38,801 bases of DNA, from positions 1 through 38,801 of the forward strand of contig CALGVD010000073.1 of NCBI GenBank assembly GCA_937920275.1, in the 5' to 3' direction. The notes below the pieces were generated by a model, which did no database searches, was not told the origin of the DNA, and saw only the letters and a list, made by a program, of their open reading frames with translations. Each line of letters opens with the position of its first letter. Position 1 is the stretch's first letter. The stretch comes from an uncultured Pseudomonadota bacterium. Lineage in GTDB: Bacteria > Pseudomonadota > Gammaproteobacteria > Steroidobacterales > Steroidobacteraceae. The translations under genes were made by a program, and so were the position numbers. Of the stretch, positions 1 to 38,801 are shown piece by piece.

Positions 1-147
1 CGCAGCGGGCTTCGCCGCGACTTTGACCGTCGGCTTCGCAGCCGGTTTAGCGGCCGGTTTGGCGGTTGTCTTCGCCGCGGGTTTCACCGCGGTTTTCACC
101 GTGGTTTTCACCGTGGCTTTCTTGGCAGGGGTTTTTTTGGCCGGCAT
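1..147 (-). CDS. Lys/Ala/Pro-rich protein, N-terminal part (gene runs off the left edge)
   Basis: Only the first 49 codons are in the window. They read MPAKKTPAKKATVKTTVKTA and continue as repeats of the (P/T)AAK or TVK type, almost entirely Lys, Ala, Pro, Thr and Val. The start is supported by an AGGAG at 157-161 on the minus strand, 9 bases before the ATG. Such low-complexity basic stretches occur in histone H1-like/AlgP-type DNA-binding proteins, and also as N-terminal extensions of other proteins such as DksA in some Xanthomonadales. The visible part cannot separate these. The gene reads left, as queF does, but 108 bases separate them and it has its own candidate promoter. Confidence 0.6.
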   Translation of the reverse strand, partial: MPAKKTPAKKATVKTTVKTAVKPAAKTTAKPAAKPAAKPTVKVAAKPAA

Positions 148-195
148 GGAAGCTCGCTCCTGCACAGGATGACTGGCGCCCTCGAAGGGGGCGGG

Positions 196-223
196 AGTAT
201 AGCCGGAAAATCCCCGCTGTCGC
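196..223 (-). promoter_or_regulatory. Candidate sigma70-type promoter for the Lys/Ala-rich gene
   Basis: On the minus strand GCGACA (218-223) and TATACT (196-201) are separated by 16 bases. The -10 matches consensus at 5 of 6 positions and the -35 at 4 of 6. The predicted start lies about 40 bases upstream of the ATG at 147. The call rests on sequence match only. Confidence 0.4.
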
Positions 224-255
224 ACCCGCCCCGAAAATGCGCCGCAGCGCTGCTG

Positions 256-645
256 TCAGGGCAGATTGACGGTCGGTTCCGGCGACCAATCCGGCTGTCT
301 CCGGGTGGCCACGATCGTCGTGTAGATGCCGCCACGCACGTTGAATGTTGCGGTCAGCCGCAGGTAGCGGGGACGGGTGGCTGCCGCCAACGCGTCTGCG
401 ATCTCGTTGGTGACCGCCTCGTGGAATGCCCCGTGGTCCCGGAAGGACCAGATGTAGTTCTTCAGGGACTTCAGTTCGACGCAGGCGAGATCGGGCACGT
501 ACTCGAGTTCGAGCGTCGCGAAGTCCGGCTGCCCGGTCTTCGGGCAGAGGCAGGTGAACTCCGGCATCGTCATGCGGATGGTGTAGTCCGCTTCTGGCCG
601 GGGGTTGGGGAAGGTGTCAAGGCTGCGGGTGGGCTGTGAGGTCAT
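256..645 (-). CDS. queF: NADPH-dependent 7-cyano-7-deazaguanine reductase (PreQ0 reductase), short type
   Basis: QueF reduces the nitrile of preQ0 to the aminomethyl group of preQ1 in queuosine tRNA modification, in the cytosol. The 129-residue protein matches the unimodular (B. subtilis-like) class rather than the about 280-residue E. coli class. The motif [10 protein letters not shown] (residues 33-42) contains the expected catalytic Cys34, which forms the thioimide with preQ0, and Asp41. The family motif [20 protein letters not shown] follows at 57-76. The start ATG at 643-645 gives the usual N-terminus; no strong ribosome-binding site is visible. It is divergent from smc with only 24 bases between the two start codons. 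Confidence 0.96.
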
Positions 646-669
646 GACGATTAATTTACACTACACAGG
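646..669. promoter_or_regulatory. 24-base divergent intergenic region between queF and smc
   Basis: This is the whole space between two head-to-head start codons. On the plus strand TACACT (657-662) lies 7 bases before the smc ATG. On the minus strand TAAATT (653-658) lies 7 bases before the queF ATG. Both match the -10 consensus at only 4 of 6 positions and they overlap by two bases. No convincing -35 elements were found. If these are the real -10 boxes, both transcripts would be essentially leaderless; otherwise the promoters lie inside the opposite gene. Confidence 0.3.
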
Positions 670-3600
670 ATGCGTCTGACCAAGATCAAGCTCGCCGGGT
701 TCAAGTCCTTCGTCGACCCGACCACCGTCACCTTCCCCAGCAACCTCACCGGCGTCGTCGGTCCGAACGGCTGCGGTAAGTCCAATGTCATCGATGCCGT
801 GCGCTGGGTGATGGGCGAACTGTCCGCCAAGCACTTGCGTGGCGACTCCATGGCCGATGTCGTCTTCAACGGCTCGAGCGCGCGCAAGCCGGTCGGCAAG
901 GCGTCGGTCGAGCTGGTGTTCGACAACGCCGACGGCAAGATCGGGGGCGCCTATGCGGCCTATGCCGAAGTGGCGCTGCGTCGCGAGGTCTCGCGCGACG
1001 GCACGAGCGCCTACTACATCAACGGCGCCCGCTGCCGCCGCAAGGACATCACCCAACTGTTCCTCGGGACCGGTCTCGGCTCGCGCAGCTACGCGATCAT
1101 CGAGCAGGGCATGATCTCCCGCCTCATCGAGGCCAAGGCCGATGACATGCGCGCCTTCATCGAAGAGGCGGCGGGCATCTCGCGGTACAAGGAGCGACGC
1201 AAGGAGACCGAAAGCCGCATCGCCGACACCCGGGAGAACCTCGAGCGGCTGCAGGACCTGCGTGACGAGATCGACAAGCAGATCCGTCACCTGCAGCGTC
1301 AGGCCGCGAGCGCCCGTCGCTACCAAGTGCTGAAGGAGCAGGAGCGCCGCCTCACGGCGGAGCTGCTCGCGCTGCGTCTGCGTGATCTCGACAGCGGCGC
1401 GCAGGTGCAGGATTCAGCCATGCGCGAGTGCGAGCTTGCGATGCAGTCGGCGCTCGCCGATCTGCGCAGCGCCGAGGCGTCGATCGAGACGCAGCGTACC
1501 TTCCATGCCGAGCAGTCCGATGCGGTGGGTCAGGTCCAAGGGCGTTTCTACGCGGTCGGTGCCGATATCTCGCGCACCGAACAGCAGATCCAGTTCGCGC
1601 GCGACACGCGCGAGCGCAAGCGCAGCGATCTCGGCCAGTCGAGGGTGTCGCTGGAGGCGCTCGCCAACCAGGTCGCCCGCGACGAACAGGAGCTGCAGAC
1701 GATCCGCGACGAGCTCGCGCGTCTGGCCCCTGAGATCGAGGCGGCACAGAACACCGAGCGCAGCGCTGCGGCCTCGCTCACCGCCGCCGAGGGCAGCCAA
1801 GCCGAGTGGCAGCAGCAGTGGGAAGGCTTCAACACCGATCTCGGTACCGCCCAACAGACGGTGAATGTCGAACGCGCACGCATCGAGCAGCTCGAGAACC
1901 AGCTGCATCGCTTACGGGCACAGCGTGACCGCTTGGCGGTGGAACGCGATGCGCTGCTCGCGCAGGAGTCGCAAGGGCAGTTGTTCGAACTCGGTGAGCG
2001 CGAGTCCGCCGCACGCACGGCGGCCGACACGCTCGCACAAGCCCTGACCTCGGCGCTCGGTGATGTGCAGCGGTTGCGCACCGAGCAGTTCGGGTTCGAA
2101 GCGCAGATCGAGTCCGCGCGCGCCGAGCGTGAGCGCGCCCGCGCCGAAGCGATGTCGGTCGAAGCCCTGCAGCGTGCGGCGCTCGGTCGTGCCGATGCGG
2201 GTGCCACGGCTTGGCTTCGCGGCACGGGGTTGGCCGAGCGTCCCCGACTGGCCGAGACGATGACGGTCGATGCCGGATGGGAGCGAGCCGTCGAGACGGT
2301 GCTCGGCGAGTACCTCGAGGCGGTCTGTGTCGAGGGGCTCGACGCCCTGATCGATTCTTTGGGCGGGCTCGCGGGAACGCGGATCGCCTTGCTCGAGGGT
2401 GGCGCCGGTGCTTCGCGCGGCAGCGGTACGGGGTCCGTCGCGGCGCGCTTGTCGGCGCGTGTACGCGGCCCGGCTGCAGCCATCGAAGTGCTCGATACCG
2501 TGCATATCGCCGACAGCCTCTCCGAGGCGCTGGCGGCGCGGCGCAACCTCGCGCCCGGCGAGTCCATCGTCACCCGCAGCGGCGAATGGTTGGGCCGCGG
2601 CTGGTTGCGCGTCGCACGCAGCGGCGACGCGCACGCCGGTGTCCTCGAGCGTGAGTCTCGCCTCAAGGGGCTGCGCGCAACGCTCTCGTCCGCTGAGGAC
2701 CGCGTGCGCGGCCACGAAGCCTCGCTGGCGGCCGCCCGCACCGCGCTCGGCGTCGCCGAAGCCGGTCGTGATACCGCGCAAGGTCGCATCCAGCAGGCGC
2801 ATCGCGCCCACGCCGATCTGCTCGGGCAACTCGAGGCCGGTCGTGCCCGCGCCCAAGAATCCACATTGCGTCGTGGGCGTCTCGAAGAGGAGTCCAGTGA
2901 CATCGCCCGCGAAGTCGGCGTCGCCGAGGACACGCTTGCCCGCGCCCGGGCTGAGCTTGATCGGGGCTTGTTGCGTTTGGCGGAGCTCGATGCCCGCCGT
3001 CCGGACCTCGAGGCGCATCGCGAACGGGTCCGCGATGGCGTCACGCGTACCCGCCAAGAGTCGCAGCTCGCCCAGCTGGCAGCGCGCGACCTCTTGGTGC
3101 GCGGCGAGGGCCGCCGCACCGCCGAATCCGCGGTGGCGGTCGGGTTGCGCCGCGCTGCCGAACAGCGCGAGACGCTCGATGCGCGGGTCGCTGCGCTCGA
3201 AGGTGAACTCGCAGGTGGAGACGCCCCCATCCTTGAACTCGAGGGGTTGCTCAGCGGATTCCTGTCGCGCCGCCTCGAAGTGGAGGCGGATCTCACGCAG
3301 GCAAGACGCATGCTCGAGCAGGCCGACGCCGACCTACGAGGTCTCGATGAACGGCGCTTGACCGCTGAAGGGCGCGTCGGTGAGACGCGCGAGGCGATGG
3401 AGCAGGCCAGGTTCGCCGCGCAGGAGACCCGGGTGCGCCGCGAGACGCTCGCCGAGCAGTTCGCGGCGACCCAGTTCGATCTGCCCGAGGTGTTGCAGTC
3501 GCTGGACGCAGAGGCGGATTCCCTCTCCTGGGAGACGCGTCTCACCGAGACGCGGACGGATATCGAGAAGCTCGGTCAGGTCAACCTCGCCGCCATCGAC

Positions 3601-4185
3601 GAGCTCGCCCAGTCGACCGAGCGGAAGGAATATCTCGACCGGCAGTACACCGACCTCACCTCCGCGCTCGATACGCTCGAGGAGGCGATGGGCAAGATCG
3701 AGAAAGAGACCCGTTCACGTTTCCAGGACACCTTCGACCGCGTCAACGCGGGGCTGCAGGAGCGTTTCCCGAGGCTGTTCGGCGGTGGCCATGCCTATCT
3801 CGAGCTCTCCGGTGACGATCCGCTGTCGGCAGGGGTCGCCGTCATGGCGCGGCCGCCCGGCAAACGTAACTCCACCATCTCGCAGCTCTCGGGCGGCGAG
3901 AAGGCATTGACCGCTGTCGCACTGGTCTTTGCGATCTTCGATCTCAATCCGGCACCGTTCTGCCTGCTCGATGAGGTCGATGCGCCGCTCGATGAGAACA
4001 ACGTCGGTCGTTTCTGTGATGTCGTCCGTGAGATGGCGCAGCAAGTCCAGTTCATCTTCGTCACCCACAACAAAGCCACCATGGAGCTCGCCTCGCAGTT
4101 GCTCGGCGTGACCATGACCGAGCCGGGTGTATCGCGACTCGTGGCGGTGGATGTCGACGAAGCCGTGCGGTTGGCGGCGAGCTGA
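670..4185 (+). CDS. smc: Chromosome segregation protein SMC (condensin ATPase)
   Basis: SMC is the ATPase of the SMC-ScpAB condensin, which organises and segregates the nucleoid. The 1171-residue length is normal for bacterial SMC. Visible in order: N-terminal Walker A GPNGCGKS (31-38), a long coiled coil (about 165-500, rich in Arg, Glu, Ala, Leu), a hinge (about 510-650), a second coiled coil (to about 1010), the ABC signature LSGGEK (1073-1078) and Walker B FCLLDE with Asp1101 and Glu1102, followed by the D-loop APLDE. The partners ScpA and ScpB are encoded about 6 kb downstream in the same window. zipA begins 4 bases after the stop. An AGG directly before the ATG is too close to act as a normal ribosome-binding site. 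Confidence 0.98.
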   Translation: MRLTKIKLAGFKSFVDPTTVTFPSNLTGVVGPNGCGKSNVIDAVRWVMGELSAKHLRGDSMADVVFNGSSARKPVGKASVELVFDNADGKIGGAYAAYAEVALRREVSRDGTSAYYINGARCRRKDITQLFLGTGLGSRSYAIIEQGMISRLIEAKADDMRAFIEEAAGISRYKERRKETESRIADTRENLERLQDLRDEIDKQIRHLQRQAASARRYQVLKEQERRLTAELLALRLRDLDSGAQVQDSAMRECELAMQSALADLRSAEASIETQRTFHAEQSDAVGQVQGRFYAVGADISRTEQQIQFARDTRERKRSDLGQSRVSLEALANQVARDEQELQTIRDELARLAPEIEAAQNTERSAAASLTAAEGSQAEWQQQWEGFNTDLGTAQQTVNVERARIEQLENQLHRLRAQRDRLAVERDALLAQESQGQLFELGERESAARTAADTLAQALTSALGDVQRLRTEQFGFEAQIESARAERERARAEAMSVEALQRAALGRADAGATAWLRGTGLAERPRLAETMTVDAGWERAVETVLGEYLEAVCVEGLDALIDSLGGLAGTRIALLEGGAGASRGSGTGSVAARLSARVRGPAAAIEVLDTVHIADSLSEALAARRNLAPGESIVTRSGEWLGRGWLRVARSGDAHAGVLERESRLKGLRATLSSAEDRVRGHEASLAAARTALGVAEAGRDTAQGRIQQAHRAHADLLGQLEAGRARAQESTLRRGRLEEESSDIAREVGVAEDTLARARAELDRGLLRLAELDARRPDLEAHRERVRDGVTRTRQESQLAQLAARDLLVRGEGRRTAESAVAVGLRRAAEQRETLDARVAALEGELAGGDAPILELEGLLSGFLSRRLEVEADLTQARRMLEQADADLRGLDERRLTAEGRVGETREAMEQARFAAQETRVRRETLAEQFAATQFDLPEVLQSLDAEADSLSWETRLTETRTDIEKLGQVNLAAIDELAQSTERKEYLDRQYTDLTSALDTLEEAMGKIEKETRSRFQDTFDRVNAGLQERFPRLFGGGHAYLELSGDDPLSAGVAVMARPPGKRNSTISQLSGGEKALTAVALVFAIFDLNPAPFCLLDEVDAPLDENNVGRFCDVVREMAQQVQFIFVTHNKATMELASQLLGVTMTEPGVSRLVAVDVDEAVRLAAS

Positions 4186-4189
4186 GATC

Positions 4190-7323
<3,134 letters not shown>

Positions 7324-7336
7324 CCGTAGGTCCGTC

Positions 7337-7367
7337 CGCGTCGAGCGCGCGTCAGCGCTCGAACGCG
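7337..7367 (-). terminator. Hairpin downstream of the parvulin gene
   Basis: Arms CGCGTCGAGCGC (7337-7348) and GCGCTCGA-A-CGCG (7355-7367) form a 12-bp stem with one bulged A and a 6-base loop. It lies 6 bases beyond the stop of the left-facing parvulin gene and 13 bases beyond the ligA hairpin. There is no T-run. It probably ends or protects the left-facing transcript. Confidence 0.45.
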
Positions 7368-7373
7368 TGGGTC

Positions 7374-8279
7374 TCACTTGGTGGCTGCGGCGTCCTTCGC
7401 GACATCCTTGACCGCTTCCTTGGCGGCGCCGGTGGCCGCGGCAGCGGCGGCGGCCGTCTCTTCGACGCGCTCGATCTTGGCAGCCTTGACGAGCTCCTCG
7501 GTGTACGCCTCGAGTTTCTTGGCGCGCACCGCCGGCTCGATCTGCTGCTTGACCTGCTCGAACGGCGGCGGCGGGGACGTGTCGCGCACGTCATCCAGCC
7601 GGATGATGTGCCAACCGAACTGCGAACGAACGGGAGCGGCCGTGGTCTCGCCCTTCTTGAGCTTCAGGAGTGCATCCGCGAACGGCGCGACATAGCGGTT
7701 GGCGGGCGACCAGCCGAGATCGCCGCCGTCCTTCGAGGACGGGTCGAGCGATTGACGGGCGAGCGTCTCGAACCGTTCGCCGGCCTTGAGGCGAGCGAGG
7801 ATCTCGTTGGCGAACGTCTCGTTCTGCAACAGGATGTGCCGGACGCTGTATTCCGAGCGCGGCATCTTGGCGACCAACGCGTCGTATTCGGCGCGCAGTT
7901 CCTGATCGGTCGGGTTTTTGTCCTTCAGGTAGGCGTCAGCGACCGCGCGCTGCAGCACGTTGATGCGCGCGAGCTCGATGCTGGCGGCGGCTTCGCCCTG
8001 CTTGTCGAGGCCTTGCTTCTGACCTTCGGCGGCAAGGACCTGCATGTCGATCATCGCGTCGATCGCTTCTTTGCGGCTCTCGGGGTCGAGCTCGCTCGCG
8101 GGACGGCCTGCGGCCGCCTTCACGAAGGTGTCGAGCATGGTCTCGGTGATCTTTTTGCCGTTGACGATGACGATCGTCTTGGCACCGGGGTCGGCGGTGG
8201 CGGCGGCCTTGTCGGCGGGCGCGCAGGCGGCGAAGGTGAGGGCGAGGGCCCCGGCGGTGAGGAGGCGGGCGAGGGTCAT
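7374..8279 (-). CDS. Periplasmic parvulin-type peptidyl-prolyl isomerase lipoprotein (SurA/PrsA/PpiC-like)
   Basis: This is a predicted cis-trans prolyl isomerase that assists folding of exported proteins. The 301-residue product begins with a signal peptide ending in a lipobox (LTFAAC, Cys19), so it should be a lipid-anchored periplasmic protein. A SurA_N-like helical region (about 35-140) is followed by one parvulin domain (about 144-231) with the conserved YSVRHILL, DGGDLGW and SQFGWHIIRLDD segments. The C-terminal 40 residues are mostly Ala, Lys and Glu, a low-complexity tail not part of the catalytic fold. It lies 32 bases downstream of bolA on the same strand, with GAGAG before its ATG, so the two are probably co-transcribed. 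Confidence 0.9.
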   Translation of the reverse strand: MTLARLLTAGALALTFAACAPADKAAATADPGAKTIVIVNGKKITETMLDTFVKAAAGRPASELDPESRKEAIDAMIDMQVLAAEGQKQGLDKQGEAAASIELARINVLQRAVADAYLKDKNPTDQELRAEYDALVAKMPRSEYSVRHILLQNETFANEILARLKAGERFETLARQSLDPSSKDGGDLGWSPANRYVAPFADALLKLKKGETTAAPVRSQFGWHIIRLDDVRDTSPPPPFEQVKQQIEPAVRAKKLEAYTEELVKAAKIERVEETAAAAAAATGAAKEAVKDVAKDAAATK

Positions 8280-8311
8280 AGCGGTCTCTCGATCGGAGAA
8301 AAGGACGCGTA

Positions 8312-8608
8312 TTATGGGGGCAGACGGGCGTCGATGGACAGGGCGTGGACGCCGAGGCTCCCGAGGTCGCCGAGCGCCGCATAGACCAGCCTGTGACGGG
8401 CGAGGGGTGCGAGCCCCACGAAGTGCGCCGAGACGATGCGGACACGGTAATGCCCACCCTCCCGCGCCCCGGCGTGCCCCGCGTGCAGTGCGCTGTCGTC
8501 CTCGACCTCGATCTCCAAGGGCTCTAGCACCGCGTTCAGCCGCTCCCGGAGCCGCTGCGAGCCGAGCGGGGCAACCCGCGGGGCGAGATCCTCGTTTGGT
8601 GTGTCCAT
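8312..8608 (-). CDS. BolA family protein
   Basis: This small (98-residue) BolA-family protein is probably a partner of monothiol glutaredoxins in iron-sulfur cluster handling. The class II KH-like fold is recognisable from SALHAGHAG, the HYRVRIVSAHFVGL segment and ARHRLVYAAL, the usual conserved His/Ser/Phe/Gly/Arg-His positions. The start at 8608 is chosen because it gives a normal BolA N-terminus; the reading frame stays open for 22 more codons upstream, into yciO. A -10-like TATGAT sits 6 bases before the ATG. The family contains several paralogues (BolA, IbaG, YrbA-like), and the exact subtype is not resolved. Confidence 0.88.
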   Translation of the reverse strand: MDTPNEDLAPRVAPLGSQRLRERLNAVLEPLEIEVEDDSALHAGHAGAREGGHYRVRIVSAHFVGLAPLARHRLVYAALGDLGSLGVHALSIDARLPP

Positions 8609-8627
8609 ACGACTATCATACGGCCCC
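8609..8627. promoter_or_regulatory. 19-base divergent region with overlapping -10 hexamers (bolA / yciO)
   Basis: The core TATCATA (8614-8620) reads TATCAT on the plus strand (5 of 6 matches to TATAAT, 8 bases before the yciO GTG). On the minus strand it reads TATGAT (5 of 6 matches, 6 bases before the bolA ATG). One AT-rich heptamer could therefore serve both genes as a symmetric bidirectional promoter giving leaderless or nearly leaderless mRNAs. No good -35 is visible on either side. Confidence 0.45.
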
Positions 8628-9248
8628 GTGCTGCGCCTCGAACTGCATCCGCTCAATCCGCAACTGCGCCTCATCCGGCAAGCGGTCGAGCTCCTGCGGA
8701 CGGGCGGGGTGATCGCCTACCCGACCGATTCCTGCTACGCGCTCGGTTGCCATATCGGGGACAAAGAGGCTTTGGAGCGCATCCGCCGCATCCGCGAGGC
8801 GGACCGGCACCACCACTTCACATTGGTCTGCCGTGACCTCACGGAGATCGCGCGCTATGCCAAGGTCGACACCCGCCAATTCCGGATGCTGAAGGCCTGC
8901 ACGCCCGGCCCGTACACCTTCATCATGGAGGCGACGCGCGAGACACCTCGGCGCCTGCAGCACGAGAAGCGCCGCACCATCGGTATCCGGGTGCCCGACC
9001 ACGAGGTGCCGCGGCTGATGCTGGCGGAGCTCGGTGAGCCGATCATGAGCTCCACCCTGATGTTGCCGGGCGACGATCAGCCCCTGAACGATGGGGCAGA
9101 GATCGAGGCCCGCCTCGCGAACCGGGTGGATGCGCTGCTCGACGGGGGTTCCTGTGGGTTGGAGCCCACCACCGTGGTCGACCTTGCGACCTGGCCGCCG
9201 GTGGTGTTGCGCCAAGGCCGGGGCAGTCTTGCGCCGTTCGGGCTCTGA
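8628..9248 (+). CDS. yciO: YciO/YrdC/Sua5-family L-threonylcarbamoyladenylate synthase-like protein
   Basis: This is a Sua5/YrdC-fold protein. Family members form threonylcarbamoyl-AMP for tRNA t6A37, but the role of the YciO subgroup is less certain. The 206-residue product has the same length as E. coli YciO and aligns throughout. It shows the GGVIAYPTDSCYALGC nucleotide-binding entry motif, the FTLVCRDL and TPGPYTFIM segments, KRRTIGIRVP, and the C-terminal EPTTVVDL motif. The GTG at 8628 gives this N-terminus; a GTG at 8601 is in frame but would overlap the bolA start. It is divergent from bolA and precedes trpS by 41 bases. Confidence 0.88.
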   Translation: MLRLELHPLNPQLRLIRQAVELLRTGGVIAYPTDSCYALGCHIGDKEALERIRRIREADRHHHFTLVCRDLTEIARYAKVDTRQFRMLKACTPGPYTFIMEATRETPRRLQHEKRRTIGIRVPDHEVPRLMLAELGEPIMSSTLMLPGDDQPLNDGAEIEARLANRVDALLDGGSCGLEPTTVVDLATWPPVVLRQGRGSLAPFGL

Positions 9249-9276
9249 GCCGCCGCCGCCCAGCCCTTGGGTTCGC

Positions 9277-9282
9277 TATAAT
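9277..9282 (+). promoter_or_regulatory. Consensus -10 element (TATAAT) just before trpS
   Basis: This is an exact TATAAT 7 bases before the trpS GTG. No matching -35 lies at 16-18 bases upstream. The usual 6-7 base distance from -10 to transcription start would put +1 at about 9289-9290, the start codon itself. Confidence 0.5.
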
Positions 9283-9289
9283 CACGCTG

Positions 9290-10504
9290 GTGAACACTCC
9301 CGCCCCCGCCGGCCGCGTCCTCTCCGGCATGCGCCCCACCGGCCAGCTCCACCTCGGCAACTACCACGGCGCGCTGCGCAACTGGGTAGACCTGCAATAC
9401 CAATACCCTTGTTTCTTCTTCGTGGCGGACTTCCATGCGCTGACGACCGGCTACGCCGACACCGAGCAGTTGCCCGACTTCACCCACGAGATGGTGGTCG
9501 ACTGGCTTGCAGCCGGACTCAACCCCGGCGTTGCGACCCTGTTCGTACAGTCGCATGTCCCCGAGCACGCCGAACTGCACCTGTTGCTGTCGATGATCAC
9601 GCCTCTTTCTTGGCTCGAGCGCGTGCCCACCTACAAGGACCAACAGGCCGAGCTCTCCGAGAAGGACCTCGCGACCTACGGATTCCTCGGCTACCCACTG
9701 CTGCAGTCGGCTGACATCCTCCTCTATCGCCCCGCTTGGGTGCCGGTCGGTGAGGATCAGGTCGCCCATGTCGAGATCACGCGCGAGATCGCGCGCCGGT
9801 TCAACCATATCTTCGGGCAGGAGACCGGTTTCGAGGCCAAGGCGGAGAAGGCCGTCGCCGGACTCGGTGGCCGGCAAAGCAGCCTTTATCGAGAACTGCG
9901 CCGCAAGTTCCAAGAGGGCGGGGACACCGACGCGCTCGAGAAGGCGCGTGGCATCGTCCAAGCCAACACCCGCCTCACCGTCGCCGATCGCGAGCGTCTG
10001 CTCGGCTATCTCGAGGGCACGAGCGTCGCCATCCTGCCGGAGCCGCAGGTGATGCTGACGCCGACGCCCAAGTTGCCCGGGCTCGACGGCCGCAAGATGT
10101 CGAAGTCCTACGGCAACACCATCGGTCTGCGCGAAGACCCCGACGCGGTGACTCAGAAACTCAAGACCATGCAGACCGATCCGGCGCGCGCACGGCGCAC
10201 CGACCCGGGTGAGCCGGAACGCTGCCCGGTGTGGTCCCTGCACAAGATCTACTCCGACGAGCCGACCCACCGGTGGGTCGAGGCAGGCTGCCGCAGCGCG
10301 AGCATCGGTTGCCTCGAGTGCAAGAAACCGCTCATCGATCGGGTGGTCGAGGACACCACGGCCATGCGCAAGCGCGCGCAGGAGTTCGAAGAGCACCCGG
10401 AACTCGTGCGCAACATCCTCAGCGAAGGCGCCGAGCGGGCCCGCGAGGCCGCCCGCGAGACGCTCGATGAAGTGCGGCGCGCGATGCACCTGCGGGGAGA
10501 CTGA
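9290..10504 (+). CDS. trpS: Tryptophanyl-tRNA synthetase, long form with a four-Cys C-terminal motif
   Basis: It charges tRNA-Trp with tryptophan in the cytosol as a class Ic synthetase. The 404-residue product has the HIGH-type motif HLGN (21-24) and KMSKS (269-273). It is longer than the about 334-residue E. coli enzyme, with an insert after residue 165. Near the C-terminus Cys312, Cys334, Cys341 and Cys344 form C-x21-C-x6-C-x2-C, very close to the iron-sulfur motif described for Thermotoga maritima TrpRS. The GTG start is needed to keep the first strand RVLSG before MRPTGQ; the internal ATG at codon 14 would remove it. No ribosome-binding site is visible, and a TATAAT sits 7 bases upstream. 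scpA starts 4 bases after the stop. Confidence 0.95.
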   Translation: MNTPAPAGRVLSGMRPTGQLHLGNYHGALRNWVDLQYQYPCFFFVADFHALTTGYADTEQLPDFTHEMVVDWLAAGLNPGVATLFVQSHVPEHAELHLLLSMITPLSWLERVPTYKDQQAELSEKDLATYGFLGYPLLQSADILLYRPAWVPVGEDQVAHVEITREIARRFNHIFGQETGFEAKAEKAVAGLGGRQSSLYRELRRKFQEGGDTDALEKARGIVQANTRLTVADRERLLGYLEGTSVAILPEPQVMLTPTPKLPGLDGRKMSKSYGNTIGLREDPDAVTQKLKTMQTDPARARRTDPGEPERCPVWSLHKIYSDEPTHRWVEAGCRSASIGCLECKKPLIDRVVEDTTAMRKRAQEFEEHPELVRNILSEGAERAREAARETLDEVRRAMHLRGD

Positions 10505-10508
10505 AGCG

Positions 10509-11462
10509 ATGACCCGACCGCATCTGAGCATCGTGCCGAAAAGCGGCGAGGACGCTGCGGTGCCCGAAGGCACGCCCCTGCCGATCGAAGGTGGATTGCC
10601 TTTGCAGGGCGAGATGCCGTTCGCGATGGTGCAGGGGGAGCCGCTCACGCAGCTGCCGCGCGACCTCTACATCCCGCCGCAGGCGCTCGAGGTGTTCCTC
10701 GAAGCTTTCGAAGGCCCGCTCGATCTGCTGCTCTATCTCATCCGTCGTCAGAACCTCGACATCCTCGATATCCCGCTGGCCGACATCACGCGGCAATACA
10801 TGAACTACATCGGGATGATGCAGGAGATGCAGCTGGAACTGGCCGGCGAATACCTGGTCATGGCAGCGACCCTGGCGGAACTCAAATCCCGCATGCTGCT
10901 GCCGCGATCATCGGAAGCCGTGCCCGAGGAGGCCGACCCGCGCGCAGAGTTGGTGCGCCGCCTGCAGGAATACGAACGCTACAAACAGGCCGCGCTCGGC
11001 ATCGACCAATTGCCGCGGCTCGAGCGCGACACCTGGGTCGCCAATGCGCCGAGCGAACTGCACCGGCCGGTCGCGAGCCTGCCGAAGGTCGCACTACAAG
11101 AGATGATCGTCGCGTTCCGCGAGGTCGTGGCGCGTTCGCAGATGTTCGCGCACCATCATGTGCAGCGCGAGCGGCTGTCGGTGCGTGCACGCATGACCGA
11201 CATCCTCGTCGCGCTCGAAGGCCAGTCGTTCGCGGAGTTCACCCGCCTCTTCCGCCCCGAGGAGGGGCGGATGGGTGTGACCGTCACCTTCATGGCGATC
11301 CTCGAACTGGTCCGTGAAGGTCTGCTCGATCTGGTGCAGACCGAGGCCTACGGTCCGCTGCATGTCCGCCGCGCCGACCGTCCCGCCGTGCAGGCGGTCC
11401 CAGACCTCGTCGACGACGGTACGCCGAACAACGAAGCCAACGAAGACCCAGGGGTCGCATGA
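10509..11462 (+). CDS. scpA: Segregation and condensation protein A (kleisin ScpA)
   Basis: ScpA is the kleisin that bridges the two SMC heads and binds ScpB in the bacterial condensin. The product is 317 residues. After a poorly conserved N-terminal extension of about 55 residues comes the ScpA core: EVFLEAFEGPLDLLLYLIRRQNLDI binds the SMC neck, followed by DIPLADITRQY and LAGEYLVMAATLAELKSRMLLP. A variable middle follows, then a C-terminal winged-helix (about 225-290) that binds the SMC cap. The start ATG at 10509 is 4 bases after trpS. The stop overlaps the scpB start (ATGA). Confidence 0.96.
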   Translation: MTRPHLSIVPKSGEDAAVPEGTPLPIEGGLPLQGEMPFAMVQGEPLTQLPRDLYIPPQALEVFLEAFEGPLDLLLYLIRRQNLDILDIPLADITRQYMNYIGMMQEMQLELAGEYLVMAATLAELKSRMLLPRSSEAVPEEADPRAELVRRLQEYERYKQAALGIDQLPRLERDTWVANAPSELHRPVASLPKVALQEMIVAFREVVARSQMFAHHHVQRERLSVRARMTDILVALEGQSFAEFTRLFRPEEGRMGVTVTFMAILELVREGLLDLVQTEAYGPLHVRRADRPAVQAVPDLVDDGTPNNEANEDPGVA

Positions 11463-12082
11463 ACGAAGATCATGTCCGCAATGTCGTCGAGGCCGCGCTG
11501 CTCGCAGCGGGTCGTCCACTGTCGATCGTGGAGATCGCACAACTCTTCGACGAGGATGTCCGGCCCGCGCCGGAGGCGCTGCAGGAGTCGCTGGCGCGCA
11601 TCGGCGCCGACCATGCGTCTCGTGCGCTCGAGCTTCGGCAGGTGGCGAGCGGTTGGCGCCTGCAGGTCCGTGCGGAGTTCGGACGCGAGGTCTCGCGTCT
11701 CTGGCCTGAGCGCCCACAACGCTATTCACGCGCCTTGCTCGAGACGCTGGCGCTGATCGCCTATCGGCAGCCGATCACGCGCGCGGAGATCGAATCGGTG
11801 CGCGGCGTGGCGGTCAACCCGAACATCGTCAAGACGCTCATGGAGCGCAACTGGGTGCGTGTGGTCGGTCATCGCGATGTCCCGGGGCGTCCGGAGCTCC
11901 TCGGCACCACCCGCGATTTCCTCGATTACTTCGGGCTCGCCGATCTCGACGATCTGCCGCCGCTTGCGGAACTCAAGGCGATGGCCGATCTCAACCCGCA
12001 GCTCGTGCTGCCGGTGGCGTTGGCTGACTCCGAAGGTGAAGAGCCGATGCTGCCGGTCCCCGCGCCCGATGCGCCGGCATGA
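11459..12082 (+). CDS. scpB: Segregation and condensation protein B (ScpB)
   Basis: ScpB is the KITE-type tandem winged-helix subunit that dimerises on ScpA in the SMC complex. The 207-residue product shows NVVEAALLAAGRPLSIVEIAQLF (first winged helix), RALELRQVASGWRLQVR, YSRALLETLALIAYRQPITRAEIE and RGVAVNPNIVKTLMERNWVRVVG, all typical of ScpB. The C-terminal 30 residues are acidic and Pro-rich. It overlaps both neighbours by 4 bases (ATGA), so scpA, scpB and the rluB-like gene form one translationally coupled unit. Confidence 0.96.
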   Translation: MNEDHVRNVVEAALLAAGRPLSIVEIAQLFDEDVRPAPEALQESLARIGADHASRALELRQVASGWRLQVRAEFGREVSRLWPERPQRYSRALLETLALIAYRQPITRAEIESVRGVAVNPNIVKTLMERNWVRVVGHRDVPGRPELLGTTRDFLDYFGLADLDDLPPLAELKAMADLNPQLVLPVALADSEGEEPMLPVPAPDAPA

Positions 12083-12912
12083 CGGAGTCCGGCGACCGCC
12101 TCCAGAAAGTCCTCGCCCAAGCGGGTCTTGCCTCGCGACGCGAGGCGGAAGTGTGGATCGCAGCAGGGCGGGTCACCATCAATGGTCGTCCAGCCACGCT
12201 CGGTGAACGGGTCACCGGGCGCGACGAACTGCGGGTCGATGGGCGCGTCGTGCGCCGCAGCCGTGATGCCTCGAAGCTCGCAGCCACGGCGACGGTGTTC
12301 CTCTGCCACCGATCGCCCGGCGAGTCGCTGCGCGAGGAACTGATCCCGCGCTTGCCGCGGCGCACCGGCCTGCGGTTCCTCACCGTCTCGCCGATGCCGC
12401 TGCCGGATGGTGGACTCGAACTGCTGACCTCCGATGGTGCGCTGGCCGAGCGCCTGCAGCGTCGTGTCCGGGAGTGGGCGGTCGAGTGCCGGGTGCGCAT
12501 CCGCGGCCTGCTCGAACCCCATTCGCTCGAGGCGATCCAGCGTGGTGAACTCGACGATGGTCGCACGCTGAGCGTGGTCGAGATCGAAGGATCCGAAGAA
12601 GAGACCGACGGCGCGAACCGTTGGTACCGCATCGTCGCCCGGGGTGCGAGCGGGAAGGACATCCGCCAGTTGTTCGAGCGCCAAGGCGCGCTGGTGAGCC
12701 GCGTGCAACGCACCGCACTCGGGCCGCTCGCCTTGACGCGGGATCTCAACCGCGGTCAGTTCCGTGTGTTGAGCGAAGAGGAAGCGACCGCGCTCGTCAC
12801 CGCGGCGCCCGCCCCCAAGCGGGTGAGCGCGGCGCGGGTGCCTGCGGCACCGGCGCGCTCATCGGGCGGCCGGACCCGGGGGCCTAGGGCGCGTCGAACG
12901 CGCGACCGCTGA
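12079..12912 (+). CDS. RsuA/RluB-family pseudouridine synthase homologue lacking the catalytic Asp
   Basis: The position after scpB and the architecture (S4 RNA-binding domain about 6-60, then an RsuA/RluB/RluE/RluF-type domain) identify this as the rluB-position gene. RluB normally makes pseudouridine 2605 in 23S rRNA. The 277-residue product lacks the family's GRLD-x-x-T-x-G-L catalytic motif. In the aligned segment it reads VSPMPLPDGGLELLTSDG, so the catalytic Asp falls on Pro107 (codon 12397-12399) and the Arg of GRLD on Pro105. About 9 residues are also missing before it, and the late motif GRNREVRR has become SGKDIRQL. The frame is intact and codon use is like the neighbours. It may be an inactive RNA-binding paralogue. 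The C-terminal tail is Arg/Pro-rich. Its last 29 bases overlap the convergent SDR gene. Confidence 0.85.
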   Translation: MTESGDRLQKVLAQAGLASRREAEVWIAAGRVTINGRPATLGERVTGRDELRVDGRVVRRSRDASKLAATATVFLCHRSPGESLREELIPRLPRRTGLRFLTVSPMPLPDGGLELLTSDGALAERLQRRVREWAVECRVRIRGLLEPHSLEAIQRGELDDGRTLSVVEIEGSEEETDGANRWYRIVARGASGKDIRQLFERQGALVSRVQRTALGPLALTRDLNRGQFRVLSEEEATALVTAAPAPKRVSAARVPAAPARSSGGRTRGPRARRTRDR

Positions 12913-13663
12913 CACCGCGCGATCGAGGTCCCAGCAGCGCGATGAACGCCGCGGTGCGCGACTCGGGGGTCGGCAGCGTGGCGATGTCCTCCGACGGAAA
13001 GGCCTGACGGCGCATCGCGGTGCGTGTGCGCCCGGGATTCAGGGAGTTCACCCGCACGCGGGTCTGTCCGAGTTCGTCTGCGAGCACCTGCACCATACCT
13101 TCCATCGCGTGTTTGGAGACCGCATAAGCGCCCCAGTACGCCCGGCCGCGACGCCCGACGCTGCTGGAGGCGCAGACCACACTGGCGTCCTGTGAGGCGC
13201 GCAGCGCCGGCAACAGTACTTGGGTGAGCGCGAAGGGGGCGGTGACGTTCACATGCATCACCTTGACCCAGGTCGGCACATCGTAGTGTTCGATGGCGGC
13301 GAGCTGTCCGAGCAAGGCTGCGTTGTGCACCAGGCCGTCAAGGCGCCCCCAACGATCTTCGATGGCCGTTGCGAGGGTGTCGAGATCCCCGGCGACCGCC
13401 CGCTCGAGATCGAGCGGTGCGATCAGCGGCGGCGCGATCGGTCCGCCATCGTAGCGCCGCAGCGCTTCGATCTCGGCATGGACGGCTTCGAGCTTGCGCA
13501 GGTTGCGTCCGAGCAGGATGACCTCGGCGCCGCGTTGCGCGCATTCGAGGGCGAGCGCACGGCCGATCCCTGCGGTGGGGCCGGTGATGCCGATCACGCG
13601 TCCGGCCAGCTCATCGGGGTGTAGCGTGATCTGCGACAGATCGAAAGGCGGCTCGAGGCTCAT
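12884..13663 (-). CDS. Short-chain dehydrogenase/reductase, YciK-like
   Basis: This is an NAD(P)-dependent oxidoreductase of the classical SDR family with unknown substrate. The 259-residue product has the nucleotide motif TGPTAGIG (27-34), a variant NAG motif (HNAA, about 113-116), the catalytic Ser in ASSSVG (165-170) and Tyr180-x-x-x-Lys184, then NPGRTRTAMRR. Similarity to E. coli YciK and the location in a ubiG-led operon support the assignment. The start at 13663 overlaps the stop of the upstream gene (ATGA). A longer frame continues upstream but lies inside the neighbouring gene. Confidence 0.88.
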   Translation of the reverse strand: MSLEPPFDLSQITLHPDELAGRVIGITGPTAGIGRALALECAQRGAEVILLGRNLRKLEAVHAEIEALRRYDGGPIAPPLIAPLDLERAVAGDLDTLATAIEDRWGRLDGLVHNAALLGQLAAIEHYDVPTWVKVMHVNVTAPFALTQVLLPALRASQDASVVCASSSVGRRGRAYWGAYAVSKHAMEGMVQVLADELGQTRVRVNSLNPGRTRTAMRRQAFPSEDIATLPTPESRTAAFIALLGPRSRGVSGRAFDAP

Positions 13664-14517
13664 GCGCGCTCCAAGGTGCGGATCGGACGGGGGAGGTGTC
13701 CACGGCAAGCCGACACCGCAGCTTGCCAGGCCGCGATGGTACGCCGCAGCGGCTCGGTGCGGTTCGCGACCAAGCGTCGCGGCAAGGCCTTCTCCGTGAG
13801 TCTGGCGGTGCGCAGCGCGAGGCTCGCCCACACGAGCGCGGCGGCGAGCGGCTCGCGCGTTTCCAGAGGCAGTGCCTGTGCGGCCCGGCAGATCACAGCG
13901 CGCAGCTCGGTCAAGCGGACCCGGAGCTCCGCCGTCTCCGCTTCTGCGAGCGGTTCGCTGTACCAGCGTTCGTGCGCACGCGGTGGATCGCCGAGCGGGA
14001 CGAACACCCGGCCCGCGCGGGCGTGTGCGATGACGGCCGACAGCAACTCGATCTCGCGCACGGCAGGCCCCGTGACGGCGGCGTACCGTTCGGTCGCGGC
14101 GGTGCGTGCATCGCTGGCGCCGAGGGCGCTGAGGGCGAGAGGACGGAACAGCGCCACCGCCCAATCGTCGAGGTAGCGATCGAGTTCGCTGCGATCGAGG
14201 AACGCGACCCGCGCAAGGTCGACCCGCGCGACCTCGACCAGACGGCGCAGATCGGGTGGGGTGCGACCGCTCGCGAGCGCTGCAGCAGCAGCCCGGCGGG
14301 TGGCCGGATGTCGCGGCTGGGCCTGCAACAGTCTTGCGAGTTCCTCGTCCCACCAGCCGAGCTTGGCATGGGCGACCGAGTGTTCCAGTCCGTCGGTCGC
14401 GGCTGCGGCGACTTCGCGCTCGATCTCGAACAGGGCATCGAGGCTTGCGCGTTGGGCAGCGGGAGCGAAACGCAGCACGAACTCTCGCACCGGCGCCGCC
14501 CGCGGTTCGAGGGTCAT
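13660..14517 (-). CDS. Squalene/phytoene-synthase-fold protein with degenerate Asp motifs
   Basis: The 285-residue product resembles the squalene/phytoene synthase family. It shows EFVLRFAPAAQRASLDALFE at the N-terminus, LGWWDEELARL, DRYLDDWAVALFRPLALSAL and a late AGRVFVP matching the GR-x-Y-L-P of true synthases. However, neither aspartate-rich motif that binds the Mg-diphosphate is seen. The first DxxxD is absent, and the second (normally D-x-x-x-D before GR) aligns with A-V-I-A-H. This pattern is known from the non-catalytic branch related to mitochondrial complex I assembly factor NDUFAF6. It is coupled to ubiG and the SDR gene by 4-base overlaps. In Pseudomonas this slot is held by a HAD phosphatase (mupP). 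Its function is unknown. Confidence 0.7.
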   Translation of the reverse strand: MTLEPRAAPVREFVLRFAPAAQRASLDALFEIEREVAAAATDGLEHSVAHAKLGWWDEELARLLQAQPRHPATRRAAAAALASGRTPPDLRRLVEVARVDLARVAFLDRSELDRYLDDWAVALFRPLALSALGASDARTAATERYAAVTGPAVREIELLSAVIAHARAGRVFVPLGDPPRAHERWYSEPLAEAETAELRVRLTELRAVICRAAQALPLETREPLAAALVWASLALRTARLTEKALPRRLVANRTEPLRRTIAAWQAAVSACRGHLPRPIRTLERA

Positions 14518-15248
14518 CCGGAGACGGGGCCTGCTCGGCGCAGGTGTACGAGGTAGTTCACCGAGGGGTCGCGGGTGAGGGTGCAGAAGCCGGTGATCGG
14601 GTTGTAGTCGAGCCCGGCGATCTCGAGGCATTCGAGGCCGTGGTGGCGGGCCGCCGCGGCGATCTCCGAGGGGCGGATGAACTTCGCGTACTCGTGGGTG
14701 CCGCGCGGCAGCAGACGGGCGAGGTACTCGGCGCCGACGATCGCGACGGCGAATGCCTTGGGCGTGCGGTTGAGCGTCGAGAGGAAGAGATCGCCACCCG
14801 GGCGCAGCAATGCGCCGAGCGTGCCCACCATCGATGCGGGATCCGGCACATGCTCGAGCATCTCCATGCAGGTCACGACATCGAAGCTGCCGGCGGCCTC
14901 CGCCACGAGCGATTCGGCGGATCGCTGGCGGTAGTCGATGGTGAGGCCTGCGCCTTCGGCGTGCAGGCGTGCGACCTCGATCATGGCGCCGGAGAGATCG
15001 ATCCCCGACATCCGCGCGCCGCGCCGGACAAGCGCCTCGGCGAGCAGGCCGCCGCCACAACCGACATCGACGACCTTCGCACCCTCGAGTCGGCAGCGTT
15101 CGGCGACGAACCCGGCGCGCATCGGGTTCAGCGCATGCAGGGGTTTGAACTCACCGTCAGGGTCCCAGAAGCGGTGGGCGACGGCGTCGAACTTGGCGAC
15201 TTCGGCAGGGTCGACAGCGACTCCGGCGACGACGGGTTCAGGTGGCAT
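14514..15248 (-). CDS. ubiG: Ubiquinone biosynthesis O-methyltransferase
   Basis: UbiG carries out both O-methylations of ubiquinone synthesis using S-adenosylmethionine. The 244-residue product starts with the UbiG-type segment [20 protein letters not shown] and [12 protein letters not shown]. It has the SAM motif I DVGCGGG (61-67), [13 protein letters not shown], and the motif [13 protein letters not shown]. Length and N-terminus agree with E. coli UbiG (240). It heads a left-facing operon with the next two genes by 4-base overlaps and is divergent from gyrA, as in many gammaproteobacteria. GAGG lies just upstream of the ATG. Confidence 0.95.
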
Positions 15249-15286
15249 TTATGGCCTCTGGAGAGCGGGCGTGGAACAGGTGTTTA

Positions 15287-15295
15287 TGGTACTAT
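15287..15295 (+). promoter_or_regulatory. Extended -10 promoter element for gyrA
   Basis: TGG followed by TACTAT (15290-15295) forms an extended -10 (TGn plus a hexamer with 4 of 6 matches). The start would be near 15302, giving a leader of about 33 bases before the gyrA ATG. On the other strand a TACCAT (15286-15291) overlaps it and could serve ubiG. No clear -35 is seen. Confidence 0.35.
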
Positions 15296-15334
15296 CTTTT
15301 GCCGGGTTTTCGGCTGCAAAACGGCCTCAAACGA

Positions 15335-17950
<2,616 letters not shown>

Positions 17951-17971
17951 TCGCGGATAGGCCGCTCGGTC

Positions 17972-19051
17972 TTGCGCGTCTTCAACTTCTCTGCCGGTCC
18001 GGCGGTGTTGCCTTTGCCCGTGCTCGAGCAGGCACGGGACGAGATGCTCGAGTGGCAAGGCAGCGGCATGTCGGTGATGGAGGTCAGCCATCGCGGTAAG
18101 GCCTTCGTCTCGATGGTCGCGCAAGCCGAGACGGATCTGCGCAGCCTGATGGGCATCCCGAGCGGCTACCGCGTGCTGTTCCTGCAGGGTGGCGCGACCG
18201 GGCAGTTCACCGCGGTGCCCATGAACCTCGCCTCCGAAGGGGCGGTCGTCGATTACCTCGACACGGGCATCTGGTCGGGCAAAGCGATCGCCGAGGCGCG
18301 GCGGTTCTGCACCGTCAACACCGTCGCGGAGGAGTCCGCCTCCGGCTACACCACCGTGCCGAGCGCGGATAGCCTGCGGTTCACCCCCGGTGCGGCCTAT
18401 GCCCACTACACGCCCAACGAGACCATCGGCGGGGTCGAGTTCCCCTATATCCCGGACACGGGTGCCATCCCGCTGGTGGCCGATCTGTCATCGACCATAT
18501 TGTCGCGGCCGCTCGATGTGTCGCGATTCGGGCTCCTCTATGCAGGCGCGCAGAAGAACATCGGGCCTGCGGGTCTCGTGATCGTGATCGTGCGCGACGA
18601 TCTCATCGGTCACGCCCGCTCCGGTACACCGCCGATCTGGGATTACGCGTTGATGGCGAAAGAAGGCTCGATGCTCAACACGCCGCCCACCTTCGGTCTG
18701 TACATCGCCGGCCTCGTGTTCCAGTGGCTGAAGGGCGAGGGTGGACTCGAAGCGATTGGCGAGCGCAACCGTGCCAAGGCACAGCGGTTGTACGATTTCA
18801 TCGATCACTCAGGCTTCTACCGCAGCCCTGTCGCGCCCGACTGCCGCTCGTGGATGAATGTGCCGTTCAGGGTCGCTGATGCCGCCCTCGAGCGATCGTT
18901 CTGCGCCTTGGCAGCGGCAGAGGGTCTCGTCAACCTCGAGGGCCATCGACTGCAGGGTGGCATGCGGGCCTCGATCTACAACGCCATGCCGATGGCCGGG
19001 GTGGAGGCGTTGGTCGCGTTCATGCGCGAGTTCCAGCGTCGGTACGGTTGA
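17972..19051 (+). CDS. serC: Phosphoserine aminotransferase
   Basis: SerC converts 3-phosphohydroxypyruvate and glutamate to phosphoserine (serine synthesis) and acts similarly in pyridoxal phosphate synthesis. The 359-residue class V aminotransferase begins RVFNFSAGPAVLP, the family's N-terminal signature. That requires the TTG start at 17972, as no ATG or GTG is available between the in-frame gyrA stop and this motif. The PLP Lys is Lys195 in AGAQKNIGPAG. Other landmarks are GGATGQFTAVPMNL and the C-terminal GGMRASIYNAMP. It sits upstream of pheA and aroA as in many proteobacteria. Confidence 0.96.
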   Translation: MRVFNFSAGPAVLPLPVLEQARDEMLEWQGSGMSVMEVSHRGKAFVSMVAQAETDLRSLMGIPSGYRVLFLQGGATGQFTAVPMNLASEGAVVDYLDTGIWSGKAIAEARRFCTVNTVAEESASGYTTVPSADSLRFTPGAAYAHYTPNETIGGVEFPYIPDTGAIPLVADLSSTILSRPLDVSRFGLLYAGAQKNIGPAGLVIVIVRDDLIGHARSGTPPIWDYALMAKEGSMLNTPPTFGLYIAGLVFQWLKGEGGLEAIGERNRAKAQRLYDFIDHSGFYRSPVAPDCRSWMNVPFRVADAALERSFCALAAAEGLVNLEGHRLQGGMRASIYNAMPMAGVEALVAFMREFQRRYG

Positions 19052-19141
19052 GGCTGCGCTCCATGGGCGCCCCGGTTCGCAATCACCTCCTCGCCGCGGT
19101 ACTCTTCGGCACGCGTCTTCAGCCACTCCGTCCGAGCGATC

Positions 19142-20359
19142 ATGGCCATCCGAACCCGTAGATCTGCGTCCCGGCCCGCCGCCAAGGCGACCCCCAAGCG
19201 GGCGGTCAAGCGGGCGCTCAAGCCCGGCGCGAAGCCCGTCGGCGCTGATGCGCCGGTGCCGCGCGCGGGGATCGAAAGCCTGCGGGGGCGTATCGATGCG
19301 GTCGACCGTGAACTTCACGCGCTGCTCAACGAGCGTGCGCGCTTGGCGCGCGAGGTCGGGGTCTCCAAAGGCAAACAAGGACGGCTCGTCGACTTCTACC
19401 GCCCGGAGCGTGAGTCGCAGGTGTTGCGGATGGCGTTGGAGCGCAATGCGGCGGCGCGCGCAGAGGGCACGCTGCGTGACGAGGAGGTCGTGCGCTTGTT
19501 CCGCGAGATCATGTCGGCCTGCCTCGCCCAAGAAGAACCCCTCAAGGTCGGGTTCCTCGGGCCGGAGGGGACGTTCTCCCAGGCCGCGGTCTACAAGCAT
19601 TTCGGGCACTCGGCCCGTGCGCTCGCGTTGGGGTCCATCGACGAGGTGTTCCGCGAGGTCGAAGCGGGGCATGCCGATTTCGGCGTGGTGCCGATCGAGA
19701 ACTCGACCGAGGGCAGCGTCAACCACACGCTCGATCGTTTCCTGAGTTCGCCGCTGCTCATATGCGGGGAAGTGGAACTACGCATCCGCCAGAATCTCAT
19801 GGGCCGGATGAAATCGTTGCGCGAGGTCAAACGCGTCTGCAGTCATCCGCAATCGCTCGCGCAGTGCCGTGAGTGGCTCAACGAGCACCTGCCCGAAGCG
19901 GAGCGCATCCCGGAGTCGAGCAACGCCGAGGCGGCGCGGCGCGCCCGCGATGAGCGCGGTACGGCGGCGATCGCCGGCACCACGGCGGCCGAGGTCTATG
20001 GCCTCGAAGTGCTCGCCTCGGACATCGAGGATCGCCCGGACAACACCACGCGCTTCCTCGTGGTCGGTCGGCGCAGCTTCGGTCCGAGTGGCCAAGACCG
20101 CACCACGCTGCTCTTGTCCACGGGCCATACCGAGGCCCCTGGCGCCTTGCACCGCCTGCTCGAGCCGCTCGCCCGTCACCGCGTGAGCCTCAGCCGCATC
20201 GAGTCGCGCCCCTCGCAGCGACGCAAGTGGGACTATGTGTTCTTCATCGACCTCGAGGGGCATGCCGAAGACCCCCATGTCGCCAAGGCGCTCCTCCTCC
20301 TCAAAGATCGCGCCTCGCTCTACCGCGTGCTCGGGTCCTACCCGCGCGCGGTTCTTTGA
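19142..20359 (+). CDS. pheA: Bifunctional chorismate mutase / prephenate dehydratase (P-protein)
   Basis: It converts chorismate to prephenate and then to phenylpyruvate, the committed steps to phenylalanine. The 405-residue product contains an AroQ chorismate mutase domain (about 44-128), prephenate dehydratase (about 134-312, with GPEGTFSQAA, PIENSTEGSV and the catalytic-site motif NTTRF) and a C-terminal ACT domain with the ESRP motif that binds Phe. Feedback inhibition is therefore likely. The first 43 residues are an unusual Arg/Lys/Ala-rich extension not found in typical P-proteins. An internal GTG at 19256 would remove it, but neither start has a good ribosome-binding site. aroA follows after a short gap. 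Confidence 0.95.
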   Translation: MAIRTRRSASRPAAKATPKRAVKRALKPGAKPVGADAPVPRAGIESLRGRIDAVDRELHALLNERARLAREVGVSKGKQGRLVDFYRPERESQVLRMALERNAAARAEGTLRDEEVVRLFREIMSACLAQEEPLKVGFLGPEGTFSQAAVYKHFGHSARALALGSIDEVFREVEAGHADFGVVPIENSTEGSVNHTLDRFLSSPLLICGEVELRIRQNLMGRMKSLREVKRVCSHPQSLAQCREWLNEHLPEAERIPESSNAEAARRARDERGTAAIAGTTAAEVYGLEVLASDIEDRPDNTTRFLVVGRRSFGPSGQDRTTLLLSTGHTEAPGALHRLLEPLARHRVSLSRIESRPSQRRKWDYVFFIDLEGHAEDPHVAKALLLLKDRASLYRVLGSYPRAVL

Positions 20360-20409
20360 ACGCTGCACCGATCCATACACACCTCCGTCGCCCAGTCGCC
20401 ATCGAACCC

Positions 20410-21741
20410 ATGAACGCAGTCGCCGACCCTCCATCATGGCGTGTGTCGCCGACGACGACGGTGCACGGTCGGCTGCGGGTCCCCGGCGACAAGTCCGTGT
20501 CGCACCGCGCCTTGATGCTCGGCGGCATCGCGCAAGGGGAGACCTGCATCAGCGGATTCCTCGACAGCGAGGACTGCCTTGCGACGCTCGGCGCACTGCG
20601 TGCGCTGGGCGTGCAGATCGCGCGCCCCGCGCCGCGCGAAGTGGTGGTGCAGGGCGTGGGCTTGCATGGCCTGCGCGCGGCCTCGCAACCGCTCGACATG
20701 GGCAACGCCGGGACGGCGATGCGGCTGTTCATGGGTCTGCTCGCGGGGCAAGCCTTCGATTCGACGCTGATCGGGGATCGATCGTTGATGCGTCGACCGA
20801 TGGAGCGTGCCGCGGCGCCGCTGCGATTGATGGGCGCCCACCTCGACACGCTGGACGGGCGTCCTCCGGTACGCCTGCGCGGGGGTGTCGGCTTGCACGG
20901 CATCGACTACCCGTTGCCGGTGGCGAGCGCACAGGTGAAATCGGCGGTGCTGCTCGCCGGGCTCTATGCACAGGGCGAGACGCGGGTGACGGAGCCTGCG
21001 GTGACCCGCGACCACACCGAGCGCATGTTGAGCGGTTTCGGCGTCGAGCTACGGCGTGCCGGCGCGACCGCGACGCTGCGGGGTGGTCAGGCTTTGCAGG
21101 GCGCTCGTATCGCGGTGCCCGGCGATTTCTCTTCGGCGGCGTTCTTCATGGTGGCCGGCAGCATCGCCCGCGAGGGGAGCCTCGTGCTCGAGAACGTGGG
21201 GCTCAATCCCACCCGTACCGGTCTGCTCGATATCTTGCGCGCGATGGGAGCCGACATCACCGTGGAAGAACAGGGGGGCGAGGGGCCGGAGCCGATCGCA
21301 ACGCTGACCGTGCGTCCGGCACGGTTGCGCGGCATCGAAGTGCCCTTGGAACTCGTCCCGCTCGCGATCGATGAGTTCCCGGTGTTCTTCATCGCGGCGG
21401 CCTGCGCCGAAGGCGCCTCGTCGCTGCGCGGCGCCGAGGAGTTGCGGGTCAAAGAGAGCGATCGCCTTGCGGTGATGGCCGCTGGGCTCGCCGCGCTCGG
21501 CGTCGAGCACGAGTTACGGGACGATGGCATGCGCCTCGCGGGGCGCCCGACGACCGGCGAAGTGTTCCGCGGCGGTCGGATCGACAGCCACGGCGATCAC
21601 CGCATCGCGATGGCCTTCGCGGTCGCCTCGCTGCAGGCGGCCGGCGAGATTCTCATCGACGATGTCGCCAATGTCGCCACCTCCTTCCCCGGGTTCGCCG
21701 ATCTCGCCCGTTCAGCCGGACTCGGCTTGCGGGCGGGTTGA
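20410..21741 (+). CDS. aroA: 3-phosphoshikimate 1-carboxyvinyltransferase (EPSP synthase)
   Basis: EPSP synthase transfers the enolpyruvyl group of PEP to shikimate-3-phosphate and is the glyphosate target. The 443-residue product shows VPGDKSVSHRAL (PEP/S3P binding), GNAGTAMRL, RPMERAAAPLRLMGA, ASAQVKSAVLLAGLYA, TRDHTERML, NPTRTGLLDIL, AIDEFPV and ELRVKESDRL. It aligns best with the Pseudomonas-type enzymes that are fused to TyrA in that genus, but here it stands alone. The Pro101 of E. coli is Leu here, while the glyphosate-relevant Gly96 is kept. Start: ATG at 20410; a TTG overlapping the pheA stop (20356) is an alternative. cmk follows 10 bases after the stop. Confidence 0.95.
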   Translation: MNAVADPPSWRVSPTTTVHGRLRVPGDKSVSHRALMLGGIAQGETCISGFLDSEDCLATLGALRALGVQIARPAPREVVVQGVGLHGLRAASQPLDMGNAGTAMRLFMGLLAGQAFDSTLIGDRSLMRRPMERAAAPLRLMGAHLDTLDGRPPVRLRGGVGLHGIDYPLPVASAQVKSAVLLAGLYAQGETRVTEPAVTRDHTERMLSGFGVELRRAGATATLRGGQALQGARIAVPGDFSSAAFFMVAGSIAREGSLVLENVGLNPTRTGLLDILRAMGADITVEEQGGEGPEPIATLTVRPARLRGIEVPLELVPLAIDEFPVFFIAAACAEGASSLRGAEELRVKESDRLAVMAAGLAALGVEHELRDDGMRLAGRPTTGEVFRGGRIDSHGDHRIAMAFAVASLQAAGEILIDDVANVATSFPGFADLARSAGLGLRAG

Positions 21742-21751
21742 GGACAGCGGA

Positions 21752-22441
21752 ATGGTGGAGGGTCCGGTTGCGGTATTGGCGGTGGACGGGCCCTCAGGGT
21801 CCGGCAAGGGCACCGTCTGCCGGAGGCTCTCGACGCGCCTCGGCTGGCACCTTTTGGACAGTGGAGCGCTCTACCGGCTGACGGCGGTCGCCGGCTCTCG
21901 GGCGGGTCTCGGCCCGGATGATCGGCCGGGCCATGCTGCGGTGGCGGCCCGGATGGCGGTGGTGTTCGCGGTGACCGCGCAGGGCGACGAACGGATCATG
22001 CTGGATGGACAGGAGGTCACGAGCCTCGTCCGGGCGGAGCAGACCGGGCAGGGGGCTTCCCGGGTCGCCGCCTGGTCTGAGGTACGGGCCGCCTTGCTGG
22101 CGCGCCAGCGGAGCTTTGCCGAGCCGCCCGGGCTGGTCGCCGATGGCCGCGACATGGGCACGGTGGTCTTCCCCGAAGCCCCGCTGAAGATCTTCCTGAC
22201 GGCGACCCCGGACGAACGGGCCCTTCGTCGCTATAACCAGTTGAAAGACAAGGATTCCGCTGTTAGTCTTGCCGCCCTTTCGCGGGAGATCGCCGAGCGG
22301 GATCTGCGGGATTCGACCCGCAGCGTTGCACCGCTCAGGCCTGCGTCCGACGCGTTCGTGATCGATTCCACCGGTGTTGCCGTGGAGGCGATCGTCGAAC
22401 GGGTGATCGAACTCGGACGTGCGCGCGCCCTGTGGCGCTGA
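21752..22441 (+). CDS. cmk: Cytidylate kinase
   Basis: Cmk phosphorylates CMP and dCMP with ATP for pyrimidine nucleotide supply. The 229-residue product has the P-loop GPSGSGKGT, then RLGWHLLDSGALYR, VADGRDMGTVVFPEA and the lid segment RRYNQLKDK with AERDLRDSTRSVAPLRPA, all diagnostic of bacterial Cmk. The ATG at 21752 has AGGA at 21741-21744 overlapping the aroA stop. The gene ends at a rho-independent-like terminator, placing it last in the serC-pheA-aroA-cmk unit. Confidence 0.96.
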   Translation: MVEGPVAVLAVDGPSGSGKGTVCRRLSTRLGWHLLDSGALYRLTAVAGSRAGLGPDDRPGHAAVAARMAVVFAVTAQGDERIMLDGQEVTSLVRAEQTGQGASRVAAWSEVRAALLARQRSFAEPPGLVADGRDMGTVVFPEAPLKIFLTATPDERALRRYNQLKDKDSAVSLAALSREIAERDLRDSTRSVAPLRPASDAFVIDSTGVAVEAIVERVIELGRARALWR

Positions 22442-22473
22442 CCCTCTGCGAAGTCGATCGGATTTTGATGGTG

Positions 22474-22498
22474 GTCCCGCAAGGATGCGGGGTCTTTT
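22474..22498 (+). terminator. Rho-independent-type terminator after cmk
   Basis: Stem CCCGCA (22476-22481), loop AGGA, stem TGCGGG (22486-22491), extended by two wobble pairs and followed by TCTTTT. It lies about 33 bases past the cmk stop and 82 before rpsA. It could also act within the rpsA leader as an attenuator. Confidence 0.55.
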
Positions 22499-22579
22499 GA
22501 TCAACCCTTCCCGCGGTCCACGGCAGGTGGCGAGTGGGCATTACCCCGCGGCGCTTTCGGGCGTCGCACGAGAGACGAA

Positions 22580-24268
22580 ATGACCGAAACCTTTGCTGAA
22601 CTGTTCGAACAGAGCCTCGCCAATCAACGCATCCGTCCGGGGCAGATCCTCGCCGGCTTCGTGGTGGAGGTCGGCGCCGACATGGTGATCATCAACGTCG
22701 GACTGAAGTCCGAGGCCGTGATCCCGGTGGAGCAGTTCAAGAACGAGCGTGGTGAGATCGAAGTCAAGGCTGGCGACACCGTGGAGGTCGCGCTCGAATC
22801 CGTCGAGGACGGCACCGGCGAGACCCGCTTGTCGCGTGAAAAAGCCAAGCGTGCGCGCACCTGGACGCGCCTCGAAGAAGCCTTCAACAATTCCGAGATC
22901 GTCACCGGCATCATCACCGGTCGCGTCAAGGGCGGGTTCACCGTCGAGATCGAGCATGTCCGCGCGTTCCTGCCCGGTTCGCTCGTCGATGTGCGTCCGG
23001 TCCGTGACACCGCCTACCTCGAGAACAAGCCGCTCGAGTTCAAGGTCATCAAGCTCGACCAGAAGCGCAACAACGTCGTGGTCTCGCGTCGTGCGGTCGT
23101 CGAACAAGAGTTCTCCGCCGAGCGCAGCGCGCTCATGGACAACCTGCAGGAAGGCGCGGTGGTCCGCGGCAACGTCAAGAACCTCACCGACTACGGTGCG
23201 TTCGTGGACCTCGGCGGCATCGACGGCCTGCTGCACATCACCGACATGGCTTGGAAACGCGTCAAGCATCCCTCGGAAGTGGTCAAGGTGGGCGATGAGG
23301 TCGAGGTGCGCATCCTCAAGTTCGATCGCGAGCGTTCGCGCGTCAGCCTCGGGCTGAAGCAGTTGGGCGCCGATCCCTGGGAGAGCATCGGCCGTCGTTA
23401 CCCGCCCAACACCCGCGTGTTCGGCAAGGTCACCAACATCGCCGACTACGGCGCGTTCGTCGAGATCGAGGACGGCGTCGAGGGTCTGGTGCACGTCTCC
23501 GAGATGGATTGGACCAACAAGAACGTCAACCCTGCCAAGGTCGTGCAGACCGGGCAGGAGGTCGAGGTCATGGTGCTCGACTGCGACGAAGAGCGGCGTC
23601 GTATCAGCCTGGGTCTCAAGCAATGCGCCTCCAATCCGTGGCGTGATTTCTCCGAGAACAACAACCGCGGCGACAACGTCTCCGGCCAGATCAAGTCCAT
23701 CACCGACTTCGGCATCTTCATCGGGCTGCCGGGCAACATCGACGGTCTCGTGCACCTCTCCGACATCTCCTGGGACATCCCGGGCGAGGAGGCCGTGCGC
23801 AGCTTCCAGAAGGGCCAGACCATCGAGGCCATGGTCCTCGCCATCGACCCGGAGCGCGAGCGCATCAGCCTCGGCATCAAGCAGCTCGCGAAGGACCCGT
23901 TCGCCGGCTACATCTCCGACAACCCGAAGGGCAGCATCGTGCGCGGGGTGGTCAAGGAAGTCGACGCGCGTGGCGCGATCATCGACCTCGGCAACGGCAT
24001 CGAGGGGCAGCTGCGCTCCTCGGACATCGGTCGTGACCGCGTCGAGGATGCCCGCCAGTTCTTGGGCGTGGGTGATGAGGTCGAGGCGAAGTTCATGGGC
24101 GTCGACCGCAAGACGCGCTCCATCTCGCTCTCGATCAAGGCCAAGGAAGCCCACGAGGAAGCCGAGGCCATGCAGAGCTACCGCTCGGATCAGGGTCCTG
24201 CCGTCTCAGGCACCAGCCTCGGCGAGTTGCTGAAGGCGCAGATCCGCACGGACGCAGACAAGGGTTGA
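22580..24268 (+). CDS. rpsA: 30S ribosomal protein S1
   Basis: S1 binds mRNA and helps load leadered, structured messages onto the 30S subunit. The 562-residue product contains six S1 (OB-fold) repeats at about 19-85, 104-170, 190-258, 275-345, 362-432 and 449-518. The first two are divergent ribosome-binding repeats, and the central ones are classic ([23 protein letters not shown]). The length is as in E. coli (557). No strong Shine-Dalgarno precedes the ATG (only GAGA), which fits the known non-canonical, S1-autoregulated start of rpsA in enterics. The cmk-rpsA-ihfB order is conserved in proteobacteria. Confidence 0.98.
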
Positions 24269-24274
24269 CCGGGG

Positions 24275-24303
24275 CCGCACCCCTTCCGTTGGAGGGGGTG
24301 CGG
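24275..24303 (+). terminator. Hairpin terminator after rpsA
   Basis: A 13-bp stem with one G-T pair (arms 24275-24287 and 24291-24303) and a 3-base GTT loop starts 7 bases after the rpsA stop. Only a weak T-containing tail (CGTTCTG) follows. Some read-through to ihfB is possible. Confidence 0.6.
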
Positions 24304-24344
24304 CGTTCTGTGGGCGGTTCAGGCCTTAGCGCGCGGGGCATGGC

Positions 24345-24647
24345 ATGACGAAATCCGAACTCATCGAACTGATCACCGCCAAGCAGAAGCACTTGCCGGC
24401 GAAGGATGTCGAACTCGCGCTCAAGCAGATGCTTGAGATCATGAGCGATGCCTTGGCCGCCGGCGAGCGCATCGAGATCCGGGGTTTCGGCAGTTTTTCT
24501 TTGCATTTTCGGCCGCCGCGGCAGGGGCGAAACCCCAAGACCGGCGAGACGGTCGCTTTGTCGGGCAAGCATGTGCCGCACTTCAAAGCGGGCAAAGACC
24601 TGCGCGAGCGCGTCAATGAAGGCATAGACCGGCCGATCCGCGACTGA
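24345..24647 (+). CDS. ihfB: Integration host factor subunit beta
   Basis: IhfB pairs with IhfA to form the sequence-specific DNA-bending protein used in transcription, replication and recombination. The 100-residue product aligns end to end with E. coli IhfB (MTKSELIE..., [42 protein letters not shown]). The Pro of RNPKTG is the residue that intercalates to kink DNA. The ATG at 24345 is used; another ATG at 24340 is out of frame. No lapA/lapB follows as it does in enterics. Confidence 0.97.
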
Positions 24648-24765
24648 TCCCGGCGGTACGCCGTAACGAAATCACCCATTTCTGGTGGTTCGCACCCGAT
24701 TGGGCGCTCGGGTATCAGGTGTCTCATCCCTTAGCCTGTCGATCTCTCCCACGGAGGATCGACCC

Positions 24766-25215
24766 ATGCTGCTTCCCGTTCCCGCCGCATCTCGGGCCTT
24801 GCTTGTCACGCTCCTGCTCGCGTTCGGCTTGGTGTTCTCCGCGCCGCCGAGCCCAGCCCAAGGCGTCGACCTGAACACCGCTGATGTGGCGACGTTGTCG
24901 CGGGAACTCTCCGGCATCGGCGAGGCTCGCGCCCGAGCCATCATCGAGCATCGTCAGCGCCACGGTCCGTTCCGATCTGTGGACGAACTCGCGCTGATCC
25001 GCGGTATCGGTCCTAAAACCATCGAACGCAACCGTGCACGGTTGCGCGTCGTGGTACCGGCCGGTGTGACCGAGCGTTCGGCGGGGGGCGTCCACAGCGG
25101 TAAAGCCCCGCCTGCGGGACGAGCGGTCACCCGCGCAGGTCCCGTCGCACGCCCGCTGCCACGACCCGTCTCGGCCCCGGATGACCTGCCACCGGAGATC
25201 CTCATCGGTCCCTGA
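24766..25215 (+). CDS. Secreted helix-hairpin-helix (ComEA-like) protein
   Basis: The 149-residue product has an N-terminal signal peptide (hydrophobic residues about 11-27, likely cleaved after SPAQG or nearby). A ComEA-type double helix-hairpin-helix DNA-binding domain follows (about 34-95: VDLNTADVATLSRELSGIG...VDELALIRGIGPKTIERN). The tail is Pro/Arg/Ala-rich and probably disordered. ComEA-like periplasmic proteins bind incoming DNA during natural transformation; E. coli YbaV is a similar protein of unclear role. The start is supported by GGAGG at 24753-24757, 8 bases before the ATG. No other competence genes are in the window. Confidence 0.85.
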   Translation: MLLPVPAASRALLVTLLLAFGLVFSAPPSPAQGVDLNTADVATLSRELSGIGEARARAIIEHRQRHGPFRSVDELALIRGIGPKTIERNRARLRVVVPAGVTERSAGGVHSGKAPPAGRAVTRAGPVARPLPRPVSAPDDLPPEILIGP

Positions 25216-25246
25216 GCGCCGGCCGAACTTGCGGTAGAAGGCGCGA

Positions 25247-25252
25247 TACAAT
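25247..25252 (+). promoter_or_regulatory. -10-like TACAAT six bases before the galU start
   Basis: TACAAT matches the -10 consensus at 5 of 6 positions and lies exactly 6 bases before the galU ATG. A start site on the A of the ATG would therefore be expected. There is no Shine-Dalgarno and no well-spaced -35 (a TTGCGG at 25229 is only 12 bases away). Confidence 0.4.
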
Positions 25253-25258
25253 GGGCGG

Positions 25259-26203
25259 ATGAGAAACCGTGCGCTGATCGAGACGGCCGTGTTCCCGGTG
25301 GCGGGCCGCGGTACGCGATTCTTGCCCGCCACCAAGGCGAGCCCGAAGGAGATGCTGCCGGTGGTCGACAAGCCACTGATCCAGTACGCGGTGGAGGAGG
25401 CGTTGGCCGCCGGTGCCCGGCGATTGGTGTTCATCACCGGTGCCTCCAAGCGGGCGATCGAGGACCACTTCGACTCCGACCAGGAACTGGAGGGGCTGCT
25501 GCGCCGTCAGGGCAAGTCCGAGCTGCTGCGTCAGCTGCGCAGCGTGCTGCCGAGCTACGCGACCTGCATCTACATCCGCCAGCCGGCGCCGCTCGGGCTC
25601 GGTCATGCCGTGCTTTGCGCACGACCGGCGGTGGGCGATCAGCCGTTCTTCGTTCATCTCGCCGACGATCTCATCGATGCACAGACGCCGGTGCTCGCGC
25701 AGATGGCGGCGGTGCACGCCGCGCGTGGCGGCAGCGTGATCGGTTGCCAGACGGTGCCGCGCGCGGAGACCGACCGATACGGCATCGTGGCGACCCAGGG
25801 CCGGGGCGTGACGCAGCGCATCACCGCGATCGTCGAGAAGCCGAAACCCGCGCAGGCGCCCTCGACGCTGGCGGTCGTCGGGCGTTATCTCTTGATGCCG
25901 CGGGTGTTCGACCATCTGGCGCGCATCGGCCGCGGCGCCGGTGGCGAGATCCAACTCACCGACGGCATCTCGCGCTTGTTGGGCGATGAGGCGGTGTACG
26001 CCCATCGGTTCGAGGGTCGGCGCTATGACTGCGGCAGCAAGTTAGGCTATCTGCAGGCGACGGTCGCCTATGCGCTCGCGCATCCGGAACTCGGGACGCC
26101 GTTCCGCGCCCACTTGCGCAGCGTCGTCTCGGGTCGCGCCGCCGCTGGCCGGCGTGGGTCGACCAGATCAGGGTCGACCAGATCAGGGTCGACCAAGGAA
26201 TAG
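25259..26203 (+). CDS. galU: UTP-glucose-1-phosphate uridylyltransferase
   Basis: GalU makes UDP-glucose from UTP and glucose-1-phosphate for envelope polysaccharides and glycogen/trehalose metabolism. The 314-residue product has the nucleotidyltransferase signature [17 protein letters not shown] (16-32), [21 protein letters not shown], the ADD metal motif (HLADDLID), EKPKP and GEIQLTDGI. The last 15 residues are a low-complexity repeat ([15 protein letters not shown]) encoded by a 15-base tandem repeat and lie outside the fold. The gene overlaps the convergent patatin gene by 21 bases. Confidence 0.96.
26156..26200 (+). repeat. 15-base tandem repeat, three units, at the galU 3' end
   Basis: Units GGGTCGACCAGATCA at 26156-26170 and 26171-26185 are identical. 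A third, partly diverged unit (26186-26200) begins GGGTCGACCA. It encodes (G)[14 protein letters not shown] at the GalU C-terminus, and the stop codon of the convergent patatin gene lies at the end of the second unit. Each unit contains the palindrome GGTCGACC. Confidence 0.9.
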
Positions 26204-28456
26204 GTAGTAGGCGCGCTCTCCGCCTTCGCCGATCCCCACAGCGAGGTAAAGCGGGCCGAGCGCAGTGTCGGTCGAGAGGAAGGCGGACCCCGCCATCACC
26301 CATTCGCGTTTCCGGCCGATCTCAAGGACATTGACCGTCGGCGAGGCGACATTGAGCCGTTCGGACACCTCACCGACCTCCAGCGAACCGCCGGCATAAA
26401 AGCCTTTGACCACCGCGCCGCTTGCGCCGATCTGGTACGCGTAGACGGCACGGCCGAAGCTCGCGCGATTGGACTGGAACTGGCGATCGCCGAAACCGGA
26501 GAGATTCTGGAAGCCCCCGAGAGTGAAGGCCTCGACGAGCGGTAGGGTGCTGCCGAAGGCGTTGCCATGCCGCGCCGAGAGGGCGAGGCTGTGCCGGTCT
26601 CGTCCGAAGGCTTGCTGCAATTCCACGCTGCCCTTGCGATAGGGGACATCGTCGCCGAAGACATCGAAGGATTGCTCGTAGGACGCGCTCAGGAAGCGCC
26701 CGGAGCGCGGGAAGTCCCAGTCATCGAGGCGATCGACGGTGTAGCGCAGCAGCGCCGCGGTACCGGTCTGCGTGTTGGTACCGTAGTCGATGCCGCTTTG
26801 GCGGCGCAGGTCGTACCACGACCGCTGCACCGCGAAGAGCACCTCGGAGTCCGTGAAGAATCGGCTGCGCACGCCGACGCCGGTCCGCAGCACCGAGTTG
26901 CGGTAGGTGGCGACCGCTTCGTCATCGAGGTACAGGGTATCTACCCGGCGACGGGCATCGACATAGACGCTGCCGAGCCACTGACGCTGCAGGTCGACCG
27001 GCTGCAGCAGCTCGCTGCGTACGCCCATCACATCGCCGACTGCGACCGACGAACGCCACTCAAGGCCTTTGCGGTTGAGCCAGGTGACGCGCAGGTCGCC
27101 GTAGAGGTTGAAGCCGCTCTCGCCCTCGAGATCGGTGCTGAGCGTCGTGCCGAAACGCAGGTAATTCGGGCCCCAGGATTTCTCCTTGGGTTCGATGATC
27201 ACGCTGTCTTTTCCCGCCCGCGACTCGGTGCGCAGGGTCACCTGCTGGAAATCGTCGGTGGCATACAGCGCTTCGACCGCGCGGTCGATGAGCTCGGCCG
27301 GGGGTGCCGTATCGCGGACCGCGGCGAACACCGCCTCGACGCTTGCAGGGTCGACATGTTTCAAGCCGGAGGTATCGAGCCGTACGGCCACCGACTCCGG
27401 TGCGACCACGCTGCGGGTCGGCAGATGGGCGGCACGCCAGGCCTGCCATTCGGCCTCGGGCGCTGCGAACCGTGCCAGACGGTCTGCGACTTGGCGCGCC
27501 GCGCGCTCGCCGATCTCGACGGTGGTCCATGCTTCCTTGAAATTGGCGGCGCTGTAGTCGCCGAGTTCGGGTGTCACCAGCACATCTTCGGGTCGGAGCT
27601 CGGCGAGCGAGGTGTTCACATTCTGGTCGGTGAGGATGTTGATCATCTGCGAGGTCACGCCCACCAACGACTCCACCTGCTCGCGCGGCATCAGCGTGGT
27701 GCCGAGGTTCACGGCGATGATCCTGCGGGCGCCCATGTTCCTTGCGATGTCGATGCCGAGGTTGCGGACCAGCCCGCCATCGACCAGCAAGCGACCCTCG
27801 ATCTCCTGCGGCGCGAAGGCGCCCGGGACCGACATGCTGGCGCGCACGGCGGCATTGAGACTGCCCTTGTCGAGCACGACCATCTTGCCCGTGGTGATGT
27901 CCGTCGCGATGGCGCGGAACGGGATGGGGAGTTCATCGAAGCTGGCGCGGGTCACCGGCGGCCCGAGCAGCAGCTGCAGAAAGCCCTCGAGCTGCTGACC
28001 GATGACAGCCCCGCCCGGCAGCAGCGCGCCGCGCGTGCCGACTCCGATCTCTGCGCCGATGGCGCGCTCACGCTCGAGCTCTTTGCTGCGCCAGGATCGC
28101 CGTGCGCGCGCCGGTTCGTCGCCGAGGACGATGTCCCAGTTGGCGGTGCGCAGGGCGTCTTCCATCTCGGCTGTCGTCGTCCCGGAGACATACGATGCAC
28201 CGACGATCGATCCCATGCTGGTGCCGACCACGCAGTCGATCGGGACGCGCAGTTCCTCGAGGACTTTCAGCACGCCGACATGTGCCGCGCCGCGGGCGCC
28301 GCCGCCGCTCAGTACGAGGCAGGTCTTGGGGCGTCCGGCCTCTGCCGCCTGGGCTACGGTCGACCCACCCAGCGCTGCGCTGAGGAGGCCGATGAGGAGG
28401 GCCACGGGGACGAGCAGCGCTCTGGAATGTTGCAGGAATACTACGGATGCGGACAT
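26183..28456 (-). CDS. Patatin-like phospholipase with POTRA and outer-membrane barrel (PlpD type, type Vd secretion)
   Basis: The 757-residue product has a signal peptide (about 1-38) and a patatin lipase domain (about 43-335) with oxyanion-hole GGGARG (51-56), nucleophile Ser80 in GTSMG and Asp226 in DGG. A POTRA-like region follows (about 365-435, [22 protein letters not shown] and following), then a C-terminal BamA/TpsB-like beta-barrel (about 450-757) ending YYLFLGRP. This matches Pseudomonas PlpD (728 residues), a class-A phospholipase that carries its own outer-membrane translocator. The start ATG at 28454-28456 gives the signal peptide; 68 further upstream codons are open but lie across the divergent promoter. 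All catalytic residues are kept. Confidence 0.9.
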
Positions 28457-28519
28457 AAGGCCACAATGGTATCGTTTATCGACGTTTTCTACGATCCAAT
28501 GTGTGTAGGAGTCTGATCG

Positions 28520-29665
28520 ATGCTGCCGTATGTGTCCCCTTGGATGGATGATGATCTGTCGGTCTTCCGCGAGACCGTCTCCCGTTTCGTCGAGGCCGAG
28601 ATGGTGCCGAACGACCCGAAGTGGCGGGCGCAGCACGGGGTCGGCAAGGAGATCTGGCACAAGGCAGGCGAGACCGGGCTCCTCTGCCTCGATCTACCGG
28701 CGGAATACGGCTGCGGCGGCGGCGATTTCCGCCACGAGGTCGTGTTCTATGAAGAACTGTCCCGTCGGGGCCTCTCGGGCTTCGGGCAGGGCGTCCACAG
28801 CATGTGCGCCCACTATGTCGCCAACTACGGCACCGAGGCGCAGAAGCAGCGTTGGCTGCCGCGGATGGCGCGCGGCGAACTGATCGGCGCGATCGCCATG
28901 ACCGAGCCGGGCGCCGGGTCCGACCTGCAAGGCATCCGCACCCGCGCCGTGCTCGAGGGCGATCACTACCGCATCAATGGTTCAAAGATATTCATCACCA
29001 ACGGCGGGCAGGCCTCGCTGCTGATGCTGGTCACGCGCACCAACACCGAAGACCGCAAGCGCGGCCTGTCGCTGATCATGGTCGAGACGGAGAACCTGCC
29101 CGGTTACCGCGTCGGCCGTGTGCTCGACAAGATGGGCATGCCGGCGCAGGACACCGCCGAACTCTTCTTCGAGGATGTGCGCGTGCCCGCGGACTGCCGC
29201 CTCGGGGCTGAGGAAGGCCTCGGGATGTATCAGTTGATGGGCGATCTGCCCTACGAGCGCCTCGTCATCGCACTCTGCGGCGTCGGCGCGATGGAAGGTG
29301 CGGTCGCCGAAACCTCGAAGTATGTGAAGGAGCGGAAGGCCTTCGGTCAGGTCATCGGCCAGATGCAGCACATCCGTTTCAAGCTCGCCGAGTGCGCGAC
29401 CATCACGCGCGTCGCGCGGGTGTTCGTCGATGATTGCATCGTGAAGCTGATGCAGGGCAAGCTCGACAACGAGACGGCTTCGATGGCGAAGTATTGGGTC
29501 ACCGACATGCAGCAGCAGGTCATCGACGAATGCGTGCAGTTGCACGGCGGCTACGGCTACATGAACGAGTACCTCGTCTGCCGCATGTTCGCCGACTCGC
29601 GCGTACAGCGTATCTACGGCGGCACCAACGAGATCATGAAAGAACTGATCTCGCGGTCGGTCTGA
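28520..29665 (+). CDS. Acyl-CoA dehydrogenase, long-chain/isovaleryl-type active site
   Basis: This FAD enzyme introduces the alpha-beta double bond in acyl-CoA. The 381-residue product has the FAD/substrate motifs AMTEPGAGSDLQGI and YRINGSKIFITNG, KERKAFGQVIGQMQHIRFKLAE and QLHGGYGYMNEY. At the usual catalytic-base position of the YEGT motif it has Gly367 (IYGGTNEIMKELI). This is the same as in long-chain acyl-CoA dehydrogenases, where the base is a Glu in an earlier helix, here Glu246 in LPYERLVIA. So it should be active, but in the long-chain/branched-chain class. AGGAG at 28507-28511 supports the start. The next gene begins within its stop codon (TGATG). Confidence 0.93.
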   Translation: MLPYVSPWMDDDLSVFRETVSRFVEAEMVPNDPKWRAQHGVGKEIWHKAGETGLLCLDLPAEYGCGGGDFRHEVVFYEELSRRGLSGFGQGVHSMCAHYVANYGTEAQKQRWLPRMARGELIGAIAMTEPGAGSDLQGIRTRAVLEGDHYRINGSKIFITNGGQASLLMLVTRTNTEDRKRGLSLIMVETENLPGYRVGRVLDKMGMPAQDTAELFFEDVRVPADCRLGAEEGLGMYQLMGDLPYERLVIALCGVGAMEGAVAETSKYVKERKAFGQVIGQMQHIRFKLAECATITRVARVFVDDCIVKLMQGKLDNETASMAKYWVTDMQQQVIDECVQLHGGYGYMNEYLVCRMFADSRVQRIYGGTNEIMKELISRSV

Positions 29666-30318
29666 TGGCAGGCGGGTTGCGTGGCGGGATGATCGGAATC
29701 GTGATCGCGGCGGCGGCGATCGCGCTCGGCCTCGGCTGGCTTGCGCAGCGCCTCGATGGCGACAAGCGCGAGGTCCGCAGCAGCATCGTCGCGCCCGAGA
29801 AACCTATCGTCATGCGCACCCGGGGCGGTCTGCTCGAGGTCGCGACCGTGCGTGCGCTTGAACGCTTCACCCGCGAGGACTCGCGCGACTTCTGGGGCAT
29901 CGATCTTGGCACCACGGTGTCGCAGATCCAGGTCCCCGTGACCTACCGGTTCCATATCGAGATGGCCCGCGAGTGGCCGATCGAGGTCCGTGGCCTCACC
30001 GCCATCGCCCGAGCCCCCGCCATCAAGCCCTCGCTGCCCGTGGCCTTCGACACCACGCTCATGGAGAAATACACCCGGGCCGGCTGGGCGCGCTTCAACA
30101 AGGAAGAGAACCTCGAGGCGCTGCAGCGATCGATGACCCCGACACTGGCGGCGCGCGCCTCCGGAGACGCTTACCGCGGGCTCGCCGAGGAGGCCGCGCG
30201 GAAGACGATCGCCGAGTTCATCACCATCTGGTTGTTGAAGGAAACCGACTGGAAGCGCGATCCCGCCCACAAGGTGGTGGTGCTGTTCCCCGGCGAAGCG
30301 CGGCCACCGCTGCCATAA
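29665..30318 (+). CDS. Membrane-anchored protein of unknown function (possibly DUF4230-like)
   Basis: I do not recognise this gene with confidence. The 217-residue product has one N-terminal hydrophobic segment (about 7-27, GMIGIVIAAAAIALGLGWLA), then a mostly soluble domain containing IVMRTRGGLLEVATVRALERF and VPVTYRFHIEMAREWPIEV. Helical C-terminal parts with many Ala, Glu and Lys follow. The layout (anchor, beta-rich part, helical part, Lys/Trp segment) recalls DUF4230 proteins, which is only a suggestion. It overlaps the acyl-CoA dehydrogenase stop by one base (TGATG), so translation is coupled, but no functional link is known. Confidence 0.7.
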   Translation: MAGGLRGGMIGIVIAAAAIALGLGWLAQRLDGDKREVRSSIVAPEKPIVMRTRGGLLEVATVRALERFTREDSRDFWGIDLGTTVSQIQVPVTYRFHIEMAREWPIEVRGLTAIARAPAIKPSLPVAFDTTLMEKYTRAGWARFNKEENLEALQRSMTPTLAARASGDAYRGLAEEAARKTIAEFITIWLLKETDWKRDPAHKVVVLFPGEARPPLP

Positions 30319-30367
30319 TCTCGCCGGCGGGGGTGGCCCCGCCTATCGTCCGCAGAAGGAGTTGCGC

Positions 30368-30916
30368 ATGGCCCTCGACCTCGTGCCCACCGGCAAGGAC
30401 GTCCCGAACGACGTCAACGTCATCATCGAGATCCCGAAGGACGCCGAACCCGTCAAGTACGAGGTGGACAAGGCGACCGGCGCGATCTTCGTCGACCGCA
30501 TCCTCTCGACGCCGATGCGCTACCCCTGCAACTACGGCTACATCCCGCACACGCTGTGCGGCGACGGCGATCCGGCCGATGTGCTCGTCATCCTGCCGCT
30601 GCCGCTCGTGCCCGGGTCGGTCATCCGCTGCCGTCCGGTGGGCGTGATGATGATGCAGGACGAGGCCGGCTCCGACGAGAAACTGCTCGCCGTGCCCGTC
30701 GACAAGGTCTTCAACGGCTACAGCCATGTCCACGACATCGGTCAGGTGTCCAAGCACTGGCTGGAGCGCATCGGCCACTTCTTCCAGCACTACAAAGATC
30801 TCGAGCCCGGCAAATGGGTCAAGATCAGCGGCTGGGGCGATGCGGCGGCGGCGCGCACCATCATCGAGGAGGCGGTGTCCCGCTTCAACGCCTCGCCAGA
30901 CAAGCCGAACTTCTGA
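30368..30916 (+). CDS. ppa: Inorganic pyrophosphatase, family I
   Basis: It hydrolyses pyrophosphate to phosphate and pulls biosynthetic reactions forward. The 182-residue cytosolic enzyme has the family I signature DGDPADVLVI with its metal-binding Asp residues, the upstream KYEVDKATGAIFVDRIL and MRYPCNYGYIP, and DEKLLAVP. The length is as expected (E. coli 176). The ATG at 30368 is preceded by AAGGAG (30356-30361); an in-frame TTG two codons earlier is less likely. Confidence 0.97.
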   Translation: MALDLVPTGKDVPNDVNVIIEIPKDAEPVKYEVDKATGAIFVDRILSTPMRYPCNYGYIPHTLCGDGDPADVLVILPLPLVPGSVIRCRPVGVMMMQDEAGSDEKLLAVPVDKVFNGYSHVHDIGQVSKHWLERIGHFFQHYKDLEPGKWVKISGWGDAAAARTIIEEAVSRFNASPDKPNF

Positions 30917-31042
30917 GGTCGGGGTCGGCGGGCGGCACCGGCCGTCCAGCCGGCTGAACCGTCCGCATTGATTGCGGCACCATTGTCTGCCCAAGATGAG
31001 CGTCGCGGATTCGTCCCGCAAGGTTCATCTGGGAGAAGACCA

Positions 31043-31675
31043 ATGAGTACACACCATATCGGCGTGCAGATGAAGGTCCAGGACGGCAACGAGCAGGCCT
31101 ACCTCGACTGGTTGGCCGATGACGCGCCGGTGCTTGCCAAGGTCTTCGGTCGCGTCGGCATCCATTCCAAGACTGTGCTGATGAACGGGTCGTACATCAT
31201 CGCCCATTACGGCGCCGATTCGCCGGCGGCAGTGGGGGAAGCCTTCCAGACACCGGAAGCGGTCGCGATGCTGACCGGGCGATTGGGTGCGCTGCTCGAT
31301 CCCTCGTTCGCGCCGATCTTCTACACGGAGGAACTGCGCTGGACCAAGCCGGTAGCAGGTCCCCTGCAGCATGCAGCGATCGCGCTCAACCTTAAGCCGG
31401 GTCAGGAAGCCAACTATCTCGATTGGGTGCGCAACCGCGCCAAGGCACAGTTCAACGATCTTTGGGGTCGCTTCGACATCCGCGTCAAGGAAGTGCTGGT
31501 GAGCGGTTCGAACGTCATCTCGTTCTACGAGATCAAGGATCCGTCGCGGATCCTGCCGAGCTTCGGCGAGCCTGAGGCCATCGCTGCCATGCAGTCGGAC
31601 CTCGGTACGATGCTCGACATCGCGGCCGACAAGCCGCCGGCGTTCTTCACCGAAGCGTTCCACTGGCACGACTGA
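31043..31675 (+). CDS. Internally duplicated small protein (two alpha-beta repeats), function unknown
   Basis: The 210-residue product consists of two similar halves of about 100 residues. Half 1 (7-96) has QMKVQDGNEQAYLDWLADDA, GSYIIAHYGAD and PIFYTEELRW. Half 2 (105-206) has ALNLKPGQEANYLDWVRNRA, GSNVISFYEIKD and PAFFTEAFHW. The pattern (strand, loop, YLDW helix, two strands, helix, FFTE strand) suggests a ferredoxin-like or dimeric alpha-beta-barrel fold, so one chain would make a pseudo-dimer. There is no signal peptide. GGGAG 7 bases upstream supports the start. It converges on the lipoyl-VOC gene with 27 bases between. I do not recognise a named family. Confidence 0.75.
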   Translation: MSTHHIGVQMKVQDGNEQAYLDWLADDAPVLAKVFGRVGIHSKTVLMNGSYIIAHYGADSPAAVGEAFQTPEAVAMLTGRLGALLDPSFAPIFYTEELRWTKPVAGPLQHAAIALNLKPGQEANYLDWVRNRAKAQFNDLWGRFDIRVKEVLVSGSNVISFYEIKDPSRILPSFGEPEAIAAMQSDLGTMLDIAADKPPAFFTEAFHWHD

Positions 31676-31684
31676 GCGTCATGC

Positions 31685-31700
31685 CCGCGGAGCGCCGCGG
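31685..31700. terminator. Short hairpin between convergent genes
   Basis: CCGCGG-AGCG-CCGCGG gives a 6-bp stem with a 4-base loop in the 27-base gap between two converging genes. It has no T-run. It may act weakly in both directions. Confidence 0.3.
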
Positions 31701-31702
31701 TC

Positions 31703-32464
31703 CTACTTGAGCGTCGCCGTCAGCGAGCTCCGGTCCCAGTTCGCGGAGGCATCTCGCATCACGCCCGTGAGCTGCGTGAGCACGAACTGCTTCTCCACGA
31801 TGTGCAGCAGCGTGCCGATCGAGGCCCGGGCATCCACGAACGCGAAGCGTGCGCCGAAGGAGTAGGTGCCGCGCGTCACGTACTCGTGGCCCGCGGCGGC
31901 CTCTGCGGCCAGAGCCGCATCCAGGTTCTCCACCATCAAAGATGGCAGCAGCGTCCCGACGCCCGCTTCGCGCCAAGGGCTCGCCGTGTCGTCGTGCAGT
32001 TCGACGAGTTCCAGCAGCACCTCGCCCGCGTAGCCCGTCGCGACCGATATCGACGGTGCTGCGTCGCTGCCGCGATGCTGGTAATCCTTGAAGGCGAGGG
32101 CGGGAAAGGTGAAGAAGGGCCCTGCGCCGGTCGCACGCGCCCAGGAGTGCATCGCCGACCCGAGCGACGGGACGACCTGCACCAGGCGCTGCAGACTGGC
32201 GCGCATTTCGGTGACGGTCGCCGCTGCGACCGCTTCGCCGATCTCGCCGATGACCTCGCCGACCTTGTAGGTGGTGCTGGCCACACCCGTCTGCCGGAGC
32301 ACGCCCGCTGCAGGCGATTCGACGTCCATGGTCGACTTCTCGAGTTCGAGCGTGTAGAGCGGTTCACCTTCGGCGACGGTGGCGCCGTCCGCGACCAGCC
32401 ATGCTACGAGGGTGCCCTCACGCATGGACACAGCCGCCTTCGGGATACGCAGGGTGGTCGGCAT
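31703..32464 (-). CDS. Lipoyl domain fused to a VOC/glyoxalase-like domain (no E2 acyltransferase core)
   Basis: The 253-residue product starts with a complete biotinyl/lipoyl domain (1-80) with the lipoylation site Lys43 in LELEKSTMDVESPAAG. The remainder (about 86-235) resembles a VOC/glyoxalase fold: GPFFTFPALAFKDYQHRG, SVATGYAGEVLLELVELHDD, SPWREAG, ENLDAALAAEAAAGHEYV, RFAFVDARASIGTLLHIVE. The usual VOC metal ligands (His in the first strand, His before the ENLD helix, Glu near the end) do not appear to be kept. There is no E1/E3-binding domain and no HxxxDG catalytic core of E2. It lies 13 bases downstream of the E1 fusion gene. By analogy with AcoC-type proteins (lipoyl plus alpha/beta-hydrolase), it is likely the swinging-arm partner of that E1, with an atypical acceptor domain. 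Confidence 0.75.
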   Translation of the reverse strand: MPTTLRIPKAAVSMREGTLVAWLVADGATVAEGEPLYTLELEKSTMDVESPAAGVLRQTGVASTTYKVGEVIGEIGEAVAAATVTEMRASLQRLVQVVPSLGSAMHSWARATGAGPFFTFPALAFKDYQHRGSDAAPSISVATGYAGEVLLELVELHDDTASPWREAGVGTLLPSLMVENLDAALAAEAAAGHEYVTRGTYSFGARFAFVDARASIGTLLHIVEKQFVLTQLTGVMRDASANWDRSSLTATLK

Positions 32465-32477
32465 CTGCGTCTCGGTC

Positions 32478-34505
32478 TCAACGCTTCAGCATCGCGCGCG
32501 CGGCGTCGACCACACGGCCCGCCTGCGGGAAGTGCAGGTTCTCGAGCCCCGCAGTGAATGGCACCGGCGTATAACGCGCGCCCACGCGCGCCACCGGCGC
32601 CGCAAGCTGCCCGTGCAGGCGCGTGTGGATGATGCTGGCGATCTCGCCGCCGAAACCGCCGAACTCGGTGGCCGCATGCAGGACGATGGCTCGCTTGGTA
32701 CGGCCGACGCTCTCGAGGATGGCCGACACGTCGAGCGGGACCACGGTGCGCAGGTCGAGCACCTCCGCGTCGACGCCTTCCTTGGACAGCGTCTCGGCGG
32801 CAGCCAGCGCCTCGCCCACCGTCCAGCCGTAGGTGATGATGGTCACGTCCTTGCCATGGCGTTTGATGTCGGCTTGGCCGAGCGGGATCCGGTAGTCGCC
32901 CTCGGGCACGGGGCCCGGCGCGAAGTAGGCGCGCATCGACTCGAAGAACACCACCGGATCCGGGTCATGGATCGCCGACAGCAGCAGACCCTTCGCCTCC
33001 GCCGGCGTGCTGGGATAGACGACCTTGATGCCCGGCATGTGCGCAAGCCAAGCCTCGAGCGACTGTGAGTGCTGCGCGCCGAAGCTGCCGACGAAGCCTG
33101 CTGTGAGCGTGCGGATGACGAGCGGTACGCTGGTCTTGCCGCCCGACATGTAGCGCAGCTTGGCGGCGTGGTTGCCCACCTGGTCCATGCAGACCATCAG
33201 GAAGTCGTTGATCATGATCTCTGCGACCGGCTTCATGCCGGCCATCGCCGCACCGATGGCCGCGCCCACGATCGCCTGCTCGGCGATCGGCGTCGGACGC
33301 ACACGGTCGCGGCCGAACGTCGTGGAGAGCCCGTAGGTGGTCTTCACCACGCCGCCCGCCGGATCTGCGATGTCTTCGCCGAGCAGGAACACATCCTTGT
33401 CGGACTCGAGCGCGATGGCCAGCGCCTCGTTGACCGCCTGACCGAAGGTCATCATGCGATCCGACTTGGGCTGGTACTGGACCGCGGCCTTGGGCTGCGC
33501 GGTCGCGATCACCTGGTCGGGGATCAGCGTCTGGTCGGCGAACACGTCGGTGTAGAGCTCGCTGTCGGCGGGTGCCGGTGCCTTACGCGCGTACTCGCTC
33601 GCCGCATCGACCTCATGACGGGTCGCGGTTTCGATCTCCTTGAGCGACGAATCGGTCGCGATGCCGTCATCGATCAGTCGCTGGCGGAAGCGGGCTACCG
33701 GGGCGACCGCCTTGGCGGTGGCGAGCGCGGCGGCATCCATGTGTCCCTCATCGCTGCCGAACGAGTGGCCCTGCAGTCGATGGCAGACGGCTTCGATGAG
33801 CGTCGGACCCTGGCCCGAACGCGCGCGGGCGACGGCGGACTTGGCGACCTCATGCACGGCGACCGGGTCGGTGCCGTCGACGCGCACGCCGGCCATCTCA
33901 TAGGCTGCGGCGCGCTTCGAGAAATCCTTGGTGAGGGTGTATTCGTCGAGTGCGGTGTACTCAGCGTACTGATTGTTCTGGCAGACGAAGATGACCGGTA
34001 GCTTCCACACGGCCGCGAGGTTCAGCGCCTCGTGGAACGCGCCGATGCTGGTCGCGCCGTCTCCGAAGTTGCAGATGCAGACGCGGTCGGTGCCGCGCAA
34101 CTGTTCAGCGAGTGCGAGACCGTTGGCGATGGGCAGCCCCGCTCCCACGATGCCCGTGGTGAGCATGAGGCCCGAGGTAGGGTCCGACAGATGCATCGGC
34201 CCGCCCTTGCCTTTGCAGGTGCCCGACATCTTGCCGTAGAGCTCAGCGAAGATGGCGTCGAGCGGCGTGCCCTTCGCTACGATGTCGTGGATGCCGCGGT
34301 AGGTGGTGGCCACGAAATCGTCGGGACGCAGCGCAGCACTGATGCCGGCGGAGATCGCCTCCTGGCCGCCGACCGGGTAGTACTGGAACATGATCTCGCC
34401 CGCGCTGAGTCCGCGGGTGACCGCCTTGTCACTCTCGTTGATGCGCACCATGGTGCGGTAGAGAGCGAGCATGGCTGCGTTGGTGAGGGCGGTGGCCGTG
34501 GTCAT
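32478..34505 (-). CDS. Fused E1 alpha-beta subunit of a thiamine-dependent 2-oxoacid/acetoin-dehydrogenase-type complex
   Basis: The 675-residue product joins an E1 alpha-like half (about 1-325) and an E1 beta-like half (about 345-675). The alpha half has YYPVGGQEAISAGISAALRP, the TPP motif GDG (148-150)...NN (177-178) and HRLQGHSFGSDEG with the phosphorylation-loop-type His247-Ser248. The beta half has LLGEDIADPAGGVVKTT, the TPP-contact Glu409 in PIAEQAIVG, His479 in GAQHSQSLEAW and the C-terminal DLRTVVPLD. Both halves keep their expected catalytic elements, so decarboxylation of a 2-oxo or 2-hydroxyketone substrate is plausible. The alpha half most resembles acetoin dehydrogenase AcoA-type enzymes, but the substrate is unknown. 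GGAG lies 8 bases before the ATG. It is followed by the lipoyl-VOC gene; E3 is not in the window. Confidence 0.88.
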   Translation of the reverse strand: MTTATALTNAAMLALYRTMVRINESDKAVTRGLSAGEIMFQYYPVGGQEAISAGISAALRPDDFVATTYRGIHDIVAKGTPLDAIFAELYGKMSGTCKGKGGPMHLSDPTSGLMLTTGIVGAGLPIANGLALAEQLRGTDRVCICNFGDGATSIGAFHEALNLAAVWKLPVIFVCQNNQYAEYTALDEYTLTKDFSKRAAAYEMAGVRVDGTDPVAVHEVAKSAVARARSGQGPTLIEAVCHRLQGHSFGSDEGHMDAAALATAKAVAPVARFRQRLIDDGIATDSSLKEIETATRHEVDAASEYARKAPAPADSELYTDVFADQTLIPDQVIATAQPKAAVQYQPKSDRMMTFGQAVNEALAIALESDKDVFLLGEDIADPAGGVVKTTYGLSTTFGRDRVRPTPIAEQAIVGAAIGAAMAGMKPVAEIMINDFLMVCMDQVGNHAAKLRYMSGGKTSVPLVIRTLTAGFVGSFGAQHSQSLEAWLAHMPGIKVVYPSTPAEAKGLLLSAIHDPDPVVFFESMRAYFAPGPVPEGDYRIPLGQADIKRHGKDVTIITYGWTVGEALAAAETLSKEGVDAEVLDLRTVVPLDVSAILESVGRTKRAIVLHAATEFGGFGGEIASIIHTRLHGQLAAPVARVGARYTPVPFTAGLENLHFPQAGRVVDAARAMLKR

Positions 34506-34554
34506 GGTGCTTACTCCGGATCGTTTATTCAGCGCCGGCCGCAGCCGGTCAGTG

Positions 34555-34583
34555 ATTTGAGTTTAAAGTCTGTGCAAGGACAA
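34555..34583 (-). promoter_or_regulatory. Candidate promoter for the E1-fusion operon
   Basis: On the minus strand TTGTCC (34578-34583) and TCAAAT (34555-34560) are separated by 17 bases; each matches consensus at 4 of 6 positions. Such a weak promoter would suit activator control. An operator-like palindrome lies 9 bases upstream of the -35. The leader of about 45 bases contains a CCGGC/GCCGG hairpin. Confidence 0.35.
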
Positions 34584-34592
34584 AAATCGGCG

Positions 34593-34608
34593 TTTCACGT
34601 ATGTGGAC
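34593..34608. promoter_or_regulatory. Second IclR-type operator candidate upstream of the E1 operon
   Basis: TTTCAC-GTAT-GTGGAC has the same 6-4-6 layout as the perfect palindrome at the iclR promoter (GTTCAC-AAAC-GTGAAC) and matches it at 10 of 12 half-site positions. It sits at about -45 relative to the candidate E1 start, a usual activator position. Confidence 0.45.
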
Positions 34609-34640
34609 GGTGGTATGCGTGGTGGCCCGGCTGAGGTGCT

Positions 34641-35438
34641 TCATCCGCGTGCCGGTGCGACCAGGTGAGTGGTGATGGCCGAGCGGATCGCGCGGGCGAT
34701 GGTGCGCTCGTTGCGGCGGATCCGGTCGCTCAACCCGCCCACTCCGAGGACGAGGACATTGCCATCGCTGGCCGGGGGCAGGGCCATCGAGATGGCGCCC
34801 GTGTCGGGGAAGAGGCTCGCGAAGGTCACGGAATAGCCGGTACTGCGCACCTGCGATAGGCTCTCGAGCGTGCGGTCGATCGCTTGGCGGACGACCCGCG
34901 TGCGCGCCATGCCGCGCGCGGATTCCGCCAAACGTTCGACTTCGGCCGGTGGGCGTGTCGCGAGGAAGGCCGCGCCGACGCTGGTTCCGAATAGCGGCGC
35001 GACGGTACCCTCATCCATCTTGAGCGCGATGAAAAAACTGCCTGGCAGTACGCGGATGAATCGCATCGCCTGTCCGGCGCGCATCGAGAGCGTGACCGTC
35101 TCGCCGGTGACGTCGTGCACCTCTTGCAGCATCGAGGCGGCATCGCCCATACCGTACAGCGCCGCCGGGATCCACGCGCCGAGTGAGGTGACGCGTAGCG
35201 ACGGGAAATAATGCATGGTGTCCGGGTCGAAGGACAGGTAGCCGAGGTTGGTCAGGTACTTGAGCAGCACGTTGGTGCTCGATTTCGGGTAGTCGAGAAG
35301 ACGGCCGATCTCGGAGGCCGAAAGCGGCTTGCGCACATTGCCGAGCAGCTCGAGCACCTCTAGCACGCGGCCCGCCGACTTGACGGCGCCGCCAGCGATC
35401 GCGCTGCGGTCGTCCTCTTGCTGGGGCATCGAGGCCAT
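34641..35438 (-). CDS. IclR-family transcriptional regulator
   Basis: The 265-residue product has an N-terminal winged helix-turn-helix (about 18-80: SAGRVLEVLELLGNVRKPLSASEIGRLLDYPKSSTNVLLKYLTNLGYL and following) and a C-terminal IclR effector-binding (GAF-like) domain (about 95-260) with LPGSFFIALKMDEGTVAPLFGTSVGAAFLA. IclR regulators sense small metabolites and often control catabolic operons and themselves. It is divergent from the amidohydrolase gene and lies upstream, on the same strand, of the E1 fusion operon. GAGGAG precedes the ATG. Its own promoter carries a perfect palindrome in the spacer, which points to autorepression. The effector is unknown. Confidence 0.92.
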   Translation of the reverse strand: MASMPQQEDDRSAIAGGAVKSAGRVLEVLELLGNVRKPLSASEIGRLLDYPKSSTNVLLKYLTNLGYLSFDPDTMHYFPSLRVTSLGAWIPAALYGMGDAASMLQEVHDVTGETVTLSMRAGQAMRFIRVLPGSFFIALKMDEGTVAPLFGTSVGAAFLATRPPAEVERLAESARGMARTRVVRQAIDRTLESLSQVRSTGYSVTFASLFPDTGAISMALPPASDGNVLVLGVGGLSDRIRRNERTIARAIRSAITTHLVAPARG

Positions 35439-35471
35439 GGCGATCTCCTCATTACGGTGGGGTCAAGAGTT

Positions 35472-35500
35472 AATATAGGTTCACAAACGTGAACTGTAAA
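35472..35500 (-). promoter_or_regulatory. iclR promoter (TTTACA-17-TATATT)
   Basis: On the minus strand TTTACA (35495-35500) and TATATT (35472-35477), each matching consensus at 5 of 6 positions, have the ideal 17-base spacing. The start is expected near 35465, giving a leader of about 27 bases that contains the ribosome-binding site. The spacer is almost exactly the palindrome at 35479-35494. Confidence 0.7.
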
Positions 35501-35515
35501 TGCAAACCTGTGAAC
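35479..35515. promoter_or_regulatory. IclR-type operator: palindrome plus a third half-site
   Basis: GTTCACAAACGTGAAC (35479-35494) is a perfect 6-4-6 inverted repeat. A third GTGAAC lies at 35510-35515, 21 bases (two helical turns) after the second half-site in direct orientation. A palindrome plus one direct repeat is the layout known for the IclR-family regulators PcaU and PobR of Acinetobacter. The palindrome occupies the spacer of the iclR promoter; the third half-site points towards the amidohydrolase gene. Confidence 0.65.
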
Positions 35516-35536
35516 GATGGAGTAGGGTCAAATACT

Positions 35537-36451
35537 ATGAGCGGCGCCATTGATATCGTCTGCAATCTTTTCGATCGCACCGCAGTGCGCCTGGGGCAGA
35601 CCGGGCTCGACGACACCTTCAAAGCGCAGGTGCGCCTCGACCGGCGGTACTGGGGCGGCATGCCCGTCAGCCATTACCTTCGCAAGATGGACCGCGCGGG
35701 CATCGAGCGGTCGCTGTTGATCGCGGTCCGCGCGGGCGACATGAATGTGCGTGGCTCCTTCGAACTGCCGATGGACCGCATCGCCAAGGTCTGCAATCGT
35801 TGGCCTGACCGCTTCTCCGGTCTCGCCGGTGTCGATCCTTTCCGCGGCATGAAGGGGCTCGCCGACCTCACGCACGCGGTCCGCGACCTCGGCTTCGTCG
35901 GGGCGCATCTGTATCCGCACTGGTTCGGCCTCGCGCCCGATCATGCCAAGTACTACCCGTACTACGCCAAGTGCGCGGAACTCGGCGTGCCCATCATGAT
36001 GCAGGTCGGCCACAACCTCGTGTACTCGCGCGAGCGCCGGCTGCCGAGCGTCGGCCGTCCGATCACACTCGACCAGGTCGCTATCGATTTCCCAGAGCTC
36101 ACGCTCATCGGCATCCACATCGGCGTACCTTGGACCGACGAGATGATCTCGATGTGCTGGAAGCACGAGAATGTATTCACGGCGGGCGATGCCTACGCAC
36201 CGAAGCACTGGCCGGCGTCCTATGTGCAATACATGAACACCTACGGTCGACAGAAGGTGCTGTTCGGTACCGACTGGCCCGTCATCGACCCCGAGCGCGC
36301 CATGCGCGAGGTGAAGGAGCTCGGCCTACGACCTGAATCCGAGAGCTCATTGCTGCGCGACAACGCCCTTCGGGTCTTCAAGCTGCCCGGCTACAAAGCG
36401 CTGCTCGCGAAGGAAGCGCGCGCGATGATCGTGCGGAGCAAGGTCAAGTGA
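35537..36451 (+). CDS. Amidohydrolase-2 family protein lacking the HxH metal motif
   Basis: The 304-residue TIM-barrel protein belongs to the amidohydrolase-2 (ACMSD/resorcylate decarboxylase-like) family. It shows VGAHLYPHWFG, MQVGHNL (His159), LIGIHIGVPW (His194) and VLFGTDWPV (Asp246), which match the later metal-site positions. The first-strand motif, normally I-D-x-H-x-H, reads IDIVCN (5-10), so both early His ligands are Val8 and Asn10. Family members act as hydrolases or non-oxidative decarboxylases in aromatic catabolism; the activity here is uncertain. The ATG at 35537 keeps the first strand and has AGGG 9 bases upstream; an in-frame GTG at 35489 would start inside the operator. The stop overlaps the next gene (GTGA). 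Confidence 0.85.
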   Translation: MSGAIDIVCNLFDRTAVRLGQTGLDDTFKAQVRLDRRYWGGMPVSHYLRKMDRAGIERSLLIAVRAGDMNVRGSFELPMDRIAKVCNRWPDRFSGLAGVDPFRGMKGLADLTHAVRDLGFVGAHLYPHWFGLAPDHAKYYPYYAKCAELGVPIMMQVGHNLVYSRERRLPSVGRPITLDQVAIDFPELTLIGIHIGVPWTDEMISMCWKHENVFTAGDAYAPKHWPASYVQYMNTYGRQKVLFGTDWPVIDPERAMREVKELGLRPESESSLLRDNALRVFKLPGYKALLAKEARAMIVRSKVK

Positions 36452-38049
36452 GCGGCCTGTTCCGTCCGATGCGGATCTCTGATGGCTTGCATGCGGTGGG
36501 TCTGCGGGAGCCTGGACGGCCTGCGCTGCGCTGCGAGGGCAGGGAGTTCACCTACGGCGAATTGCACCAGCGCGTGCAGCGCCTTGCCGGAGCGGCGTTG
36601 CGTGAGATCGGCATCAAGCTCGGGGATCGTGTGGCGATGCTCGCGCCCAACTGCGCGGAGTACCCCGAGGTGCTCTGCGGTTTCAGCGACGCGGGCGGCA
36701 TCGTCGTCACGCTGAATCCGCGCAGCCCCGCGACAGAGATCGCGGCGGCATGCCGAGATTGCACGCCCTCGGTCATGGTGGTGCACCCTTCTTTGGAAAC
36801 GGTGGCGCGTGAGGCGATCGCGCTCGGTCTCGGCGATCGCATGGGCAGGCTGATCGTGCTCGGTCCCGCCTACGAACGCTGGATCGAAGGGCACGCGCCG
36901 GCCGCGGAAGCCGAACTGCCCCGTTTCGACGAGACGCATCCGTTCACTCTCGTTTACAGCTCGGGCACCACCGGCCAGCCGAAGGGCATCGTCATCTCGC
37001 ACCGGTCCCGGGCGTTGACCTTCCACGGAATGGCCATGGAGTATGGCTGCTACGGCCCAGACGACCGCTTCCTTGCGCTCGCGCCGATGTCCCACGGGGC
37101 CGGCTTTGCGTTCGCCATGTGCACGCTCTATTTCGGCGGCTTCGTCGAGATTGCTGTGCGCTTCGACCCCGCGCAGGTCCTGGAGCGCCTCGCAGATGGC
37201 GCGTTCACCGGTGTCTTCATGGTCCCGACGCATTTTCAGGCTATCTTCGCGCTGCCGTCCGAGACGCTTGCCCAGCGTAAGGGTACGGCACGCTCGTTGC
37301 GTACCATCATCTCCAACGCCGCTGCACTGCCGCAGGCGGTGAAGGAACGTATCGTCGAGTACTTCGGTGACGGCCTGCTCCATGAGACCTATGGATCCAC
37401 CGAGGCCGGCATCGTCACCAACATCAGGCCGCGGGACCAGCTGCGTACGCGCCAGTCGGTCGGCCGCGCCTTCGCACTCAACGAGATCCGGCTGCTCGCG
37501 CCAGACGGAAGCGAGGTGCCGGACGGTGAGGTGGGCGAACTTTTCTCGCGTTCGCCGTATCTCTTCGACGGCTACTGGAACCGACCGGAATGGACCGCCG
37601 AGTGCAGCCGAGACGGCGGTTGGGTCAGCGCCGGCGACCTCGCGCGCCGCGACGCCGAGGGTTTCCTGTACATCGTCGACCGCAGGAAGGACATGGTCGT
37701 CACCGGCGGGTTCAACGTCTATCCGCGCGAGGTGGAGATCGTGCTCGAGCAGCACCCCGCGGTGCGTGAGGCCTGTGTGGTCGGCGTCCCCGACGAGCAC
37801 TGGGGCGAGCGCGTGCGTGGTTTTGTGGTGCTCCGTGAGGCAGCCGAGGCCGGCCAGGTGCTCGCGGAGGACATCGCGTCCTTCAGCCGCGAGCGTCTCG
37901 CCCGCTACAAAGCGCCGCGCGAGATAGCGTTCATCGACGTCGTTCCGCGCAACATCGGCGGCAAGGTGCTGAAGCGGGAGTTGCGCGACGGCCACCATCT
38001 TTTTTTCGCTGTCCACAACCATGAACCAAAGGTTCAGCGGACTGCTTGA
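36448..38049 (+). CDS. AMP-forming acyl/aryl-CoA ligase (ANL superfamily)
   Basis: It activates a carboxylic acid with ATP to an acyl-AMP and then to a CoA thioester. The 533-residue product has A3 YSSGTTGQPKG, A5 YGSTEAG, A7 SAGDLA, A8 DRRKDMVVTGGFNVYPREVE and the catalytic A10 Lys506 in NIGGKVLK. All core motifs are intact. The tail after A10 is about 27 residues. The substrate is not readable from the sequence; the family includes fatty-acyl and aromatic-acid ligases. The GTG start at 36448 overlaps the amidohydrolase stop by 4 bases, so the two are translationally coupled and probably act in one pathway under the adjacent IclR regulator. Confidence 0.93.
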   Translation: MSGLFRPMRISDGLHAVGLREPGRPALRCEGREFTYGELHQRVQRLAGAALREIGIKLGDRVAMLAPNCAEYPEVLCGFSDAGGIVVTLNPRSPATEIAAACRDCTPSVMVVHPSLETVAREAIALGLGDRMGRLIVLGPAYERWIEGHAPAAEAELPRFDETHPFTLVYSSGTTGQPKGIVISHRSRALTFHGMAMEYGCYGPDDRFLALAPMSHGAGFAFAMCTLYFGGFVEIAVRFDPAQVLERLADGAFTGVFMVPTHFQAIFALPSETLAQRKGTARSLRTIISNAAALPQAVKERIVEYFGDGLLHETYGSTEAGIVTNIRPRDQLRTRQSVGRAFALNEIRLLAPDGSEVPDGEVGELFSRSPYLFDGYWNRPEWTAECSRDGGWVSAGDLARRDAEGFLYIVDRRKDMVVTGGFNVYPREVEIVLEQHPAVREACVVGVPDEHWGERVRGFVVLREAAEAGQVLAEDIASFSRERLARYKAPREIAFIDVVPRNIGGKVLKRELRDGHHLFFAVHNHEPKVQRTA

Positions 38050-38127
38050 CTTGGTGCGAGGGGTAGCAAGAGACTCCTCGTGAGGGATGTAGCACGCGGC
38101 CAACGCCGCATCTGGAGGGATCTGATC

Positions 38128-38801
38128 ATGGAACACCGCAAGATTTCCCGGCTCGTCGCCGCAACCGTCGCTTCGATCATCGCCTCCGGGCCAGCGCTGG
38201 CCGCTGAGACGGAGGTCCTCGAGGAGGTGGTCGTCACTGCCGAGAAGCGCTCCAGCACCGTGCAGGACACGCCGCTCTCGATCGCCGCCTTCTCCGGTGA
38301 TGAACTGGAGGCCGCGGGTATCGCGTCCACGGACGGGTTGTCCAACCTCACGCCGGGTCTCGTGATCCAGAAGGAGGTCATCGGCAAGGTGGTGATCCGC
38401 GGCGTCGGCACCGAGAACTTCTCGGTCGGCAGCGACCCCGGCGTCGCCATCCACCAGGACGGTGTCTATCTCGCCCGGTCTTCGGTTGCGGTGTTCGACT
38501 TCTTCGACACCGAGCGAGTCGAGGTGCTACGCGGGCCGCAGGGTACCCTCTACGGCCGTAACGCGACCGGCGGCGTGATCAACCTCATCTCGCGTAAACC
38601 CGAGGACGAGTTCGGCGGCTACGCCAAGCTCGACGTCGGCAATTACGGCAAGATGCGCGTCGAGGGTGCGCTGAACGCGCCGTTCAGCGATAGCGTGGCA
38701 GGTCGCCTGTCGGTGCTCTGGGCGCAGCGGGACGGCTACACCGAGAACAAGTTCGCGACCGCCAAAGCCCGCGATAACGATGAGCTCGACAACCAGGACC
38801 T
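38128..38801 (+). CDS. TonB-dependent outer-membrane receptor, N-terminal part (runs off the right edge)
   Basis: Only the first 224 residues are present. A signal peptide (about 1-26, ending GPALAAE) is followed by a TonB-box-like segment EEVVVTAEKR (32-41). The plug domain follows with VIRGVGTENF, DGVYLARS, DFFDTERVEVLRGPQGTLYGRNATGGVINLIS, and then the start of the barrel. This is the class of receptor common in Steroidobacterales and Sphingomonadales for import of siderophores, plant or aromatic compounds and steroids. GGAGG (38114-38118) 9 bases before the ATG supports the start. It lies 78 bases after the CoA ligase in the same direction, so it may import the substrate of this locus. 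Confidence 0.92.
   Translation, partial: MEHRKISRLVAATVASIIASGPALAAETEVLEEVVVTAEKRSSTVQDTPLSIAAFSGDELEAAGIASTDGLSNLTPGLVIQKEVIGKVVIRGVGTENFSVGSDPGVAIHQDGVYLARSSVAVFDFFDTERVEVLRGPQGTLYGRNATGGVINLISRKPEDEFGGYAKLDVGNYGKMRVEGALNAPFSDSVAGRLSVLWAQRDGYTENKFATAKARDNDELDNQD

Follow-up and report, generated by a model that had tools for sequence, protein, structure and literature searches.

The lipoyl-VOC protein described here is a recurrent, new variant of the E1-lipoyl theme. The lipoyl arm of dehydrogenase complexes is usually joined to an acyltransferase; the protein found in the window (the whole analyzed stretch of 38,801 nucleotides from an uncultured bacterium of the family Steroidobacteraceae, γ-Proteobacteria) carries a domain of the VOC superfamily behind its lipoyl domain, and its gene directly follows that of a fused E1 component. 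Recurrent adjacency and fusion show that the VOC protein is a real partner of the E1-lipoyl pair. The preliminary description of this DNA had a complete fused E1 followed 13 bases later by a protein with a lipoyl domain (Lys43) and a VOC domain; both open reading frames lie exactly where it placed them, and the Pfam domains agree. The features of the locus are as follows.

30968..31675, plus strand: protein of 235 aa whose halves look alike by eye, convergent to the lipoyl-VOC gene, start uncertain
31703..32464, minus strand: lipoyl-VOC fusion protein, 253 aa (sequence, Pfam)
31742..32194, minus strand: VOC domain, residues 91-241, methylmalonyl-CoA-epimerase-like fold (PF13669; AlphaFold2 model and Foldseek to 3gm5, 6bu2, 3oa4)
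31802..31804, minus strand: H221, replacing the fourth ligand Glu (alignment)
31946..31951, minus strand: L172-L173, replacing the HH/QH ligand pair (alignment)
32009..32011, minus strand: E152 at the second ligand position, kept (alignment)
32186..32188, minus strand: R93 at the first VOC metal-ligand position, occupied by H, Q, or E in the comparison VOCs (alignment)
32240..32455, minus strand: lipoyl domain, residues 4-75 (PF00364 Biotin_lipoyl, 1e-12)
32336..32338, minus strand: Lys43, presumed lipoylation site, in ELEKSTMDV (sequence; Lys in relatives)
32465..32477, minus strand: gap of 13 bases between the E1 stop and the lipoyl-VOC start (sequence)
32478..34505, minus strand: fused E1 alpha-beta, ThDP-dependent, 2-oxoacid/acetoin dehydrogenase type, 675 aa (Pfam, alignment to solved PDH E1 structures)
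34641..35438, minus strand: IclR-family regulator upstream of E1 (PF09339, PF01614); a homologue adjoins E1 in L031, L032, L033, L035, L044, and L072
35489..36451, plus strand: amidohydrolase (Amidohydro_2), divergent, start codon uncertain (PF04909); same place in L031 and L032, ~4 kb from E1 in L072
36448..38049, plus strand: AMP-forming acyl-CoA ligase (PF00501); same place in L031, L032, and L035, also in L072
38080..38799, plus strand: TonB-dependent receptor, cut by the window end (PF07715 Plug)

Pfam recognizes E1_dh (7.7e-78), Transket_pyr (1.3e-38), and Transketolase_C (4.4e-34) in the E1 protein. Human PDH E1 alpha (3exf) aligns with its residues 5-316 and PDH E1 beta (3duf) with residues 351-672, and in these alignments the GDG...NN, GHS, and beta-chain HS motifs, which we take to be catalytic, are all in place. 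Judged by domains and alignments, the protein would be a ThDP-dependent E1 of the kind found in 2-oxoacid dehydrogenase complexes. This E1 family is uncommon: at E <= 1e-150 it was found in 15 of 396 genomes of the order, in a single one of 369 from the class, the window genome itself, and in 3 of 398 of the phylum, and at E <= 1e-180 in 13 of 217 genomes of the family, some of these matches being pairs of separate alpha and beta genes.

In the lipoyl-VOC protein, both the Biotin_lipoyl match and the Glyoxalase_4 match (8.4e-07, residues 97-208) exceed the curated Pfam cut-offs. The predicted lipoyl domain has the acceptor lysine expected in a 2-oxoacid dehydrogenase complex, and this lysine is kept in all 24 relatives on the chosen list; the window genome has two BPL_LplA_LipB matches, among which there may be a biotin ligase. 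When the protein was modeled alone with AlphaFold2 (8-row alignment), block means of pLDDT were 80-95 for residues 91-250 and <50 for residues 1-90, so that the lipoyl half is supported by sequence only; its confidence is low in both AlphaFold models, that of the window protein and that of the L044 homologue. The best Foldseek matches of the window model are methylmalonyl-CoA epimerases (3gm5, E 2.7e-9; 6bu2, 1.8e-7; 3oa4, 1.3e-6), and the L044 homologue gives the same picture. Thus, Pfam and the model place residues ~91-241 confidently in a VOC fold of the epimerase-like type. The possibility that residues 86-235 are a divergent E2 core, which the preliminary description had considered, was rejected on these matches. 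Neither E3_binding nor 2-oxoacid_dh matches the protein (Pfam, E <= 0.1); the peripheral subunit-binding domain (PSBD) and acyltransferase core that are joined to the lipoyl domain in a 2-oxoacid dehydrogenase complex are replaced here by the VOC fold.

The fusion is not an artefact of one genome. Among 24 genomes of the genus, five match at E <= 1e-20; four of them have the fusion, which is whole in the window genome G000 and in G011 and reaches the contig end near the C-terminus in G010 and G018, while the fifth match, G021 (L048), is cut inside the lipoyl domain. A genome of another genus of the same family, G1167 (L044), encodes a fusion that shares 40% identity along its full length. The lipoyl and VOC halves thus form one open frame in four genus genomes and in G1167, so that the two-domain order extends beyond the single genome in which it had been noticed. 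A contig scan yielded 52 pattern matches and ten relatives, including L041-L043 (G011, G010, and G018), L044, and L048; L045 carries lipoyl and VOC on separate genes that overlap, and the match of L046, L047, L049, and L050 is confined to the lipoyl domain. In L045/L070 (G374), the separate VOC gene shares 8 bases with the lipoyl gene but is read in a different frame; a frameshift from sequencing is possible there, and this may be a true fusion too. In the E1 tree, L044 groups with L068, L071, and L073 in a starred set of four rows, apart from the window genus, which hints at two separate fusion events without proving them; the VOC tree is weak at deep forks.

Three further genomes have an unfused VOC gene beside the E1-lipoyl pair: it adjoins the lipoyl gene in G374 (L070), precedes E1 in G376:C85 (L071), and is transcribed divergently from E1 in G120 (L069). 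Homologues of the L045 VOC (E <= 1e-8) occur in 8 of 11 chosen genomes with such an E1, at 12 places, six of which are at the fused E1. In 5 of the 11 (G018, G374, G376, G120, and G1167) the VOC homologue is the only one in the genome and sits at the E1 locus; two of the 11 genomes are 67% and 89% complete, so that the single-copy count there is a lower bound. Away from the fused E1 are all three homologues in G025 and the only one in G143, and a VOC pair on G000:C18 lies ~4 kb from a different E1 alpha/beta pair. A rough estimate of the probability of finding VOC at E1 by chance is 3.6e-14 (5 of 6, four adjacent slots) or 1.8e-7 (3 of 4, ten slots); it takes each genome to have 2800 genes and treats the genomes as independent, which related ones are not. 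The VOC partner is not obligatory: at E <= 1e-3, the stretches fetched for L034, L036, L050, L068, and L072-L076 and for the nine plasmid E1/lipoyl loci L027-L030 and L080-L084 contain no VOC match, several of these contigs being short. L081 contains two genes annotated as VOC, neither matching the VOC query. A GMC oxidoreductase is encoded near all four non-genus VOC loci (L044, L069, L070, and L071), the set that was scanned for it, and one is annotated in Azospirillum too.

Within the window genus, the VOC domain has changed where a metal would be bound. Ligand positions come from an alignment to the L070 VOC, which served as the link to the epimerases, and not from a metal-bound structure. 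Three of the four inferred positions (1, 3, and 4) are lost in all four genus fusions, which carry R, E, L/A/I, and H/Q/M; the four-residue site of a methylmalonyl-CoA-epimerase-like VOC is replaced in the window protein by R93, E152, L172/L173, and H221. All 18 other VOC rows compared retain the ligand positions, with H, Q, or E at position 1, E at position 2, the second H of the HH/QH pair, and E at position 4. Of these rows, 15 belong to other genera, and L022a, L022b, and L018 come from within the window genus. The selection of rows takes in 8 of the 39 matching plasmid records, mostly ones annotated as VOC, and omits L017, L019, and L021, which are near copies of the L022 pair. The fused VOC of G1167 retains H, E, HH, and E, and the G374 VOC also keeps all ligands. 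By this alignment, the metal site seems to be lost in the window-genus VOC.

This loss bears on the suggestion, made in the preliminary description, that the VOC domain hands the acyl group to an unusual acceptor, which finds no support in the window genome but may hold for G1167 and G374, whose VOCs have the complete site. It is rather improbable that the fused VOC module, and not an acyltransferase, processes the group on the lipoyl arm as a tethered isomerase/epimerase, with G1167 as the active type and the window protein as a metal-free derivative. We likewise doubt the specific form of catalysis in which a methylmalonyl-CoA-epimerase-like domain epimerizes or isomerizes the S-acyl-dihydrolipoyl thioester before release, in the window genus without the usual metal. 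The nearest solved relatives do act as epimerases on an acyl-CoA thioester, the fused G1167 protein has an intact site, and fusion to the arm would bring proximity; however, ligands 1, 3, and 4 are absent from every genus fusion, and the nearest structure does not fix the reaction because the chemistry of the VOC superfamily is very diverse. For the window lineage, a catalytic VOC appears less likely than a non-catalytic one.

Loss of the site need not mean loss of constraint. In five genus pairs, Nei-Gojobori dN/dS is 0.15-0.37 for VOC, 0.05-0.16 for E1, and 0.07-0.26 for the lipoyl domain; the ratios are rough, since dS of VOC and E1 is 0.9 to 1.7 in pairs with the window, near saturation. 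The VOC half evolves faster than E1 but looks to be under purifying selection. These values also weigh against a fortuitous read-through fusion. In that scenario, one of the VOC genes common in catabolic clusters happened to follow the lipoyl gene, and the domain it left in the fusion contributes nothing to the E1 reaction and is decaying. The lost ligands and the faster evolution would fit such decay, as would VOC genes of like kind in unrelated plasmid clusters; but dN/dS well below 1, a frame open in four species-level genomes, and the fact that genomes with only one VOC homologue repeatedly have it by E1 make this origin very unlikely.

The relatives of the window pair suggest how an E1 may work with a lipoyl protein that has no core of its own. 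The lipoyl gene directly follows E1 or E1beta in nine genomes (G025, G038, G143, G288, G361, G374, G376, G120, and G1166) and in five plasmid records (Diaphorobacter, Azospirillum, two Paraburkholderia, and Streptomyces); no lipoyl gene directly follows E1beta in three Sphingobium or Rhodococcus plasmid loci, L030 (L083-type E1), L081, and L084. In relatives, E2 is split into a lipoyl protein of 76-80 aa and, in some, a free core. Such cores, 248-275 residues with PF00198 alone, occur in the Diaphorobacter and two Paraburkholderia plasmids, where they lie directly 3' of the lipoyl gene, and in G374:C144 and G288:C55. The G374:C144 core stands beside an ADC-family gene and an AMP ligase 60% identical to the window's, with E1 on another contig. 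An E2 core overlooked next door to E1 was rejected, since five E2 cores used as tblastn queries (E <= 1e-5) matched nothing in the window, L031, L032, L033, or L044; the same search shows a 34% match in Sphingobium L083. The window genome has no free core: each of its four cores shares a frame with its own lipoyl domain. One of them, G000:C10, the core scanned for E3_binding, combines a core with lipoyl and E3_binding domains, and its 15 kb contig shows no E1 match. In G120 (one contig, 95% complete) an in-trans core is not assured, because the sole core belongs to an E2 of 553 residues that also has E3_binding and two lipoyl stretches. The cluster was originally viewed as a dehydrogenase-like system without PSBD or E2 core; this holds for the window lineage and some others but not for the whole kind, some split-E2 members of which keep a free core.

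The gene setting points to breakdown of an imported organic compound. The order IclR/E1/lipoyl-VOC and amidohydrolase/AMP ligase is conserved in L031 and L032; the 6.4 kb contig of L033 has no amidohydrolase or AMP ligase match. Further genes at relatives' loci encode Rieske oxygenase, FAD-binding, ADC, DUF1330, and MMPL-type proteins. The 235-aa protein has no Pfam or NCBIfam match, and a 43% homologue lies ~2.5 kb from E1 in L068, where a receptor alike by eye to the window's adjoins the E1-lipoyl pair. The ligase suggests a route with no acyltransferase at all: the acyl-lipoyl group would be hydrolyzed, or E1 would be an acid-forming oxidase, and the neighboring AMP ligase would make the CoA ester. 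In its favor, the window, L031, L032, L035, and L072 each have a ligase a few kb or less from E1, the Azospirillum ligase directly follows the lipoyl gene at a locus with no E2 core match in tblastn, the Streptomyces ligase lies ~1.2 kb after the lipoyl gene, and G120 has no spare core. Still, the route spends ATP though a thioester is already at hand, the G374 ligase adjoins a free E2 core, so that ligase and core are not alternatives, and AMP ligases are common in catabolic clusters. We regard this route as unlikely.

The explanation that we prefer, and to which we give about an even chance, is a catabolic split-E2 2-oxoacid or acyloin dehydrogenase in which the lipoyl protein has acquired a VOC partner; in the window this partner is probably a docking or dimerizing module without catalysis. 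The fused E1 with ThDP would remove CO2 from, or cleave, a pathway intermediate; by analogy with the chemistry of the family, the acyl group would pass reductively to the lipoyl arm on Lys43 and would then most likely be moved to CoA by an E2 core in trans. The only E2s available in the window genome have their own lipoyl domain, and these would presumably be used. Where the metal site is whole, as in G1167 and G374, VOC may work as an enzyme of the isomerase/epimerase type, with the E1 substrate or the acyl thioester as its target; in the window genus, where the site is lost, the VOC domain most likely serves the lipoyl arm as a non-catalytic docking or dimerizing module. A recurrent link between lipoyl arm and VOC domain, with the metal site complete in some forms and lost in others, would give a textbook machine a further chemistry or mode of docking. 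E1 with lipoyl-VOC is a directly testable protein pair. The small lipoyl proteins of these E1 clusters mark catabolic pathways.

Several known systems resemble parts of this arrangement. In PDH and other 2-oxoacid dehydrogenases with an alpha2beta2 E1, the E1 chains align with the window E1 alpha and beta domains and the lipoyl domain is likewise of E2 type; in the window, however, the E1 subunits are fused and the lipoyl domain lacks PSBD and acyltransferase core. The acetoin dehydrogenase AcoA/AcoB/AcoC includes AcoC, a lipoyl domain joined to an alpha/beta-hydrolase. Its E2 model is the best NCBIfam match of the lipoyl half (57 bits vs a cut-off of 307), but no alpha/beta-hydrolase follows the lipoyl domain in the window protein, which has VOC in that place. 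Literature searches found no published lipoyl-VOC or lipoyl-glyoxalase protein, in line with the earlier impression that the fusion was unfamiliar, and, in titles and abstract openings, no publication on small lipoyl proteins or E1-lipoyl clusters of this kind. The edc estradiol cluster of Novosphingobium tardaugens has a VOC gene, EGO55_13575, between its ring-opening and decarboxylation (EdcC) genes (PMC7793797). EdcC, however, belongs to the indolepyruvate ferredoxin oxidoreductase family, and the word "lipoyl" is absent from the main text of the article. The split-E2 plasmid clusters of Diaphorobacter and Paraburkholderia (E1alpha-E1beta-lipoyl-E2core) share the small lipoyl protein directly after E1beta; they differ in the unfused E1, in the free E2 core, and in having no VOC match in the fetched stretches (E <= 1e-3). 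Finally, the methylmalonyl-CoA epimerases 3gm5, 6bu2, 6wf6, and 1jc4 share the fold of window residues ~91-241 at 12-19% identity for these four entries, whereas the window VOC is fused to a lipoyl domain and has three of the four ligand positions changed.

The window genome (G000) encodes a full-length E2, and a free E2 core is present in genome G374, both away from the E1-lipoyl pair:

L023 (G000, contig C10), 7891-9138: full-length E2 with lipoyl, E3_binding and core domains
L088 (G374, contig C144), 6075-10175: free E2 core with an ADC-family gene on one side and an AMP ligase on the other

No E1 match was found on the contig of the L023 protein, and this orphan E2 could serve either E1 of the window genome. 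The AMP ligase beside the free core in L088 is 60% identical to the window AMP ligase. A second E1 alpha/beta pair of the window genome has two VOC genes in tandem ~4 kb away; an AMP ligase is encoded in the intervening stretch, as is a PQQ-type protein:

L022 (G000, contig C18), 10181-11315 and 15242-17250: tandem VOC genes and second E1 alpha/beta pair

Near the E1-lipoyl-VOC sets of three loci, one with the fused lipoyl-VOC protein (L044) and two with a free VOC (L070, L071), we observed a GMC oxidoreductase with a partner of 169-188 aa that had no Pfam match:

L044, 7781-9909: GMC oxidoreductase and partner
L070, 2725-4830: GMC oxidoreductase and partner
L071, 2754-4846: GMC oxidoreductase and partner

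VOC-annotated genes also accompany E1 on a plasmid:

L081 (Rhodococcus sp. ZPP plasmid), 7944-14178: E1 alpha/beta and two VOC-annotated genes within ~4 kb

A lipoyl gene is absent from the annotation of this stretch, and neither VOC-annotated gene matched the VOC query set at E <= 1e-3.

One window protein had no match in Pfam or NCBIfam:

Window, 30968-31675: 235-aa protein, halves alike by eye

It has a homologue ~2.5 kb from E1 in L068, an E1-lipoyl locus, where a protein with a Tat-like start (6649-7629), glyoxalase-like as judged only by eye, is also found near the pair.
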